Positions 1-64,000 of a DNA stretch of 64,000 nucleotides are shown here, piece after piece. The stretch covers positions 558,001-622,000 of the forward strand of contig NZ_JAGQEE010000002.1 in NCBI RefSeq assembly GCF_018304945.1. The letters are read 5' to 3'. Position 1 is the first letter of the stretch. Each line of letters begins with the position of its first letter. Made by a program: the position numbers and the translations under genes. The notes under the pieces are model-generated. The model had not been told where the DNA came from and did not search any database. It saw nothing but the letters and a program-made list of their open reading frames with translations. The stretch is from Collimonas humicola. GTDB taxonomy: Bacteria; Pseudomonadota; Gammaproteobacteria; Burkholderiales; Burkholderiaceae_D.

Positions 1-256
1 GGATGGGTGCACTGCAGACAAACTCGCCGCCGCGCGGGGAGCGTTTGAGCACCAGGTTCAGGCGGTAATGCCTGCCGTGTGCGACCGCGTCGGTATGCGG
101 CGGAATCTCCGCGCCGGCCGGATAGCGGATCAGGTAGCTGTCGAAAGGCAGCGGCCAGCGCGCCGTCAGCAACAGCATCTTGTCGTAGCCGGTGCCCTGC
201 CTCCCCCGTTGCCATTTGAATGCGATTGCAAGATAGTCGCGCAAGTTGTTCAGCAT
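1..256 (-). CDS. 2OG-Fe(II) oxygenase-like protein (partial, C-terminus outside window)
   Basis: Reading the minus strand from an ATG at 256 gives an open frame to the window edge (about 85 residues, no stop). It contains a WPLPFDSYLIRYP stretch, then IPPHTD with an H-x-D pair typical of the iron-binding facial triad of 2-oxoglutarate/Fe(II) dioxygenases, and an RLNLVLK strand. The distal histidine and arginine that would complete the site lie outside the window. The substrate cannot be told. The downstream gene 306-1031 runs in the same direction but is upstream in transcription order, with a 49 bp gap. Confidence 0.6.
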   Translation of the reverse strand, partial: MLNNLRDYLAIAFKWQRGRQGTGYDKMLLLTARWPLPFDSYLIRYPAGAEIPPHTDAVAHGRHYRLNLVLKRSPRGGEFVCSAPI

Positions 257-305
257 GTTTCCCCGTATCCTGTGTGGCCGCTCGGCCCTTGCCTGGCATT
301 CTATG

Positions 306-1031
306 TCAAGGCAGCGTTTCCGCTTTGCCGGCGCTCGGCAAGGCCGCCGCACTCAGCACGGCGTCGCGCTTGTCCAGCAAATGCTGGCGCAGCACCGCTG
401 CCAGGCGCTTGCCGTCGCGCGCTTCCAGCGCTTTCACCATTTCGTCATGGTCGTGCGCCGCGCTGTCCCATTTGTGCGGCTGGAAGTTGGACTTGAAGCG
501 CAAGGCTTGCAGGCGCCGGTTGAGGGTCAGGTAAGTCTGGCGCAGCACCGAGTTGCGGGCAGCGTCATTGATCTTGTCGTGGATCGCCTGGTTGCGGCTG
601 TAGTAGCCGGGCAAATCGTTTTGCGCCTTGCAGGCCAGCATCGCATAGTGCAAGGCCTTGATCTCGGCCAGTTCGACCGGCGTGATGCGGTCGCAGGCCA
701 GTTCGCCCGACATGGCTTCCAGCCCGCTCATCAGTTCAAAGGTTTCCCAGATTTCCGTTTCCGACATCTTCGACACCGAAGCGCCGCGGTTCGGCGAGAT
801 CTCTATCAGGCCTTCGGCTGCCAGCACTTTCAGGGCTTCGCGCAGCGGCGTCCGTGAAATGCCCAGGGTTTCGCACAACTCCCGTTCATTCAGCTTGGTG
901 CCCGGCGTCAGCACCGCTTCGACGATCAGGTTGCGCAAGTGATCCACCACCGTGTCATGCAAACGCTGACGTTCCAGTTTCGGCACCAGCGGCGCGGTTT
1001 TCGTCTCTTCGCCAGTTATCGCATTTTGCAT
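306..1031 (-). CDS. GntR-family transcriptional regulator, FCD subfamily
   Basis: The 241-residue protein has an N-terminal winged helix (about residues 28-95, with the typical LGISRTPLREAL recognition region) followed by an all-helical FCD ligand domain (about 100-225). FCD regulators usually bind small carboxylates and repress a neighbouring catabolic operon. It is divergent from the aminotransferase/MFS/oxidoreductase operon that starts at 1294, so that operon is its likely target. Its own start codon lies inside a copy of an operator-like sequence (1023-1038), which suggests autoregulation. The effector is unknown; a glyoxylate-related or hydroxy acid is a guess from the neighbours. Confidence 0.85.
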   Translation of the reverse strand: MQNAITGEETKTAPLVPKLERQRLHDTVVDHLRNLIVEAVLTPGTKLNERELCETLGISRTPLREALKVLAAEGLIEISPNRGASVSKMSETEIWETFELMSGLEAMSGELACDRITPVELAEIKALHYAMLACKAQNDLPGYYSRNQAIHDKINDAARNSVLRQTYLTLNRRLQALRFKSNFQPHKWDSAAHDHDEMVKALEARDGKRLAAVLRQHLLDKRDAVLSAAALPSAGKAETLP

Positions 1032-1038
1032 TCAAAAT
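1023..1038. promoter_or_regulatory. Putative GntR operator 1 (overlaps regulator start)
   Basis: ATTTTGCATTCAAAAT at 1023-1038 is a near-palindrome. Its exact reverse complement is at 1252-1267. It covers the ATG (1031-1029) of the GntR gene, so binding here would block the regulator's own expression. Assignment to this GntR protein is an inference from position and duplication. Confidence 0.55.
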
Positions 1039-1251
1039 CCTTTTTTACGCATTTTTCTCTATTTTAACATCAAACATGGCGCCTAAGAATCCGTCTGTCT
1101 ATACGTCTTAATCTGAATGTAAATATGCAAAAACGGCCAATATTTTAGCAAATAACGCCATTTTTCATGGGTTTTGATCGCTTTGAAGCCATTCGATGGA
1201 GTCGGGTAATCGCAAAAAGTACTTTACGGCCGGAATGTCGACTGCTAAAGT

Positions 1252-1267
1252 ATTTTGAATGCAAAAT
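1252..1267. promoter_or_regulatory. Putative GntR operator 2 (upstream of the aminotransferase operon)
   Basis: ATTTTGAATGCAAAAT is the exact reverse complement of the site at 1023-1038. It lies 27 bp before the start codon at 1294 and just before the AAAGGAGA ribosome binding site, where a bound repressor would block transcription of the catabolic operon. The two identical sites sit about 230 bp apart at both ends of the divergent intergenic region. Confidence 0.55.
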
Positions 1268-1293
1268 ACAATTCGTTCAAAAAGGAGACCTAA

Positions 1294-2511
1294 ATGTTGA
1301 CACTAGACTTCCATCCGGCCGGCCGTCATTTCCTGCAGATCCCGGGTCCCAGCCCGGTGCCGGACCGGATTTTGCGGGCCATGAGCTATCCCACCATCGA
1401 CCACCGCGGCCCGGAATTCGGTGCGCTCGGCCTGCGGGTGCTGGCCGGTATCAAGCAGATTTTCAAGACCGAGCAGCCGGTGGTGATCTACCCGGCCTCC
1501 GGCACCGGCGCCTGGGAAGCGGCGCTGACCAATACCTTGAGCGCGGGCGATACGGTGCTGATGTACGAAACCGGCCATTTCGCCACGCTCTGGAAAAAGA
1601 TGGCGGAAGCGCTGGGCCTGAAGCCGGAGTTCCTAGGCTTGCCGGGCATCGAAGGCTGGCGCCACGGCGTCCAGGCGGATCGCATCGAAGCGCGCCTGCG
1701 CCTGGACCGCGAGCACCAGATCAAGGCGGTGTGCGTGGTACATAACGAAACGTCGACCGGCGTCACCTCCGATATCGCAGCTGTACGCCGGGCGATCGAC
1801 GCCGCCGGCCATCCGGCCTTGCTGATCGTCGATACCATTTCCGGCCTGGCGTCGGCCGATTACCGCCATGACGAATGGGGCGTCGACGTCACCGTCTCCG
1901 GTTCGCAGAAAGGCTTGATGCTGCCGCCCGGCATCAGCTTCAACGCGGTGTCGAAGAAGGCCGTCGAAGCCAGCAAGCGCGCGACGCTGCCGCGCGCGTT
2001 CTGGGGCTGGACCGAAATCATTGAAATGAACGCCGGCGGCTACTGGCCTTATACCCCCAACACCAATCTGCTGTATGGCTTGTCGGAAGCACTGGAGATG
2101 ATCCTGGGCGAAGGCCTGGACAATGTATTCGCGCGCCACCAGCGTCTGGCGGGCGCCTGCCGCGATGCGGTGCGCGCCTGGGGCCTGGAAATCCAGTGCG
2201 CCGATCCAGCCCTTTACTCGCCGGTGCTGACCGGCGTCATGACGCCGCCCGGCTTCGACGCCGATGCGATCCGCAAGACCATCTATGAAAACTTCAACAT
2301 GTCGCTCGGCACCGGCCTGGGAAAAATGAAGGGCGGCATGTTCCGCATCGGCCACCTGGGCGAAGCCAACGACCTGACCCTGATGGCGACGCTGGCCGGC
2401 TGCGAGATGGGACTGAAGCTGGCGGGCGTGCCGCTGGCCGGCAGCGGCGTGGCGGCGGCGATGGACAACCTGGCCGCGCAAAAGAGCAAACCGGCATTGA
2501 AAGCAGCATAG
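1294..2511 (+). CDS. Serine/alanine-glyoxylate-type aminotransferase (class V)
   Basis: This is a 405-residue PLP-dependent class V aminotransferase of the serine-glyoxylate/alanine-glyoxylate group. The N-terminal PGPSPVPDRIL and the PTIDHRGPEF motif are typical. The PLP lysine is Lys206 in GSQKGLMLPPG, and HNETSTGV is the usual cofactor-binding segment. The length matches SgaA-like enzymes. A clear AAAGGAGA precedes the ATG by 6-8 bp. It is first in an operon with an MFS transporter and an FAD/FeS oxidoreductase, which suggests uptake and oxidation of a small acid with amino transfer to glyoxylate. The exact substrate is not evident. Confidence 0.85.
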   Translation: MLTLDFHPAGRHFLQIPGPSPVPDRILRAMSYPTIDHRGPEFGALGLRVLAGIKQIFKTEQPVVIYPASGTGAWEAALTNTLSAGDTVLMYETGHFATLWKKMAEALGLKPEFLGLPGIEGWRHGVQADRIEARLRLDREHQIKAVCVVHNETSTGVTSDIAAVRRAIDAAGHPALLIVDTISGLASADYRHDEWGVDVTVSGSQKGLMLPPGISFNAVSKKAVEASKRATLPRAFWGWTEIIEMNAGGYWPYTPNTNLLYGLSEALEMILGEGLDNVFARHQRLAGACRDAVRAWGLEIQCADPALYSPVLTGVMTPPGFDADAIRKTIYENFNMSLGTGLGKMKGGMFRIGHLGEANDLTLMATLAGCEMGLKLAGVPLAGSGVAAAMDNLAAQKSKPALKAA

Positions 2512-2616
2512 CAAGCGAAACAGCGGAAACCGCTCCGGCACCGTCCCTCAGAGGATGGGCGGAGCAAGGATAAAGACGTCCTGCGGCGCCTGATCACCAT
2601 AATATTGGAGACAACA

Positions 2617-3900
2617 ATGAAATACCTGCGTTTGCGCGCGACCACGGTCGTGCTGATCATGTTATGCCTGATGTACTTCATTACCTATCTGGACCGCGTC
2701 AACGTCAGCACCGCCGCGGCGGGATTCGCCAAAGAATTCGATCTGTCGAAAACCCAGATCGGCCTGGTGTTTTCCGCTTTCGCCTATCCCTACCTGGTGT
2801 TCCAGATCATCGGCGGCTGGGTCAGCGACAAGTTCGGCGCCAAGCGCACCCTGATCTATTGCGGCATCCTGTGGGGCATCGCCACCATCCTGACCGGTTT
2901 CGCCGGCGGCCTGTTTTCGCTGCTGATGGCGCGCCTGCTGCTGGGCCTGGGCGAAGGCGCCACTTTCCCCGCCGCCACCAGCGCCATGTCGCGCTGGGTG
3001 ACCAAGGAAAACCGCGGCTTCGCGCAGGGCGTCACCCATGCTTTCGCCCGCATTGGCAATGCGGTCGCACCCGCCCTGGTGGTGTTCGTCATGGCCACCC
3101 ACGGCTGGCGCGAATCCTTCTATATCTGCGGGGTGATCAGCCTGGTCTGGGTACTGGTGTGGGCATTTGTGTTTACCGAACATCCGGAGCAACACCCGCG
3201 CATCACCAAGGAAGAGCTGGCGATACTGCCGGCAGTCAAGAAAAACACGCCGAAGATCCCATGGGGACCGCTGTTCAAGCGCATGCTGCCGGTGACCATC
3301 GTCTATTTCTGCTACGGCTGGACCTTGTGGCTGTTCCTGAGCTGGATTCCGCAATATTTCCTGCACAGCTACGACCTCGATATCAAGAAATCGGCTTTGT
3401 TCGCTTCCAGCGTGTTCTTCGCCGGCGTGGTCGGCGATACCATGGGCGGCATCGTCAGCGACAAAATCCTGAAACGCACCGGCAACCTGAAGCGGGCGCG
3501 CAGCCAGATGGTGTCGGTCTGCATGCTGCTGACGCTGTTGTCGCTGCTGCCATTGCTCGTCACCCACAATGTCTATATCTCGATACTTTGCCTGAGCGCC
3601 GGCTTCTTCTTTGCCGAAATGACGATAGGTCCGATGTGGGCGATCCCGATGGATATCGCGCCGCAGTACTCGGGCACCGCCAGCGGCATGATGAACACCG
3701 GCTCGGCGCTGGCGGCGATCATCTCGCCGGTGCTGTCCGGCTACCTGATCGACCGCTTCGGCAGCTGGGAACTGCCGTTCGTCGGCAGCATGATCCTGAT
3801 GGGATTCGGCGTGCTGCTGGCGTTCCGCATGCAGCCCGACAGCAAGTTCGAGCATGGCGTGGCGGATGGCGCAGCCAGTCCGATGAAAGCCGGCGCTTAA
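2617..3900 (+). CDS. MFS transporter (anion:cation symporter-like, 12 TM)
   Basis: The 427-residue protein is hydrophobic throughout, with about 12 membrane segments. It has the YLDRVNVSTA start and the GGWVSDKFGAKRT loop between TM2 and TM3, typical of the ACS group of major facilitator transporters (glucarate, tartrate, phthalate and galactonate carriers). I chose the ATG at 2617 because TTGGAG at 2605-2610 is a good ribosome binding site; the upstream TTG at 2605 is part of that site. It lies between the aminotransferase and the oxidoreductase and probably imports the pathway substrate. Confidence 0.88.
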   Translation: MKYLRLRATTVVLIMLCLMYFITYLDRVNVSTAAAGFAKEFDLSKTQIGLVFSAFAYPYLVFQIIGGWVSDKFGAKRTLIYCGILWGIATILTGFAGGLFSLLMARLLLGLGEGATFPAATSAMSRWVTKENRGFAQGVTHAFARIGNAVAPALVVFVMATHGWRESFYICGVISLVWVLVWAFVFTEHPEQHPRITKEELAILPAVKKNTPKIPWGPLFKRMLPVTIVYFCYGWTLWLFLSWIPQYFLHSYDLDIKKSALFASSVFFAGVVGDTMGGIVSDKILKRTGNLKRARSQMVSVCMLLTLLSLLPLLVTHNVYISILCLSAGFFFAEMTIGPMWAIPMDIAPQYSGTASGMMNTGSALAAIISPVLSGYLIDRFGSWELPFVGSMILMGFGVLLAFRMQPDSKFEHGVADGAASPMKAGA

Positions 3901-3947
3901 TTGCGCCATGCATCGGCAATTTTCCAAGTTTTTGACAGGACTCCATC

Positions 3948-6944
3948 ATGCTGCTCAAGCCCATCCACCTGGTTCCCCGCAGCCCGACACTGGTGACGCC
4001 GCTGGCCGCGCAGCTGCGGCGCGAACTGAAAGGCGAAGTACTGTTTGGCCGGGCCGACCGCGGCCGCTACGCCACCGATGCTTCGATCTACCAGATCATG
4101 CCGCTCGGCGTAGTGGTGCCGCACGACCAGGACGACCTGCTGCTGGCGCTGGACATCGCCCGCAACCACCGCATTCCGGTGCTGGCGCGCGGCGCCGGCA
4201 CCAGCCAGTGCGGCCAGACCGTGGGTGAGGCGCTGGTGCTCGACAACAGTAAATGGCTGAATCAAGTCATCGATTTCGATGCCGCGGCACGCACCGTGAC
4301 GGTGGAGCCCGGCATGGTGCTCGACCATCTCAACGCCTGGCTCAAGCCGCACGGCTTGTGGTTCCCGGTGGACGTCTCGACCGCGGCCCAGTGCACCATA
4401 GGCGGCATGGCCGGCAACAATTCCTGCGGCTCGCGCTCTATCGAATACGGCAACATGGTGCACAACGTCGTTGCCATCGACGCGGTGATGGCGGATGGCA
4501 CGCAGGGGCGCTTCGGGCGCCTGCAGCAGATGGCAAGCGGCGGCCGCATCGGCGATATCGTCGCAGGATTGCAGCACATCGCCGCGCGCGAACGGAGCGA
4601 GATTGCCGAGCGCGTGCCCAAGGTCTTGCGCCGCGTCGGGGGCTACAACATCGATCTCTTCGATTGCCAGAATCCGCGCGCCTATACCGACGACGGCACG
4701 GCCAACCTGGCGCACATCCTGGTCGGTTCGGAAGGCACGCTGGCCTACAGCCGCCAGATCACCCTGGCGCTGGCGCCGCTGCCGGCGCACAAGGTGCTGG
4801 GCGTGGTGAATTTCCCGACCTTCTACCAGGCGATGGACCTGACCCAGCACATCGTCAAACTCGGCCCGACCGCGGTCGAACTGGTCGACCGCACCATGAT
4901 CGACCTGTCGATGAGCAATCCGGCTTTCAAGCCGGTCATCGAAAAGGCCCTGAGAGGCCAGCCGCAAGCGATCCTGCTGGTCGAGTTCGCCGGCGAACAG
5001 CTAGCTGCGCTGCTGCAAAAGCTGGCCAGCCTGGATGAACTGATGGCCGACCTGCAGCTGCCCGGCGCGGTGGTGCAGATGTCCGGCGCCGCCGAGCAGA
5101 AAGCCCTGTGGGATGTGCGCAAGGCCGGCCTCAACATCATGATGAGCATGAAGGGCGACGGCAAGCCGGTGTCCTTCATCGAGGATTGCGCGGTGCCGCT
5201 CGAACATCTGGCGGAATACACCAGCCAGCTGACCGAGGTATTCCACCAATACGGCACCGAAGGCACCTGGTACGCCCACGCCAGCGTCGGCACCCTGCAC
5301 GTGCGGCCGATACTCGACATGCGCCGCGGCGGCGCCAAGGACATGCGGGAAATCGCCGAAGCCGCCTCGGCGCTGGTGCGCAGATACAAGGGCGCCTACT
5401 CCGGCGAACACGGCGACGGCCTGTGCCGCGGCGAATGGGTGGCCTGGCAGTACGGTCCGAAGATCAACGCCGCCTTCAGCGAAATCAAGACCTTGTTCGA
5501 TCCCGACAACCGCTTCAATCCGGACAAGATCGTGCGCCCGCCCAAGATGGACGACGCTGCCAATTTCCGCTTTAAACCCGGCTATGCCGAACTGCCGCAC
5601 CAGCCCTTGCTGGACTGGTCCGCCTGGAACGTCAAACGCGATCCACTCAGCGGCGAGGAAAGCGCGGCCGGCAGCGGCGGCGACCGCAGCGGCGGCCTCG
5701 CCAAGCTGGTGGAAATGTGCAACAACAACGGCCACTGCCGCAAGTTCGACGCCGGCACCATGTGCCCCAGCTACCGCATCACCAAGGATGAAAAGCACGT
5801 CACGCGCGGCCGCGCCAACACCTTGCGCCTGGCGCTTTCGGGCCAGCTAGGCAGCGAGGGCCTGGCCAGCGTGGAAGTCAAGGAAGTGCTGGACCTGTGC
5901 GTCTCCTGCAAGGGTTGCAAGCGCGATTGCCCGACCGGCGTCGACATGGCCAAGATCAAGATCGAAGCACGCGCCGCCTGGGTCGGCAAGCACGGCCTCG
6001 GCCTGCGCGAGCGCATGGTCGGCTTCATGCCGAAATACGCGCCTTACGCAAGCAGGCTGAGTGGCCTGATCGCCGTGGCCGACAAGCTCCCGCTGCTGTC
6101 GAACTGGGTCAAGCGGCGCATCGGTTTGGCGCCGCAACGCGCTTTCCCGCAGTTCAAGCGCTCTTTCCTGGCTAGCGCACAATCGGCTGTGACGAGCGAA
6201 CGCGAAGTGCTGTTGTTCGTCGACACTTTCAACAATTACATGGAACCGGAAAATGCACGCGCTGCCCAGCAAGTGCTCGAAGCCGCCGGCTACAAAGTGC
6301 ATTTCAACACGGCCGCCGGCGACCGGCCCCTGTGCTGCGGCCGCACCTATCTGTCCGCCGGCCTGGTGGGCCAGGCAAAAGCCGAGGCGCGCAGGACGCT
6401 GGACGCCTTGCTGCCCTATGTCGAGCGCGGCATCGCCATCGTCGGACTGGAACCGTCCTGCCTGCTGTCCTTGCGCGATGAATTCCTCGATTACGGCTAC
6501 GGCGACGAGGCCAAAAAACTGGCGCAGTCGGCCTATCTGCTTGAAGAATTCCTTGTGCGGGAAAAAAAAGCGGGCCGTCTGCAGCTGGATCTGAAGCCGC
6601 TGCCGGGCAACAAGGTCTTGCTGCACGGGCATTGCCACCAAAAAGCCTTCGATGCCTTGCGTCCGGTGCAAGTTGTGCTGGAATGGATCCCGCAGATCGA
6701 GTTGTCCACGGTTGAATCTTCCTGCTGCGGCATGGCTGGCAGCTTCGGTTACGAGGCCGAGCACTATGAGGCATCGATGGCGATGGCCGAACTCGCGCTG
6801 TTGCCGGCGGTGCGCAAGGCTGGCAAGGACAGCATCGTGGTCGCCGACGGTACCAGCTGCCGGCATCAGATCCGGGACGGCGCGGATGCAGCGGCACTGC
6901 ATGTGGCGCGCGTTTTGGCCATGTCTTTGGCAGCCGGCGGATAG
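3948..6944 (+). CDS. FAD-binding / 4Fe-4S oxidoreductase (YdiJ / D-2-hydroxyglutarate dehydrogenase type)
   Basis: This 998-residue fusion begins with a PCMH-type FAD domain (RGAGTSQCGQ near residue 85) and a matching FAD-oxidase C-terminal domain ending with SGEHGDGLCRGEW near 490. A ferredoxin-like part follows, with CNNNGHCRKF...MCPSYR around 585-605 and CVSCKGCKRDCP near 650. Two CCG domains complete it (LCCGRTYLSAG near 793, SCCGMAGSFG near 923). Such proteins oxidise D-2-hydroxy acids and pass electrons to quinone or another carrier. It is last in the operon and is followed by a strong terminator. Confidence 0.88.
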   Translation: MLLKPIHLVPRSPTLVTPLAAQLRRELKGEVLFGRADRGRYATDASIYQIMPLGVVVPHDQDDLLLALDIARNHRIPVLARGAGTSQCGQTVGEALVLDNSKWLNQVIDFDAAARTVTVEPGMVLDHLNAWLKPHGLWFPVDVSTAAQCTIGGMAGNNSCGSRSIEYGNMVHNVVAIDAVMADGTQGRFGRLQQMASGGRIGDIVAGLQHIAARERSEIAERVPKVLRRVGGYNIDLFDCQNPRAYTDDGTANLAHILVGSEGTLAYSRQITLALAPLPAHKVLGVVNFPTFYQAMDLTQHIVKLGPTAVELVDRTMIDLSMSNPAFKPVIEKALRGQPQAILLVEFAGEQLAALLQKLASLDELMADLQLPGAVVQMSGAAEQKALWDVRKAGLNIMMSMKGDGKPVSFIEDCAVPLEHLAEYTSQLTEVFHQYGTEGTWYAHASVGTLHVRPILDMRRGGAKDMREIAEAASALVRRYKGAYSGEHGDGLCRGEWVAWQYGPKINAAFSEIKTLFDPDNRFNPDKIVRPPKMDDAANFRFKPGYAELPHQPLLDWSAWNVKRDPLSGEESAAGSGGDRSGGLAKLVEMCNNNGHCRKFDAGTMCPSYRITKDEKHVTRGRANTLRLALSGQLGSEGLASVEVKEVLDLCVSCKGCKRDCPTGVDMAKIKIEARAAWVGKHGLGLRERMVGFMPKYAPYASRLSGLIAVADKLPLLSNWVKRRIGLAPQRAFPQFKRSFLASAQSAVTSEREVLLFVDTFNNYMEPENARAAQQVLEAAGYKVHFNTAAGDRPLCCGRTYLSAGLVGQAKAEARRTLDALLPYVERGIAIVGLEPSCLLSLRDEFLDYGYGDEAKKLAQSAYLLEEFLVREKKAGRLQLDLKPLPGNKVLLHGHCHQKAFDALRPVQVVLEWIPQIELSTVESSCCGMAGSFGYEAEHYEASMAMAELALLPAVRKAGKDSIVVADGTSCRHQIRDGADAAALHVARVLAMSLAAGG

Positions 6945-6962
6945 ATCGGACTGCGACAAAAA

Positions 6963-6988
6963 ACAAAAGACCCGCAAAGGTCTTTTGT
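6963..6988 (+). terminator. Terminator of the 1294-6944 operon
   Basis: A perfect 10 bp stem (ACAAAAGACC / GGTCTTTTGT) closes a six-base loop just after the oxidoreductase stop. The T-rich 3' arm supplies the tract. It may work on both strands, since the 58-residue gene ending at 7035 converges on it. Confidence 0.75.
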
Positions 6989-7034
6989 GTTGGTTCAAGT
7001 GCTGGTTACCGACGCTCTGTGCGAACGCTGTTCC

Positions 7035-7211
7035 TCACACATCGCAATCGCTGTCGGTCTTGCGGACGGACAGCACCTGGTTCAGCTTCTGTTTTTCCAG
7101 CCGCCGCACCCTGCGCGCCGGGTTGTGCGAAGCATGCGCTCCGGCTTTCCTGGCCCTGGCTGGCGCCACCAGCGGATTGCGCGGCTTCGGCAATTTAATC
7201 GTTACTTTCAT
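7035..7211 (-). CDS. Small basic protein coupled to the second rtcB (58 aa, unknown function)
   Basis: A 58-residue ORF starts MKVTIKLPKPRN, is rich in Arg and Lys in the middle (PARRVRRLEKQK) and ends acidic (KTDSDCD). Its ATG lies 2 bp after the stop of rtcB (7214), which points to translational coupling. No domain is recognised. The basic centre would suit RNA binding, but that is inference. There is no signal peptide or membrane segment. It is the last gene of the RNA-repair locus and faces the terminator at 6963-6988. Confidence 0.6.
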   Translation of the reverse strand: MKVTIKLPKPRNPLVAPARARKAGAHASHNPARRVRRLEKQKLNQVLSVRKTDSDCDV

Positions 7212-7213
7212 GA

Positions 7214-8422
7214 TCATCCTTTCACGCAAATGACCTGGCGCAGCGTGTGCACCACCTCGACCAGGTCGGTCTGGTGCGCCATCACCTGGTCGATATCCTT
7301 GTAGGCCGCCGGGATCTCGTCGACCACGCCGCCGTCCTTGCGGCATTCGATGCCCTGGGTCTGGTCGGCCAGGTCGAAGCGGTTGAAGCGGCGCTTGGCT
7401 TCGCTGCGGCTCATGCGCCGTCCGGCGCCGTGGGAGCAGGAGCAGAACGAATCCGGATTGCCCTTGCCGCGCACGATATAGCTCTTGGCGCCCATGCTGC
7501 CGGGAATGATGCCCAGCTCACCCTCGCGCGCCGAGATCGCACCCTTGCGGGTGATGAACAGCTTTTCATTGCCGTGCATTTCCTGCGTCACATAGTTGTG
7601 ATGGCAGTTGATCGCTTCGCCGTCCAGCTTGAACGGCGGCAGCTGCTGGACCAGGACGTCGACAGCGCGCCGCATCATTTCGCGGCGGTTGATCAGGGCA
7701 TAGTCCTGCGCCCAGTCCACGGCGTCGACATAATCGTCGAACAGTGCCGATCCTTCGCTGAAGTAGGACAGGTCCTTGTCCGGCAGGTTGATGCGGTTGC
7801 GCGCCATATCCTTTTTTGCAGCCGAGATGAAATAGCGGCCGATCACATTGCCGATGCCGCGCGAGCCGGAGTGCAGCATGATCCAGACCCGTTGTTCTTC
7901 ATCCAGGCAGATTTCGATGAAGTGGTTGCCGCCGCCCAGCGTGCCGATCTGGCAGATCCAGGTCTGGGCGAACTTGTGCTGCATCTTCATGATGCCCTTG
8001 TGCCTGGCGACGATGCGGTCCAGGCGGTCGTTCAGCGGACGGCCGACGCGCGCATGGGCCGAACCGCGCACCTTGTCCCATTCGTGCTGCTCGAAGCCGA
8101 CCGGGATCGATGCTTCGATAGCGCTGCGCAGGCGCGCCAGGTTGTCCGGCAGCTGGCTGGCGGTGAGCGTGGTGCGCACCGCGTTCATGCCGCAGCCGAT
8201 ATCGACGCCGACCGCGGCCGGGATGATGGCGGCGCGCGTCGGAATCACGCTGCCGACGGTGGCGCCGATGCCGGCGTGGACATCCGGCATGGCCGCTACG
8301 TGCGGATGGACGATAGGGAGGCTGGCGATGTTCAGCAATTGCTGAAGCGCGCTGTGGTCGATATCGTCGGTAAATATGTGCACGGGCACCAGGCCCTTGT
8401 GCAAGCTCTGTTTGATTGGCAT
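7214..8422 (-). CDS. rtcB: RNA-splicing ligase RtcB (paralogue 1)
   Basis: RtcB joins RNA ends bearing 2',3'-cyclic or 3'-phosphate to 5'-OH ends, using GTP and Mn. This 402-residue copy shows the family landmarks: MPDVHAGIGATVGSV, VGVDIGCGMNAV with the metal-binding Cys, LGGGNHFIEI, HSGSRGIGN and SHGAGRRMSR, whose His331 corresponds to the guanylylated His337 of E. coli RtcB. I start it at the ATG at 8422 (MPIKQSLHKG); upstream in-frame codons run through a terminator-like hairpin and are not conserved in style. It has its own leader (8423-8700) and is followed 2 bp later by a small basic ORF. A second rtcB lies at 10737. Confidence 0.95.
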   Translation of the reverse strand: MPIKQSLHKGLVPVHIFTDDIDHSALQQLLNIASLPIVHPHVAAMPDVHAGIGATVGSVIPTRAAIIPAAVGVDIGCGMNAVRTTLTASQLPDNLARLRSAIEASIPVGFEQHEWDKVRGSAHARVGRPLNDRLDRIVARHKGIMKMQHKFAQTWICQIGTLGGGNHFIEICLDEEQRVWIMLHSGSRGIGNVIGRYFISAAKKDMARNRINLPDKDLSYFSEGSALFDDYVDAVDWAQDYALINRREMMRRAVDVLVQQLPPFKLDGEAINCHHNYVTQEMHGNEKLFITRKGAISAREGELGIIPGSMGAKSYIVRGKGNPDSFCSCSHGAGRRMSRSEAKRRFNRFDLADQTQGIECRKDGGVVDEIPAAYKDIDQVMAHQTDLVEVVHTLRQVICVKG

Positions 8423-8493
8423 AACGTTTTTCTTCGTGATGCCGGCGTCTTTGCCGCGGGCCGGCCATGCCGTGCCCGCAAGAAAACAAAAAC

Positions 8494-8518
8494 CCCGGCG
8501 AGTTTCCTCACCGGGGTT
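8494..8518 (-). terminator. Intrinsic terminator in the rtcB leader
   Basis: The minus strand reads an 11 bp GC-rich stem with a GAAA loop followed by GGGGTTTTTGTTTT. It could end transcripts from the HNH gene, act as an attenuator for rtcB, or both. Confidence 0.7.
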
Positions 8519-8582
8519 CTGGTTGGAACGACCGGCTCGGGTCGGCAATATCGCCGCAGACCCCGAGCAGTCATGCGCGGGG

Positions 8583-8621
8583 CTATTTATCGTTTGAATT
8601 GTTGATAGCCGTCCGTGGCAT
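8583..8621 (-). CDS. Putative 12-residue leader peptide upstream of rtcB
   Basis: A 12-codon ORF (MPRTAINNSNDK, then TAG) is preceded by AGGAAAGGAA at optimal spacing, the strongest ribosome binding site in this intergenic region. Its 3' half overlaps one arm of a GGCTAT/ATAGCC stem, and the attenuator-like hairpins begin directly after the stop. No run of a single codon is present, so the sensed signal, if any, is not obvious. Confidence 0.4.
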   Translation of the reverse strand: MPRTAINNSNDK

Positions 8622-8665
8622 GGCCGTTCCTTTCCTGTAAAAATGCGTTAGTCGAAAATACCGAG

Positions 8666-8700
8666 CTGCGATTCTGCACCCGATGAAATCGCAGTGTCAA
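8666..8700 (-). promoter_or_regulatory. Putative sigma-70 promoter and operator for the rtcB leader
   Basis: On the minus strand TTGACA (8700-8695) is followed 18 bp later by CAGAAT (8676-8671), a perfect -35 with a fair -10. Inverted repeats CTGCGATT/AATCGCAG (8694-8687 and 8673-8666) overlap the spacer and the -10, a likely repressor site. No sigma-54 element was found here. Confidence 0.4.
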
Positions 8701-8783
8701 ACACTTCGCCGCCGCGCGGCGCGATTCTGTTGTTTTTGGCGCGAAACGAAGGGGCGAACCCGGCGCTCAAATATCTGGCGGGA

Positions 8784-9356
8784 CTAGTTGAGTTCGCGCA
8801 TGCGGCTGTGCTTGGGCAAGCGCGCCGCCAGGTAGTCGTGCTGGTCGGCCAGGACGTTGCGGCCGCTCAGCAGATAGTGTTCGGCGCGGCATGGCACGTA
8901 CGGCACATACAGCAGCGGACGGAAACTTTCCAGCGCTTTGCTGCCTTTTTCCTGATTGCAGTCCTTGCACGCCGTGACGCAATTGGTCCAGGTATCCTTG
9001 CCGCCGCGCGAGCGCGCCAGCACGTGGTCGCGCGACAGTTCATTGTGCGGGAAACGGCCGCCGCAGTAGGCGCAGGTGTAGCGGTCGCGGCGGAACAGCA
9101 GATCGTTGTGATGGCCCAGCGGCAGTTCCATGTGCAGCATGCGCGCCATGATGGCGCTGCCGGCGATGGCGATGATGGGTTTGACGGCGATGCGGGACTG
9201 GATGCCGGCGCGGGAATAACCGCCGCGGAAAACGATGTCGCCGTCGCCGATTTCCCAAGCCACCTTCCCGCTCGCGTAATAGAGCACAGCGTCTTGCGGC
9301 GAAATCCAGTCAAACGGATTACCCGCGATATCGAGGGTCAGGATATGGGAGATCAT
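8784..9356 (-). CDS. HNH endonuclease family protein
   Basis: About 190 residues. The N-terminal 85 residues resemble the YxxW-type preface seen in many HNH proteins. The C-terminal half has CAYCGGRF, then LSRDHVLARSRGG with the HNH catalytic histidine, TNCVTACKDCN, and so a four-cysteine zinc site around the beta-beta-alpha fold. The start at 9356 is preferred because AAAGG lies 8 bp upstream; GTG at 9365 and ATG at 9362 are also possible. It sits between rtcA and the other rtcB on the same strand, so a role in nicking or trimming nucleic acid linked to RNA repair is possible, but its target (DNA or RNA) cannot be read. Confidence 0.85.
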   Translation of the reverse strand: MISHILTLDIAGNPFDWISPQDAVLYYASGKVAWEIGDGDIVFRGGYSRAGIQSRIAVKPIIAIAGSAIMARMLHMELPLGHHNDLLFRRDRYTCAYCGGRFPHNELSRDHVLARSRGGKDTWTNCVTACKDCNQEKGSKALESFRPLLYVPYVPCRAEHYLLSGRNVLADQHDYLAARLPKHSRMRELN

Positions 9357-9598
9357 TTGCATCACCTTTGCGGTTGATTATAACCAGCATTTTTGTGTTT
9401 CGTCCTTCGTTTGTTGCTTTTTGGCGTGAAGACTGGCGGTGCTGGCGGGGTGGCCTATCGGGAATGATGCGATATCGTCGGGGTCGCAGCCGCGCGCTTC
9501 AGCGCGCCAGCTACGGCTAAGCTAAAGCCGCCATTGAGATCTATATTGGGTGCGCCGGCCTGTTTGGAAAGAGGCGGCTGGTAAGTATTGCCGCAGCC

Positions 9599-9627
9599 GG
9601 CGCAGGGACTCGCCCCTGCGCCGTTTT
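9599..9627. terminator. Hairpin after rtcA
   Basis: A 9 bp stem (GGCGCAGGG / CCCTGCGCC) begins about 10 bp beyond the rtcA stop codon. The T tract lies on the plus-strand side, so for rtcA transcripts it is a stable 3' hairpin rather than a textbook intrinsic terminator. The rest of 9366-9636 shows no gene and no clear promoter. Confidence 0.4.
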
Positions 9628-9636
9628 ATTCCTGTT

Positions 9637-10656
9637 TCATTTTGTTGCAATTTCGCAGACGCTGGACAGCCCTTGTTCTGCAAACGTGATCCTTACCGGC
9701 AAGAATTGTTCGATGACTTCGGCGTTGGTGAGCGCATGCTGTGACACGCAATCGACCGTAAACCGGCCGCTGCCCGCCAACGCCAGCGGCAACATGATCT
9801 GATCGGCCAAGTGTTCGCCGACCGCGGCGCCGGAGGCGATATATTGCCGTACCTGCGAAATTGCCTTTTTTGCAACCACTTCGGAGCGCACCATCTTCTC
9901 GCCGAACGCGCAAAACACTTCCGTCACATGCTGCGATTCCAGCGTCACCAGCAAGGCGTTGCCCGGCCCCTGGTCATGCGGCAAGCCGCGGATCGCCAGT
10001 TGCGCATCGTCCCAGCCCATCGCGGTCTTGACGCAAGCCAGCTCGCGCTTGGCGACGTCGGCCGGCACGCCGGCGATGAAACTCTCGGCATAACCGGCGA
10101 CGCGCTCGCCGCGGCTCATCAGTTCCAGCGGCTGCAGCTGCCGGCATGGCGACACTTTCGCCTCGATCTCGCCGCCGCCGGCGGGATAAAAGCCAAAACG
10201 TTTCAGTTCGATTTCCAGGTCCGCGCCCATGGCCGCCAGCACGCGGCCGTACGCGCGCTGCAGGAAATGGGCTGGCGGCGCCATCGCGTTATGCGTGCCG
10301 CCGGTGATCTTCACCACCGATGGCGCATCCGCATACAGCAAGGCCGGCAGCAGGGTTTGCAGCACCAGGGTGCAGCTGCCGGCGGTGCCGATGGCAAACT
10401 GGTAGGCGCCGCCTTTGATCTTGCCCGGCGTGAATTGCAGCGTTTGCGCGCCGACCGCCGCCGAACCGATATCGGCATTGCTGATCCCGGCGGCGGCTTG
10501 CACCGCCACCAGATGCTGCCGCATCAATCCAGGCTTGGGGCGGTTAGCCCGGATATTCACAATCCGGAACGGCTGTCCGGTAATCATCGACAAGGTCAGC
10601 GCGGTCCGCAAAACCTGGCCGCCGCCTTCCCCTGTTGCTCCATCTAGTTCAATCAT
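9637..10656 (-). CDS. rtcA: RNA 3'-terminal phosphate cyclase RtcA
   Basis: RtcA converts 3'-phosphate RNA ends to 2',3'-cyclic phosphates using ATP. The 339-residue product starts MIELDGATGEGGGQVLRTAL, the conserved RtcA opening, contains ANRPKPGL and THNAMAPP, and ends with HLADQIMLPLAL and a QHALTN segment whose His307 matches the adenylylated His309 of E. coli RtcA. Length is normal. It follows rtcB paralogue 2 by 80 bp on the same strand; the gap holds a perfect 9 bp hairpin. Confidence 0.95.
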   Translation of the reverse strand: MIELDGATGEGGGQVLRTALTLSMITGQPFRIVNIRANRPKPGLMRQHLVAVQAAAGISNADIGSAAVGAQTLQFTPGKIKGGAYQFAIGTAGSCTLVLQTLLPALLYADAPSVVKITGGTHNAMAPPAHFLQRAYGRVLAAMGADLEIELKRFGFYPAGGGEIEAKVSPCRQLQPLELMSRGERVAGYAESFIAGVPADVAKRELACVKTAMGWDDAQLAIRGLPHDQGPGNALLVTLESQHVTEVFCAFGEKMVRSEVVAKKAISQVRQYIASGAAVGEHLADQIMLPLALAGSGRFTVDCVSQHALTNAEVIEQFLPVRITFAEQGLSSVCEIATK

Positions 10657-10689
10657 GTTCTTCTATTCTTTATTGTTATCGTCGTTACG

Positions 10690-10716
10690 GCCATGGTCCC
10701 GCCGGAACCATGGCCT
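10690..10716 (-). other. Intercistronic hairpin between rtcB and rtcA
   Basis: GGCCATGGT and ACCATGGCC form a perfect 9 bp stem with a 9-base loop in the 80 bp rtcB-rtcA gap. There is no T tract, so it is more likely an mRNA processing or stability element than a terminator. A CTGGAG ribosome-binding-like stretch lies in the same gap. Confidence 0.45.
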
Positions 10717-10736
10717 GCTCCAGGAAAAGCCAGCGC

Positions 10737-11972
10737 TTAGCCTTTCACGCACACCACTTGTTTCAGGGTATGCACCACTTCCACCAGGGCGCGCTGCGCT
10801 TCCATCACCGCATCGATATCCTTGTAAGCCATCGGGATTTCGTCGATGACGTCGGCATCCTTACGGCATTCCACGCCCTGCGTCGCCTTGATCTGGTCGT
10901 CCAGCGTGAAACGCTTCTTGGCCTCGGTCCGGCTCATGGTGCGGCCGGCGCCGTGGCTGCAGCTGTGGAAGCTGTCGGCATCGCCTTTACCGCGGACGAT
11001 GAAGCTTTTCGCCCCCATCGAACCCGGAATGATCCCCAGTTCGCCTGCCCGCGCCGATACCGCGCCTTTGCGGGTCACCAGCACATCCTTGCCGAAGTGG
11101 TTTTCCTTCTGCACATAGTTGTGGTGGCAATTCACCGCTTCCACGTGTGTTTCGAAAGGCTTGCTGATCACCGACCGCACTGCTGCAATCAGGTTCTGCA
11201 TCATCACTTCCCGGTTCATGCGCGCGAATTTCTGCGCCCAGCTCACTGCCTCGATATAGTCGTCATAGTGCTGCGTGCCTTCCGGCAAATACGCCAGGTC
11301 CTGGTCCGGCAGGTTGATGAAATGGGTGCGCATGTCCTGTTTGGCCAGTTCGATGAAATGCGAGCCGATGGCGTTGCCCACGCCGCGCGAACCGGAGTGC
11401 AGCATGAACCAGACGGCGTTGCTCTCGTCCAGGCAGATTTCAACGAAGTGGTTGCCGGATCCCAACGTTCCAAGGTGCCGGTAGTTATTCGTATTCTTCA
11501 ACTTTGGCGTCTTCAGGCAAACCAGGTCGAATTCGTCCTTCAGCTGCGCCCAGGCGGCGTCCACCGGCGTCGGCGGGGTTTCCCACGAACCTTTGTCGCG
11601 TCCCTTGAAACCGCGCGTCTTCGGAGACATCCCGTGCGGAATGGCTTTTTCGATCGCGCTGCGCAAAGGGTGGAGATTGTCAGGCAGGTCGCGCGCATTC
11701 AAGGTGGTCTTGGCCGCCATCATGCCGCAGCCGATATCCACTCCCACCGCGGCAGGTATCACCGCTCCCAGGGTAGGAATCACGCTGCCGATGGTCGAAC
11801 CCTTGCCGACGTGGACGTCAGGCATCACAGCCAGGTGCTTGTAGATGAACGGCATCTTCGCGGTGTTGCTCAGCTGCTTGCGCGCCTCCGCTTCCACCGG
11901 TACGCCGCGGGTCCACATCTTGACGTGGCTTCCGCCTTCGACATTCATTACATCGTATTCTTCGTGTTTCAT
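10737..11972 (-). CDS. rtcB: RNA-splicing ligase RtcB (paralogue 2, next to the Y-RNA array)
   Basis: A 411-residue RtcB, close to the E. coli length, with MPDVHVGKGSTIGSV, VGVDIGCGMMAAK, LGSGNHFVEI, HSGSRGVGN and SHGAGRTMSR; His340 is the expected GMP-linked residue. It differs from paralogue 1 in its N-terminus (MKHEEYDVMNVEGG) and in an insertion around GFKGRDKGSWETPP. It lies in the rsr - Y-RNA - rtcB - rtcA order known from other RNA-repair operons and is probably driven by the sigma-54 promoter at 14233-14249. The ATG begins about 27 bp after the last Y-RNA element. Confidence 0.95.
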   Translation of the reverse strand: MKHEEYDVMNVEGGSHVKMWTRGVPVEAEARKQLSNTAKMPFIYKHLAVMPDVHVGKGSTIGSVIPTLGAVIPAAVGVDIGCGMMAAKTTLNARDLPDNLHPLRSAIEKAIPHGMSPKTRGFKGRDKGSWETPPTPVDAAWAQLKDEFDLVCLKTPKLKNTNNYRHLGTLGSGNHFVEICLDESNAVWFMLHSGSRGVGNAIGSHFIELAKQDMRTHFINLPDQDLAYLPEGTQHYDDYIEAVSWAQKFARMNREVMMQNLIAAVRSVISKPFETHVEAVNCHHNYVQKENHFGKDVLVTRKGAVSARAGELGIIPGSMGAKSFIVRGKGDADSFHSCSHGAGRTMSRTEAKKRFTLDDQIKATQGVECRKDADVIDEIPMAYKDIDAVMEAQRALVEVVHTLKQVVCVKG

Positions 11973-11998
11973 GATTTTCTTCTTTTAAAAATTAAGGG

Positions 11999-12119
11999 GA
12001 TGACAAGTGATGATGAAATGTTTTACTGAGCTATCGGCTGGCGCCGACCCGGGACTTGAACCGGGGACCTTCGAAGCAAGCTTCGCTGCTCTATCCATGT
12101 AATTCCATCGGCATTCATC
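11999..12119 (-). ncRNA. Y-RNA-like RNA 4 with permuted tRNA mimic opened in the D-loop
   Basis: Reading the minus strand: outer stem GATGA/TCATC, the shared core (AATGC on one side, CACTTG on the other), an inner 8 bp stem GATGGAAT/ATTTCATC, then TACAT and a tRNA-like domain. That domain runs GGATA-GAGC (second half of a D-arm), a CGAAG-CTTG-CTTCG hairpin in the anticodon-arm place, a T-arm (CCCGG, TTCAAGTC, CCGGG), an acceptor-like stem TCGGC/GCCGA capped by GCCA, then TA-GCTC-AGT (first half of a D-arm). Joined head to tail this is a small cloverleaf, so it is a circularly permuted tRNA mimic. It lies between element 3 and rtcB. Confidence 0.75.
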
Positions 12120-12129
12120 AAAAAAAGTC

Positions 12130-12270
12130 GGCGACAAGGGGTGGTGAAACGGTGTGCGGTTGCCCGCACGGCGCTCTTTCGGTTGAGCTACGGCGACGCT
12201 GCTTTGCCGCCGACGGGATTTGAACCCGTATCTCCCCAGTTTGAATGATGTAGTTCCACCAGCATTCGCC
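12130..12270 (-). ncRNA. Y-RNA-like RNA 3 (YrlA-type) with permuted tRNA mimic opened in the variable region
   Basis: Outer stem GGCGA/TCGCC, the shared core, inner stem GGTGGAAC/GTTTCACC, then TACAT and a complete permuted cloverleaf: T-arm ACGGG-TTCAAAT-CCCGT (12229-12213), acceptor 3' strand CGGCGGC (12212-12206), an AAAGCAGC cap, acceptor 5' strand GTCGCCG (12197-12191, 7 pairs with one G-U), TA, D-arm GCTC-AACCGAAA-GAGC, and a GTGCGG-GCAA-CCGCAC hairpin where the anticodon arm would be. The order matches YrlA-type bacterial Y RNAs, in which the Ro-binding stem joins a tRNA-like module. A seven-base T run follows the outer stem and may release the 3' end. Confidence 0.82.
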
Positions 12271-12296
12271 TAAAACCTGCTGCTGCGCGTATTTAA

Positions 12297-12398
12297 ATCC
12301 CGACAAGAGTTGACAAGACATTCTGCCAAAGCTGTTCAGCCTGGCAGGCCGGATTCGCACCGGCTATTCTGAATGTAGTCTTGCCTGCATTCGGGGAT
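12297..12398 (-). ncRNA. Y-RNA-like RNA 2 with T-arm and capped acceptor only
   Basis: Outer stem CCCGA/TCGGG, the shared core (AATGC; CTCTTG), inner stem GGCAAGAC/GTCTTGTC, TACAT, then a T-arm-like hairpin GCCGG-TGCGAAT-CCGGC stacked directly on a CTGCCA/TGGCAG stem whose cap is itself a GCTG-AA-CAGC hairpin. No D-arm or anticodon arm can be drawn. It looks like a reduced tRNA mimic keeping the T-arm/acceptor half. Confidence 0.68.
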
Positions 12399-12414
12399 GC
12401 GCACCATTGAGCGA

Positions 12415-12479
12415 CAGTATGACAAGAGGTCGATGTGACGAGACATTTATCGGATGTAATCACACCGGTATTCATACTG
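12415..12479 (-). ncRNA. Y-RNA-like RNA 1, short form without tRNA mimic
   Basis: A 65-base element: outer stem CAGTATGA/TCATACTG, internal loop AATACC against GACCTCTTG, inner stem GGTGTGAT/GTCACATC, and an apical ACAT/ATGT hairpin. It has the shared core of the other three elements but no tRNA-like part, so it resembles the minimal Ro-binding half of a Y RNA. It is the first element after rsr. Confidence 0.65.
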
Positions 12480-12496
12480 CGCTCAAAACCTGTACT

Positions 12497-12562
12497 GCTG
12501 ATCCTGATGATCCAGCTCACGGCGAGCTCCTTTATCAGCGCTCTCTGTATCAAGAGAGAGCG
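12497..12562 (-). other. Two hairpins between rsr and the Y-RNA array
   Basis: Directly after the rsr stop, CGCTCTCT/AGAGAGCG (12562-12539) forms an 8 bp stem with loop CTTGATAC. Then GCTGAT/ATCAGC (12539-12497) encloses an AGCTC/GAGCT stem. Neither has a T tract. They may separate the rsr mRNA from the RNA part of the transcript or protect its 3' end; they lack the Y-RNA core. Confidence 0.4.
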
Positions 12563-12572
12563 TATCAAACTA

Positions 12573-14126
12573 TTAAATAGAGATGGATTGAATTTCACCC
12601 ACCCACTGTGCAGCACTCAGCTGACCGGCGGCAAAGTCGGCGACAATCCGGAATACATCGTCAGAAAAGCCGCCGATGTTCAAGATGTCTTCCCGTTCCG
12701 CCGCCTGCGTCGTGCCGTAAGGCATGACATCGATGCACACCAGTCTGGCGTTCGGGTTGCGCTGCTTGAATGTTTCCCATTCGCGCATCGTTGCCGTTGC
12801 ACCGCGCCGCGCCGCATCGACCCAGGATTCGTTGTCCGACACAAAAATCACCAGATCCGCCTTCGCCTTGTCCTTGTTCAGCCTTGCCAGCGGTGCGCTG
12901 CAATTGGTGCCGCCGCCGCGGATGGCCGCCAGCTTGCTGGCATTTGTCATCACCGAATCGCGCGGATTCAGTTTGCAGGCGACTACATCAACCTCAAACG
13001 GCAGCACGACGCTGCCCGGATTCTTGCGCAACATCGCAGCAGCCATCAATGCCGCAATATCGATGCAGCGGATGGCCGATGTGGCAGAACCACGGTAACC
13101 GGTCGCTGGCGACTGCATGGAACCCGATACGTCAGGACAAACTACTACTTTTCCAGCAATTTCCGGAACGTTGTTCAGCGCAATTTCCATCGCGTCCTGC
13201 AATGCTTCAATAATTTCCACGGGGACCTCTTCATTCGCCGCTCCGCAGGCGGCCATCAACTGATACGGAAACACTCGGGCCTTGGCTATCGCTTCGGCGT
13301 CGCGCAGCTTTTCCGCGATGACTGCTGTCATGCCCGGCAGCGCATACACGCCGTGGCGTGCAAACGTATTCAGGTTCATGCGCAACATCTGCCATCCGGC
13401 CTGGCGCGCTATCTGTGCCCATTCAACATCTGTCAGTTCCAGCGCTGTCAGCATCTGGAACGGCACATTCGGCAAAGCTTGCGTGCGGTCGGCTTTGTAG
13501 GCTTCGAACGCTTTCAATAAAGGCGGCAGCGCTTCAGCGTCATAGGCCTTGCCGATCAGCCATGCAAAAAATGCTTCGCGCCAGGCTTCCACCGGCTTGG
13601 GATGGACCATCTTCACCACGTCGGCCAGCGACGGCGCGTTACCGACTGCGGCCGCCAGCAATTCCTTTTCCGAGGCCTGGTTCAGCCACGTCTGCACCAG
13701 TTTCTTCGGACGGGTGCCCAGCGATTTGCGGCCGACCGCGCCGGAGCGCAGGATCTGCACAAAATTCCGCAGCATCTTGCCGTTATCGATGACGCGCTTG
13801 AAAGTGCGCGGCAGCTCGGGCGCTCCTTTGGCGGCCAGGATGGCCGTCAACAGCGCTGGCATGTCCTTCATGTAGCCGCGTTCGCGGCAATACACGGCGG
13901 TCTGCGCAATGAAGCATGCATCGATGTCCTGGCACAGGTCCAAGACCGTTTCCAGCTGTGCTTCGGCGCTGGTGTAAAAGGTAGTATTCAGGCAGCCGGT
14001 AGCGGCGTACTGCGCCAGCCGGTGGCGCGGCGACATTGCATAGGCCGCAGCGCCAGCAGCATTGATTGCATTCGCTGGCGGCAGGAATTTGCCTTTCAGG
14101 CTTTGGAACAATTGGGTATTGGCCAT
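12573..14126 (-). CDS. rsr: Rsr, Ro60/TROVE-domain RNA-binding protein
   Basis: A 517-residue bacterial Ro60 orthologue. The N-terminal two thirds is a HEAT-like TROVE ring that in this family binds Y RNAs outside and misfolded RNA ends in its pore. The C-terminal von Willebrand A part has the MIDAS motif DVSGSM near residue 331, GGGTNCSAPL and VIFVSDNESW. I prefer the ATG at 14126 over 14132 because GAGGA then has normal spacing. It is first in the operon, 24 bp-spaced from a sigma-54 promoter region and followed by four Y-RNA-like RNAs that are its expected partners. Confidence 0.93.
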   Translation of the reverse strand: MANTQLFQSLKGKFLPPANAINAAGAAAYAMSPRHRLAQYAATGCLNTTFYTSAEAQLETVLDLCQDIDACFIAQTAVYCRERGYMKDMPALLTAILAAKGAPELPRTFKRVIDNGKMLRNFVQILRSGAVGRKSLGTRPKKLVQTWLNQASEKELLAAAVGNAPSLADVVKMVHPKPVEAWREAFFAWLIGKAYDAEALPPLLKAFEAYKADRTQALPNVPFQMLTALELTDVEWAQIARQAGWQMLRMNLNTFARHGVYALPGMTAVIAEKLRDAEAIAKARVFPYQLMAACGAANEEVPVEIIEALQDAMEIALNNVPEIAGKVVVCPDVSGSMQSPATGYRGSATSAIRCIDIAALMAAAMLRKNPGSVVLPFEVDVVACKLNPRDSVMTNASKLAAIRGGGTNCSAPLARLNKDKAKADLVIFVSDNESWVDAARRGATATMREWETFKQRNPNARLVCIDVMPYGTTQAAEREDILNIGGFSDDVFRIVADFAAGQLSAAQWVGEIQSISI

Positions 14127-14232
14127 TTTCATTTCCTCTTTTGTTGATTGCGTTGAGCCGCTAGGGGGCTTGTTCGCGTCGTCTGTTGCTGCGGCAATTT
14201 CTATTTATCTGCCGCTTCCATGCCTCCTTTAT

Positions 14233-14249
14233 TGCAACGACTGTGCCAA
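14233..14249 (-). promoter_or_regulatory. Sigma-54 promoter of the rsr operon
   Basis: The minus strand reads TTGGCACAGTCGTTGCA, matching the -24 (TGGCAC) and -12 (TTGC) elements at correct spacing. It lies about 107 bp upstream of the rsr start. RtcR, encoded divergently, carries a GAFTGA-type sigma-54 activator domain, so the pair is self-consistent. The AT-rich stretch 14270-14389 between this promoter and rtcR is a plausible place for RtcR binding. Confidence 0.88.
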
Positions 14250-14389
14250 TCGCATCTGCGAGGCTTGGATTTGATGTTAATCAATTGATTTAAAAGAGAT
14301 TTTTAACGATTTGGCGAAGGTTGGAAGAATTTGTGTGAGATTTGGTTTTTGTGATAAATTATCTTTTTAGATAAGAATTTATCCAATAT

Positions 14390-16000
14390 ATGAAAAAGAA
14401 GCGCATCGTCGTCATCGGCTTCGTCGGCACCCAGCTCGATAACGGTTCAGGCAGCGGTCGCTGGGAAAAATGGCGGCCGACGGTGGCGCTGACGCAGCAT
14501 GAAGAGATGGTGGTGGAGCGCTTCGAGCTGCTGTACAGCGGCAAGTATGAAAGCCTGGTGCATCAGGTGCGGCGCGATATCGCGTCGGTCTCGCCGGAAA
14601 CCGAGGTGATCCCGCGCCAGCTGCCGATCGTCGATCCCTGGGATTTTGAAGATGTCTACGGTAGCGTGTTCGACTTCGCCAAGAGCTACCCCTTCGATAC
14701 CGACAACGAGGATTACTGGATCCACATCACCACCGGCTCGCACGTGGTGCAGATCTGCATGTTCCTGATGACTGAAGCGCACTACTTCCCGGGGCGCCTG
14801 CTGCAGTCGTCGCCGCCGCGCCGGCAGACCGTCGGCGATCCGGGCAGCTATACGTTGATCGATCTCGACCTTTCCCGCTATGACCAGATCGCGCAGCGCT
14901 TCTCGCGCGAGCAGGAGGAAGGCGTGGCCTTCCTGAAATCGGGCATTGCCACCCGCAATGCGCGCTTCAATACGATGATCGATGAAATCGAGCGGGTCGC
15001 CATCAAATCCAGGGCGCCCATGCTGCTGATGGGGCCGACCGGCGCCGGCAAGTCGTTTCTGGCGCGGCGCGTGTTCGAGCTGAAGAAGGCGCGCCATCAG
15101 CTGGACGGCAAATTCGTCGAACTCAATTGCGCGACGCTGCATGGCGACGGCGCCGGCTCGACCTTGTTCGGCCACATCAAGGGCGCCTTCACCGGCGCCG
15201 CGGCGGATCGTCCCGGGTTGCTGCGCAGCGCGCACAAGGGCTTGCTGTTCCTGGACGAAATCGGCGAACTCGGCCTGGACGAACAAGCCATGCTGCTGAA
15301 GGCGGTCGAGGAAAAGCGCTTCCTGCCGGTGGGTGGCGATAACGAGGTGCAAAGCGATTTCCAGCTGATCGCCGGCACCAACCGCGATCTGTCGCGCGAA
15401 GTGGTGGCCGGCCGCTTCCGCGAGGACCTGTATGCGCGCATCAATTTGTGGACCTATGAATTGCCGGGCCTGGTGGACCGCTCCGAAGACGTGGAGCCGA
15501 ACATCGACTACCTGCTGGCGCAGTTCGGCGCCGAGAATGGCCAGATGGTCAGGCTCAACAAGGAGGCGCGCGATGTTTATATGCGCTTCGCCATGTCGCC
15601 GGATGCTTTGTGGATGGGGAATTTCAGGGATTTGTCGGCGTCGGTGACGCGCATGGCGACCCTGGCTGACGCCGGCCGCATTACCGATGCCATCGCAGCG
15701 GACGAAATCCGCCGCCTGCAGCGGCTATGGCGTCCCTACGCCGAGCAACCGGCGGCAGCCGGCGCCGTCGATCTCAGCGAAGTGCTGGAACGGGATCAGA
15801 TAGAACAGATGGACCTGTTCGATGTCATGCAGCTGCAAGCGGTGATCGATATCTGCCGCCGCTCGAAATCGATGTCGGATGCCGGCCGCAAATTGTTTGC
15901 CGCATCGCGCAGCGCGAAAGAAAAGCCGAACGATGCGGACCGCCTCAAAAAATACCTGGCCAAATTCGGATTGGGCTGGGAAGCGGTGGCCGGCAGATAG
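14390..16000 (+). CDS. rtcR: RtcR, sigma-54-dependent activator of the RNA-repair operon
   Basis: 536 residues. The N-terminal about 185 residues form the RtcR sensor, known as a CARF-like domain thought to bind RNA-derived ligands (VVIGFVGTQLDNG, HITTGSHV). The AAA+ domain has Walker A GPTGAGKS near 214, the sigma-54 contact motif GAFTGA near 265, and LFLDEIGELGLD as Walker B. The C-terminus has a helix-turn-helix region (SMSDAGRKLFAASR). It is divergent from rsr across 263 bp that hold the sigma-54 promoter. Confidence 0.95.
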   Translation: MKKKRIVVIGFVGTQLDNGSGSGRWEKWRPTVALTQHEEMVVERFELLYSGKYESLVHQVRRDIASVSPETEVIPRQLPIVDPWDFEDVYGSVFDFAKSYPFDTDNEDYWIHITTGSHVVQICMFLMTEAHYFPGRLLQSSPPRRQTVGDPGSYTLIDLDLSRYDQIAQRFSREQEEGVAFLKSGIATRNARFNTMIDEIERVAIKSRAPMLLMGPTGAGKSFLARRVFELKKARHQLDGKFVELNCATLHGDGAGSTLFGHIKGAFTGAAADRPGLLRSAHKGLLFLDEIGELGLDEQAMLLKAVEEKRFLPVGGDNEVQSDFQLIAGTNRDLSREVVAGRFREDLYARINLWTYELPGLVDRSEDVEPNIDYLLAQFGAENGQMVRLNKEARDVYMRFAMSPDALWMGNFRDLSASVTRMATLADAGRITDAIAADEIRRLQRLWRPYAEQPAAAGAVDLSEVLERDQIEQMDLFDVMQLQAVIDICRRSKSMSDAGRKLFAASRSAKEKPNDADRLKKYLAKFGLGWEAVAGR

Positions 16001-16018
16001 GCATTCGCCGCGCCGGCG

Positions 16019-16831
16019 CTATCGCTGGGCCAGCACGGTGTCACGCAGCAGGCGGTCCAGCACGGAAAAATCCTGCTGTTCCGGCTGCAGCGGCGGGGAA
16101 TCGTGGCTGAATCGCTCCAGCGCATGTTCAATGAACTGGTTGATCAGCGGCATGGCTGGCGCATGTTCCGACTCTTTCGCCCGCCGCTTGATGACCAGCA
16201 ATTCTGCAATGGCATCCTTGAGCGCGGCGTCGCTAATGATGGCGTCGACCATATCCTGGAAGCGCATCGGCACGGCGCCGCGCTGCTGTTCTATCCAGAT
16301 GCAGGCGAGCAAGGGCCGCAGCACGTATAAATACTTCTTCAGCCGCACCATCTCTCCTTGCAGATATTCGCGGTAATTTTTCCTGGCCATGTGCAGGTAA
16401 TGATGGAAAGAGCGGTCCGGCCGGCTGACCTGCTCGGCTGCCGCCCGGATCGTGCCCAGGAATGCAGGATCGGCGCGGTAGACGACCGGCGAAGACAGCC
16501 ATTCCACCAGGGTGGCGTTGCCATTGCGCAGCAGCCCGAGCGCCTTGCGCAGGTCCCAGCCGCTGACGTCGTAGACTTCGCTGATCGGCAGTTCAATCAC
16601 GTCCCGTCCCGGGAACACAGTCAGATACCAGTCCGGCTGGTGGGCATAGATGAAGCGCACGTCGTAGTCGCTGTCGGGTGAGGCAAAGCCCCAGCCGCGG
16701 CTGCCCGATTCGCAGGCGAACAGGATTTTCACGGCATGCTCTGCTTCGACTTGAGCAAGCGTGGCGTTGATCTGGGTGCGCACATCGGGGTCTATGGGAT
16801 GTTCGGTGTCGTGATCGTAGGTGGCGGACAT
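16019..16831 (-). CDS. RlaP-type nucleotidyltransferase (Pol-beta fold, COG3541)
   Basis: 270 residues with the polymerase-beta signature GSRGWGFASPDSDYDVRF at 43-60; GSR and the Asp55/Asp57 pair are the nucleotide- and metal-binding residues. LRNGNATLVEWLSSPVVY and the KKYLYVLRPLLA helix fit the family now linked to RNA repair (RlaP). The reaction is not established from sequence; nucleotide addition to RNA ends is the usual proposal. It converges on rtcR with 18 bp between the stops, and so belongs to the same locus though on its own transcript. Confidence 0.82.
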   Translation of the reverse strand: MSATYDHDTEHPIDPDVRTQINATLAQVEAEHAVKILFACESGSRGWGFASPDSDYDVRFIYAHQPDWYLTVFPGRDVIELPISEVYDVSGWDLRKALGLLRNGNATLVEWLSSPVVYRADPAFLGTIRAAAEQVSRPDRSFHHYLHMARKNYREYLQGEMVRLKKYLYVLRPLLACIWIEQQRGAVPMRFQDMVDAIISDAALKDAIAELLVIKRRAKESEHAPAMPLINQFIEHALERFSHDSPPLQPEQQDFSVLDRLLRDTVLAQR

Positions 16832-17004
16832 GGCGCGGATAAAATTGCTTAGCTTAGCCTAATGGGCAAATCAGGACAAATGACTTTGCCGGGTAAATCG
16901 CGACATCGCGCGTCGGCGGCTGGAGCACGCAGTCCGCGCCCATTGCATAGGCAAGTTACTTGGCAGACAATACCAGGGCCAATTACAACCAGCGAGCTGA
17001 CTAT

Positions 17005-19896
17005 ATGATCCTGTGGGGAATTCTTTGCGGTGGGGTGCTGGGTTGGCTGTGGCCTAATGCCGGATATGGCGATGTCGGCGTATTTGCCGGCGGCGTGCTC
17101 GGCCTCGTGGCCGGCCTGGGCTTGCGTTACGCGATCCGGGGAGAAATCGCTGCCGGCAATGAAAAGCTGCGCAAGCAGATGCAAGAATGGTTGAAGAGTC
17201 AGCCAAACCTGGATGGCAGTCCGCCGGCGCCCAATTTGAATCCGGGCGCCAAGCCTGCCATGGACCGGGCGGCCGCGGTGAATGCTTCCGTCTATCCGCC
17301 AGCGCCTCCAGTGATGCCGGCCGCCTCGGCCGGCGCGCCCCTGCCGGATGCTTTGCCCAGGATACAGGCGCCGCCATCGGCGCCTGCAGCGCGCAAACCG
17401 CCTCCTGTTCCGGCGCCGCCCAACCCGCTGGACCTGGCCATCGCCGCCGCCAGGAACTGGCTCCTCGGCGGCAATACCATCATCCGCGCCGGCCTGGTGA
17501 TCCTGTTCATCGGCCTCTCCTTCCTGGCCAGTTACGCCGCCTCTGCCGGCTTGTTTCCGGTGGAATTGCGGCTGGCGGCGGTTGCGGTGGCCGGGATTGC
17601 GCTGCTGGCGGTGGGTTTCGGCAAGCGCCGGATAAAGCCGGCGTTTGCGCTGGCGCTGCAGGGCGGCGGCGTGGCGGTGATCTATCTGACGGTGTTTGCC
17701 GCTTTCCGTTTGTTTAGCCTGATCCCGCCCTTGCCGGCGTTCGGCCTGATGATCGTGGTGTGCGCGCTAAGCTGTGCGCTGGCGCTGTTGCAGGATTCGC
17801 GCGGGCTGGCGGTGGCGGCGTTTGCCGGCGGCTTTGCGGTGCCGCTGCTGCTGTCGACGGGAGGCGGCAGCAGCGTCGGCTTGTTCAGCTATTACACGGT
17901 GCTGAACCTGGCGATCCTGTTCATTGCTTATAAGCGCTCGTGGCGGGTTCTGAATATGGTGGGATTCGTGGCCACTTTCGGCGTTGCCACTACCTGGGGC
18001 GTGCTGAAGTACGATCCGGCGCTGTACCTGAGCTCGCAACTGTTCCTGATTCTGTTCGTGCTGATCTACGTGACGGCGGCGATCCTGTATGCCCGCAATA
18101 CTCCCACCAGGCTTGGGAATGCAGTGGACAGCACCTTGATGTTCGGCACTGCGCTGATCGGCTTTGGCCTGCAAGTCGGGCTGGCCAGCCAGTTCAAGCT
18201 GGGCAGCGCGTTCTCGGCGCTTGGCTTCGCCGCCCTGTATCTGCTGCTGGCCGCCCTGTTGATGCGGCGTGGACGGCAGAACTACCGTCTGATGATCGAA
18301 TCCATGCTGGCCATCGGCATCGGTTTCGTGACGCTGGCGGTGCCGTTGGCGCTGGACGTGCGCTGGACTTCGGCAGTATGGGCGCTGGAAGGCGCCGGCG
18401 CCTTCTGGGTCGGCATGCGCCAGGCGCGCTGGATGCCGCGTGCCTTTGGCCTGCTGCTGCAGGTGGTTGCCGGCGGCGCCTTCCTGGCGGCGCTCGATGA
18501 CAATGTGGCGGCCTGGCCTCTGGCCAACCCGATGTTCATCGGCGCCATGTTCATTGCGCTGCCGGCGCTGGCTATTGCCTGGTGGCTGCGGGCTCCGTTG
18601 CTGCACAGCGATTCGGCCTGGGCCAGGTCCTATGTGAAAGCAGAGGCATTGCTGGCTCAGCCGGCCTACCTGTATGGCTTCGCGTTCTGGTGCCTGGCCT
18701 GGATTGTCGAAGCATGGCGCAGCGTGCCCGGCAGCGAAGCCGGCATGGCAGCGCAGCCCTTGTTCAGCGCCGGCACGCAGCAGTTGCTGACCATGCTGGC
18801 CCTGGTGGCGAGCGCCTGGCTGTGGTCGCTGCTGGGGCGCAAGAGCGGTTGGGCGGTCGCCACCTGGCCGAGCCGCCTTACCCTGTTGCCGCTAGTGCTG
18901 GCGTTGATTGTCCAGGAATTGTCGGATTTCCGCGTTCTCGCTACGCCGGCCTGGGCGATCTGGCTGGCGGCGCTGGCTTTGCATTTCCGCATGCTCTATC
19001 AAAACGATACCGATGCCGGCGCCAGCACCGGCGTACTCAGGCTCAATCGCGCCATGCACGTCGGCGGCGTCTGGCTGCTGACGCTGCTGCTGGCGGATTG
19101 CCTGTGGTTCTGGATCGCCCGCGCCCATCTCTGGCAAACCTCGTGGGCCAGCGTCGTGCTGCTGGTCAGCATCATCGCCATCTTGCTGTTGCTGTCGCTG
19201 TGGGCGGGCAAGGCGAACCGGCTGGCGACGCTGGCGGAATTCGGCTGGCCGCGCAATCCGCATGCGGTGGCTTATTACTGGCATGCGGCGATGCCGCTGG
19301 TGCTGCTGGTGTATGCCGGAGCCTTGCTGATGGCCCTGCTGTCATCCGGGCATACCGAGCCGCTACCGTATATTCCCTTGCTTAATCCCACGGACCTGGC
19401 GTTGGCGCTGGCTTTGGGCGCCCTGCTGTTGTGGCGCCGCGTGGCGAGTGCGGCGCAGCCCTTGCCGGCTGCCGCGGCCTGGGTGGCGCGCAGAGAGACG
19501 CTGCTCGCGCTGGCGGCGCTGGCCTTTGTCGCGCTCAATACGGTCTGGCTGCGCATCGCCCACCATTTCTTCGGCGTCCGCTGGGATGGTCCGGCCTTGT
19601 TCGACAGTTTCGTGGTGCAGACCGGTATCGCCATCCTTTGGACGTTGCTGGCGCTCGGCCTGATGCTGCTGGCGCACCGGCGTGCGCAGCGCGCCTTGTG
19701 GCTGACCGGCGCCGGCCTGCTGGGGCTGGTGGTGGTCAAACTGCTGCTGGTCGATTTGTCGAATGCCGGCGGCGCCGAACGCATCATTACCTTTATTGCC
19801 GTCGGCGTCCTGATGCTGGTGGTCGGTTATTTCGCTCCGCTGCCGCCCAAAGCCTTGGCTGCGCACCCCAATCCTATGGAGAACAAGCAAGCATGA
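17005..19896 (+). CDS. DUF2339 multi-pass membrane protein
   Basis: About 963 residues. A first membrane segment (MILWGILCGGVLGWLWP) is followed by a charged and then Ala/Pro-rich linker, then about 25 more membrane segments to the C-terminus. This is the DUF2339 layout; function is unknown, an envelope role is assumed. I chose the ATG at 17005; a TTG at 16960 would add 15 residues. It overlaps the DUF3999 gene by 4 bp (ATGA), so the two are translationally coupled, as they are in many proteobacteria. Confidence 0.8.
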   Translation: MILWGILCGGVLGWLWPNAGYGDVGVFAGGVLGLVAGLGLRYAIRGEIAAGNEKLRKQMQEWLKSQPNLDGSPPAPNLNPGAKPAMDRAAAVNASVYPPAPPVMPAASAGAPLPDALPRIQAPPSAPAARKPPPVPAPPNPLDLAIAAARNWLLGGNTIIRAGLVILFIGLSFLASYAASAGLFPVELRLAAVAVAGIALLAVGFGKRRIKPAFALALQGGGVAVIYLTVFAAFRLFSLIPPLPAFGLMIVVCALSCALALLQDSRGLAVAAFAGGFAVPLLLSTGGGSSVGLFSYYTVLNLAILFIAYKRSWRVLNMVGFVATFGVATTWGVLKYDPALYLSSQLFLILFVLIYVTAAILYARNTPTRLGNAVDSTLMFGTALIGFGLQVGLASQFKLGSAFSALGFAALYLLLAALLMRRGRQNYRLMIESMLAIGIGFVTLAVPLALDVRWTSAVWALEGAGAFWVGMRQARWMPRAFGLLLQVVAGGAFLAALDDNVAAWPLANPMFIGAMFIALPALAIAWWLRAPLLHSDSAWARSYVKAEALLAQPAYLYGFAFWCLAWIVEAWRSVPGSEAGMAAQPLFSAGTQQLLTMLALVASAWLWSLLGRKSGWAVATWPSRLTLLPLVLALIVQELSDFRVLATPAWAIWLAALALHFRMLYQNDTDAGASTGVLRLNRAMHVGGVWLLTLLLADCLWFWIARAHLWQTSWASVVLLVSIIAILLLLSLWAGKANRLATLAEFGWPRNPHAVAYYWHAAMPLVLLVYAGALLMALLSSGHTEPLPYIPLLNPTDLALALALGALLLWRRVASAAQPLPAAAAWVARRETLLALAALAFVALNTVWLRIAHHFFGVRWDGPALFDSFVVQTGIAILWTLLALGLMLLAHRRAQRALWLTGAGLLGLVVVKLLLVDLSNAGGAERIITFIAVGVLMLVVGYFAPLPPKALAAHPNPMENKQA

Positions 19897-21284
19897 GACA
19901 TTTTCCAGGTTTGAGCTGGCTGGCCGTCGCCTGCGTTCTGGCGACGCCGCTGGCGGCATGGCCGGCAAGCGATCCGAACGTCATGCAATCCTATGCGCTA
20001 CGGCTGCCGGTGCACTTCAACGGCGATGCCTCGTTACAGCGCCTGCTGCTGCCGGCGCAGGTACTGGCGAATCTGCAAAGCGGCGGCATGAGCGACTTGC
20101 GCATCTTCAATGGCCAAGGCCAGCCGCTCTCTATGGCCTGGTCGGATAGCGCCAGTCTGCGGCAAACTGAACATCGTAAGCTGGTCCTGCCGTCATTGCC
20201 GGTCATGGGTGCGCCGGATGCCGGGGATCTCTCCGCTTCCTCATTGCGCATCGAGGAGCAGCAAGGCAAGCGCGTGGTGCAAATCGATAGCGGCGCCGCT
20301 GCCGGCCAGCAGTCCGTAAAAGTGCTGGGCGCCTTGCTGGATACCCGCGCCATCGCCGATCCGGTGGTGGATATGGCGCTCGATGTCGATCTGCCCGATG
20401 CCCAGCCGATTACCTTTACCGTGCAGGCCAGCGCGGATTTGAAAGGCTGGCGGCCGCTGGCGGAAACCGTTTTGTATCGGGCCGGTGCCGGCCATCTTGG
20501 CGCCGACCATGTGGAGTTGCCCGGCGCCAGTCTCAAGGACCAGTATCTGCGCGTAAGCTGGACCGACGCCGGCGGACATGCGGCGCCGGTGACCATGCGC
20601 GGCGCCACCCTGACGACCGCGCGCGGCATCGGCAGCGCGCCCAGGGTCAGTGCTGCCTTGGCCGCGCCGCAGCTGCTCAATCCGTACGAGCTGCGCTTTG
20701 CCCTGCCCTTTGCGACGCCGCTGGCGGCGCTGAAGATCAAGGCGGCGGGGGACAATTTCCTGATCCCGGTCCGGGTGCTGGGCCGTAACGACCCCGGCCA
20801 GCCATGGACCTCGCTCGCAGCCGGCGTCATTTATCATTTGCAGACGGCCGGCAAAGTGCAGGATAGCGCCGCGCTCGAATTGCCGCCGACGGCGTTCCGT
20901 GAAATCAAGATCGAAGCCGACAAGAAGAGCGCCGGGTTCAGCGCGGCGCCGGACATTACCCTGGAGTTCGAACCTGTCCAGATCGTGGCGCTGGTCAGCG
21001 GCCAGCCGCCGTTCACCTTGGCGGCTGGCCTGGCCAATGCAGCCAGTCCCTACCTGCCGATGCAAAGCCTGCTGCCCGGCTATCGCGCGGCGCAAGAAAA
21101 CAGTTTGCCGCTGGCGACGGTCGACGGCGCTGCCGCGGTGGTGCAGGCTACCGCCAGCCGCGACGGGGCGCCGGTCCGCAATCTTGCGCTGTGGGGCGTA
21201 CTGCTGACGGCCGTCTTGGCGCTGGGAGCGATGGCCTGGGTGCTGCTCAAGCAGAATGACAAGGGGCCGGCTGGAGGGCAATGA
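19893..21284 (+). CDS. DUF3999 exported, membrane-anchored protein
   Basis: 463 residues with a signal peptide (WLAVACVLATPLAAWPA), a long beta-rich periplasmic region with repeated strands around residues 30-420, and a C-terminal membrane anchor (LLTAVLALGAMAWVLL). This is the DUF3999 family, which regularly partners DUF2339. The start overlaps the upstream stop in ATGA. The protein probably sits in the periplasm next to the DUF2339 membrane protein; no activity is known. Confidence 0.82.
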   Translation: MRHFPGLSWLAVACVLATPLAAWPASDPNVMQSYALRLPVHFNGDASLQRLLLPAQVLANLQSGGMSDLRIFNGQGQPLSMAWSDSASLRQTEHRKLVLPSLPVMGAPDAGDLSASSLRIEEQQGKRVVQIDSGAAAGQQSVKVLGALLDTRAIADPVVDMALDVDLPDAQPITFTVQASADLKGWRPLAETVLYRAGAGHLGADHVELPGASLKDQYLRVSWTDAGGHAAPVTMRGATLTTARGIGSAPRVSAALAAPQLLNPYELRFALPFATPLAALKIKAAGDNFLIPVRVLGRNDPGQPWTSLAAGVIYHLQTAGKVQDSAALELPPTAFREIKIEADKKSAGFSAAPDITLEFEPVQIVALVSGQPPFTLAAGLANAASPYLPMQSLLPGYRAAQENSLPLATVDGAAAVVQATASRDGAPVRNLALWGVLLTAVLALGAMAWVLLKQNDKGPAGGQ

Positions 21285-21305
21285 TCTTGCAGCCGCTTGT
21301 CTGGC

Positions 21306-22190
21306 TCAGCGCAGATACGGATAAGTGAAGCCAATGAAGTGCACGGCATTGACCGCGATATGGGCGATGATCGGCGCTTCGATGCGCTGTGTGGCGTAAT
21401 AAGCGTAGGCATAGCCGAAGCCGGCGATGGTCGCCAGCATGACATAAACGCCGCCGCCGGCTGCATGCGCCGCGCCGAACAGCAACGCGGAGCAAACCAG
21501 CGCTGCCATCGGACCATGACGAAAGCGCGCCAGCGATGCAGCCAGGCGGTCTTGCAGCACGCCGCGGAAAAAAGCCTCTTCCGCCACCACCGTAAAGAAC
21601 AGATTGGTTGCCAGGAACAGCGCGGTGGTCTGGCTCAGCTTGACATCCGCTTTGACATAGCCGACCCAGGTCGCCGCTCCCAGCACCGCGATCGTGGTCG
21701 CCAGTACTGCCGGCCAGGTTTTTTTCAACAGATCGCGCCAGGCCGCGGCGGAATCCGCGCGGCGGCACAGCAATGCCAGCAGCACCAGGCCGGCGGCGCC
21801 CTTGTCGAAGTTTGCATACTGGCTGAACGGCGCGGCGCCGGCTGACAGCGTCAGGGCGGAAATCAGCAGCGGATTGTTGAATCCCGGCAGGCGGTGCAAG
21901 GCCAACGCCAGCGCCACGATTGCGGCAGCGGCGGTCAGCAGGATGCGGGAAACGGATGGTTGCCTGGCGGTAGCCGCCAGATAGGCTATGCCGCAAAAAA
22001 TCGCCAACGCCGCTGCCGACCAGGGATTGAGGACGCCGGCGGCGAGGCCGCAGCAGGCCGCGGCGACGAAGCATCCGCTCCAGGGCGGCAGCGCCATGCG
22101 CCGGCTGATACGGACAGGCGGCAGCCACACTGCGCAGATCGCCGCAGCAAGCAAGATAAAGGTAAGAGCGGTCAATCCGGAAATAGCCAT
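21306..22190 (-). CDS. CPBP-family intramembrane glutamic protease
   Basis: 294 residues with about eight membrane segments. The CPBP (CAAX protease/bacteriocin-processing) motifs are present: EEAFFRGVLQ with the catalytic Glu pair and Arg, a FGAAHAAGG His motif, and IIAHIAVNAVHF with the last His and Asn. Substrate unknown. It follows a VOC-family gene by 10 bp on the same strand and converges on DUF3999. Confidence 0.85.
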   Translation of the reverse strand: MAISGLTALTFILLAAAICAVWLPPVRISRRMALPPWSGCFVAAACCGLAAGVLNPWSAAALAIFCGIAYLAATARQPSVSRILLTAAAAIVALALALHRLPGFNNPLLISALTLSAGAAPFSQYANFDKGAAGLVLLALLCRRADSAAAWRDLLKKTWPAVLATTIAVLGAATWVGYVKADVKLSQTTALFLATNLFFTVVAEEAFFRGVLQDRLAASLARFRHGPMAALVCSALLFGAAHAAGGGVYVMLATIAGFGYAYAYYATQRIEAPIIAHIAVNAVHFIGFTYPYLR

Positions 22191-22200
22191 GGCGGAAGCG

Positions 22201-22611
22201 TCAGGAAGCCGCCGGCGGCCCCTTCAGCTCCACCACGTTGCCTTCCGGATCGCTGATATAGATCGACGGCCCTTCGCCTTCGGCGCCATTCCTGGAAGCC
22301 AGCGGACCGGCATCGACCCGGTGCGCCAGCAGATGGCTGCGGATGGCGGCTTCGTCGAAGGGTTCGACGCGGAAGCAGAAATGGTCGAGGTTGCGTCCCT
22401 CCTTGCCCGGCGCGGCGCCGCCGGCGCTGCCGAGCTTGCCGTCGACCGGCACCAGGTCGAGCAGCGCACTGCCGGCGCGCAGCTGCACGAGGCCGATTTC
22501 TTCCTGTCGCCGTTCGACGCTGCAGCCCAGCACATCGCAGTAGAAATGCAGCATCTTGCCGAGGTCTGCCACTCTCAAGACCAGGTGGTCGATTTCGCGG
22601 ATTTTTATCAT
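22201..22611 (-). CDS. VOC-family (glyoxalase/dioxygenase-like) protein
   Basis: 136 residues starting MIKIREIDHLVLRVADL, two beta-alpha-beta-beta-beta modules, with DHLVLRV, DHFCFRVEPF and IYISDPEGNVVELKG. The His and Glu metal ligands are in place, so it should bind a divalent metal. It resembles lactoylglutathione-lyase-like and fosfomycin-resistance-like members; the substrate is not evident. The start at 22611 is the one with family-like sequence; the ORF extends further upstream without support. Confidence 0.82.
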   Translation of the reverse strand: MIKIREIDHLVLRVADLGKMLHFYCDVLGCSVERRQEEIGLVQLRAGSALLDLVPVDGKLGSAGGAAPGKEGRNLDHFCFRVEPFDEAAIRSHLLAHRVDAGPLASRNGAEGEGPSIYISDPEGNVVELKGPPAAS

Positions 22612-22651
22612 CTTGGCTTCGTTCAAAATTCTTATTGTAGACCGCCGGCCG

Positions 22652-23101
22652 CTATGGCGTCTTGCGCGACACCACCAGCTTGGAAATGAACAGCTGGACG
22701 ATTTCGCCATGCTGGTTGCGGGTCTCGCTGCGCAGCTTCACCATGCCGCGGTCCGGCCGCGAACGCGAAGGCGTCACCTCCAGCACTTCGCTTTCCACAT
22801 GCAGGATATCGCTGGCGCGGGTCGGGCGCGGCCAGCTCAGTTCGCCGCCGGAACCGATGATGCCGCCCTGCAGCGGCATGCCGCTGGTGACCAGCAGGCG
22901 CATCGTGATGGCGGCCAGCCCGCCAAACAGGGTTTCCCTGGCGGCGGCGTCGCTGAGGTGGAACGGCTGCGGATCGAACTGCTGCGCAAACGCCAGGATC
23001 TGCTGCTCGTCCATGGCGTGCTCGCCGCTGACGAAGAGTGAGCCGACGGTGAGGTCGTCCAGGTACAGCGCGGGTTGCGGGGAACTGCTATGTTGGTTCA
23101 T
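22652..23101 (-). CDS. MaoC-like dehydratase (hot-dog fold)
   Basis: 149 residues. A hot-dog fold with FDPQPFHLSDAAA, the hydratase motif with Asp and His in place, and GLAAITMRLL after it. MaoC-like proteins hydrate or dehydrate acyl-CoA substrates such as enoyl-CoA. It lies 40 bp before the VOC gene on the same strand and may share its transcript. No pathway partner is visible nearby. Confidence 0.85.
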   Translation of the reverse strand: MNQHSSSPQPALYLDDLTVGSLFVSGEHAMDEQQILAFAQQFDPQPFHLSDAAARETLFGGLAAITMRLLVTSGMPLQGGIIGSGGELSWPRPTRASDILHVESEVLEVTPSRSRPDRGMVKLRSETRNQHGEIVQLFISKLVVSRKTP

Positions 23102-23465
23102 GACGGCTTCCTAGGGTTTGTTCAAAGCTTGCGGCGCCCGTCTTCCCAGGCAGGCCGATGCCGGAGAAACGTTGCCTGAATGTGCGCTACCGTACAGATT
23201 CAATCTTACATCGCGCCTACAGTGGCATCATGATTGCGGATAAAGATGCAGCCGCATCTCGATCACTGCGACGCGGCTGTTGCCTGGGCCGCTTGCCGTC
23301 GCTCATGGATGCCGAATCAAGGATGCCTGATCCGATCAGGGATATCGTCCGGAACTGGAGGGCTTGAGGCTTACGTAAAATTGCCAGTTTGTACATGCAT
23401 CGTGAAGTGCGGTATATCATCTGTAACGTTATTCATTTGTCATCCACATCTCGTTGGAGAAAAAA
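23102..23465. other. Gene-free stretch with a possible promoter
   Basis: No convincing gene. A weak sigma-70 pair (TTGTAC at 23389, TATATC at 23413, 18 bp apart) precedes the SYLF lipoprotein gene at 23466. A short ORF at 23158-23367 has no ribosome binding site or family features and is not called. Confidence 0.4.
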
Positions 23466-24056
23466 ATGCAAAAAAAATCCCTATTCCCAAGCAAGACCCT
23501 TGCCGCCGTCGCTGTCGCCCTGGCTAGCGTCACCTTCGCCGGCTGCACCACCACCATGCCAGGCAAGGATGCCAGTTCGCAAACCAGCCGCTCCGACATC
23601 AATGCCGGCATAGACGCCACTTTGTCGAAACTGTACCAGACCGCGCCGGCTTCACGCGAGCTGGTCGCGCGCGCCAAGGGCGTCCTGGTCTTCCCGCAAG
23701 TGCTGCAAGCCAGCTTCGTGCTGGGCGCTGAATACGGCAAGGGCGCGCTGCGCGTCGGCAACCGTACCGAAGGCTATTACAGCACCACTGCCGGTTCCGT
23801 CGGTTTCCAGGCTGGCGCGCAATCGAAAGCCATCGTGCTCTTGTTCATGACGCAAGACGCTTTGGATAAATTCCGCAACAGTAACGGCTGGACCGTCGGC
23901 GCCGACGCCACCGTGGCGCTGGCTAACATCGGCGCCAACGGCAATATCGATACCAACACGGCGCAGCAGCCTATCGTCGGTTTCGTCACCACCAACGGCG
24001 GCCTGATCGCCGGCGTTTCGCTGCAAGGCGCCAAGATCACCAAGATCACGCTGTAA
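23466..24056 (+). CDS. SYLF/YSC84-domain lipoprotein
   Basis: 196 residues. A lipoprotein signal peptide ends with TFAGC (Cys22 or so), then a SYLF domain (residues 40-196): RAKGVLVFPQV, GAEYGKGALRV, SVGFQAGAQSKAIVLLFM, and a glycine-rich beta-barrel ending GVSLQGAKITKI. SYLF proteins bind lipids; bacterial copies are periplasmic or outer-membrane-attached. The ATG at 23466 follows TTGGAG with 6 bp spacing. A strong terminator at 24087 follows. Confidence 0.85.
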   Translation: MQKKSLFPSKTLAAVAVALASVTFAGCTTTMPGKDASSQTSRSDINAGIDATLSKLYQTAPASRELVARAKGVLVFPQVLQASFVLGAEYGKGALRVGNRTEGYYSTTAGSVGFQAGAQSKAIVLLFMTQDALDKFRNSNGWTVGADATVALANIGANGNIDTNTAQQPIVGFVTTNGGLIAGVSLQGAKITKITL

Positions 24057-24086
24057 GCAGCGCAGCCTCAGGCAGTCCTGAAGTCG

Positions 24087-24117
24087 ATACGGCATCTTCG
24101 GATGCCGTATTTTTTTA
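24087..24117 (+). terminator. Terminator after the SYLF lipoprotein gene
   Basis: A perfect 10 bp stem ATACGGCATC/GATGCCGTAT with a UUCG loop and a seven-T tract. Minus-strand reading also gives an A/T-flanked stem, so it may serve the convergent AI-2E-type gene too. Confidence 0.9.
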
Positions 24118-24143
24118 TCCGCGGCGATTTGCCAGATCCGATC

Positions 24144-25424
24144 CTAGTCGCTCAACAGCTCGGCGATCGCCTGCATGCCGTCGACCTGCTTGGCGACCAC
24201 CTTGACGATGACGATGATCGGTATCCCCAGCAGCAAGCCCCATATTCCCCACAGCCAGCCCCAGAACAGCAGCACGATAAACACCGCCGCGGCATTCATC
24301 TTGGCGATGCGGCCGGTCATCCAGGTCGTCACGAAGGTGCCGACCAGGGTGGCGATCGCCAGCGTGGAGGCGGCGACCAGCAGCATCATGTAGAAGGAAT
24401 CGAACTGCATGAAGGCGGTGACGCCGGTCGCCGCCGCGATGAGCAGGGGGCCGAAATAGGGAATGATGTGCAGGAAGCCGCCGGCCAGGGCCCAGGCGCC
24501 GGCGTTTTCCAAGCCGATCCAGCGGAATGCGACCCACATCAGCACCGCCAGCAGGGAGTTCGTCACCAGCAGCATGAACATATACCTTTGGATCGAGGAA
24601 TTGATTTCGAGCAGGATGCTGACGGCGATCTTTTTGTTCGACAGCGACGGTCCGGTCAGTTTCACCAGCTTGCGCTTGAACTTGTCGCCGGACAGCAAAA
24701 GGAAAAACACCAGGAAGGCCACCATGGTGGCCTGGCCGATGAAAATCATGGCGCCCATCGAACCGGTCCATATCCATTCGCTGAGCTGGAAGGAGGGCGG
24801 CGCGACCACCGCCGGCGCCGGCCGTTTGGCGTCGGGCCGCACGCCGGCAGCCTGGCCGGCGGCGCTTTCGATTTCGTTGGCGGCCGCCTGCATTTTCTGG
24901 ATCGTGCTGGTTTGCCCGCCCTGGTTCCTGGCGCTGACGATGGCCCGCGACAATTGATGGGCGGCGGCTGGCAGGCGTTCCATGATGGACTGGAATTCAC
25001 CGCGCAAGGAATAGCCGACCTGGGCCAGGCCCAGCATCAGCGTCGCCATCACCAGGCAGGTGCCGAACAGGCGCGGCACGCGGATGTGCTCCAGCCAGAC
25101 CACCAGCGGATTCAAGGTATAGGCGATGAAAATCCCGAACACCAGCGGCACCAGGAATTTTTGCCCCCATTGCAGCGCGAACACCAGGGCCAGCACGGTG
25201 AGGATGTGCAGGCAAAGGCTGCGCACGTGCGTGGAGCTGTGGGAGACCAGCGGCGCCAGCGGACCGGTCATCGGCGTTTCGGCTGCCGCTTGCGCCGCCG
25301 GCTGGTCCGGTGGCGCCTGCGTCGGCGCCGGTTGAGGGGGCGCGGCGTTGCCGGCATCCACTGTTGCATCTGCGCTGATTGAGTTCATGGGAGTAGTTGA
25401 TTTCACGTGTTGATTGCTCGTCAT
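24144..25424 (-). CDS. AI-2E family transporter
   Basis: 426 residues. An Ala/Pro-rich cytoplasmic head (residues 15-50), then about eight membrane segments with a long amphipathic region between the second and third, and the family segment FGPLLIAAATGVTAFMQF near 330. Members export small molecules or act as Na+(Li+)/H+ antiporters. The start is uncertain: ATG at 25424 or 25388, neither with a strong ribosome binding site. Confidence 0.82.
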   Translation of the reverse strand: MTSNQHVKSTTPMNSISADATVDAGNAAPPQPAPTQAPPDQPAAQAAAETPMTGPLAPLVSHSSTHVRSLCLHILTVLALVFALQWGQKFLVPLVFGIFIAYTLNPLVVWLEHIRVPRLFGTCLVMATLMLGLAQVGYSLRGEFQSIMERLPAAAHQLSRAIVSARNQGGQTSTIQKMQAAANEIESAAGQAAGVRPDAKRPAPAVVAPPSFQLSEWIWTGSMGAMIFIGQATMVAFLVFFLLLSGDKFKRKLVKLTGPSLSNKKIAVSILLEINSSIQRYMFMLLVTNSLLAVLMWVAFRWIGLENAGAWALAGGFLHIIPYFGPLLIAAATGVTAFMQFDSFYMMLLVAASTLAIATLVGTFVTTWMTGRIAKMNAAAVFIVLLFWGWLWGIWGLLLGIPIIVIVKVVAKQVDGMQAIAELLSD

Positions 25425-25716
25425 GGAGGCAAAGCCGATAGCAGCAGCATATACGGGCTGGAATGCCGGCTCGGTGCGTCAGCACACAGAGCCGGTTTGA
25501 TTTTTCAAGAGCAATTGTGCGCCTGATATCTGCCTGAAACTTATATTTGTGCACGTTTATCCGCATCCTGATAGTCAGAAAGACAAGCAAGCGGACGCTT
25601 CCCGGCGGCCGATTCCTCTGGCGGCGGAAAAGGGGTATTCTTGAAGTCTAACGCTTGAAGAAACCGGCCGCTTCGCTCCGCTGTCATTCTTGCATCACCT
25701 GTCTGGAGTTTTTCGC

Positions 25717-26094
25717 ATGACCGTTTCACCCGAGCCGCTTGCCGCCATTGCCGGCTATCACGCCCACATCTATTACGACGCCGCCAGCCTGCCGCAGGCG
25801 CTGGCCTTGTGCGAGCAAGCCGCGCAACGCTTTGCGCTGAGCGTGGGCCGCGCGCATCGGCAGCCGGTAGGTCCGCACCCGGACTGGAGCTGCCAGCTGG
25901 GCTTTGCGCCGGAAGTATTCGGCGAACTGGTTCCGTGGCTGGCGCTGCATCGGGCCGGCCTGGTCGTATTCATCCATCCGCTGACCGGCGACGAGCTGGC
26001 CGACCATCGCGATCATGCCATCTGGATGGGGGCAGTGCGGCCTTTGAACCTGGCGATCTTTGCCAGGGATGCAGAGAAGCTGGATCTTGAATAA
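25717..26094 (+). CDS. DOPA 4,5-dioxygenase-family protein
   Basis: 125 residues: YHAHIYYDAASL near the start, GPHPDWSCQLGF, and IHPLTGDELADHRDHAIWMG with the histidine-rich motif of the DOPA-dioxygenase family (PF08883). Bacterial members are small alpha/beta proteins of uncertain activity, proposed to cleave catechols. The ATG at 25717 follows CTGGAG. It stands alone between two unrelated genes. Confidence 0.85.
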   Translation: MTVSPEPLAAIAGYHAHIYYDAASLPQALALCEQAAQRFALSVGRAHRQPVGPHPDWSCQLGFAPEVFGELVPWLALHRAGLVVFIHPLTGDELADHRDHAIWMGAVRPLNLAIFARDAEKLDLE

Positions 26095-26155
26095 GCTGGC
26101 CGGACCTGCCTTGCCGGGCAAGGCGGCCTGCCGCAAAAAAAATTGGAGACCTGTC

Positions 26156-26851
26156 ATGCACAGCTTGCAGAAATTCGCGGGGGCAGCCCTGCTCGCCTGG
26201 CTGCCCTTGTCCGGCGCCAGCGCGGCGGCGCAACGCATCATTCCTATCGATCCGGCGCGCGCCGACAAGCCGGGTTTCATGGTGATCATCGACGAACCGG
26301 GACACTATCAGCTGGCCGGCAACATGAAGGTGGCCGACCCCAACACCACCGCAATCGAAATCAATGCCGATAACGTCACCATCGACCTGCATGGCTATGC
26401 GATCCAGGGGCCGACGCGCTGCCAGCAACTGCCTGCGCCCTGCTGGCCGCTCGGCGGCGGCAACGGCATCCACGCGGTGAACCGCAGCCATGTCGCGGTC
26501 AGGAACGGCATCGTCCAGGGCATGGGCAACTACGGCATCTACCTGGAGACCAATTCGGCCAGCCTGGATCATGTGGTGGTGTCGCGCAACGGCCGCGGCG
26601 GCGCGGTCATGTTTGGCGGCGCGATCAGCAACAGCGCCGCCGAGAACAATGGCGGCGACGGCATTTTCGGCATCGACCTCAAGGTCAGCCGCAACGCCAT
26701 GCGCGGCAACCAGCATTTCGGGCTGGCCGCCTACGCCCAGTCCAGCTTCAGCAACAACCGCCTGAGCGCCAACAACGGCAATGCCGTGCAGACCAATCTC
26801 AAGTCCGCAGCGAACGCCGGCAATACCTGCAACGCCAGCGCCTGCCCTTGA
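26156..26851 (+). CDS. Secreted right-handed parallel beta-helix protein
   Basis: 231 residues. A signal peptide (LLAWLPLSGASAAA) then repeating strands typical of a parallel beta-helix: IEINADNVTIDLHGYAI, HVAVRNGIVQGMGNYGIYL, and later N-rich turns. Asn ladders mark the turns. No catalytic residues of polysaccharide lyases or pectinesterases are evident, so it may bind or cleave a sugar polymer, or be structural. TTGGAG precedes the ATG. Four cysteines (two in the middle, two at the C-terminus) could form disulfides. Confidence 0.72.
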   Translation: MHSLQKFAGAALLAWLPLSGASAAAQRIIPIDPARADKPGFMVIIDEPGHYQLAGNMKVADPNTTAIEINADNVTIDLHGYAIQGPTRCQQLPAPCWPLGGGNGIHAVNRSHVAVRNGIVQGMGNYGIYLETNSASLDHVVVSRNGRGGAVMFGGAISNSAAENNGGDGIFGIDLKVSRNAMRGNQHFGLAAYAQSSFSNNRLSANNGNAVQTNLKSAANAGNTCNASACP

Positions 26852-26861
26852 GGTTTAACGC

Positions 26862-27854
<993 letters not shown>

Positions 27855-28101
27855 TGTCTGCTCCGGAAAGTGTTGGGGCCGCCTAGGTGGGGCCGCCGAG
27901 ACGCGCTCGGCGTGCTTGACCATGGCAAGCGCCGCAAGTTAGTATAAGCCATGCCCAAGCAATCCATCATCTGTTCCCGCCCCCAAGTCTGCGCACGCTG
28001 TTGTCGCACGACATCCCTGCATTGCGCCTGATTTTTTGCGTTTGATTTAGCCGGCGCCGGCTTGCCGTCACGGCATCGTTTCACATCACCCGTATTTTTA
28101 A

Positions 28102-29508
28102 ATGAACTGCATGGAACTCCATCTATACGACAGCTGGGAGCGCCGCGTCCGCCGCTTCGACAGCATTGATCCCGGCCGCGCGGGCTTGTACTGCTGCGGG
28201 CCGACGGTGTACGACTACGCCCACATAGGCAACCTGCGCACCTACATTTTCGAGGACCTGCTGCGGCGCACGCTGGAGTTCAACGGCTACCAGGTGCAGC
28301 ACGTGGTCAACATCACCGACGTCGGCCACCTGGTGTCGGACGGCGACGACGGCGAAGACAAGATGGAAAAAGGCAGCCGCCGCAGCGGCAAGAGCGCCTG
28401 GGACATCGCGGAATTTTATAGCGCGGCCTTCATGGAAGATTTCCGCGCGCTCAACCTGCTGCAGCCGGCGGTCTGGTGCCGCGCCACCGACTATCTGCCG
28501 CAGCAGATCGGTTTCATCCAGAGCCTGGAGCAGAAGGGCTATACCTACCGCACCGGCGACGGCATCTACTTCGATACCAGCAAGCAGGACGATTACGGCT
28601 ATATGGCGCGGCTGGATCGCAGCGCCTTGCAGGCCGGAGCGCGGGTCGACATGGGAGAGAAGCGCAGCGTTACCGATTTCGCCCTGTGGAAATTCAGTCC
28701 GTCCGAGGCGCGCCGCCAGATGGAGTGGGACAGTCCCTGGGGGCGCGGCTTTCCCGGCTGGCACATCGAGTGCTCGGCGATGTCGGCCGCGCATCTCGGC
28801 AGCTTGTTCGACATCCATTGCGGCGGCGAGGATCACATCGCCGTCCATCACAGCAACGAGATCGCGCAGACCCAGGCTTGCCACGGCACCCGTCTGGCCA
28901 ATTACTGGATGCATGGCTATTTCCTGCAGACCGGCAGTGAAAAGATGTCCAAGTCCGGCGGCGATTTCCTGCGCCTGCAGTCGCTGGTCGACCAGGGGTT
29001 CGATCCGCTCGCCTATCGCTACCTGTGCATGGCGGCGCATTATCGCAGCCAGCTGGAATTCAGCTGGGATGGCTTGCAGGCCGCGGCCACCGGCTTGCAA
29101 CGCTTGAGAGAGGCTTACCATCGCTGGCCGCATGGCGGTGCGGCTGATGAGGCATGGATGCAGCGCTTCCGCGCCGAGATCAATAACGACCTCAATTTTT
29201 CGCGCGCGCTGGCGCTGGTGTGGGAGCTGGTGCGCAGCGACACCGATGCCGCCGGTTGCAAAGCGACCTTGCGAGCAATGGATGAAGTGCTGGGCCTGGA
29301 CCTGGATGGCTGGCGTCCGGCCAGCGTCGCCATACCCGCAGCAGTAGCGCAGCTGGCCGCGCAACGCCAGGCCGCGCGCGCGGCGCGGCAATGGCAGGAA
29401 GCGGACCGCTTGCGCGAACAGATCCGGGCGCTCGGTTTCCTGGTGGAAGATACCGTCGCGGGGCCGGCGCTGAAGCCGGCCTTGGCAGGAGCGGCGCATG
29501 ACAGCTAG
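28102..29508 (+). CDS. cysS: Cysteine-tRNA ligase
   Basis: 468 residues. Class I synthetase with zinc ligands in CCGPTVYD and GWHIECSAMS plus the HCGGEDH histidine, a HIGN version of the HIGH motif at 41-44, and EKMSKSGGD near 281. It charges tRNA-Cys. Length is normal. Its stop overlaps the start of thpR by 11 bp, so both are cotranscribed. Whether it is the only cysS cannot be told here. The ATG at 28102 has no clear ribosome binding site; ATG at 28111 is an alternative. Confidence 0.9.
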   Translation: MNCMELHLYDSWERRVRRFDSIDPGRAGLYCCGPTVYDYAHIGNLRTYIFEDLLRRTLEFNGYQVQHVVNITDVGHLVSDGDDGEDKMEKGSRRSGKSAWDIAEFYSAAFMEDFRALNLLQPAVWCRATDYLPQQIGFIQSLEQKGYTYRTGDGIYFDTSKQDDYGYMARLDRSALQAGARVDMGEKRSVTDFALWKFSPSEARRQMEWDSPWGRGFPGWHIECSAMSAAHLGSLFDIHCGGEDHIAVHHSNEIAQTQACHGTRLANYWMHGYFLQTGSEKMSKSGGDFLRLQSLVDQGFDPLAYRYLCMAAHYRSQLEFSWDGLQAAATGLQRLREAYHRWPHGGAADEAWMQRFRAEINNDLNFSRALALVWELVRSDTDAAGCKATLRAMDEVLGLDLDGWRPASVAIPAAVAQLAAQRQAARAARQWQEADRLREQIRALGFLVEDTVAGPALKPALAGAAHDS

Positions 29509-30025
29509 CCTCGATGCCGGGCCGCTGCGGCTGTTCTATGCGCTGTGGCCGGATGAAGCAACCAGCCAGCGCCTGGCCCAGGTACAGGCGCTGGCGCCGG
29601 GGCGCGCCGTGCACCGCGACGATTTCCATATCACCCTGGCTTTCCTGGGAGAACAGCCGGCTGGCGTGCTGCCGTTGCTGGAACAGATACTGGAAAATTT
29701 ACCGCAGGCCGCGATGACGCTGGTGCTGGACCGGCTCGCCTACTTTCGCCGTCACCGTATCGCGGCCTTGCAGATGAGCGCACCGCCGGCCGCGCTGCTC
29801 GACCTGCAGGCCGCGCTGGCGGCCGAGTTGCTGCGTTGCCGGATCGGCTTCGACCACCGCCGCCGTTTCCAGCCGCACATCACGCTGGCGCGCAATGCCG
29901 ATGCGCCCGCCGATACGGTGCTGGCGCCGCCGCTCGTCTGGCAAGTCGGGCAAGGGCAAGCCGTGCTGGTGCAATCGGCGCCGACGGCAGCGGGCGCAAA
30001 ATACCGGCTGCTGGCGACGCATTGA
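29498..30025 (+). CDS. thpR: RNA 2',3'-cyclic phosphodiesterase (ThpR/LigT)
   Basis: 175 residues with both HxTx motifs of the 2H phosphoesterase fold: HITLAF with His44/Thr46 and PHITLAR with His127/Thr129. These enzymes open 2',3'-cyclic phosphates to 2'-phosphates and are remembered as 2'-5' RNA ligases. Its start overlaps the cysS stop, a fusion-like arrangement that suggests joint expression. Opening of cyclic phosphates would compete with RtcB-type ligation, so its presence some 13 kb from the RNA-repair locus is notable but may be chance. Confidence 0.9.
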   Translation: MTASLDAGPLRLFYALWPDEATSQRLAQVQALAPGRAVHRDDFHITLAFLGEQPAGVLPLLEQILENLPQAAMTLVLDRLAYFRRHRIAALQMSAPPAALLDLQAALAAELLRCRIGFDHRRRFQPHITLARNADAPADTVLAPPLVWQVGQGQAVLVQSAPTAAGAKYRLLATH

Positions 30026-30071
30026 CGTTGCGGCGCGCCGGTTCCCGTACCGCGCCAGAGAACGAGCGTTT

Positions 30072-31571
30072 CTATTTCGCGGTTGGCATGGTGAACTCGG
30101 CGCCCTTGGCGATGCTGTCCGGCCAGCGCTGCATGATGCTCTTGTAACGCGTATAGAAACGGATGCCTTCTTCGCCGTAAGCATGGTGATCGCCGAACAG
30201 CGAACGCTTCCAGCCGCCGAAGGAATGCCAGGCCATCGGCACCGGAATCGGCACGTTGATGCCGACCATGCCGACCTGGATCTGCCGCGCAAAGGCACGC
30301 GCCACGCCGCCGTCGCTGGTATAGCAAGCCACGCCGTTGCCGAATTCATGGGCATTGACCAGTTCCACGGCACCGGCCAGGTCCGGCACGCGCACCACCG
30401 CCAGCACCGGGCCGAAGATTTCTTCCTTGTAGATGGTCATTTCCGGCGTCACGTGGTCGAACAAGGTGCCGCCGACGAAAAAGCCGTTTTCATGGCCGGC
30501 AACCCGCAAGCCGCGGCCGTCGACCAGCAGCTTGGCGCCCTCTTCCACGCCTTTGGCGATGTAAGCCTCGACCTTGGCCTTGTGCGCGCCGGTGACCAGC
30601 GGGCCCATTTCGGAATCGGCCCGGTCGCCGTTGCCGATCTTGAGCGCGGCAGCGCGTTCCGCCAGCCGCTCGACCAGGCGGTCGGCGATATCGCCCACCG
30701 CCACCGCTACCGAAATCGCCATGCAGCGCTCGCCGGCGGAACCGTAGGCGGCGCCGATCAAGGCGTCGACCGCTTGTTCCAGGTCGGCATCCGGCATCAC
30801 CACCAGATGGTTCTTGGCGCCGCCCAGCGCCTGCACGCGCTTTCCGCGGCGCGCGCCTTCGGTATAAATGTATTCTGCAATCGGGGTCGAGCCGACAAAG
30901 GAAACGGCTTGCACATCCGGATGCGCAAGCAAGGCATCCACCGCCAGCTTGTCGCCCTGGACCACGTTGAATACGCCGTCGGGCAAGCCAGCCTGCTTGA
31001 GCAGGTCGGCGATCAGCAGGCTGGCCGAAGGATCGCGTTCGGACGGTTTCAGGATGAAGCAATTGCCGCATGCCAGTGCCAGCGGGAACATCCACATCGG
31101 CACCATCACCGGGAAGTTGAACGGCGTGATGCCGGCCACCACGCCCAGCGGCTGGCGCAAGTTCCAGTTGTCGATGCCGCCGCCGATATTGTCGGTATGG
31201 CTGGTCTTGAGCAGATGCGGAATACCGCAGGCGAACTCCACCACCTCGATGCCGCGCACCACTTCGCCCTTGGCATCGGAAAACACCTTGCCGTGCTCGC
31301 GTGTGATCATGGCCGCCAGCTTGTCATGATTCTGCTCCAGCAGTTCCTTGAATTTGAACATGACTCGTGCGCGGCGCAGCGGCGACGTCTCCGACCAGGC
31401 CGGAAAAGCGGCGCGCGCGCTGGCGACGGCTTTATCCACTTCCTGCGCAGATGCCAGCGCAACCTGGGCGACCACCTCGCCGGTGGCAGGATTGAAGACG
31501 TCGGAATAACGCTCCGAGCGGCCGCTCACCGGTGCGCCTGAAATGAAATGATTAATTTGAGAAATGGTCAT
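30072..31571 (-). CDS. mmsA: CoA-acylating methylmalonate-semialdehyde dehydrogenase
   Basis: 499 residues. An aldehyde dehydrogenase with [17 protein letters not shown] and GERCMAIS holding the catalytic Cys near 281, and the [17 protein letters not shown] stretch typical of MmsA/IolA. It oxidises malonate or methylmalonate semialdehyde to acetyl- or propionyl-CoA. It follows the omega-aminotransferase by 13 bp, so the pair would turn beta-alanine (or beta-aminoisobutyrate) into acetyl-CoA. Control by the divergent MocR gene is likely. The ATG at 31571 follows AGAGGC. Confidence 0.92.
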
Positions 31572-31584
31572 GGCTTGCCTCTGA

Positions 31585-32913
31585 TTATTTGGTTTCATTG
31601 AGTGCTTCGCGCACTGTGCTGAAGATGCGTTCGATTTCTTCCGGCTGCACGATCAGCGGCGGCGAGAACGCCAGGATGTCGCCGGTATAGCGCACCATCA
31701 CGCCCTTTTCGTAGCATTTGCGGAAGACCTCGTAGGCGCGCGCGCCGGGCGCGCCCGGCCGCGCTTCCAGTTCGATGCCGGCCACCAGGCCGAGGTTGCG
31801 GATATCCTTGACGTGCTGCGCGCCGGCCACGCCGTGCGCCGCCCTGCCGAACAGCGGCGACAACTCGCGCGCGCGCTCGAACAGGCGCTCGCTTTGATAC
31901 AGGTCGATGGCGGCGATGGCGGCCGCGGCGGCTGCCGGATGGGCGGAATAGGTGTAGCCATGCATCAGTTCGATGCCGCCGACGGCGGTGGCTTGCACCA
32001 CCGTATCGTGGATCTCGCGCTGCACCGCTACCGCGCCCATTGGAATGGCCGCGTTGTTGATGCCCTTGGCGAGCGTGATCAGGTCTGGCGTCACCTTGAA
32101 ATATTCAGCCGCGGTGGCGGCGCCGAGGCGGCCGAAGCCGGTGATCACTTCATCGAAAATCAGCAGGATGCCGTGCTTGCTGCACAGCGCGCGCAAGCGT
32201 TCCAGGTAGCCTACCGGCGGCACCAGCACGCCGGTGGAGCCGGCCAGCGGTTCGACGATGACGGCGGCGATGGTGGAGGCGTCGTGCAGGGCCACCAGCC
32301 GTTCCAGTTCATCCGCCAGGTGCGCGCCCCAGGCCGGCTGGCCGTCGGTGAAGCCGGCTTCAGCGATGTTCAGGGTATGCGGCAAGTGGTCGACGCCTGG
32401 CATCAGGTTGCCGGAAAAAGCCTTGCGGTTGTTGCTGATGCCGCCTACCGAAATGCCGCCGAAGCCGACTCCGTGGTAGCCGCGCTCGCGGCCGATGAAC
32501 CGGGTGCGCTGGCCTTCGCCGCGGGCGCGGTGGTAAGCCAGGGCGATCTTCAACGCGCTGTCGACCGCTTCCGAACCGGAATTGGTGAAAAAGATGCGGT
32601 CCAGCCCGGCCGGCATCAGTCCTGCCACCTTGCGCGCCGCGGCGAACGCCAGCGGATGGCCCATCTGGAAAGACGGCGCGTAGTCCATGCTGCCGATCTG
32701 GCGCGTGACGGCGGCGGTGATCTCGTCACGGCAATGGCCGGCGTTGACGCACCACAGGCCGGCGGTGGCGTCCAGCACCTGGCGGCCGTCGTCGGTCTGG
32801 TAATACATGCCCTTGGCGGATACGAACATCCGCGGCGCCTCCTTGAACTGGCGGTTGGCGGTGAATGGCATCCAGAATGCCGACAAGTCTTGTTCCGATT
32901 GATGTGTGTTCAC
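31585..32913 (-). CDS. Omega-amino acid (beta-alanine)-pyruvate aminotransferase
   Basis: 442 residues, class III PLP aminotransferase. [15 protein letters not shown] binds phosphate, [13 protein letters not shown] holds the ring-stacking Asp, and LAKGINN has the PLP lysine near 283. [14 protein letters not shown] and [10 protein letters not shown] are typical of beta-alanine-pyruvate transaminases. It precedes mmsA by 13 bp; together they degrade beta-alanine. A long inverted repeat lies in the promoter region shared with the divergent MocR regulator. Confidence 0.9.
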
Positions 32914-32963
32914 GGCAGGCTGCTTTACGGTGGTTGGTAATGCGGCCGATTATTGCAGTTACA

Positions 32964-33024
32964 ATCAGGATTCATAGATACACTTCACACAAATCGCTAA
33001 AAGTGTATTGTTGTGAATCCTGAT
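32964..33024. promoter_or_regulatory. Inverted repeat operator between the beta-alanine genes and the MocR regulator
   Basis: ATCAGGATTCA (32964-32974) and TGAATCCTGAT (33014-33024) are exact inverted copies, with a second pair ATACACTT (32978-32985) and AAGTGTAT (33001-33008) inside. The double palindrome, 23 bp before the MocR start, fits direct control of both divergent units by that regulator. Confidence 0.6.
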
Positions 33025-33046
33025 CTGTACTGAATACACCAATGCC

Positions 33047-34471
33047 ATGACCGATATGCCCAATGCCCTGCAACTTCCCCTGCCGCTGGAACGGCAAGCC
33101 GCGCTCGGCCTGGTGGAACAAGTGGTCGCCGCCCTCGGCGCCCTGATCGACAGCGGCAGGCTGCGTCCTGGCGAACGGCTGCCGTCGATCCGCCGGTTCG
33201 CCCGGCAGCAAGGCGTCAGCAACGCCACCATCGTCGAAGCCTACGAGCGGCTGGTGGCGAGCGGCATGCTGATCGCCCGGCGCGGCTCCGGCTTCTTCAT
33301 CGCCAAGCGCGAAGCGGCGCAGCGCAGCGGCATGCCGGCGGTCCGGCCCAATCCGGTGATCGATTCGGCCTGGCTGTTTTCGGAAGTGTTTGCCGACGAA
33401 CGGGTGCCGATCAAGGCCGGCTGCGGCTGGCTGCCCAGCAGCATGCTGGACGGCGAGGGTTTGCACGCGGCGGAGCGGCGCATCATCCGCTCGCCCGGGG
33501 CGCAGCAGGTCGGCTACGGCCATCCCTTCGGCTACGGGCCGCTGCGGCAAACCATCGCCAAGTCCTTCGCCAACTGGTCGCTCGATATCGCGCCGCACCA
33601 GGTGGTCACCACCCACGGCGTGACGCAGGCGCTGGATCTGATCATGCGCACCCTGGTCAAGCCGGGCGACACGGTCTTCATCGAAGAACCCGGCTACTGC
33701 AACCTGATCGCCATGCTGCGGCTGGCGTCCATCAATGTGATCGGCGTGCCGCGCACCGTCAGCGGCGTCGACCTGGAAGCGCTGGAGCAACTGGCGGCGC
33801 TGCACCGGCCGAAGATTTTCTTCACCAATCCGGTGTTGCAGAATCCGACCGGCACCAGCTACACCCCGGCCTGCGCGATGCGCGTGCTGCAGGCCGCCGA
33901 GCGTCACGGTTTCTGGGTGGTGGAAGACGATCTCTACCGCGAACTGGCGCAAGCCACCGATCCGATGCTGGCGGCGCTGGACGGCTTGCGCCGCGTGATC
34001 TACGTCAGCGGCTTTTCCAAGACCATCGCGCCCTCTCTGCGGCTGGGCTTCATCGTTTGCCAGAGCGAACTGGCGCAGGAGCTGGCGCGCACCAAGATGG
34101 TCCTGACCCTGACCAATTCAGAAATCACCGAACGGCTGGTCTACAACGCCCTGACCGAAGGCCATCACCGGCGCCACGTCGAGCGCCTGGCCGGCGCCTT
34201 GCTGACTGCGCAGGCGCAGGTCAGCGCCAGGCTGGAAGACGCCGGTTTGCTGCCGTTCGGGCCCTTGCGCGGCGGCATGTTTTATTGGGCCAGGATGCAG
34301 GACAGCACGCTGAGCGCCACGGAAATTGCCGACCAGGCGCTGGCGCAGGGCATCTGGCTGGCGCCGGGAGAGTTTTTCCACGTAGCGCCGCCGCCGCATC
34401 CGTGGTTTCGTTTCAATGTTGCGTTTTCGGACCTGCCCAAGCTGTCCGATTTCTTCCGTAAATTAAGTTGA
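33047..34471 (+). CDS. MocR/PdxR-type regulator (GntR helix-turn-helix fused to an aminotransferase-like domain)
   Basis: 474 residues. An N-terminal GntR winged helix (LRPGERLPSIRRFARQQGVS, about 40-60) and a long linker lead to a fold-I aminotransferase domain (110-474) with TNPVLQNPTGTS, EDDLYREL and the PLP lysine in SGFSKTIAPSLRLG near 325. These proteins use PLP chemistry or its adducts as sensor. It is divergent from the beta-alanine transaminase/mmsA pair with a double palindrome between, so it is their likely activator. Confidence 0.9.
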   Translation: MTDMPNALQLPLPLERQAALGLVEQVVAALGALIDSGRLRPGERLPSIRRFARQQGVSNATIVEAYERLVASGMLIARRGSGFFIAKREAAQRSGMPAVRPNPVIDSAWLFSEVFADERVPIKAGCGWLPSSMLDGEGLHAAERRIIRSPGAQQVGYGHPFGYGPLRQTIAKSFANWSLDIAPHQVVTTHGVTQALDLIMRTLVKPGDTVFIEEPGYCNLIAMLRLASINVIGVPRTVSGVDLEALEQLAALHRPKIFFTNPVLQNPTGTSYTPACAMRVLQAAERHGFWVVEDDLYRELAQATDPMLAALDGLRRVIYVSGFSKTIAPSLRLGFIVCQSELAQELARTKMVLTLTNSEITERLVYNALTEGHHRRHVERLAGALLTAQAQVSARLEDAGLLPFGPLRGGMFYWARMQDSTLSATEIADQALAQGIWLAPGEFFHVAPPPHPWFRFNVAFSDLPKLSDFFRKLS

Positions 34472-34497
34472 AATTCTTGCTCCCTGGCAGAAATAAG

Positions 34498-34529
34498 CCC
34501 ACACACTCGTCACGAGGTGTGGGTTTTTC
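34498..34529 (+). terminator. Terminator of the MocR gene; left edge of the accessory island
   Basis: Stem CCCACAC/GTGTGGG with a bulged A, then CTCG/CGAG around a TCA loop, followed by a five-T tract. The same bulged-A architecture and the core CACTCGTYACGAGG recur in the same orientation at 42697-42722 on the other side of the island. Confidence 0.85.
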
Positions 34530-34546
34530 ATTGGTGCGCCAGATAG

Positions 34547-35073
34547 ATGGATATAGACGCTTTCCCCCGCGAGCTAAAAATTGTCGGTCCACGGCGTGAA
34601 GATGGTTCGATTCTGCCATCAGAGTTTGCAAGAGATCCTGACCGAGGCATTGGCAGACTTACGTTAGTAATTAGTCCAGGCGCATCTGAAGTCCGATCAT
34701 TATGGACGGTGCTCGATTACACAACGGATGAAGTTGCGGCTGAAGTTCTATGTTTACGAGCGGGCTGCAATGATCAATGGCTTGGTGTCTGGCTGGGAGA
34801 AATAAATTTTATTTGCTCTATGGCTGAGAAATAGCGGCATGGGCTGATGCAAATCAATTGGACGGCCTCGCCTGGACGGCATTACCATCAAAATTCAACG
34901 CGAAAAATTTTACAAGCCCCTTCCCCCCAGAAGAGGCTATCGCATATCTCAAATTTCTCTCACCGCAAAATTTTATCTTGGCTAAAGGGTATGTGCGGCG
35001 AGCCCCGCGGCAAATCCGAACACCGTTTCGAGTGGCGTTCGAGAAAGAATTTGGACGGTTGCCGTATATTTAA
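34547..35073 (+). pseudogene. Frameshifted hypothetical gene
   Basis: Two ORFs, 34547-34834 and the frame ending at 35073, read as one protein of about 175 residues if one A is added to the A-run at 34829-34831: SMAEK then continues IAAWADANQLDGL...WTALPSKF. The join gives an uninterrupted, plausible sequence ending RVAFEKEFGRLPYI. The family is not recognised. It may be a true recent loss or a sequence error. It is the only plus-strand gene of the island and abuts the left terminator. Confidence 0.6.
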
Positions 35074-35122
35074 ACGCCCACGTATAGTTGACTTTGATTC
35101 AGCGATTGAAGCGATCCGTTAA

Positions 35123-35842
35123 CTAACTCTGATCAGGAACTTCCACTGCGAGTTCAAGTTGTATCGATTCGATGGACTCCGTGCTAATGGCCGCGACACA
35201 TTTGAATGCCTGTGTTTGCAATTCCGCCAAGCGCATCCTCAACTCTTCACTGCGCTCAAGACTGCTCCTTGCATAGTTGCGACGCTTCAACGTCTTTAAA
35301 TTCAACTTGATGATGAAAATTGAAGACATTACAGCAGACATGGCTGCGCTGATAGCCACGCCAGAGTCCCCTCGGACCGCATGCCACCCGTTTTCGAACA
35401 TTGCAATACCTTGCGTCATTAGCCGCACCGAGAGATCTCCCACCTCAAAGGTATAGTTTGTAGCAACTTCCAGCAGATCCAGAGATTCTTTGGCGAGTTT
35501 GGTTTTTTGGGCCTGATCTGTTGCCTCATCACGTGCAATTCGAAGTCCAACAACCTTGTCGAAGTCTTTAGCATCTTGCTCAAACAGATGTCTAAGTTTT
35601 GGCTCAATTTCATCTTTGATGATCGCTACAATCTGACCAAAATCGCGAAGATATTTTTGACATTCAGGTTTTCTTGCGCTGATCTCACATACGGTCGTAA
35701 TCATTTTTGCCGCCAGAAGTGCCAAGAGAGCTGCCGCACTTCCAGAACCTGGCGAGGCGTGACCCGCTCCGAAGTCGTTCAGCAATTGTCCCGCCGGGCG
35801 TGCTAAAAGTTCGTTATTGAATGCCTCTTCGTTCTCTTCCAC
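35123..35842 (-). CDS. Formiminotransferase-cyclodeaminase-like (FTCD_C fold) protein
   Basis: 239 residues, mostly alpha-helical. SPGSGSAAALLALLAAKM at 30-47 and the later GDSGVAISAAMSAVMSS with IIKLNLKTL match the PF04961 cyclodeaminase/cyclohydrolase family, which handles one-carbon folate adducts. The usual TPGGGS is SPGSGS here. The start is GTG at 35842 with GGGGGAA upstream. It is last of the six-gene island operon, 122 bp after the 748-residue gene. There is no folate pathway gene nearby, so another use of the fold is likely. Confidence 0.75.
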   Translation of the reverse strand: MEENEEAFNNELLARPAGQLLNDFGAGHASPGSGSAAALLALLAAKMITTVCEISARKPECQKYLRDFGQIVAIIKDEIEPKLRHLFEQDAKDFDKVVGLRIARDEATDQAQKTKLAKESLDLLEVATNYTFEVGDLSVRLMTQGIAMFENGWHAVRGDSGVAISAAMSAVMSSIFIIKLNLKTLKRRNYARSSLERSEELRMRLAELQTQAFKCVAAISTESIESIQLELAVEVPDQS

Positions 35843-35964
35843 AGTTCCCCCAATTAATTAGATCTATTCTGTCCAATTTTCAAAATTGATTTTAGTATCA
35901 ACTGTCGGTGCTATCTAATGCAGGTGACTCCTATATTCCGTAAACAACGCTGCTGGAGAGAATC

Positions 35965-38211
35965 TCAAAAATCGGACGGCAACGAACCTTCTACAACCGA
36001 ACTATCTAAATCCAAGAATAAACGAAGTGCCCTCTTTGACGGAGTGTCACCTTGAAGTACTTCTTCGACGTTCTTTCGAAGCACTTCTTCGTGCTCCTTC
36101 ATTAATTTAAGTCTGCCTACTCTAATGGCAAGTGCAAACTCGAGCGCGGCCTCACCTTGAGGGTGATCATGTTGAGAAAATATCTTGATGAGAAAATCTA
36201 AAATATACTGACTCGCTACCCGCTCAGATGAATAGTCCAGTTCTCCACGATGTGCTGCGCGCAACAGAGAGGCCTGTATGGCACCGTCGTTGTAACGAGA
36301 AAAATTTTCTGGATCAAGAATGACTTGTTGAAAAGCGTCCGACGCCAAACGATTCTCAACAGCGTCGAATTTGGATTCTCGTGCGTGCTGAAGAATTGCA
36401 GCGATCGTAGCAAATAAGGCCGGTACATGAGATTCTTCATCGTTATATTCGAACTGCCAGAAAGCAAAGTCTGGACGAAGTTTTAGATTGTCAGTGAGGT
36501 TAGGTCCTGTCGGCAAAAACGTATTGTCATTGAACCCGGTCCGATTACCCGGCAGAATTCCCTTTCTCGCGGTTATTAAATCGCCGAGTGCATCGGTTGG
36601 AAAATTGGCTACGAAATCATGTTCCTCGACGTACGAGTCTCCTAATCCGACTCCTATAGCCAAGCTAGAAAATGTTTCGATAAGTATCTGAGCTTTGGTG
36701 GCAGAATATTCTAGATTGCGATTGAGAGCGATAATTTGGGCTCTAGTCTCGGCAACTTGTGCGCCGATTACGTAAGTTCTTGCCCCCGCGTGCAAAGCAC
36801 GCAGATCACGGCTAATCGACAATAATTTTGAGCCTCGGCCAACAACTGCAGCAACAATCAATAGTGCTTTGGATGTATCAAGTTGTACGTTAGATAGTTC
36901 TAAATTTTCTTGAGAAATTATTGGCAGTCGATTTTCCGATGCCGTAATTTCTTTTATGTAGTTCGCACATTTATTGGCAATTTCAAGTGAAGCACAATCG
37001 TCCTGATGTACGATCGCTTGAACTGATAAAGCTGTTTTTTGTTCTATGATTTTTCTTAGAAATATGGAAAATTTTTTGTCATTCACAAGTGCGCTACCGT
37101 CCACAAATATGGGGCGTATTTTTGCAGTCGGGATTTCCCCTCTGCTTGATACCAAGACTTTATTGGAGCCGGTAAATATCTCCGAAAACTGGGCTGCTGA
37201 CGAAACCGCGTGAACCTTACTTTTCAGGAGAATTTTTTTAGGTTGCATCTCTTCCGGCACAAATCGTTCACCCGCCATACGCAAATCTTTTAGAACGCCG
37301 GCAGTTTCTTTGTGTTTAGATTTATCGCTAAGTGGAGGCGGGAGAGTGAATAAGGCATTCTCCGCATCGGTTACCCCATGTAAGGTCAGAAAGGTGACTA
37401 CTTCAGCGGGATGGCAATGTGTTTTCTCTTTCCAGATTCGCTCCAACTTCATCGATGACGAGGCGGAAATCAGGCAGAATGAGGTCCCGTATAGTGGCAT
37501 CTCCAAATCGGCCAATCCGTTGTGTGAGTGAAAGCTGACCACCCTCGGATTCTCACATTCAAATAGATTTCGATACATCTCACGCAATGCATATGCAACA
37601 GACGCTATTGCCATAGAATCTATGTAAATTACATCAACGCGGTTTCCTAATAATGTATCGCGCTGACTGACTCTCGAAAGAAGAGAAAAACTAAGAAACT
37701 GTACCCCTTCGATCTCCGTCAATGCCTCTTCCGCACGAAGAAAGTGCGTCGATCTATCTCCAGATGGTTTGACAAATGTAAATCCGGGAGGTGCCGTTAC
37801 CGAAATATGCGGCGAAGAAAAGAGCTCTCGTAAACCTGCCTTCGTGATGGAGTTCGAATGTTTAGCGATGATTTGCTTTACTTGCGGGATTTCATTTCTA
37901 ATAAACTTGGAGAGGCGGATTACGCCGCGACCGTCGTAGGTACAAACGCATAAGCCAATTTTTTTGGACGTGCGGTTCGCAGCCTGATTCAATACAATAG
38001 ATGAAAAGGCCTCTCGTATCTCTTTTAGCTCCGACTGAATGCAAACAATCGCGATCACATCTGGAAACAATACGGCATTCACACTGAGCTCAATCGCGTC
38101 GGCTAAATCGCCTTCGTTTAACACACCTGGTGATTTGAATAGAAAACGGAAATTCCGTCGCTCGAAACTTGAATTCTCCGCTACCCAATCGAAAGAAAAA
38201 TATCCTTTCAT
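35965..38211 (-). CDS. Large island protein with a phosphoribosyltransferase-like segment (748 aa)
   Basis: 748 residues, no signal peptide or membrane span. The N-terminal 330 residues are unrecognised. Around 375-500 a Rossmann-like pattern appears (IFVDGSALVNDKKF, then a strand and loop ALLIVAAVVGRGSKLL and SRDLRALHAGARTYVIG) that resembles the PRPP-loop region of type I phosphoribosyltransferases, but with AA in place of the usual acidic pair. The last 200 residues are helical. Its ATG overlaps the upstream GHKL gene in ATGA. An effector acting on nucleotides or PRPP-like ligands is possible; this is inference. Confidence 0.6.
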   Translation of the reverse strand: MKGYFSFDWVAENSSFERRNFRFLFKSPGVLNEGDLADAIELSVNAVLFPDVIAIVCIQSELKEIREAFSSIVLNQAANRTSKKIGLCVCTYDGRGVIRLSKFIRNEIPQVKQIIAKHSNSITKAGLRELFSSPHISVTAPPGFTFVKPSGDRSTHFLRAEEALTEIEGVQFLSFSLLSRVSQRDTLLGNRVDVIYIDSMAIASVAYALREMYRNLFECENPRVVSFHSHNGLADLEMPLYGTSFCLISASSSMKLERIWKEKTHCHPAEVVTFLTLHGVTDAENALFTLPPPLSDKSKHKETAGVLKDLRMAGERFVPEEMQPKKILLKSKVHAVSSAAQFSEIFTGSNKVLVSSRGEIPTAKIRPIFVDGSALVNDKKFSIFLRKIIEQKTALSVQAIVHQDDCASLEIANKCANYIKEITASENRLPIISQENLELSNVQLDTSKALLIVAAVVGRGSKLLSISRDLRALHAGARTYVIGAQVAETRAQIIALNRNLEYSATKAQILIETFSSLAIGVGLGDSYVEEHDFVANFPTDALGDLITARKGILPGNRTGFNDNTFLPTGPNLTDNLKLRPDFAFWQFEYNDEESHVPALFATIAAILQHARESKFDAVENRLASDAFQQVILDPENFSRYNDGAIQASLLRAAHRGELDYSSERVASQYILDFLIKIFSQHDHPQGEAALEFALAIRVGRLKLMKEHEEVLRKNVEEVLQGDTPSKRALRLFLDLDSSVVEGSLPSDF

Positions 38212-39398
38212 GTGTCACCCCGGGACAACGGAATAATAATTGAGTAGGCAGCACCGGCCGCCAGCGCAAGCTCGGGCCTATCTTTCATCCAGTGGCGGGG
38301 GTCAAATTTTTTCGATCGTAACGCCGAAAAGTCCTGAACAAGACACACACGTCCAGTACGCAGTTTTAGGAAGGCGTTTAGCTCAGCCAAAACACCGATT
38401 ACCAAATCAAGGCCATGTCCACTTCCTTGGGAATCTTTGGTCGAGGCGTGTTGTTCAAAACACTTTTTGACAAAGTTTACTTCTTCTTCGATGGAGAGCT
38501 GCTCAATACTAGTTCCATGGGAATTTTTTGAAATCCACCGCCGAACTAAGCCTGGTCCGGTGTCGAATACCGTTAACTCTAAAAAATACGTCTCGGCGCT
38601 CGCTCTCCCGCGTCCCTCTTCATCGGGAAATAGTCTTTTATTAGCAATATTTCTTAGCATGAATAAATTTTGTGAAACGTCATGCACATCTGAGGCCGTG
38701 CGGGCATTCGAATCATTAATGGAAACAAATTTAGCCATAATTCCACGGATGTTTCGTGTATACGAATTTCCGATCTCGTCAGTTTGAGCATGCTCGTCTG
38801 TATTCCGAAACAGCTCGTACAGCAAATTTGCAATTGAGCTCAAGCGCCGGTTCGTAAGGGCACGTTTTGCAGATGGGGCGCATGCGACGATTATCTGCTC
38901 GGTTAGAGTGATGAAGTCTTCCCTGCGTCGAAGTGTCCCTACTCGTCCCTTCGAATAGAGCGGAAGGAGATATTCATTTTTGGCTGCCGAAAAGCAAGCC
39001 AAAAAGACCCCGCGACCATGCATAGTTTCTCGGTAGCTACTTGCTTGCATAGCTTGAATATACGGAATTACAAAACGTAATCCATCGCGTGATGCAAGCT
39101 TTTGATTGGTACTGTCGAGAAGGCTTGGCGCAAAATACAGTGCTGCCATACCATGTGGCTCTTGTGCCAAGGCCTTCAACGAAACGTCGGTGTTCGGGGA
39201 CGGATACAGCTTGAGTGTAGGCGGGAAAAGCTGGCGGGACCAGTTGGCAAGGTACTGTACCAGGGAGACAGGAACACCAAAACCACCTCCATATTTCAGA
39301 GATGTTGGGATGCGTAAGAGACCGGCCTCGGGAGTATCTATTACCTCATACAGATCTTCTATCTCCGAGAAGGTTATTGCCTGTTTAACCGAAATCAT
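38208..39398 (-). CDS. GHKL-type ATPase domain protein
   Basis: 396 residues. The Bergerat ATP fold is in the second half: N-box YELFRNTDEHA (about 193-203, with the Asn and a trailing His), G1 FDTGPGL (about 276) and G2 GSGHGLDLVIG (about 323). There is no histidine-kinase dimerisation helix with phospho-His, so it is more like the ATPase of MORC/Hsp90-like conflict proteins than a sensor kinase. The N-terminal 170 residues are unrecognised. GGA lies 8 bp before the ATG. It overlaps the next gene by 4 bp, so the two should be made together. Confidence 0.75.
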   Translation of the reverse strand: MISVKQAITFSEIEDLYEVIDTPEAGLLRIPTSLKYGGGFGVPVSLVQYLANWSRQLFPPTLKLYPSPNTDVSLKALAQEPHGMAALYFAPSLLDSTNQKLASRDGLRFVIPYIQAMQASSYRETMHGRGVFLACFSAAKNEYLLPLYSKGRVGTLRRREDFITLTEQIIVACAPSAKRALTNRRLSSIANLLYELFRNTDEHAQTDEIGNSYTRNIRGIMAKFVSINDSNARTASDVHDVSQNLFMLRNIANKRLFPDEEGRGRASAETYFLELTVFDTGPGLVRRWISKNSHGTSIEQLSIEEEVNFVKKCFEQHASTKDSQGSGHGLDLVIGVLAELNAFLKLRTGRVCLVQDFSALRSKKFDPRHWMKDRPELALAAGAAYSIIIPLSRGDT

Positions 39399-39448
39399 AT
39401 TTTTCCAACGCCACTTAACCTGGCTTTTGAGTGTCCTACTATTGTTAT

Positions 39449-40297
39449 TTAGCCGAAATTGAATTCGCGATTTGGCCCTTGCGCTACATGTCCCCAGATT
39501 TTATTTGGAAATGGGTGTCGACTGAAAAAGACGAGATGGTATAGAGGACGATTTCCATCATCGCGGACGAGCGGGATTCGCTGACTAATCGTAAAACCCA
39601 AATTTTTCACTAATTCACACCAATAATCGAAAAATATCTCATCAGCGTCTCCACGTACAAAGGCCTCAGGATCAATATGGTCGCGCCAGCCTGGCGCTGT
39701 CTGATCAAAACGTGCTCGCTCGGAGTTATATTCCATCAGCACGTTACGCCTTAAATCCATGGTACTAAAATGCACAGCAAAATCGACACGGCTGAGTTGC
39801 GCAAGTTTTTCGATAATGTTGAAACTGAGATATTGAAGATTGTACGGATCTAGATACGCGAGACAGAGCGCGTTCCCAGGAACTGCTCGTATGATTTCGT
39901 TGACCGTATCCTCCGCGGCACCAACAAAAGCCCGCGCCGGCGCGCCAAACGCACGTAGACGCTCAACACAGGCATTTGCTCGAACAGGATCTAGATCTCC
40001 TACCAAACAAGACGTGAAGGATGCATTAGCAAGATGTGAATGCTGCCATGCGATCAAAGCCCCTCCGTGCCTGGTTGTGGTCTCCTCTTTGACTTGCACG
40101 CGTCCGGGGCCGCAAAATAGATCAATATAGATTCTTTGCGAATATTTCTTCCGAGCTTGACGCGTTCCTTCTATATATTTGGCCAGAAATGTATGTTTCA
40201 TTTCTGGAACCCAGCGACCGACGCCTTCACCGCTCTTCCCTGACTCAACTGAAAGGTTCGGTAACGGATCTGGATCGTGTGCCAGCAAGAAAGTCAT
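39449..40297 (-). CDS. TcmP family protein (three-Cys-motif partner), copy 2
   Basis: 282 residues matching the three-Cys-motif partner family. It has KHTFLAKYIEGTRQ, the glycine-rich YIDLFCGPGRVQV at 57-69 resembling a SAM-methyltransferase motif I, and CLAYLDPYNLQYL near 150 where a methyltransferase would have its catalytic motif IV. It overlaps the longer TcmP-like gene by 4 bp (ATGA). TcmP proteins are regularly encoded next to DUF5131/Gp37-Gp68 proteins, also in phages; the reaction is unknown. Confidence 0.8.
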   Translation of the reverse strand: MTFLLAHDPDPLPNLSVESGKSGEGVGRWVPEMKHTFLAKYIEGTRQARKKYSQRIYIDLFCGPGRVQVKEETTTRHGGALIAWQHSHLANASFTSCLVGDLDPVRANACVERLRAFGAPARAFVGAAEDTVNEIIRAVPGNALCLAYLDPYNLQYLSFNIIEKLAQLSRVDFAVHFSTMDLRRNVLMEYNSERARFDQTAPGWRDHIDPEAFVRGDADEIFFDYWCELVKNLGFTISQRIPLVRDDGNRPLYHLVFFSRHPFPNKIWGHVAQGPNREFNFG

Positions 40298-41574
40298 GAA
40301 GTACCTTGCGCGAGCGAAGGGAAAAGCCTTGTTTGAGGATTTTTTTCAACTACGTCGGTGTCTTGCATATATCTGGCATGTTTGCGAGGCTTGCCGTCTG
40401 CCGATACGATGATGATGTCGCGCTCACCTACCAATGTCTCTAAAGCATGGTTGTACATTCCCGCGGTTGCAGGCGAGGTATTGCATGTGGAGGAAAAAAT
40501 TTCTCCGATACGAGTTGGTTGCGTTAATGTGAATATGTTTTGCGCAAGCTGCACAATGAGTGCTTCATGGGATTGATCTCGAGCTACATCGTCGAATTGA
40601 AAGCCACCAGTAAATTCCTGTCTAAATCCCATCAAATGAGGGGCCAACATATTCAGGCCGGCGCCGCCGTAGTGCACAAAATGATTTTGGTGCTGCCAAT
40701 GGACCTGCTTCATGACATCTTGTGCACGATGGTGCTGAGATAAATGCACAAGCCAATACTCTCCATGCCCACTACCTTGCCCGCGTATGAAGAATGGCGT
40801 AAAAAATTGCGCGCCACAGTTTTTTACGAGAGCTTGATAAAGTGCCCCCTGAATAAAACGTCTCCAATCTGCATCATTATTTTTTATGTCTTCAATAGAT
40901 TGACCGCCGAGGGCAGCACGAATATCAATAGCTAACGTGTTGCTAATTTGGTCCACGAATTCGTCGTTCATGTAGGTCGCAAATGACGACACATGGAATG
41001 TCAACACGATTTCACTGTGCGGAAGCTCTTGGAATATCGTCCGTATTAGCGTTGCAGGGACATCCTTATACCCGTACTGATCCAAAAAAAACAGTGCGGT
41101 CGGCGAGCGAGGAGTATGACGCTTTACGAGCACCATGGCCGCGGGAAAGGCTGTGGAAAACTCATCACGCATAAGATGAATTGAATGTCCGAGTTTAGCA
41201 CCGTGCCCACGTTCAGTTAGAATCTTGGCCAAGTGCGTAATCGCATTGACATCCTTATCGATGAAGATGTACTGAACATCTAAATCTAGCGGTTTGATAC
41301 GTCCGTGATTGACGCGAACCCGAGCTTCTTCCACTGCGGCAAGCATACGTAACGGCGAACCGAGCGCTTCTTGACTGGTTCCTCGTACTTTGTAGAGCCC
41401 ACCACCGCAAAAACCATCGACCAGCGTGATGCGAAAGCGCTCACGACCACGCGCGTTGAGCGTTCTTTGTTCGAAGTAGCGACATAGGTAACCTACCAAT
41501 ACGTCATGTTTTGTCAGGCTGTGGGCTTCTAACTCTGCAGGCCCATCCGTCCAATCATAGTGCTTCTTCGCCAA
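40294..41574 (-). CDS. TcmP-like protein, copy 1 (426 aa)
   Basis: 426 residues. It shares with the following gene the motif-I-like VDGFCGGGLYKV (52-63) and a LFFLDQYGYKDVP element where copy 2 has LDPYNLQY, so both are diverged members of one superfamily. An IFIDKD segment also fits a Rossmann methyltransferase fold. The start is TTG at 41574 with AAAGG about 6 bp upstream. It is 32 bp after the DUF5131 gene and overlaps copy 2. Two TcmP-like genes in series are unusual. Confidence 0.7.
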   Translation of the reverse strand: MAKKHYDWTDGPAELEAHSLTKHDVLVGYLCRYFEQRTLNARGRERFRITLVDGFCGGGLYKVRGTSQEALGSPLRMLAAVEEARVRVNHGRIKPLDLDVQYIFIDKDVNAITHLAKILTERGHGAKLGHSIHLMRDEFSTAFPAAMVLVKRHTPRSPTALFFLDQYGYKDVPATLIRTIFQELPHSEIVLTFHVSSFATYMNDEFVDQISNTLAIDIRAALGGQSIEDIKNNDADWRRFIQGALYQALVKNCGAQFFTPFFIRGQGSGHGEYWLVHLSQHHRAQDVMKQVHWQHQNHFVHYGGAGLNMLAPHLMGFRQEFTGGFQFDDVARDQSHEALIVQLAQNIFTLTQPTRIGEIFSSTCNTSPATAGMYNHALETLVGERDIIIVSADGKPRKHARYMQDTDVVEKNPQTRLFPSLAQGTS

Positions 41575-41606
41575 GGAGAGCCTTTCAAGAAGACGTCAAC
41601 AGCAAT

Positions 41607-42470
41607 CTAAGTGATATTGGATATTTTTGGAAACTGGTTCCACTGCCGACCTTCAAGCGTACGGCCTGCTTTTCCTTTTCCGACGGCCGCTAATTTGACT
41701 TCTGTGCCGTCGTGACGCACTACATGAATTAAAGTCCGTCTAGTTATCACATCGCTAGCTTGTTCAAGCGGTGCCCAGTGCCCCCACTGTTTGAAATGAA
41801 AGGCGACACCCGCTGCACTGCACTGTTTCCGTAGGTCATCCGGCCAATGCGGAGCCATAGGCCGAGATCCAGGACCGGATTCACCACCCGCAATAACCCA
41901 ATCAACTCGGGTACCCAGTGGACCGCGTTCGAGATGCTCACGTAAATCTAGCGGGCCCAACAAAGGTTCGCATGATAAAAATCGTACAGCTGGTGTAGTG
42001 AACTCCAATAGATGTTTAATTCGCTTGCCGGCAGCGGCCTGATTTTCTACTGTTGCACCAAGCCAGACGTTCTTGGGGAGCTCAAATCCTTTTGGGAGTT
42101 GCTTACGAACCAAGTGAATGCGCTTTGTTAGCAGCAACCAATCTAAATGCGGAGTCTGAAGAATGAGTTTGAAAAGACGCAGGCGATGTGGTGCTAAATC
42201 CTTGCGATTCTCGAAGACGTCGGCCATGGACGCGCAAAACACTCGTTTGCGTACCCCTTTGGCCTTTGCTTCTGCATCCCACTTCAGTGGTTGGCTCCAG
42301 TGTGCGTCGCCGAAGAGTCTTCGCTCTGATTTCGCGCCCCATACATCCTCACCCAAGCGTTTGGCCCAGGTCTCCGCATAACAATGATCACATGCGGCGG
42401 ACACCCGGACACAGCCCCACCATGGGTTAAAAGTATGATGCGTCCACTCTATGCTTGTGTCTTTGCCCAT
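41607..42470 (-). CDS. DUF5131 (phage Gp37/Gp68) three-Cys-motif protein
   Basis: 287 residues. It opens with the family signature SIEWTHHTFNPWWGC and a CX6CX2C cluster (Cys20, Cys27, Cys30, ending DHCYAE) close to the N-terminus, reminiscent of radical-SAM iron-sulfur sites. Later landmarks are LLTKR, WLGATVENQ, FLSCEPLLGP and VIAGGESGPGSRPM. Family members occur in phages and beside TcmP genes; their function is unsettled. It is the first gene of the island operon with a promoter-like sequence upstream at 42498-42527. Confidence 0.9.
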   Translation of the reverse strand: MGKDTSIEWTHHTFNPWWGCVRVSAACDHCYAETWAKRLGEDVWGAKSERRLFGDAHWSQPLKWDAEAKAKGVRKRVFCASMADVFENRKDLAPHRLRLFKLILQTPHLDWLLLTKRIHLVRKQLPKGFELPKNVWLGATVENQAAAGKRIKHLLEFTTPAVRFLSCEPLLGPLDLREHLERGPLGTRVDWVIAGGESGPGSRPMAPHWPDDLRKQCSAAGVAFHFKQWGHWAPLEQASDVITRRTLIHVVRHDGTEVKLAAVGKGKAGRTLEGRQWNQFPKISNIT

Positions 42471-42497
42471 GATCGATATCTGGCGAAGGAAGTCCCT

Positions 42498-42527
42498 ATT
42501 GTACTGTTATTTGTCTAATGGCAACAA
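42498..42527 (-). promoter_or_regulatory. Putative promoter of the island operon
   Basis: On the minus strand TTGTTG (42527-42522) and TACAAT (42503-42498) are 18 bp apart, about 28 bp before the DUF5131 ATG. The surroundings are AT-rich. The stretch 42530-42690 beyond it holds no gene. Confidence 0.4.
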
Positions 42528-42692
42528 TGTCAATGCACGCACCTACGCTATGGGTAAATATCTCTTGGGAAGCACTGCTGCTCACGTTATTCAAACAAAA
42601 GGGATCGTTATCCTCAGGTGGGGCGTTCAGGCGCTATAGGTTAGGTAGTCTGTTGGGGGAGAGACGACGCTGTTGTGCCGCGCAGAAAACAC

Positions 42693-42727
42693 AAAACCCG
42701 CGCACTCGTTACGAGGCGCGGGTTTTG
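42693..42727 (-). terminator. Terminator of the DUF4148 gene; right edge of the accessory island
   Basis: AAAACCCGCGC / GCGCGGGTTTT with a bulged A and a CTCG-TTA-CGAG top. A/T tracts on both sides make it bidirectional. It serves the DUF4148 gene on the minus strand. It repeats the hairpin at 34498-34529 in the same orientation. Confidence 0.85.
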
Positions 42728-42766
42728 TCATTTACCGCCGATTCCCGAAGGATCGCTGACAGACGA

Positions 42767-43180
42767 TCAGTTGCCGTTATTTGCATCGACCGGATATTGG
42801 CCGTTGGAGAAAACCAGTTGGCCGGAGCTGCGCGCTTGCGCCAGTTCTTGCTGGACTTCGGCACGGGTCTTGGTGGATGCAATGGAAGGAGCGACGAACT
42901 GCGGATATTGCGAACCGGCGAAATCGAGCTCGCCGGCAGCGCGCGCTTTTGCCAGTTCGGCCTGCACTTCGGCACGGGTTTTGCCCGGAACGTTGCTGGC
43001 GGCGACAGGCAGGTACACCGGATATTGCGAGTTGGCGAAATTGAGTTCGCCGGCGGCGCGGGCGCGGACCAGTTCGGCCTGGACCTGGGCGCGGGTCAGC
43101 GGAGCGGTGTTGTCGGCTGCAAATGCAGGAGCGGAAACGATTGCGGTCAGGGCCAGTGCGGCGATCAGATTGGTTTTCAT
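42767..43180 (-). CDS. DUF4148 exported protein with three internal repeats
   Basis: 137 residues. A signal peptide (LIAALALTAIVSAPAFA) then three copies of a roughly 35-residue unit, each TRAxVQxELxxARxxGxLxF followed by SQYP or GQYP. This is the DUF4148 family, common and multicopy in Burkholderiales and thought to be periplasmic. Function unknown. The 586 bp upstream region to the divergent TetR gene contains three copies of an operator-like word, so TetR control is likely. Confidence 0.85.
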   Translation of the reverse strand: MKTNLIAALALTAIVSAPAFAADNTAPLTRAQVQAELVRARAAGELNFANSQYPVYLPVAASNVPGKTRAEVQAELAKARAAGELDFAGSQYPQFVAPSIASTKTRAEVQQELAQARSSGQLVFSNGQYPVDANNGN

Positions 43181-43308
43181 GATGAATGCTTTCTTGTTTG
43201 AGTTGATAACAAAGTGTCAAATACAGTGGCCATGCAACGCATGGTCTGACGGGGCGGCAACTTTGCTGGACCGTCGTGCTAGGCTTTGGGATATATATCT
43301 ATCACTAG

Positions 43309-43592
43309 GTAGATAACTAGAGGAAATAAAAAGCGCCTGAGATACATGACGCTTCCTGAATCCGCTATTTCATCCCGCAGCCCGGGCACGTTGCCCGATC
43401 CAGTCCTGATATTGCCGTAGGAAAAAATCTGGGTCGGATAAGGCTGTAACAACGTGTCTGCAACTACTGTAAGATGGATTCTAGTTATCTACTACTAGGT
43501 AGTCAAATGGTATTTGCTTATATAAATAAATCATTACCTGATACGCCACAGAAAATGAAAATCAAGAATTTGTCTACCTTTCAGTAGATAAC
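43309..43592. promoter_or_regulatory. Three copies of a GTAGATAAC operator word
   Basis: GTAGATAAC occurs at 43309-43317 (inside CTAGGTAGATAACTAG), inverted at 43484-43492 (CTAGTTATCTACTACTAG) and again at 43584-43592. The region 43181-43766 has no gene, is AT-rich and lies between DUF4148 and a divergent TetR gene, so these are probable TetR sites controlling both. Confidence 0.5.
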
Positions 43593-43766
43593 ATATGATA
43601 TTATCCGAACAAAGCGTCTTTGTGATTTTGATTGTCGCGCAGGCTTGCCGCAGCAGGGATAAAAGACGTAGCATGGCGGGATATTTGCAGCCTGGAACTG
43701 CCGCCTGAAATCGTGCATTGTGCGCTCACCATATTGCGCCTCTATCTCTTTATAGGTAACAAGATC

Positions 43767-44381
43767 ATGAAAACCGCCTCCCCTGTACGCGAACAACTGC
43801 TGGAGCACACGCTGGTGCTGCTGGGCACGCGCGGCTACAACGGTTTCAGCTATCGCGACCTGGCCGAGCTGGTGGGCGTCAAGACTTCCAGCATCCACTA
43901 CTATTTTCCGACCAAGGAAGACCTGGCGCTGGCGGCGGTGCAGGCCTATGCCGGCAATATCGGCGACATCATGCGCGGCATGGATGTGAACGGGCCGCTC
44001 AAGGAACAGGTCGAAAAATACCTGGCGCTGTGGCGCAAGAATCTCGGCACCAGCCGCGTCTGCCTGTGCGGCATGCTGGCTGCCGAAGCCACCAGCCTGC
44101 CGCAAAACGTGCTAACCGCCTTGCAATCTTTCTACAGCATGCACGAAGCCTGGATCACTCAGCGGCTGGAGCGCGCGGTGGCTGAAAAAGGCGTGAAACT
44201 GCCGGCCGCGCCGTCGGTTTACGCCATGACCATCCTGGGCGCGCTGCAAAGCGGTTTGATTTCCGCCCGCCTGTTCGGCAAGCCTTGCCGGCTCGATGCG
44301 GCATCGGCGATGCTGCGTTCCGCCGTCACTCCGGAAAACGGCAAGCAAGCCGCAACGGAAGCCGACGCCGCGCTTTCCTGA
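43767..44381 (+). CDS. TetR/AcrR-family regulator
   Basis: 204 residues. An N-terminal helix-turn-helix (GYNGFSYRDLAELVGVKTSSIHYYFPTK, about 24-52 in the HTH and following helix) and a helical ligand domain with CLCGMLAAEATSLP. The family is close to YxaF/AcrR-like repressors of reactive-compound detoxification. The ATG at 43767 follows AGGTAAC. No efflux or enzyme gene is next to it downstream; the divergent DUF4148 gene and itself are the likely targets. Confidence 0.85.
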   Translation: MKTASPVREQLLEHTLVLLGTRGYNGFSYRDLAELVGVKTSSIHYYFPTKEDLALAAVQAYAGNIGDIMRGMDVNGPLKEQVEKYLALWRKNLGTSRVCLCGMLAAEATSLPQNVLTALQSFYSMHEAWITQRLERAVAEKGVKLPAAPSVYAMTILGALQSGLISARLFGKPCRLDAASAMLRSAVTPENGKQAATEADAALS

Positions 44382-44766
44382 AACGTTGCGCAACGCCGGT
44401 CCAGGCGCACTGCTTGAGCCGGCGTTGTTGCTGTTGTTGCTGGATGCCGACAAATTCCCGCCTCCCGTTTGATCTTCGCATGCTGTCCTGTTCCTCCTGA
44501 CAGCGCCATCTTTCCTGCCGCAACGCCAAGCGTTTCCGGACTTTTTGCACAACAGGGTCCTGTAGAGCGCGCTCAAATTTTCAGCAATTGCGATTGACAC
44601 GGGAAAATATCGCCTCTACCATTGTTTCATATATCAATACGTTGTTTTATTAGATGAAACAATAGAGCAGCCGGAAGCGGTCATGCATTTTCAGGAAAAC
44701 GCTGCCTGAAGACGACCGGACAGCCGAAGCTGCCTTTGAATTTTTTTCAACCGGGAGGAGTGAGTC
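44382..44766. promoter_or_regulatory. Promoter region of the porin operon with an inverted repeat
   Basis: No gene. ATTGTTTCAT (44621-44630) and ATGAAACAAT (44654-44663) are exact inverted copies 23 bp apart. IclR-family operators often have TTTCA/TGAAA arms, and an IclR gene closes this cluster at 48375. AACCGGGAGGAG before 44767 is a strong ribosome binding site for the porin. Confidence 0.5.
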
Positions 44767-45978
44767 ATGAAGAAGTCGTTAATTGCATTATCCGTTCTAG
44801 GCAGTTGCAGCTGCGCCGCGCAGGCGCAAACCAATGTCACCGTATACGGCCTGCTGGATTCGGGCATCACCTATGTCAACAAGATCGCCACGCCGACCGC
44901 CGCCAATGCGCGCGGCACCGGCAGCCGATTCAGCGTCGATTCCGGCGATCTGCAGCAATCGCGCTTCGGCTTCAAGGGCAGCGAGGACCTGGGCGGCGGC
45001 ATGAAAGCCCTGTTTCACCTGGAAGGCGGCTTTAGCGTTGATACCGGCGCTTCCGGCCAGGGCGGGCTGACCTTCGGCCGCACCTCGGTGGTGGGCTTGT
45101 CCGGCAGTTTCGGCACTGTGCAACTGGGGCGTCGCAAGGATTTCATCGACGAAGTGGCTACTTACTACTCCAGCGTGTACGATTTCGGCGTGTTCATCAA
45201 CGGCGTGCACGACAACAACCTGGACCGCGTCGGCGGCAATCGCGCCAACAACCAGATCCGCTACGACACCCCCTTGCTCAAGGGCCTGGTGCTGAACGCT
45301 ACCTACGGTTTCGGCGAAACCGCCGGTTCGACTTCCACCGGCCAGTCGATCGGCCTGGGCGCCAATTACGACAACGGTCCGTTCGGCATCGGCTTCGGCT
45401 ACTGGCAATCCAAGCTCGGCACCCTGTCCGGCGGCGTCAATACCTCCAGCGACCAGGGCGTGACGCTGGGCGCCGGCTGTACGCCAAGCTACGGCCACCC
45501 GGGCGATACCTGCATCAAGACCTGGATGCTGGGCTCCAGCTACAAGACCGGTCCGTGGCGCTTCTTCGGCGCCTGGTCGAAAGTGCTGCAGCCGCTGGCC
45601 GTCAATGGCGGCAACGCCGCGCCGCTGGCTGTGAAATTCAGCGGCAGCGCCGGTTCCTCGCCATTCACCGCGGGCGGCTCCAACAACAACAGCACCAATG
45701 TCTTCGACCTCGGCGTCAACTACGCCTGGTCGGACAGCCTGCGCCTGGTCGGTAGCGTGCTGCAGTCGCGCTACAGCTTTGTGGGCAGCAGCACCAAGGG
45801 CCGCCTGACGCAGGTCAACCTGGGTCTCGACTATAGCTTGTCGAAGCGCACCGATCTGTACAGCTACGTGGCGAACTTGCGCGCCGCCGACATGTACAGT
45901 CCGGGCATCACCGGCGGCGCACCCGGCGCCGACAACGCGCAAACCGCCTTCACGGTCGGCCTGCGCCACAAGTTCTAA
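44767..45978 (+). CDS. Gram-negative general porin
   Basis: 403 residues. A signal peptide (SLIALSVLGSCSCAAQAQ) is followed by TNVTVYGLLDSGITYV, the usual first strand of Burkholderiales OmpC-like porins, RFGFKGSEDLGGGMKALFHLEGGF, PLLKGLVLNATYGFGE, and a terminal Phe (VGLRHKF) for outer-membrane insertion. It begins a cluster with an inner-membrane carrier, an amidohydrolase and an IclR gene, and would bring their substrate across the outer membrane. Confidence 0.92.
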   Translation: MKKSLIALSVLGSCSCAAQAQTNVTVYGLLDSGITYVNKIATPTAANARGTGSRFSVDSGDLQQSRFGFKGSEDLGGGMKALFHLEGGFSVDTGASGQGGLTFGRTSVVGLSGSFGTVQLGRRKDFIDEVATYYSSVYDFGVFINGVHDNNLDRVGGNRANNQIRYDTPLLKGLVLNATYGFGETAGSTSTGQSIGLGANYDNGPFGIGFGYWQSKLGTLSGGVNTSSDQGVTLGAGCTPSYGHPGDTCIKTWMLGSSYKTGPWRFFGAWSKVLQPLAVNGGNAAPLAVKFSGSAGSSPFTAGGSNNNSTNVFDLGVNYAWSDSLRLVGSVLQSRYSFVGSSTKGRLTQVNLGLDYSLSKRTDLYSYVANLRAADMYSPGITGGAPGADNAQTAFTVGLRHKF

Positions 45979-45990
45979 GGCAGCATAGCG

Positions 45991-46020
45991 CCGGTACCCG
46001 ATAAACTGTTCGGGGACCGG
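45991..46020 (+). other. Intercistronic hairpin after the porin gene
   Basis: CCGGT/ACCGG with CCGA/TTCGG inside, no T tract, 12 bp after the porin stop and 43 bp before the carrier gene. It may lower downstream expression or protect the porin mRNA. Confidence 0.4.
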
Positions 46021-46062
46021 CACAGCAACATATCATTCGGGAAATCGGCCGCGGAGACCAGC

Positions 46063-47481
46063 ATGGCAAGCAGCAGCATGGAAAGCGAAAAACAGGACGC
46101 GCACGGCAAAAGCCGCATGCTGCATCCGGTGGCGATGATGCTGCTGATCATGCTGGTGGCGGTCGGCCTGACTTATCTCCTGGATTCGGGACAGTTCCAG
46201 CGTCAGGCCAGGCTGGTGGTGCCCGGCACCTACCAGCTGATCGCCAAGCAGCGCGACCTGATGTCATTGCTGGCCGCCAGCCCCGCCGCCAGCAATGACC
46301 AGCAGGCTTATCCCGCCAGCCTGTTTTCAGCGATGGCGGCGATTCCGGCGGGCCTCGCCAAGAGCGCGCCGCTGATCTTCATGATCATGTTCATCGGCGG
46401 CATGTTCGGCGTGCTGCGCAAGAGCGGCGCGCTGGATGCCGGCATCGACCGCCTGCTGGCGCGTACCGGCGGCAATGTCTACCTGCTGACGCCGGTGCTG
46501 ATGGTGGCGATTGCCGCCGGCAGCACCTTCCTCGGCCTGATCTCGGAATACCTGGTGATCATCCCGATGATGCTGATCCTGGCGGAACGGCTCAGCCTGG
46601 GACCGCTGTATGCGACCGCGCTGGTGGCGATCGCGGCCAAGGTCGGCTATCTGGCATCGGTCACCAATCCGCTGGCGCTGGTGATCGCCCAGCCTATCGT
46701 GCAAGTGCCGCTGCTGAGCGGCGCCGGCTTGCGGCTGGCGGTGTTCGTGCTGTTCCTGGCGATCGGCATCGCCTACCTTTTGTACTACGTCAAGCGCCAG
46801 GGCTACAGCGTGCCGGCCGCGCTCGACCATAGCCAGCGGCTGTCGCTGCCGCATCGCTTCGTGCTGGCAGTCGTGGGCGCCAGCGTGATCGTGCTGGTGG
46901 TCGGCACCAGCGTCTGGAAATGGGGCGATATCCAGCTCGGCACCTTCTATATCTTCGAGGGCATCGTTATCGCCATCGCCGCCGGCATGTCGGTGCGCAC
47001 CGCCTGCGATGCATTTGTAGAGGGCATGAAGGGCATGATGCTGGCGGGTTTGCTGATCGGCCTGGCCAAGGCGGTTGAAATCATCCTGCACGACAGCCTG
47101 GTGCTGGACACCGTGATCTTCCACCTGGCCGCCATCGTCGAAGGACGCGGCCGGCTGTTCGCGGCGGAAGGCATGATCCTGGTGCAGATGCTGCTCGACG
47201 TGCTGATTCCCTCGACCTCCGGCAAGGCTGCCATCAGCATGCCCATCCTCGGTCCGATCGGCCATTTGTCCGGCGTCAGCGGCCAGAGCGTGGTGCTGGC
47301 TTTCCTGTTCGGCAACGGCCTGACCAATATGGTGACGCCGACTTCCGGCATGCTGCTGGCTTACCTGGCGACCGGCAAGGTCGGCTACGGCGCCTGGCTG
47401 CGTTTCATCCTGCCGCTGTTCGCCATCTTTACCCTGCTGGCGATGGCCTTCATGGCGTTTGCGGTTTACAGCGGCTATTGA
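46063..47481 (+). CDS. YfcC-family (DcuC-like) inner membrane carrier
   Basis: 472 residues with about 12 membrane segments. Landmarks are SAPLIFMIMFIGGMFGVLRKSGALD, a helical hairpin with LVIIPMMLILAERL, and IPSTSGKAAISMPILGP and VTPTSGMLLAYLA, the Ser/Gly-rich reentrant loops of the C4-dicarboxylate/arginine-type carriers. GGAG precedes the ATG. Together with the porin and N-formylglutamate amidohydrolase it suggests uptake of an amino-acid derivative. Confidence 0.87.
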   Translation: MASSSMESEKQDAHGKSRMLHPVAMMLLIMLVAVGLTYLLDSGQFQRQARLVVPGTYQLIAKQRDLMSLLAASPAASNDQQAYPASLFSAMAAIPAGLAKSAPLIFMIMFIGGMFGVLRKSGALDAGIDRLLARTGGNVYLLTPVLMVAIAAGSTFLGLISEYLVIIPMMLILAERLSLGPLYATALVAIAAKVGYLASVTNPLALVIAQPIVQVPLLSGAGLRLAVFVLFLAIGIAYLLYYVKRQGYSVPAALDHSQRLSLPHRFVLAVVGASVIVLVVGTSVWKWGDIQLGTFYIFEGIVIAIAAGMSVRTACDAFVEGMKGMMLAGLLIGLAKAVEIILHDSLVLDTVIFHLAAIVEGRGRLFAAEGMILVQMLLDVLIPSTSGKAAISMPILGPIGHLSGVSGQSVVLAFLFGNGLTNMVTPTSGMLLAYLATGKVGYGAWLRFILPLFAIFTLLAMAFMAFAVYSGY

Positions 47482-47510
47482 GCCGCGGTTTCATAGAATA
47501 AGGCACCATC

Positions 47511-48359
47511 ATGCAAGACACGTTTTTTCTCACCCGGCCGGAGCAAGGCAGGCAGATTCCGCTGATCTTCGATTCGCCGCACAGCAGCCGCTTCTGTCCG
47601 CCCGACATGCGCGCCATTGCGCCGGAGGCGGCGCTGATGTCCGGCTGGGACGCCTATGTCGACGAGCTGTGGAGCGGCGCGCCGCAGTCTGGCGCGACAC
47701 TGCTGGCGGCCGGCGTGCACCGCAGCTACATCGATTTCAACCGCGCCCGCGGCGATATCGACCCGGAACTGCTGGCGCAGCCCTGGCCGCAACCGATCCA
47801 GGTGTCGGAAAAAAGCAAGGCCGGGATGGGGCTGATCCGCCGCTACGCCCTGCCCGGCGTGCCCATGTACGCGCGCAAGCTGAGCGTGGCCGAAGTGCAG
47901 CAGCGCATTGAACATTATTACGATCCCTACCATGCGCAACTGAAGCAACTGATCGATAGCGCCCATGCCCGTTTCGGCCAGGTCTGGCATATCGATTGCC
48001 ATTCGATGAAATCGGTCGGCAACGCCATGAATATCGACAACGGCGCGCGCCGTCCGGACTTTGTGCTGGGCGATCGCGACGGCAGCGCCGCCGATCCGGC
48101 CTTCACGCAATGGGTGGCGCAGCAACTGCAGGCGCTGGGCTATGCAGTCAAGATCAACGATCCCTATCGCGGCGCCGAACTGGTGCGCGCCTATAGCGAT
48201 CCGCAACGTGGCCGCCACAGCATGCAGATAGAAATCAACCGCGCCCTGTACATGAACGAGCAAAGCCTGGAGCGCAGCGCCGGCTTTGCCACACTGCAGG
48301 AACACCTCACCCAACTTGCCGGAGCGATGTCGAGGTATATTAGCGACAAATTAATCTGA
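47511..48359 (+). CDS. N-formylglutamate amidohydrolase-like protein
   Basis: 282 residues of family PF05013 (HutG type). It has FDSPHSSRFCPPD with a metal-binding His, HRSYIDFNRARGDID, WHIDCHSMKS with a second His, DFVLGDRDG, and QIEINRALYMNE with a catalytic Glu. In histidine degradation such enzymes release formate from N-formylglutamate, but no other hut gene is present, so another N-acyl substrate carried by the upstream transporter is possible. Confidence 0.88.
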   Translation: MQDTFFLTRPEQGRQIPLIFDSPHSSRFCPPDMRAIAPEAALMSGWDAYVDELWSGAPQSGATLLAAGVHRSYIDFNRARGDIDPELLAQPWPQPIQVSEKSKAGMGLIRRYALPGVPMYARKLSVAEVQQRIEHYYDPYHAQLKQLIDSAHARFGQVWHIDCHSMKSVGNAMNIDNGARRPDFVLGDRDGSAADPAFTQWVAQQLQALGYAVKINDPYRGAELVRAYSDPQRGRHSMQIEINRALYMNEQSLERSAGFATLQEHLTQLAGAMSRYISDKLI

Positions 48360-48374
48360 TCAGAAGCAGGAAGC

Positions 48375-49136
48375 ATGGCCGACTATACCGTTGCCGCAGT
48401 AGATGAAGCATTGGCGCTGCTGTTGCTGGTGGCGCAAAGCCCGGGACTCGGGGTGACCGAGCTGTCGGTCCGCTCCGGCAACACCAAGGCGCGCACCTTC
48501 CGGCTGCTCTACACGCTGGAACAGCGCGGGCTGCTGCATCGCGAAGGCGATACGCCGACTTATCACCTGGGCTACAAGGCGCTGTATCTGGGCGTCGCCG
48601 CCCAGGAGCAGGTCAGCCTGGTGCGGGTGGCGCGCAGCCATCTGCGCGATATCGGCGGCATCTGCAATGAAAACGTCCAGGTGCGGGTGCGCGACGGCCT
48701 GGAAATGGTGTGCGTGGCGCGCTGGGAATCGACCCAGGCGATCCGCGTGCATACCGATGTCGGCAATCGCCGCCCGCTATACGCCGGCGCCTCCGGCAAG
48801 GTGCTGCTGGCGCACGCGCCGCAGCCGGTGCAGGAAGCGGTGCTGGCAAGTGCGCTGACCCGTTTCACCGACAACACCATCGTCGACCGCCAGGCGCTGG
48901 AAAAAGAATTGCAGCAAGTGCTGGCGCAAGGCTACGCGGTGTCTTTCGCCGAACGCTCCAGCGGCGCGGTGGCGATCGCCGCACCAATCATGGACGCCGA
49001 CGGCGCGGTGATCGCTTCGCTCAGCATCGCCGGCCCGGCCAGCCGCATCACCGCCGACAACCTGCAAGGCTTCATCGACCTGGTGGTGCAGCGCGCGCGC
49101 GACCTGTCGCTGGGCCTGGGATACGCTTACCGCTGA
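48375..49136 (+). CDS. IclR-family regulator
   Basis: 253 residues. Winged helix 5-75 (VTELSVRSGNTKARTFRLLYTLEQRGLL) and the IclR ligand domain 80-250 with YAGASGKVLLAHAP, SFAERSSGAVAIAAPI and ASLSIAGPASRI. It is 15 bp after the amidohydrolase and is probably in the same operon, an arrangement that would control the porin-carrier-amidohydrolase unit. The TTTCA-type inverted repeat at 44621-44663 is a possible site. Confidence 0.9.
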   Translation: MADYTVAAVDEALALLLLVAQSPGLGVTELSVRSGNTKARTFRLLYTLEQRGLLHREGDTPTYHLGYKALYLGVAAQEQVSLVRVARSHLRDIGGICNENVQVRVRDGLEMVCVARWESTQAIRVHTDVGNRRPLYAGASGKVLLAHAPQPVQEAVLASALTRFTDNTIVDRQALEKELQQVLAQGYAVSFAERSSGAVAIAAPIMDADGAVIASLSIAGPASRITADNLQGFIDLVVQRARDLSLGLGYAYR

Positions 49137-49165
49137 AGCAGCGCGGCAAGCGCTCCTGCCACCGC

Positions 49166-50275
49166 TTAGTTCTGCAGGCCGGCGTTGAAGGCCTTCCAGA
49201 AACTGCTGTCTTCCATGCCGAGCGCATACATCGAAGTGCCGCCCAGGCCGTAGGCGTTCACCAGGCCGGTTTTCAGCTTGATGCTGGCGGCGTTCTCGCT
49301 CCACACAGTATGCGTGCCGCTGCCGTCCGTGGCGGTGTAGTTGAACACCAGCGAGTCGGTCTTGGCGTCGTAGCGCGGCGTGGCGCCGTACTGCTTGATC
49401 AGCGCCGCGGTCTGGCGCCAGAACAGCTGGCTGCCGTCGCCCTTCTCCGGCCAGTCGTTGCCGTAGGCCGGGATGCCGTTCAGGATCTTCGCCGGCGCAG
49501 TCTTGCTGACGGCATAGTCGAGCGCATCTTCCATCCAGCCGGAACCGGCCACCGGACCCGGCGACCATATCGGAATGGTTTCATCGTAGGTCATGATCTG
49601 GATGAAATCGACCGCCTGTCCCAGCGCCTGCAGGTCGAATGCCTTGTTGTAGTCATCGTTTTCATCGCTTGCCGAGAAGGCCGGCACGCTGATGATCAGC
49701 TTCAGGCCGTTGGCATGCAGCGCCGCGCCCAGGTCGGCGGCGAAACCGCTGAGGTTCGCGCGGTCTTGCGGCGCCACGTTTTCAAAATCGATATTGATGC
49801 CGGCCAGCCCCTTGGTTTGCGCCAGCGCCACCAGGTTGGCGATCGCCGCTGCCCGGTTGGCGGAGGTGACATCGTGCGCAATCGACGGACTCCAGTCGTC
49901 AGCCATGTTGGAGATGCAGCCGTAGGCCGGGATCTTCTTGGCGGCCAGGAAGGCGAGCGCCTTGGCCAGCGCAGGATCGTCGTTTTCCGGGATCTCGCCG
50001 CTGCTGGCGATGTTCCAGAAATCGACCGAGACGGTATTGAAGTTCTGGTAATTTTTGGTGAGATCGCTGTAGTTGTTCGGATAGTCCGAGTAATAGGCCA
50101 GCACCATTTTTCCCGGTGGGATTTGCGGCGCGGCCTTGGCTGCCGCCTGCGCTGCCGCGGCCGGCGCGGTAGCGTTGCTGCCGTTGTCGCCGCCGCCGCA
50201 TGCTGCCAGCAGCGCGCCTGTCAGCAGCGAAGCCAGTGAAGAAGCGAGTAATTTCCTGTTCAAGGATAGATGCAT
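49166..50275 (-). CDS. Glycoside hydrolase family 18-type lipoprotein
   Basis: 369 residues. A lipoprotein signal ends LAAC (Cys about 26), then an Ala-rich linker and a TIM barrel of GH18 type: KMVLAYYSDYPNNY, GLAGINIDFENV holding the DxE catalytic pair in the reduced form D-F-E, and QAVDFIQIMTYDE. It is closer to spore-cortex/peptidoglycan YaaH-like or chitinase-like proteins than to a classic chitinase, and should be anchored to the outer membrane. Substrate: N-acetylglucosamine polymers, unspecified. Confidence 0.85.
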   Translation of the reverse strand: MHLSLNRKLLASSLASLLTGALLAACGGGDNGSNATAPAAAAQAAAKAAPQIPPGKMVLAYYSDYPNNYSDLTKNYQNFNTVSVDFWNIASSGEIPENDDPALAKALAFLAAKKIPAYGCISNMADDWSPSIAHDVTSANRAAAIANLVALAQTKGLAGINIDFENVAPQDRANLSGFAADLGAALHANGLKLIISVPAFSASDENDDYNKAFDLQALGQAVDFIQIMTYDETIPIWSPGPVAGSGWMEDALDYAVSKTAPAKILNGIPAYGNDWPEKGDGSQLFWRQTAALIKQYGATPRYDAKTDSLVFNYTATDGSGTHTVWSENAASIKLKTGLVNAYGLGGTSMYALGMEDSSFWKAFNAGLQN

Positions 50276-50489
50276 GAGTTTCCCAGTGAGCTAGCAAATA
50301 GTTTCCGTACGGATATATATTTTAAATGATAGCGCTAACTGCCTGGAAGCGAAATCCTGCTCAACCTTCAATAAAAACAGGCCATTGACTCAAGCCGACG
50401 CCCGATTATCAACATCCTCGCGCGCGGCCGGCTGCCATTGCCGCAGCCCTCTTGAGCCTGGTCGCCGCCGGCTGCACTGCGAGACGGAC

Positions 50490-51350
50490 CTACCAGCCCA
50501 GTTCGTAGACGCTCCAGCGCGGCGCATATTCGCTGAAGCCGAGTTTCTGATGCAGCCGCATGGAAGCGCCATTGCTGGCGGCGACCAGGGCCCGCATCTC
50601 CGTCTCGTTCTGTGACTGCAGCTGCGCCGCCGCCAGCCGATACAGTGTTTCGGCGAGACCTCTGCCGCGCCAGGCCAGGCGCACGCCGACACCTTCGACG
50701 CTGCAACCGTCAATCAATGCAAAGGCTTGATATGCGCCGTCCGCATCCGCCAATACCAGGCTGGCGCGCGGATTGGCCGCCAGCCATTCTTCGCGCAAGG
50801 CAGCCTGCTCAGGAATCGGTGAGTTCGGCACGCCGGCAAATGTTTCGGCATAACAGGCGTGCAGCTTGCCCCAGTCGATGGCGTCGCCGGCGACCGCATG
50901 CAAGCCTGGCGGCAAGCCGGCCGGGACAGCCAGCGGCAAGGCGCGGGAAAAATTGGCAAATTCGAACAAGGCGCTGAAACCGGCCCGGCGCAAGCCTTCG
51001 CGCTTGGCATCTTCGCCGGCGCGCACGCTGACGCGCAGGCGTTGCGCGCCGGCGGCGCGTACTTCTTCGCTGACGATCTCGATCAATGCCGTGGCGGCCT
51101 CGGCATCGGCCGCGATCAGCGGTGAAGCATAGGCGCAGCCGTCGGCGGCGATGCCGAGCGTGACCCAGCCCACGCATCCTGCCACCTGTTCTGCGCGCCA
51201 GATCATGACCGCGTTCCGGCCATGCGCGCGGGCCGGGCTCTGCAAGTCATGGGCCAGCGTATGCACCAAGTGCGGCGCCAGCTGCCGGTTCCACAGATCT
51301 TGCAGCATGGGCAGGGCGTCGGGCAGTAAAGGAGTGATGTGCAGTGTCAT
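50490..51350 (-). CDS. GNAT-family acetyltransferase (two tandem domains)
   Basis: 286 residues. Two GNAT-like halves: 1-130 with AEQVAGCVGWVTLG, and 150-286 with the acetyl-CoA loop GVGVRLAWRGRGLAETLYRLA and NGASMRLHQKLGF, typical of the functional C-terminal domain. The start at 51350 lies 7 bp after the LysR stop, so the two are cotranscribed. Substrate unknown. Confidence 0.85.
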   Translation of the reverse strand: MTLHITPLLPDALPMLQDLWNRQLAPHLVHTLAHDLQSPARAHGRNAVMIWRAEQVAGCVGWVTLGIAADGCAYASPLIAADAEAATALIEIVSEEVRAAGAQRLRVSVRAGEDAKREGLRRAGFSALFEFANFSRALPLAVPAGLPPGLHAVAGDAIDWGKLHACYAETFAGVPNSPIPEQAALREEWLAANPRASLVLADADGAYQAFALIDGCSVEGVGVRLAWRGRGLAETLYRLAAAQLQSQNETEMRALVAASNGASMRLHQKLGFSEYAPRWSVYELGW

Positions 51351-51357
51351 GGCGGAC

Positions 51358-52251
51358 TCAGACGGCTTGTGCAATATAGCTGGAAACGCCGGCCGCCAGC
51401 GCGTCGAAGGCAGTGCGGCAGCGCTCGCTGGAGCGCAGGTCTTCGTGCATCACGATCCAGGTTTCCAGCTCGCTCTTGACGGCGCCGGCCAGCACCGGCT
51501 GCAAATCGGGATTGTGGCGGGCCAGCGGCGTCTGGCACATGCCGATGCCGTAGCCGGCGCGGATCGCCGCCAGCTGCGCCAGCTGGTTGTCGGTGCACAG
51601 CGAGAACATCTCGCGCGAGAGCTGCAGGCCGCGCTGTCGCATGGCGCGGATGTAGCTGGTTTCCTGGTCGAAGCCGATCAGCGCATGCCGCTTGAGTTCC
51701 GCCACGCTGGCCGGCATGCCGGCCTGGTCCAGGTAGCGGCGGTGCGCAAACAATCCCAGTGGAATCGCGCCGACCTTGCGTGCGATCAGTGCGCCCTGGC
51801 TCGGCTGCACCATGCGCACCGCGATGTCGGCGTCGCGCTGCAGCAGGTCCTGGGTGCGATTGGACAGCACCAGTTCAATGCTGATGTCGGGACGGGCCTC
51901 GCGCAAGGCGGTCAGGATAGGCGGCAAGACTTCGGCGCCGACCACGTCCGACGCCGTGATGCGCACCGTGCCGCGCTGGCTGGCGGCAGTCGAGGCGCGC
52001 CGCAGCGCATTGGCGGTGACGCGCAGGTTGTCGGCGAAGGGCCGCAAGGCCAGGGCGGTGTCGGTCGGCGCCAGCCCGGTTTGCGAGCGGGTGAACAGCT
52101 TGACGCCCAGCGCCTGCTCCAGCGCTTCGATCTGGCGGCCGATGGTAGGCTGGGTCAGGCCCAGGCTGCGGGCGCCGCCGGACAGCGAGCCCTCTTCCAG
52201 CACGGCCAGGAAAGCACGGTACAGATCCCATCCGGGTTCTTGGATAGTCAT
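51358..52251 (-). CDS. LysR-family regulator
   Basis: 297 residues. N-terminal winged helix (LGLTQPTIGRQIEALEQALGVKLFTR, about 29-54) and a periplasmic-binding-type effector domain from 92. Divergent from the epimerase gene at 52350, which is its probable target. The 98 bp gap holds both promoters; no clear T-N11-A box was marked. Confidence 0.9.
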   Translation of the reverse strand: MTIQEPGWDLYRAFLAVLEEGSLSGGARSLGLTQPTIGRQIEALEQALGVKLFTRSQTGLAPTDTALALRPFADNLRVTANALRRASTAASQRGTVRITASDVVGAEVLPPILTALREARPDISIELVLSNRTQDLLQRDADIAVRMVQPSQGALIARKVGAIPLGLFAHRRYLDQAGMPASVAELKRHALIGFDQETSYIRAMRQRGLQLSREMFSLCTDNQLAQLAAIRAGYGIGMCQTPLARHNPDLQPVLAGAVKSELETWIVMHEDLRSSERCRTAFDALAAGVSSYIAQAV

Positions 52252-52349
52252 ACAAATATGTATAGCTGCTATGTCGAGATCGCCAATTTTAAACTAATCG
52301 CGCCGCTGTTACGCTGGACTCCTGTTTTCTTTATCCAAGGAGATTCACC

Positions 52350-53333
52350 ATGCAACAGCCTACATCACACACATCGCGGAAAATTGCCCTGGTCCTGGGC
52401 GCCACCGGCGGCATCGGCAACGCCATGGCGCACAAGCTGCTGCAGCGCGGCTGGCAGGTGCGCGCCCTGCACCGGCGCGCTGCACAGATGGCCGCCGCGG
52501 ACAGCAGCGGCATCGGCTGGCACCAGGGCGACGCCATGCAGCGGGTGGACGTGATCGCCGCCGCCGAGGGCGCCGCCATCATCGTCCATGCCGTCAATCC
52601 GCCCGGTTACCGCAACTGGGGCGAGCTGGTGCTGCCGATGATAGAAAACAGCATTGCCGCCGCCCGCGCCTGCGGCGCGCGCATCATCCTGCCCGGCACC
52701 GTCTACAACTACGGCGCCGACGCTTTCCCTGAGCTGAGCGAGACGTCGCCGCAAAATCCGTTCACGCGCAAGGGCGCGATACGGGTCCAGATGGAAGGCC
52801 GGCTGCGTAGCGCGGCGCAAAGCGGCGTGCGCTCGCTGGTGGTGCGCGCCGGCGATTTCTTCGGACCGCACCTGGCCAATTCCTGGTTTGCGCAAGGCAT
52901 GCTCAAGCCTGGCCGCCCGGTGACGGCGGTCACCTACCCCGGCAAGCGCGGCATCGGCCACCAATGGGCTTACCTGCCGGACGTGGCCGAGACCATGATG
53001 CAGCTGATCGAGCGCGAAGACGCCCTGGCCGCTTTCGATACTTTCCACATGAACGGCCACTGGGATGCCGACGGCACCGAAATGGTGGCCGCCATCGCCC
53101 GCGCCGCCGGGCAGGCGGATCTGAAGGTGAGGAGTTTCCCCTGGTGGCTGCTGCCGGCGCTGGCGCCCTTCGTGCCGCTCATGCGCGAGCTGCGCGAGGT
53201 CGCCTACCTGTGGCGCCAGCCCTTGCGCATGGACAACCGCCGCCTGCTCAAGGTGCTGGGCACCGAGCCGCATACCGGCTGGGATCAGGCGGTGCACAGC
53301 ACGCTGGCAGGCATGGCTTGCATCAAAAAATGA
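52350..53333 (+). CDS. NAD-dependent epimerase/dehydratase (extended SDR)
   Basis: 327 residues. Rossmann loop LGATGGIGNAMA near 13-24, then NPPGYRNW, GTVYNYGADAF with the catalytic Tyr region and RIILPGT. The YxxxK motif is replaced by YNYGAD, so it may be an atypical member that binds NAD(P) without redox activity. CAAGGAG precedes the ATG. It is divergent from a LysR gene. Confidence 0.85.
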   Translation: MQQPTSHTSRKIALVLGATGGIGNAMAHKLLQRGWQVRALHRRAAQMAAADSSGIGWHQGDAMQRVDVIAAAEGAAIIVHAVNPPGYRNWGELVLPMIENSIAAARACGARIILPGTVYNYGADAFPELSETSPQNPFTRKGAIRVQMEGRLRSAAQSGVRSLVVRAGDFFGPHLANSWFAQGMLKPGRPVTAVTYPGKRGIGHQWAYLPDVAETMMQLIEREDALAAFDTFHMNGHWDADGTEMVAAIARAAGQADLKVRSFPWWLLPALAPFVPLMRELREVAYLWRQPLRMDNRRLLKVLGTEPHTGWDQAVHSTLAGMACIKK

Positions 53334-53528
53334 TCCACAAGCAACTTTATATTTTGCTGTAATTGATGCCCGGGAATTCATGTCGGGGGATAATGCGTCT
53401 TGAACTTGATTCACAAACGGCGGCAGCCGCCGGCGCGCATTTCTGCGGAAGCGCCAGGCGGCTGCGGCCATCAATATTGGAAGCAACGCATTTTGAACAC
53501 GACAAGAACCAAGCGCTGGACCGGCAAG

Positions 53529-54026
53529 ATGGATTCCCTGACAACTGATTATCTGAAAGATGTCATGGGCAAGATGGAAGTGTACGGCGACCGCGTACAG
53601 TTTGGACTGACCAGCCCGGGCCCGCGCCCGTATTATCAGCTCACCAACAGCTCCGACAAGAAGATGGCCTTCGACGGCAACAACCATCTGCTGCATCCGA
53701 AGGAAGACGAATTCGTCGGCGTCAACAGCACGCCGGTCTTCTCGCTGGAGCAGATCAAGGCCGCCATCGCCGCCGGCGGCTTCCGCTCCACCAGCAGCAG
53801 CTCCCGCGGTTCCAGCGGCGCCACCCGCAGCAGCAGCCCGCGCGCCGGTTCGTCGGCGATGAAAGCCAAGGACCTGATCGACGCCGCACGCTATGAATAT
53901 TTCAGAAGCAACCGCCAGGCCATGCCAGACGGCATAGGCGAGCATTCGGCGGAAATCACCGAACTGATGCTCAAAGGCAGCTCAGCCGCGGACGCCTTCA
54001 ACGAAGTCATCAAGCGTCATTTCTGA
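53529..54026 (+). CDS. Hypothetical protein with a Ser-rich linker
   Basis: 165 residues, not recognised. A first part (1-85; YGDRVQFGLTSPGPRPYYQLTNSS) with mixed strands, a Ser/Arg-rich linker (STSSSSRGSSGATRSSSPRAG) of about 20 residues, and a helical C-terminal part (DLIDAARYEYFRSNR). No signal peptide. The linker looks flexible. ATG at 53529 is chosen; a TTG at 53493 with GGAAG upstream would add 12 residues. Confidence 0.6.
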   Translation: MDSLTTDYLKDVMGKMEVYGDRVQFGLTSPGPRPYYQLTNSSDKKMAFDGNNHLLHPKEDEFVGVNSTPVFSLEQIKAAIAAGGFRSTSSSSRGSSGATRSSSPRAGSSAMKAKDLIDAARYEYFRSNRQAMPDGIGEHSAEITELMLKGSSAADAFNEVIKRHF

Positions 54027-54126
54027 TGCCCCTGCCGCCGCCCGGCAGCGCGCCGGGCCGCAGCATCGGTCAGCCCCGGCCGGGCTGGCATAATGGCCGG
54101 ATCGCCATTCCTTAAAGGAAGCAGAC

Positions 54127-54528
54127 ATGATCCGGGTAATCTTCTTCACCATTGCCGCAGCCGTCACAATCGCCACGCCGCCGGACCGGGCCAACTGTGC
54201 GGTTGCCGATGCGTTGATCGGCCAGTACGGCATCTCCTTCTCCGGTTTCACTCAATCCCTGCCCCGCGTCGCCCTGCCGGCGGAACAGCAAAGCCGCCCG
54301 CAGGCACTGCTGACGCTGGACCTGCCCAACCGGAACGGCCAGGTGCGCGACGGCTTTTCCCACACAGCGCTGATTAACAAAGAGCAGAAGCGCGTCTGGA
54401 TTCTGCGCACCGGCGGCTTTGCCGGGGTCTACCAATGGTATGGTCCGGTGGCGTTGCCGGATGCGGATTTTGCCGGCTGCAAGACCGAGCCGGGTGGCAT
54501 GCCGCAGCCGTCCGGCCGTGCCGGCTAA
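54127..54528 (+). CDS. Small secreted hypothetical protein
   Basis: 133 residues. A signal peptide (VIFFTIAAAVTIATP) precedes a short domain with three cysteines and the sequence HTALINKEQKRVWILRTGGFAGVYQWYGP. The family is not recognised. AAAGGAAG precedes the ATG. Periplasmic location is likely. Confidence 0.6.
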   Translation: MIRVIFFTIAAAVTIATPPDRANCAVADALIGQYGISFSGFTQSLPRVALPAEQQSRPQALLTLDLPNRNGQVRDGFSHTALINKEQKRVWILRTGGFAGVYQWYGPVALPDADFAGCKTEPGGMPQPSGRAG

Positions 54529-54547
54529 AGCAGGATTCCAGCGGATT

Positions 54548-55168
54548 TCAACGTTCGGCGGGAAGCTGGTAATAGGCCAGAAACATATCCACCGCCGAAT
54601 CGACTACCTGCTGCTGCATCTTGGCGTCCAGCGGCGGCTGGCCCAAGGTGATCTGCGGCCAGAACGCAAAGGTTTTCAACAGGCTCTGCAGTTGATGCGC
54701 GGCGAACGCCGGATCCACGATTTTCAGCCGGCCGTCGGCCTGGGCCGCGACGATCCAGGTGTTGACGCCTTCTTCCCGCTGGCCCATCCTGGCCACCATG
54801 TCCTGGGTTCGTTCCGGCGAATGGATGGCGGCGGCGATGGCGACCCGCGCCAGATCGAGGAAATTGCTGTCGTTGAGCATGCGCATCTTCGATTGCAGCA
54901 GTTCGCGCAGCTGCCCCCGCAGGGGTTTTCCGGGGCGATAGCTGAGCGCGCTTTGCTCCTCGCTGGTCTGCCACAGCCGGGTCAGGATTTCCGCGAACAA
55001 TTCCTCTTTGCCGGGGAAATGGTTGTAGACCGTGCGTTTGGAGACTTCGGCGCGGGCGGCGATCTTGTCCATGCTGGTGGTTTCGAAGCCGTTGCTGCGG
55101 AACTCTGCGATGGCTGCCTGGACGATGGCCTCGCGCTTGCGGTCGGTGAGGCGTTGGACTGTGGTCAT
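54548..55168 (-). CDS. TetR/AcrR-family regulator with C-terminal TetR-type domain
   Basis: 206 residues. N-terminal helix-turn-helix (MDKIAARAEVSKRTVYNHFPGKEELF, about 33-58) and helical C-terminal domain. Divergent from an NAD(P)-binding protein at 55293. A perfect 17 bp palindrome at 55233-55249 in the gap is its likely operator, overlapping both promoters. Confidence 0.87.
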   Translation of the reverse strand: MTTVQRLTDRKREAIVQAAIAEFRSNGFETTSMDKIAARAEVSKRTVYNHFPGKEELFAEILTRLWQTSEEQSALSYRPGKPLRGQLRELLQSKMRMLNDSNFLDLARVAIAAAIHSPERTQDMVARMGQREEGVNTWIVAAQADGRLKIVDPAFAAHQLQSLLKTFAFWPQITLGQPPLDAKMQQQVVDSAVDMFLAYYQLPAER

Positions 55169-55232
55169 GTTGTATCTCGGGATGACGGATAGCTGAATTT
55201 TACACCACCCAGTTTACTTTTTGAAAAATAGG

Positions 55233-55249
55233 CACTACGCTGCGTAGTG
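55233..55249. promoter_or_regulatory. Palindromic TetR operator
   Basis: CACTACGC-T-GCGTAGTG is a perfect 8 bp palindrome around one central base, midway between a divergent TetR gene and an oxidoreductase-like gene. Confidence 0.65.
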
Positions 55250-55292
55250 TATTTATTTGCCGGACATGCGGCGTTCAAGATCGGGATAAGCA

Positions 55293-55952
55293 ATGAAAGT
55301 CATACTGTTTGGCGCCAGCGGCATGGTCGGACAAGGCGTGCTGCGCGAGTGCCTGCTGGACGATGGCGTCGATAAGATACTGGCGGTCGGCCGCGCGCCG
55401 CTGGCAGCGACGCACGACAAGCTGAGCCAGATCGTGCTGCCCGATATCAGCCGGCTGGCCGAGCACGCCGGCGCCTTGCAGGATATCGACGCCTGCTTCT
55501 TTTGCCTCGGGGTGTCGGCGGCCGGCATGACGGAAGCGCGCTACAGCGAACTGACTTACGACCTCACGCTGGCTGCCGCCAGCGCCGTGGCGGCAGCCAG
55601 TCCGCGCATGACCCTGACTTACGTATCCGGCGCCGGCACCGATTCCAGCAAGCGCGGCGGCAGCATGTGGGCGCGCGTCAAGGGCCGCACCGAAAACGCT
55701 CTGCTGCGCCTGCCGGTCAAGGCCGCCTTCATGTTCCGTCCGGGCGTCATCCAGCCGCTGCACGGGGTGGTGTCCAAAACCCGTTCCTACCGCCTGTTCT
55801 ATCTGCTGGCCGGGCCGCTGCTGCCATTGATGAAGCGCCTCTTCCCCAAACACATCACCAGCACCGAGCAGATCGGCCGCGCCATGATCAAGCTGGCGCG
55901 CCAGGGCGGCCCCAAACAGGTGCTGGAAAGCGCCGACATCAACGCCCTGTAG
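55293..55952 (+). CDS. NAD(P)H-binding protein (atypical SDR)
   Basis: 219 residues. Rossmann start VILFGASGMVGQGVLREC, then CFFCLGVSAAG and LTYVSGAGTDSSKRGG. Matches NAD(P)H-binding epimerase-like oxidoreductases; substrate unknown. It is under a divergent TetR repressor with a clear palindrome, so it may respond to a xenobiotic. A GST gene converges on it with only 3 bp between stops. Confidence 0.85.
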   Translation: MKVILFGASGMVGQGVLRECLLDDGVDKILAVGRAPLAATHDKLSQIVLPDISRLAEHAGALQDIDACFFCLGVSAAGMTEARYSELTYDLTLAAASAVAAASPRMTLTYVSGAGTDSSKRGGSMWARVKGRTENALLRLPVKAAFMFRPGVIQPLHGVVSKTRSYRLFYLLAGPLLPLMKRLFPKHITSTEQIGRAMIKLARQGGPKQVLESADINAL

Positions 55953-55955
55953 ATC

Positions 55956-56579
55956 TCAAGGCAGGCCGTTGCGGCCGTGTCGCAGGAAGCCGGGGCGCTG
56001 GCTGAGCCGTTCAAAATAGGCGCTCACGGCCGGATACGCGGCATGCTGTATGGGCGTCATCAGCCAGCGGTTGACCGACAGGCCGAGCGGCACGTCGGCC
56101 AGCGTGAAGCTGTCGCCCAATACGTAGGCGCCGGTGGCCGCCAGCCGGCGCTCCAGGATACCGATATGGCGCGACCAGCTGGCCAGCGAGGCAGCCAGCG
56201 CGGCGGCATCGTTGTAGTCGGGATTTTTCCGGACCAGCGCCACAAACGCGTAGCGCCAGGAATTGTTCAGTTCGGTCGCCTGCCAGTCCATCCATTGCTC
56301 CGCCAGCGCCCGTTCGCGCGGCGCCGCAGGCAGCAGCCGGCCGTCGCCATAGGCCGCGGCCAGGTAGCGGATGATGGCGTTGGATTCCCACAAAACGAAA
56401 TCGCCGTCACGGATCACCGGCACCATGGCGTTCGGATTCAGCGCCAGGAAATCGGGCGTATCGGTGGCGCGAAAGCCGCTGCCCCAGTCTTCCCGTTCGA
56501 ACGGTAGGCCCAGCTCATCGCAGGTCCAGAGCACTTTGCGGACGTTGATGGACGACGCTTTTCCCAGAATTTTCAGCAT
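55956..56579 (-). CDS. Glutathione S-transferase family protein
   Basis: 207 residues. Thioredoxin-like N-terminal part (KASSINVRKVLWTCDEL, NAMVPVIRDGDFVLWESNAI with the glutathione-binding Val-Pro and ES pair) and helical C-terminal part ending in a Pro-rich hook. Conjugates glutathione to electrophiles. It is close to bacterial theta-like GSTs. Confidence 0.9.
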   Translation of the reverse strand: MLKILGKASSINVRKVLWTCDELGLPFEREDWGSGFRATDTPDFLALNPNAMVPVIRDGDFVLWESNAIIRYLAAAYGDGRLLPAAPRERALAEQWMDWQATELNNSWRYAFVALVRKNPDYNDAAALAASLASWSRHIGILERRLAATGAYVLGDSFTLADVPLGLSVNRWLMTPIQHAAYPAVSAYFERLSQRPGFLRHGRNGLP

Positions 56580-56758
56580 GAGGACTCTCTTTTTTTATCG
56601 TAGAAGCGGCTTTTTATGCTACAGATATGCACCGCTGCACGCGGAATTTTAAAAGCAATTTGTCTGAAACCCGCGATTGCGGTAGTCTACATCGCCGATT
56701 CCAAGCAAATACGGTGCTAGAATTTGCAACTCACCACTTTTTTTGAGGATTTAACGAA

Positions 56759-57043
56759 ATGAACAAAACCGAATTGATCGACGCCATTGCTACCGACTGC
56801 GAAATCTCGAAGGCCGCTGCACAGCGCGCGTTGGAGTCCGTCGTGGACAATGTGATCAAGGCTGTTACTAAAGGCAGTACTGTTCAATTGATTGGATTTG
56901 GTTCGTTCTCTTCCGGTAAGCGTGCCGCTCGCGTCGGTCGCAACCCACGTACCGGCGAAGCAATCAAGATCGCTGCAGCCAAGACTGTGAAATTCACAGC
57001 TGGTAAAGCATTCAAAGATGCTGTGAACAAGAAGAAGAAATAA
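56759..57043 (+). CDS. HU-family DNA-binding protein
   Basis: 94 residues, lacking only a longer arm. [21 protein letters not shown] helix-turn region, [27 protein letters not shown] with the DNA-wrapping beta arm, and a Lys-rich tail. Nucleoid protein binding DNA as dimer. GAGGATT precedes the ATG, and a strong terminator follows at 57079. Confidence 0.95.
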
Positions 57044-57078
57044 GGTAACAATCGTCATTCAGCGCGACTGAGTGCCAG

Positions 57079-57108
57079 CCCCTTGAAGCGATTCGAGGGG
57101 TTTTTTTT
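57079..57108 (+). terminator. Terminator of the HU gene
   Basis: CCCCTTGAA/TTCGAGGGG stem with a GCGA loop and an eight-T tract just after the HU stop. Confidence 0.92.
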
Positions 57109-57274
57109 CGTCCCTTCTTTTTTTCATGGATAGAAAAATCCTGGCCGCCTCCATCGCCGCCGCTGCCGCGCGGCGCTTCGGGCGCCATCATTTTCATGAA
57201 CTAAATTGCAAGTAAATTTGTCTATCAAATACGTGCCTGGAATTTCCACGCATTCAACCAGGGAAGGAAGCAGC

Positions 57275-57910
57275 ATGTCCACGTCAGACCATTGCGATCA
57301 TCATTTTTCACCTGAGTGCGGACAGGCCGGCATCCGCCGCGTACGTCCGTTCGATGCGGCGGCGTTCGAGCAGGCGGTGGCCGCCATGCTGGAGGCCAGC
57401 GGCATCGAAATCGATCCGGTGCATACCGGCAGGACTGCGCAGCGGGTGGGAGAACTTTGGCAAAGACGCCTGCTGGACGGCTACGATATCGATCCGGCGG
57501 AAGCGCTGGGCGCCGGCTTTGAAGATGCGCGCCGCGACATGGTGGTGATCCGCAATATCGCGGTGCATGGCGTATGCCCGCACCATCTGCTGCCGTTCCG
57601 CGGCGTGGCGCATGTCGCCTATCTTCCGGGCGGGCGCTTGCACGGTTTCGGCCGGATCGCGCGCATGATCGACGCCATCGGCCATCGCTACACCTATCAG
57701 GAATGGATGACGAACGACATCGCCAACCTGCTGGTCACGCACGGCGCGGCGCAAGGCGCGGCTTGCCTGATCGAGGCCGAGCAGCTCTGCTTGCTGATGG
57801 GTGAAAACCGGCGCGGCGACGAACGCGTTGTGACCCAATGCTACGCCGGCGAGTTCGAACGCAATGCCCAGGCCCGCACCGAGTTCCTGCACGCTGTCGG
57901 ACGCCGATGA
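57275..57910 (+). CDS. folE: GTP cyclohydrolase I
   Basis: 211 residues. The family landmarks are DMVVIRNIAVHGVCPHHLLPFRG with the CPHH zinc site near 101, GRLHGFGRIARMID, YTYQEWMTND and the Cys at EAEQLCLLMG. The fold makes a decamer that forms dihydroneopterin triphosphate for folate. The protein is shorter in the N-terminus than usual and the last 20 residues differ, but all zinc ligands are in place. The ATG at 57275 follows GGAAGGAAG. Confidence 0.92.
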   Translation: MSTSDHCDHHFSPECGQAGIRRVRPFDAAAFEQAVAAMLEASGIEIDPVHTGRTAQRVGELWQRRLLDGYDIDPAEALGAGFEDARRDMVVIRNIAVHGVCPHHLLPFRGVAHVAYLPGGRLHGFGRIARMIDAIGHRYTYQEWMTNDIANLLVTHGAAQGAACLIEAEQLCLLMGENRRGDERVVTQCYAGEFERNAQARTEFLHAVGRR

Positions 57911-57995
57911 TCAATTGCGGGCAGGCCGCCGTCGTTCACGCACGGATATGGGCTGGACGGGACTGAGCGCTTGCGAATAGCCCCGGCCGGGCGTT

Positions 57996-58856
57996 TCAGC
58001 CGTTCGCGTTTTGCAACAGCTCCGCCAGCACCTCGGCCGCCCGCGCATTGCGCGCCCCACGCGCCGTCATGGCTGCGACAAATTCCCGGTACTGCTGTTC
58101 GAAGCCGCTCACCGGACTCATGCAATCGCTCACCAGCACCAGTTTCGCCATATGCTGCGGACCGAAATGATCGGCGATGTGTTCGGTGGTGGCTTTCACG
58201 CAATGGCTGCCGGCTTCGCCGGTGATATAGATGCGGTCCGCCGCGGCCAGGCTGTCGAGGAAGGCCTGGTTGGATTGTGTCAGCAGGTCGTCCGGATCCG
58301 GCACTTCGGCCTGCACCGCGGAATAGTGCTCGGTCCACGGATTGCTGCCCTTGCAGATCTTGCCGACGCTGCGCAAGGTGCGTTCTTCCCAGCGGTTGTA
58401 GGCGCGCCGCACATCGGCGTGGACGTTGTGCCCCCATGAGCCGATCTCGCAATGGACCGGCCATATCATCAGCCGGTAGCGCCCTGCTGCTTCCAGCTGA
58501 TCCAGATAGTGCAAGACCCGCGGCAAGGCGCCGGCCAGGCGCGGCAGGTAGCTGCCGCCGCGTACTTCTGCCGCCGCAATCTGGGTGAACGGTGCGACTT
58601 CGCCGCCGCCGGCTGTCATCCAGAAGCCGGGATGGGCGATATCGAGCCGGTGATGCGAGTCGAGCGTGATGCTGATGGCGCTGAGGCCGGCGCCGCCCTG
58701 CTCGATCAGGCCGGCCACGCGCAGCATGTCGGCGTGGGCGCCCGGTACCGGCAGCGCCGGCGTCGCCGCAGTGCGGCTGTCCGGCAGATAGCCGGGAGGG
58801 AGGTCGCAAAAATCGTTTTGCGGATCGATGATCAACATGTGCAGATGACGGCGCAT
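57996..58856 (-). CDS. Isochorismatase-family cysteine hydrolase
   Basis: 286 residues, longer than the usual 180-210. Asp in LIIDPQNDFCDLP, a Lys in CKGSNPWTEHY region and the nucleophile Cys in GEAGSHCVKATTEHI form the triad of nicotinamidase-like hydrolases. WPVHCEIGSWGHNV holds a candidate metal-binding His. A nicotinamidase-type role is likely but the enlarged insertions differ. Confidence 0.8.
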   Translation of the reverse strand: MRRHLHMLIIDPQNDFCDLPPGYLPDSRTAATPALPVPGAHADMLRVAGLIEQGGAGLSAISITLDSHHRLDIAHPGFWMTAGGGEVAPFTQIAAAEVRGGSYLPRLAGALPRVLHYLDQLEAAGRYRLMIWPVHCEIGSWGHNVHADVRRAYNRWEERTLRSVGKICKGSNPWTEHYSAVQAEVPDPDDLLTQSNQAFLDSLAAADRIYITGEAGSHCVKATTEHIADHFGPQHMAKLVLVSDCMSPVSGFEQQYREFVAAMTARGARNARAAEVLAELLQNANG

Positions 58857-58899
58857 CGGTCGCTCCTGTACTACCTGTCTGGTGTCGAGTTTTTCCGGC

Positions 58900-59379
58900 T
58901 TACAGCGCGGCCAGCATTTTCTTCAATGCGTCCTGTGTGGCCGGATCGCTCAGGCCCAGGTTGCCCTTGGTTTCCAGCAGATGATCGCGGCAGGCCGCCG
59001 GCCAGCCGAAGGCATCGTCGTCCAGCGCCAGCCAGCTGGTCGGCTTGCGCCGTTCGACATCGCGCCAGACCTGCATGCCGCGCGGCATGGTGTCGAACTC
59101 CGCCGGCGTCAGCTTGGGGTGATGAAAGGTCGAGCCGATCACGCGTTCGCGCAGGCCTGCCGTCAGTTCCTGCCGGGTGTCGTCGAATCCCAGCGCCCGG
59201 ATCCAGCTGGTGGAGAGGACGATCTTGATCTCGGGATAAGGCGCCAGCAATTCTTCCAGGATCGGCATCCACTCAAAGAATGCGCGGTCGGGGGTGGCGA
59301 TATAGAGGCCGCGCTTGCGGTTGCGGATTACCTTGGCGTCGTGCAGCACGCCGTTGTAGTCCAGATAGAGAATTTTCAT
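58900..59379 (-). CDS. HAD-like domain protein
   Basis: 159 residues. MKILYLDYNGVLHD carries the first HAD motif with Asp7 and the usual second acidic residue replaced by Asn9, then KIVLSTSWIRAL (motif II Thr/Ser) and ALDDDAFGWP (motif IV). No cap domain. It probably is a small phosphatase or a catalytically reduced relative. Substrate unknown. Confidence 0.8.
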   Translation of the reverse strand: MKILYLDYNGVLHDAKVIRNRKRGLYIATPDRAFFEWMPILEELLAPYPEIKIVLSTSWIRALGFDDTRQELTAGLRERVIGSTFHHPKLTPAEFDTMPRGMQVWRDVERRKPTSWLALDDDAFGWPAACRDHLLETKGNLGLSDPATQDALKKMLAAL

Positions 59380-59586
59380 GGTGCGTTGCTTATCAAGGTT
59401 GAATCGGCTCCCTGCCTGGACAGGAATGCCGCTATTAGACCGGCAAGTTTACTCCAAGTGGATCGCCATGGTCCCGCAAATCGGCTGCATCGGGCGCGGC
59501 GCCATCAAAACAGCGCGCCGCCAGCAGGCTTAAAGCACTGCGGCTATACTCGAAAACCGCACCGATAGCTGAACAAGGAAGTCGCC

Positions 59587-60582
59587 GTGATACCAATTTC
59601 AATTCTGGACCTGGTCCGCATCCGGGAAGGCAGCGATGCCCGCGCCGCGCTCGATAATGCGCGCGACCTGGCCTTGCATGCCGAGGGCTGGAACTACCGC
59701 CGCTTCTGGATGGCGGAGCATCACAATATGCGCGGCATCGCCAGCGCCGCCACCGCTGTTGCCATCGGCCACGTGGCCGCCGGCACCAGCACGATCCGGG
59801 TCGGCGCCGGCGGCGTCATGCTGCCGAACCACTCGCCGCTGGTGATCGCCGAACAGTTCGGCACGCTGGCCTCGCTGTTCCCCGGACGTATCGATCTGGG
59901 CCTGGGACGTGCGCCCGGCTCCGACCAGGCCACCACGCGCGCGCTGCGGCGCGACCCGGCCAGCGCCGAATCGTTTCCGCAAGATGTGCTGGAGCTGCAA
60001 GCCTTCCTGGCGCCGGCCGAGGCAGGCCAGCGCATCGTCGCGGTGCCGGGTCATGGCACCAATGTGCCGCTGTGGATACTGGGTTCGAGCACCTTCGGCG
60101 CCCGCCTGGCAGCCGAGTTGGGCCTGCCTTATGCCTTCGCCTCGCACTTCGCCCCGGATTCGCTGGAGATGGCGCTGCAGATGTACCGCGCGCAGTTCAA
60201 GCCGTCGCGCCAGCAAGCCCGGCCGCATGCCATGGCCGGCGTCAACATCATCGCCGCCGACAGCGATGCCGAGGCGCGGCGCCTGGCCACTACCCAGCAG
60301 ATGTCCTTCACCGACATGCACCGCGGCGTGCGCGGCCTCAGCAAGCCGCCTATCGACGATATCGAAAGCTACTGGTCGCCGCTGGAAAAGGCCCAGGCTT
60401 CGCACATGCTGGCGCATTCGATCATCGGCTCGCCCGAGACCGTGCGCGCCGGCATCGAGCGCTTCCTGCTGCTCACCGGCGCCGATGAACTGATGATCGT
60501 TTCCGACGTCTTCGAGCACAAGGCGCGCCTGCATTCGTACGAACTGATCGCCGAAATTGCGCGCGGCATCGAGCCGCTCTGA
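59587..60582 (+). CDS. LLM-class flavin-dependent oxidoreductase
   Basis: 331 residues. Luciferase-like TIM barrel: [20 protein letters not shown] near 35-55, [25 protein letters not shown] and [13 protein letters not shown]. Member of the bacterial-luciferase/alkanal group without a fixed substrate. It ends 6 bp before the next gene, so the two form an operon. Confidence 0.9.
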
Positions 60583-60588
60583 GCTTCC

Positions 60589-61503
60589 GTGCTGTTTGCT
60601 GCGCCGCCTTCTCCCTGCCAGCTGATCGACAGCACGGCTTTCCTCGGCCGCGGCATCTGGGTCAAGCGCGACGACCTGCTGCATGCCGAGGTCTCCGGCA
60701 ATAAATTTCGCAAGCTGAAATATCCTTTGCTGGCGCTGCAGGGCCGGCATCCGACCCTGGTCACCATGGGCGGCCCGTGGTCGAATCATTTGCATGCATT
60801 GGCGCATGCCGCCGCCCTCGGCGGCTGGCCAAGCATAGGACTGGTGCGCGGCGCCGCCGAGATGAGCAGCGCGACGCTGGACGATTGCCGCCGCCTGGGC
60901 ATGCAGATCCGCTTCGTGTCGCGCATGGACTATCGCCAGTTGCGCGAAGATGGGCAAGCCTGGCGCCGTCATGTCAGCTCGGCGGACGACAGCCATGTCT
61001 GGCTGCCGGAAGGCGGCAGCGCGCCGGCGGCATTGCGCGGCGTGGCGGAGCTGGTGGACGAAATCGAGCAGCAGCTGCAATTCATTCCTGAAGTGATCAT
61101 GGTCGCCTGCGGCACCGGCGCCACCCTGGCCGGGATCCTGGCGGGCCTGCGCGGCCGCGGCCGGGTGATCGGCGTCGCTGTCCTGAAAGACGCCGCTTAT
61201 CTGCGCCAGGAAGTTGCGCGCCTGTTGCAGCAGGCCGGCTATCCCGATTACCAGAACTACCAGCTGGTCACCGACGCCCATCACGGCGGCTATGGCAAGG
61301 CGCCGCCGGAACTGCGCCAGTTCTGCCGCGATTTTTCGCAAGAACTGGGTTTGCCGGTCGAGCCGGTCTACACCGGAAAATTATTCCATGCACTCCGCAA
61401 GCTGCAGCAAGCGCATGCATTCCGCGAGGATGAGCGCGTGCTCGCCGTGCATACCGGCGGCATGCAGGGAGCGCGCGGCTTCATCGATCAAGCGCAAGAT
61501 TAA
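60589..61503 (+). CDS. ACC deaminase/D-cysteine desulfhydrase-type PLP enzyme
   Basis: 304 residues. Fold-II PLP enzyme with VKRDDLLHAEVSGNKFRKLKY containing the PLP lysine, TMGGPWSNHLHALA and ACGTGATLAGILAGL binding the phosphate. The start is GTG at 60589, 6 bp after the upstream stop. It overlaps the convergent DUF1127 stop by 4 bp. Confidence 0.87.
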   Translation: MLFAAPPSPCQLIDSTAFLGRGIWVKRDDLLHAEVSGNKFRKLKYPLLALQGRHPTLVTMGGPWSNHLHALAHAAALGGWPSIGLVRGAAEMSSATLDDCRRLGMQIRFVSRMDYRQLREDGQAWRRHVSSADDSHVWLPEGGSAPAALRGVAELVDEIEQQLQFIPEVIMVACGTGATLAGILAGLRGRGRVIGVAVLKDAAYLRQEVARLLQQAGYPDYQNYQLVTDAHHGGYGKAPPELRQFCRDFSQELGLPVEPVYTGKLFHALRKLQQAHAFREDERVLAVHTGGMQGARGFIDQAQD

Positions 61504-61763
61504 TACTCGCGCGTCCGGCGGCTGTCCTGGCGCGGCTGTGCGCCATCCAGATAACCGATATCGCGCAGGACATGATCGCTCAGGTCTTGCAGGGTGATCA
61601 GCGGCCTGGCGGGCTGAGCCTCCAGCCGTTGCTGCAAGCGGCCGACGGCCAGCCGCAGGGTTTGCAGGATGCCGTCCGCGGCACCTTGCGAGCGCGCCGA
61701 TACGACGAGGGACGAACCAGTTGATGCTGTAACAGTTTGGCAAGATGTCGATGTGTAGTTCAT
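61500..61763 (-). CDS. DUF1127 domain protein
   Basis: 87 residues. The C-terminal LQDLSDHVLRDIGYLDGAQPR is the DUF1127 signature (arginine-rich helix after LSDxxLxDIG), in small proteins often linked to RNA turnover or phosphate stress. The N-terminal half is polar and variable. It is divergent from a LysR gene, and converges on the ACC-deaminase-like gene. Confidence 0.8.
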   Translation of the reverse strand: MNYTSTSCQTVTASTGSSLVVSARSQGAADGILQTLRLAVGRLQQRLEAQPARPLITLQDLSDHVLRDIGYLDGAQPRQDSRRTREY

Positions 61764-61887
61764 GGCGGGCTCACAGGTGAGTTGAAGGGAGTTTTAAAAT
61801 AATTTCTTAAAGCAACTTCGGTATTGGTAAGCATATCGAACCAAACTCCCCTTGGGAAACGACTTGTTTTAACCATCTTGGTCAGCT

Positions 61888-62883
61888 ATGCTTACCAACA
61901 TGAGCCGACTTCCACTACACACCCTGCCGGTCTTCCGCAGCGCCGCCCGTTCGCAGAACCTGCGCGCCACCGCAGTCGAAATGCACCTTACCCACAGCGC
62001 CGTCAGCCAGCAGATCGGCGTACTGGAGCAGCAGCTGGGCTTTCCCCTGTTCGAGCGCCGCGGCCGCCGCATCGTGCTCAACGAAGCTGGCCAGACTTTG
62101 CTGTGCAGCGTCGAGTCCGCGCTGGCGCAACTGGACACCGGCGTACTGGCCGCCGCAGCCGCCGCAATCGGCACCTCGCAACGCCTGCGGCTGACCGTCA
62201 TGCCCTCTTTTCTGCAACGCTGGCTGCTGCCGCGCATGCATCGCTGGCGCGAGCGCCATCCCGACATCGCGCTGGAACTGCATTCCTCGCAGCAGCTGAT
62301 GGACTTGCAGCGCGATGGTTTCCACGTCGCGCTGAGGCAAGGCAAGGGCGGCTGGCCGGGCTTGAGCGATGAGCGCCTGATCGACAGTCCGCTGGTGGTG
62401 GTGGCTTCTCCCGCCACCGCGCGCCGCTTGCAAGGCGGCAGCGTCGCCGCCCTGGCGCACGAACCGCTGCTGGGCAGCGCCGAGTCCTGGGACCGCTGGT
62501 TCAGCGAAGCCGGACTCAAGCTGCGCAGCAATCCGGTGGCCACATTCAGCGATGCCGGCCTGATGCTGCAAGCCGCCGAGCAAGGGCTGGGGATTGCGCT
62601 GGGACGCGAGTTCATGGTGGCCGACGCCCTGCGCGACGGCCTGCTGGTGCAACTGTCGGAACAGCGGCTGGCGCCGGATGTCGACTACGCTTCCTACTTC
62701 CTGGTATATCCGCCCGCCCTGCGCGACTGGGCGCCGCTGCAAGCCTTGCGCGGCTGGCTGCATGACGAAGCGTGCGCCTTGCAGAAAAACATTGCGCCGG
62801 CGCCGCCGGTCATTACGCCGATGGCGGCAGAGCCGCAAAGGAAATCGGCGGCGCGTGCTAAAGCGGCAAAACCGAAGCCTTAG
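61888..62883 (+). CDS. LysR-family regulator (GcvA-like)
   Basis: 331 residues. N-terminal winged helix with LTHSAVSQQIGVLEQQLGFPLFERRG (about 35-60) and a ligand domain with LMDLQRDGFHVALRQGKG, typical of the GcvA/AmpR-like branch. It has a Lys/Ala-rich tail. Divergent from the DUF1127 gene, its likely target. The 3' end overlaps the convergent hydrolase by 26 bp. ATG at 61888 or 61900 are possible starts. Confidence 0.9.
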   Translation: MLTNMSRLPLHTLPVFRSAARSQNLRATAVEMHLTHSAVSQQIGVLEQQLGFPLFERRGRRIVLNEAGQTLLCSVESALAQLDTGVLAAAAAAIGTSQRLRLTVMPSFLQRWLLPRMHRWRERHPDIALELHSSQQLMDLQRDGFHVALRQGKGGWPGLSDERLIDSPLVVVASPATARRLQGGSVAALAHEPLLGSAESWDRWFSEAGLKLRSNPVATFSDAGLMLQAAEQGLGIALGREFMVADALRDGLLVQLSEQRLAPDVDYASYFLVYPPALRDWAPLQALRGWLHDEACALQKNIAPAPPVITPMAAEPQRKSAARAKAAKPKP

Positions 62884-63772
62884 CGGCAGGTTCCGCCGGC
62901 AAGAAGTCGGCAGCCTGGCGCGTCACTGTGCCGCTATCCAGCCAGGCCAGCGATTCCAGCCACAGACTGTCGCTGAAGCGATCGTGGAAAAATGCGAAAT
63001 GGCCGATTTCGGCCAGCGCCAGCTCTTGCGGCCGGACCACTACATGGGTGCGCTCGCTGCCGCGGTAGTGGCGCAGCAGCCGCAGCACGGCGGACGGGGT
63101 GCCGAAGTCGTCGTCGCTGATGCTGTAGGCCAGCAGCGGGCAACGCAGCTGCGGGAACAAACGGCCGGCGCCGGCCGGCGCCAGGCGCGCGCGGCGGAAC
63201 GCCCATTCATACGCGACGCCGGCCGGCAAGTCTTCCAGCCAGCCCAGCCGGCGCCCGGGAAAGTAACCGGCCAGCGCCGTCGCCAGCGGCATCAGCACAT
63301 GCCACTTCAGCAGCATGCGAAAGCGCGCGCGGGCGGCGTAGTCCTGCCAGTAGGCGAACTGCGCCGCCACCGTCAGCATGCGGTCGATGCGGCCGCCGGA
63401 AGCGCTGAAGCCTGGCAGCACGCCGCCTATGCTGTGGCCGACCACGGCGATGCCGGCATCGGGAAAATTCTTGATCACCCATTGCAGGATGCCTTCGAAA
63501 TCCTTGCTGCCCCAGTCGAACTTGCTGGCCTTCAGGCTGCGCAGCGAAAGCGGCCGCGAGGCGCCGATGCCGCGGTAGTCATAGGTGACGGCGAGATAGC
63601 CATGGGCTGCCAGGAAGCGGGCGTAGCGCGCATAGTAGCTGGCCTTGACGCCGGTGGCGCAATTGATGATCGCCACTCTTTGCGGCAGCTGCAGCCGGTC
63701 GGAGTAGTGCAAGGTGGCGGCCAGTGGATAGCCATCGGTGGCGGTGATCCGGGTGGGGGATTCGATCTGCAT
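62858..63772 (-). CDS. Alpha/beta hydrolase
   Basis: 304 residues. Strand and nucleophile elbow GHSIGGVLPG with Ser, YDYRGIGASRP before it, and the EIGHFAFFHDRF stretch with the catalytic His. The acid is probably Asp in SISDDDFG. The ORF extends upstream of 63772; I chose the ATG there because GAGG lies 5 bp before it. Substrate unknown; some such proteins hydrolyse small esters or lipids. Confidence 0.82.
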   Translation of the reverse strand: MQIESPTRITATDGYPLAATLHYSDRLQLPQRVAIINCATGVKASYYARYARFLAAHGYLAVTYDYRGIGASRPLSLRSLKASKFDWGSKDFEGILQWVIKNFPDAGIAVVGHSIGGVLPGFSASGGRIDRMLTVAAQFAYWQDYAARARFRMLLKWHVLMPLATALAGYFPGRRLGWLEDLPAGVAYEWAFRRARLAPAGAGRLFPQLRCPLLAYSISDDDFGTPSAVLRLLRHYRGSERTHVVVRPQELALAEIGHFAFFHDRFSDSLWLESLAWLDSGTVTRQAADFLPAEPAAKASVLPL

Positions 63773-63875
63773 TTGTCCTCGAACTGCGGCTCTGTAAGTC
63801 ATCGATTGTAGAGAGCAAAAGGCGCGGGCATAAGGTATGCTGCCATCATCTCTTTGTTGAGCATGACTCACCAAT

Positions 63876-64000
63876 ATGAACAATCTCGACGCCAATTCGC
63901 TGATCATCTTCCATCATGTCGCCAGCGGCGGCAGCCTGACCAAGGCCGCCGAGGCGCTGGGGCTGTCGCGTTCCGCGCTCAGCCACCGTATCAAGGCGAT
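63876..64000 (+). CDS. LysR-family regulator (partial, N-terminal)
   Basis: The first 41 codons (MNNLDANSLIIFHHVASGGSLT... LGLSRSALSHRIK) are the helix-turn-helix of a LysR protein; the rest lies outside the window. Divergent from the hydrolase, which may be its target. Confidence 0.85.
   Translation, partial: MNNLDANSLIIFHHVASGGSLTKAAEALGLSRSALSHRIKA

Follow-up and report, generated by a model that had tools for sequence, protein, structure and literature searches.

The window analysed here is a stretch of 64,000 nucleotides from Collimonas humicola, in which the minus strand encodes the Ro60 homologue Rsr (519 aa; 12573..14132; Pfam vWA_Ro60 6.1e-19, TROVE 2.7e-5), an RtcB RNA ligase directly downstream of an array of Y RNAs (10737..11972; Pfam RtcB 1.6e-132) and the RNA 3'-phosphate cyclase RtcA (9637..10656; Pfam RTC 8.1e-79). 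The activator RtcR is encoded divergently on the plus strand (14390..16000; Pfam RtcR 1.3e-82, Sigma54_activat 5.1e-49), and the gap between rtcR and rsr contains a sigma-54 type promoter upstream of rsr, TGGCACAGTCGTTGC (14234..14248, minus strand). This site is the single match in the whole window to the pattern TGGCAC-N5-TTGC, for which 0.28 matches are expected per window; when the pattern was loosened but one G kept fixed, it matched at three different positions in the window and missed the rsr promoter site. No terminator-like sites were found between the four elements of the array. The only match on the minus strand (12581-12604) runs into the end of rsr. The array region as a whole contains 3 such sites vs 3.3 expected from shuffles, which is no excess. 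Among the matches listed, from which very near records may have been left out, the closest named Rsr is that of Collimonas sp. OK412 (86% identity).

As read from the sequence, the arrangement is therefore rsr, Y RNAs, rtcB and rtcA behind a sigma-54 type promoter, with a divergent rtcR. The rsr-yrlBA-rtcBA operon of Salmonella has the same gene order, a sigma-54 promoter and a divergent rtcR (PMC9879122; PMC7790460), but it carries two Y RNAs where the window carries four and one relative (L173) carries eleven, and the window adds a second RtcB, an HNH protein and RlaP nearby. The second RtcB (7214-8548, minus strand) is 54% identical to the first over 393 positions, the HNH protein is encoded at 8784-9365 (minus strand) and RlaP, of the RNA repair polymerase-beta family, at 16019-16831 (minus strand), so that several genes linked to RNA repair cluster at this locus.

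The initial annotation described four minus-strand elements between rsr and rtcB that share a two-stem core, and this description holds: the stems, the internal loops and TACAT after each inner 5' arm are all present. The inner stems were said to differ and yet to pair; pairing was confirmed in all four, with the qualification that some of the inner-stem pairs are G-U. Covariation among the stems of the four elements is likewise real, with stronger evidence coming from relatives. In place of a covariance model, a descriptor was used that combines the outer stem, an AATRC-type loop, the inner stem and a TTG-type loop, with a threshold score of at least 16; in the window it places the elements, a few flanking bases included, at 12414-12480, 12295-12399, 12126-12274 and 11995-12123. 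At this threshold, 80.6 kb of DNA downstream of rsr from 93 loci contains 238 elements, while two dinucleotide-shuffled copies of the same 80.6 kb contain a total of 1 match and 139.5 kb of coding DNA from rsr contains none, which bears out the expectation of covarying homologues beside other rsr genes. As a positive control, two contigs labelled Salmonella and Escherichia phage gave three elements each at scores above 20; these contigs look like pieces of a bacterial rsr operon. Folding z-scores of elements 1 to 4 are -3.17, -2.92, -3.35 and -1.61, element 4 alone not standing out.

A permissive Rfam search returned, in array order, YrlB, YrlA, YrlA and YrlA, all of them below the gathering score, and there is no Rfam match above the curated threshold in the whole window. 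Against a gathering score of 69 bits for YrlA (RF02553), elements 3, 2 and 4 reach 43.7, 36.7 and 27.7 bits, and against 97 bits for YrlB (RF02565), element 1 reaches 22.1 bits. These sub-threshold matches, together with the Salmonella-like order, point to Y RNAs of a known kind that have diverged from the curated models. All four elements lie between the genes for Rsr and RtcB and have a conserved, covarying stem with internal loops, as bacterial Y RNAs do, and on this evidence they can be identified as Y RNAs of the YrlB/YrlA kind in which one conserved core stem bears different heads. With the gathering scores as cut-offs, the Rfam models for YrlA and YrlB leave the four elements of the window undetected. 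Elsewhere in the genome no further copy of YrlA stands out beside the three in the array (the next two matches have E 0.26 and 0.93), and 13 of 14 control genomes gave matches with E of 1 or less. ARAGORN found no tRNA gene in the window and the Rfam tRNA score was 22.1 bits vs 29, so that nothing in it is recognised as a functional tRNA. Separately, 222 of 428 elements have TTTT upstream of their outer stem at a distance of 14 nt or less, compared with 1460 of 18060 background windows taken from these regions. The motif may be a signal for processing the operon transcript by cleavage.

Four Y RNAs in a row had been considered unusual, and this view does not survive a wider comparison. The extended set comprises 428 elements at 154 loci and is weighted to the nearest relatives of the query; some genomes with G handles and some named loci are the same genome, and the 154 loci represent 128 distinct rsr sequences. 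For the counts per locus, L002 was replaced by L173 (a longer stretch of the same genome), and the fragments L014, L015 and L177-L181, the repeat genome L243 and loci with fewer than 60 bases downstream of rsr were skipped. No element was found at 12 loci, one at 16, two at 42, three at 42, four at 17, five at 21, six at 3 and eleven at one (L173). With 42 of the 154 loci carrying at least four elements, an array of four is commonplace for this operon in the genomes examined. The 2014 paper that named YrlA is said to give each species at least one Y RNA with a tRNA-like domain, by which several Y RNAs per locus were already known. Some loci have features of their own. At the Rsr locus of Myxococcus phage Mx1 (L216), no Y RNA element reaches the score-16 threshold (best 13.0); its Rsr homologue is 48.5% identical, and a tRNA-Gly and a peptidyl-tRNA hydrolase gene lie nearby. 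L018 encodes a small treble-clef protein (Pfam PF13451, the protein read by eye) inside the Y RNA array, and L016 has, by eye, a similar-looking reading frame between its Y RNA elements. In G778, G842, G908, G1266 and G1327, rsr was matched in two pieces, with a stop inside one of the G842 pieces, and we regard these as broken or misassembled copies.

The shared core had been described as bearing different effector domains. The heads do differ, but the long ones are cut-down and permuted versions of tRNA and not unrelated domains, and the first reading was incomplete in that it missed two features, the D loop that is split in element 4 and the anticodon arm found in the family of element 3. 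When 361 elements were classed by head, 116 had a D arm, T arm and acceptor, 92 were of the short YrlB type, 70 had a T arm and acceptor only (as window element 2), 50 lacked a T arm, 21 (17 unique) had a D loop split by the Rsr stem (as window element 4), 9 had a T arm without an acceptor, and 3 were of other kinds. Element 1 (12414..12480, minus strand; YrlB E 0.089; descriptor score 20.8) is YrlB-like, with the Rsr-binding core, a short hairpin head, ACAT-CCGATAA-ATGT, and no T arm; it resembles Salmonella yrlB in being the first element after rsr and in having a short head (PMC9879122), although its Rfam score is far from the curated one. The idea that YrlB heads are anticodon loops was rejected, their loop sizes varying by eye. 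Element 2 (12297..12398, minus strand; YrlA E 2.6e-6) is a short YrlA-type RNA with a T arm and an acceptor-like hairpin.

That YrlA is a circularly permuted tRNA mimic is already known (PMC11472068). The array shares with RF02553 the core, T arm, capped acceptor hairpin and D arm (the arms of YrlA are described in PMC8394870), and elements 3 and 4 have the last three in permuted order. It differs from YrlA in that the Rfam consensus has no hairpin where the relatives of element 3 bear an anticodon arm, element 4 is opened in the D loop and not in the anticodon stem, and element 2 lacks both D and anticodon arms. Viral and tmRNA mimics are likewise RNA domains that imitate tRNA (PMC11472068), but here an array of differently permuted mimics is carried on one protein-binding stem, some of them with anticodon loops. 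It is the heads that are new, while the kind of Y RNA and the YrlA permutation are not. The excerpts of open-licence literature among the matches listed, a body that does not include the key papers of 2014, 2018 and 2020, describe neither an anticodon arm nor a split D loop in a Y RNA, and no array with more than two members.

Restoring the order of parts found in tRNA improves the alignment of the heads to 83 real tRNAs, taken from two genomes only, in 110 of 112 unique heads; the mean alignment score is 36.1 un-permuted, 22.0 as written and 20.2 shuffled. An assignment of tRNA isotype to each head by alignment of the whole body was dropped for the window elements, since many margins over the next isotype are small (28.3 vs 26.4 for element 3 and 33.9 vs 33.5 for element 4). 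The largest margins belong to two leucine-like heads with a long variable arm, L004_2 (39.8 vs 29.9) and L173_2 (40.8 vs 30.5), and a few other heads reach margins of 7-9. Among 210 acceptor caps that were parsed, 90 are 4 nt long, and 65 of these are GCAA, GAAA, GTAA or GCGA. YrlA is not known to have a free CCA end; its structure from Salmonella is 6CU1.

Element 4 (11999..12119, minus strand; YrlA E 0.001) is a YrlA-type RNA with a split D loop, through which the Rsr stem enters, as judged from the consensus fold of an alignment (A2) of 17 unique split-D-loop heads. The 3' strand of its D stem, GAGC (12088..12091, minus strand), pairs across the Rsr stem with the 5' strand GCTC (12028..12031, minus strand), and RNAalifold predicts this stem unprompted from the 17 sequences; it is nearly invariant among them, and so provides no covariation. 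The evidence of covariation comes from two other hairpins. At the anticodon position lies CGAAG-CTTG-CTTCG (12072..12085, minus strand), 92.9% paired in A2 with double changes at all five pairs, whose CTTG cap leaves no anticodon loop. The acceptor-like hairpin TCGGC-GCCA-GCCGA (12034..12047, minus strand) is 92.8% paired with double changes at 4 of 5 pairs, and the T arm (12048..12065, minus strand) has an 8-nt loop, TTCAAGTC, where most relatives have 7 nt. Folded as a single sequence, element 4 has a minimum-energy structure without the D stem that is 1.7 kcal/mol lower than the structure proposed here. Elements with a split D loop are the last of their array in 21 of 21 cases, two of them being the sole element (19 of 19 in arrays of at least two). 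L005_3, L071_3, L077_3 and L046_2, which lie outside A2, look by eye like leucine-type heads with a long variable arm. The acceptor cap GCCA of element 4 (12039-12042, minus strand) resembles a discriminator base and CCA joined to a 5' end.

Element 3 (12130..12270, minus strand; YrlA E 2.4e-8; fold z -3.35) is a circularly permuted tRNA of the YrlA type, with its parts in the order anticodon-like arm, T arm, acceptor with linker, D arm and an extra GC-rich hairpin; the Rsr stem splits the anticodon stem within its 5' strand. The 2018 structure paper on YrlA reportedly places the Rsr stem at the anticodon stem, which fits element 3 and does not fit element 4, where the D loop is opened. The anticodon-like hairpin TCA-TTCAAAC-TGG (12236..12248, minus strand) was located with a rule requiring T33 and has homologues in relatives; it has T33, the triplet CAA (12241-12243, minus strand) and one U-G pair. 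Read as a full arm, it would comprise C27-G43, C28-G42, U29-G41, C30-G40 and A31-U39 around the loop TTCAAAC, the two lower pairs being possible pairs. In the Rfam YrlA alignment, a 13-nt insertion overlaps this part of the element.

Element 3 is itself a weak example of the anticodon-arm family. Besides the U-G pair, its minimum-energy fold pairs the anticodon segment otherwise and lies 4.8 kcal/mol below the proposed structure, and the automatic placement of arms took another hairpin in this element. It is also one of the two exceptions to the gain from un-permuting (28.3 un-permuted vs 28.5 as written), and its loop has no exact counterpart among the real tRNA loops used as reference. Congeneric relatives vary at this loop, with TTCAAGC and TTAAACC.

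The case for an anticodon arm rests on the relatives of element 3, in which the arm with a 5-bp stem, 7-nt loop, U33 and purine 37 is found in a stronger form than in the window copy. Between the inner Rsr stem and the T arm of 50 unique segments, a 3-bp Watson-Crick stem with a 7-nt loop was counted 45 times vs 9.4 expected, the next most enriched loop size in the same segments being 8 nt (12 vs 8.4 expected). Of the 41 segments that have such a 7-nt loop, 36 carry T at position 33 and 37 carry A at position 37, with positions 34-36 variable. Covariation was assessed in 54 unique sequences from 72 elements. These were drawn from the 116 elements with a D arm by requiring 21-26 nt ahead of the T arm, a choice made by segment length and not by the hairpin. 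In this set the 3-bp stem reaches 96.9% pairing and shows double changes at each of its three pairs; for one of these pairs, letters are present on both sides in only 24 sequences. The lower half of the stem was counted in 61 sequences, those of 81 unique ones with the 3-bp, 7-nt-loop hairpin, and in 52 of them both 27-43 and 28-42 are standard pairs, vs 27.4 (maximum 36) with shuffled partners. The variable loop has 5 nt in 45 of the same 61, with G46 in 45/45 and C48 in 42/45.

It could be argued that the 7-nt-loop hairpin is an artefact of chance or alignment and that the segment is an unstructured linker, given that RNAalifold does not predict the 3-bp stem unprompted and that minimum-energy folds include it in only 21 of 74 unique elements. 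The enrichment of one loop size, the covariation of both half-stems and the G46/C48 variable loop all speak against this, and we consider it extremely improbable. Most relatives of element 3 keep a whole, covarying anticodon arm of the tRNA type, and the Rsr stem is inserted in the 5' strand of this arm between positions 28 and 29. Versions with the 3-bp arm occur in records of, for example, Variovorax, Undibacterium, Massilia, Budvicia and Pragia, and 2-bp versions in records of Desulfuromonas and Acidobacteria. Enterobacterial elements with a long segment (L049, L066, L072, L074) have the loop in only 2 of 7 cases, and by eye the loop is missing from the YrlA of the two phage-labelled control contigs.

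Within this conserved arm the triplet changes fast. Among 13 Variovorax RNAs the mean pairwise difference is 0.53 at the triplet positions vs 0.045 per column elsewhere. On an rsr tree of 45 genomes, which took only elements with T33 and a head starting ACAG, one per distinct rsr, at least 27 changes fall on the triplet (14 kinds), more than on any other 3-nt window, the mean being 8.5. Shuffled labels give 31.8 triplet changes (minimum 28), and the lower observed number indicates that some inheritance remains. Linker windows on the same tree reach 23 changes, so that relaxed constraint is conceivable and may in part account for the rate. Three of 60 arrays with an anticodon-type element bear two or three of them, each time with different triplets.

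The loops are also more like those of real tRNAs than the composition of their columns would give. Ten of 33 distinct loops with T33 and a purine at 37 equal a real tRNA loop vs 4.0 after permutation of columns, a number reached in 1 of 5000 permutations; a smaller first set of loops gave 9 of 30 vs 3.9 expected, with 32 of 2000 as high. Of 16 triplets without A34, 15 are anticodons in the reference genomes, a match that is weak on its own because 39 of the 48 possible anticodons already occur there. A34 itself is in excess, being found in 11 of 33 distinct loops vs 1 of 45 real loops, and reading A34 as G34 turns 7 of 8 A34 triplets into real anticodons, including versions for Asn, Asp and His. 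The tRNAs for these three amino acids carry queuosine.

A conserved T33 and purine 37 beside free positions 34-36 is what would be seen if the heads were sinks or guides for enzymes that modify or mature tRNA, such as Dus and TruB, with U33 and A37 as recognition elements and the triplet drifting. YrlA is a substrate of DusA and TruB (PMC8394870). Pure drift would however leave the excess of exact real loops over the column-permuted expectation unexplained, and we judge this account to be distinctly unlikely.

In Salmonella, anticodon loops are cut by a nuclease after DNA damage, and RtcR binds 5' tRNA halves with a 2',3'-cyclic phosphate and turns on rsr-yrlBA-rtcBA; tRNA decay and competitive inhibition of the nuclease are the roles suggested by the authors for Rsr and YrlA (PMC7790460). 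We tentatively favour, short of calling it probable, a reading in which the array would supply tRNA stand-ins or baits, held by Rsr, in response to tRNA cleavage and from a repair operon switched by RtcR. Cuts in the anticodon loops of tRNAs would lead RtcR to switch the operon on; Rsr would hold stand-ins that keep tRNA-acting enzymes, chiefly anticodon-loop nucleases, engaged on their surfaces, and RtcA and RtcB would meanwhile reseal the cuts. A Y RNA cut in its anticodon-like loop would keep both halves joined via the long Rsr stem, and as it stays in one piece, RtcB could reseal it as well. A change of triplet would retune the bait to the nuclease met. Heads without the loop, such as that of element 4, could hold enzymes that read the body of the tRNA without being cut. 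In its more specific form, which we put forward with some reserve, YrlA RNAs would be Ro-tethered, permuted tRNAs with a swappable anticodon loop, a set of baits against anticodon nucleases issued from the RtcR operon, accompanied by uncuttable bodies opened in the D loop. Elements 1, 2 and 4 have no anticodon loop, and the bait idea covers them less directly. It is also weakened by the Salmonella study, in which YrlA fragments were not detected after induction of the SOS-induced nuclease (PMC7790460), so that YrlA was not cut by this enzyme.

That same result weighs on the proposal that the Y RNAs are sacrificial sensors, in which anticodon nucleases would cut the loop and the Y RNA, ending in a cyclic phosphate, would feed RtcR and amplify the response, though here it must be considered that enterobacterial YrlAs are mostly without the loop (2 of 7 have it). 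The ligand of RtcR, a 5' tRNA half with a 2',3'-cyclic phosphate (PMC7790460), and the resemblance of the anticodon-like loop to a nuclease target are in keeping with such a sensor. If the array is read from the rsr promoter, however, its RNAs would be made only after RtcR is on, and we regard the proposal as quite improbable.

The main rival to the bait reading is that the array encodes ordinary tethers, in which each Y RNA links Rsr with a ring nuclease such as PNPase, and the tRNA-like heads dock or select structured RNA, including broken tRNA, for degradation. Such a complex of Rsr, Y RNA and PNPase (RYPER) is known from D. radiodurans (PMC7790460), and both Rsr and YrlA of Salmonella bind PNPase (PMC9879122; PMC8394870). 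As in Deinococcus, the Y RNAs of the window would tether Rsr to an effector; the difference is that three of the four window elements have tRNA-like heads and that a partnership with PNPase is putative here. A tether of this kind predicts neither a conserved anticodon arm with a fast-changing triplet that resembles real loops nor a panel of differently permuted tRNAs, and we think it rather unlikely as an account of the array, if a serious one.

Whichever role is preferred, a single RNA family has arrived at two or more ways of opening the tRNA fold, in the anticodon stem and in the D loop, for joining it to a protein-binding stem. The role of Ro60 and Y RNAs beside RtcB and RtcA is a question posed by the Salmonella work (PMC7790460), and a fast-changing triplet on a conserved scaffold makes it directly testable: a Y RNA whose triplet is matched to a nuclease should, on the bait reading, be bound or cut by that nuclease, or protect against it.
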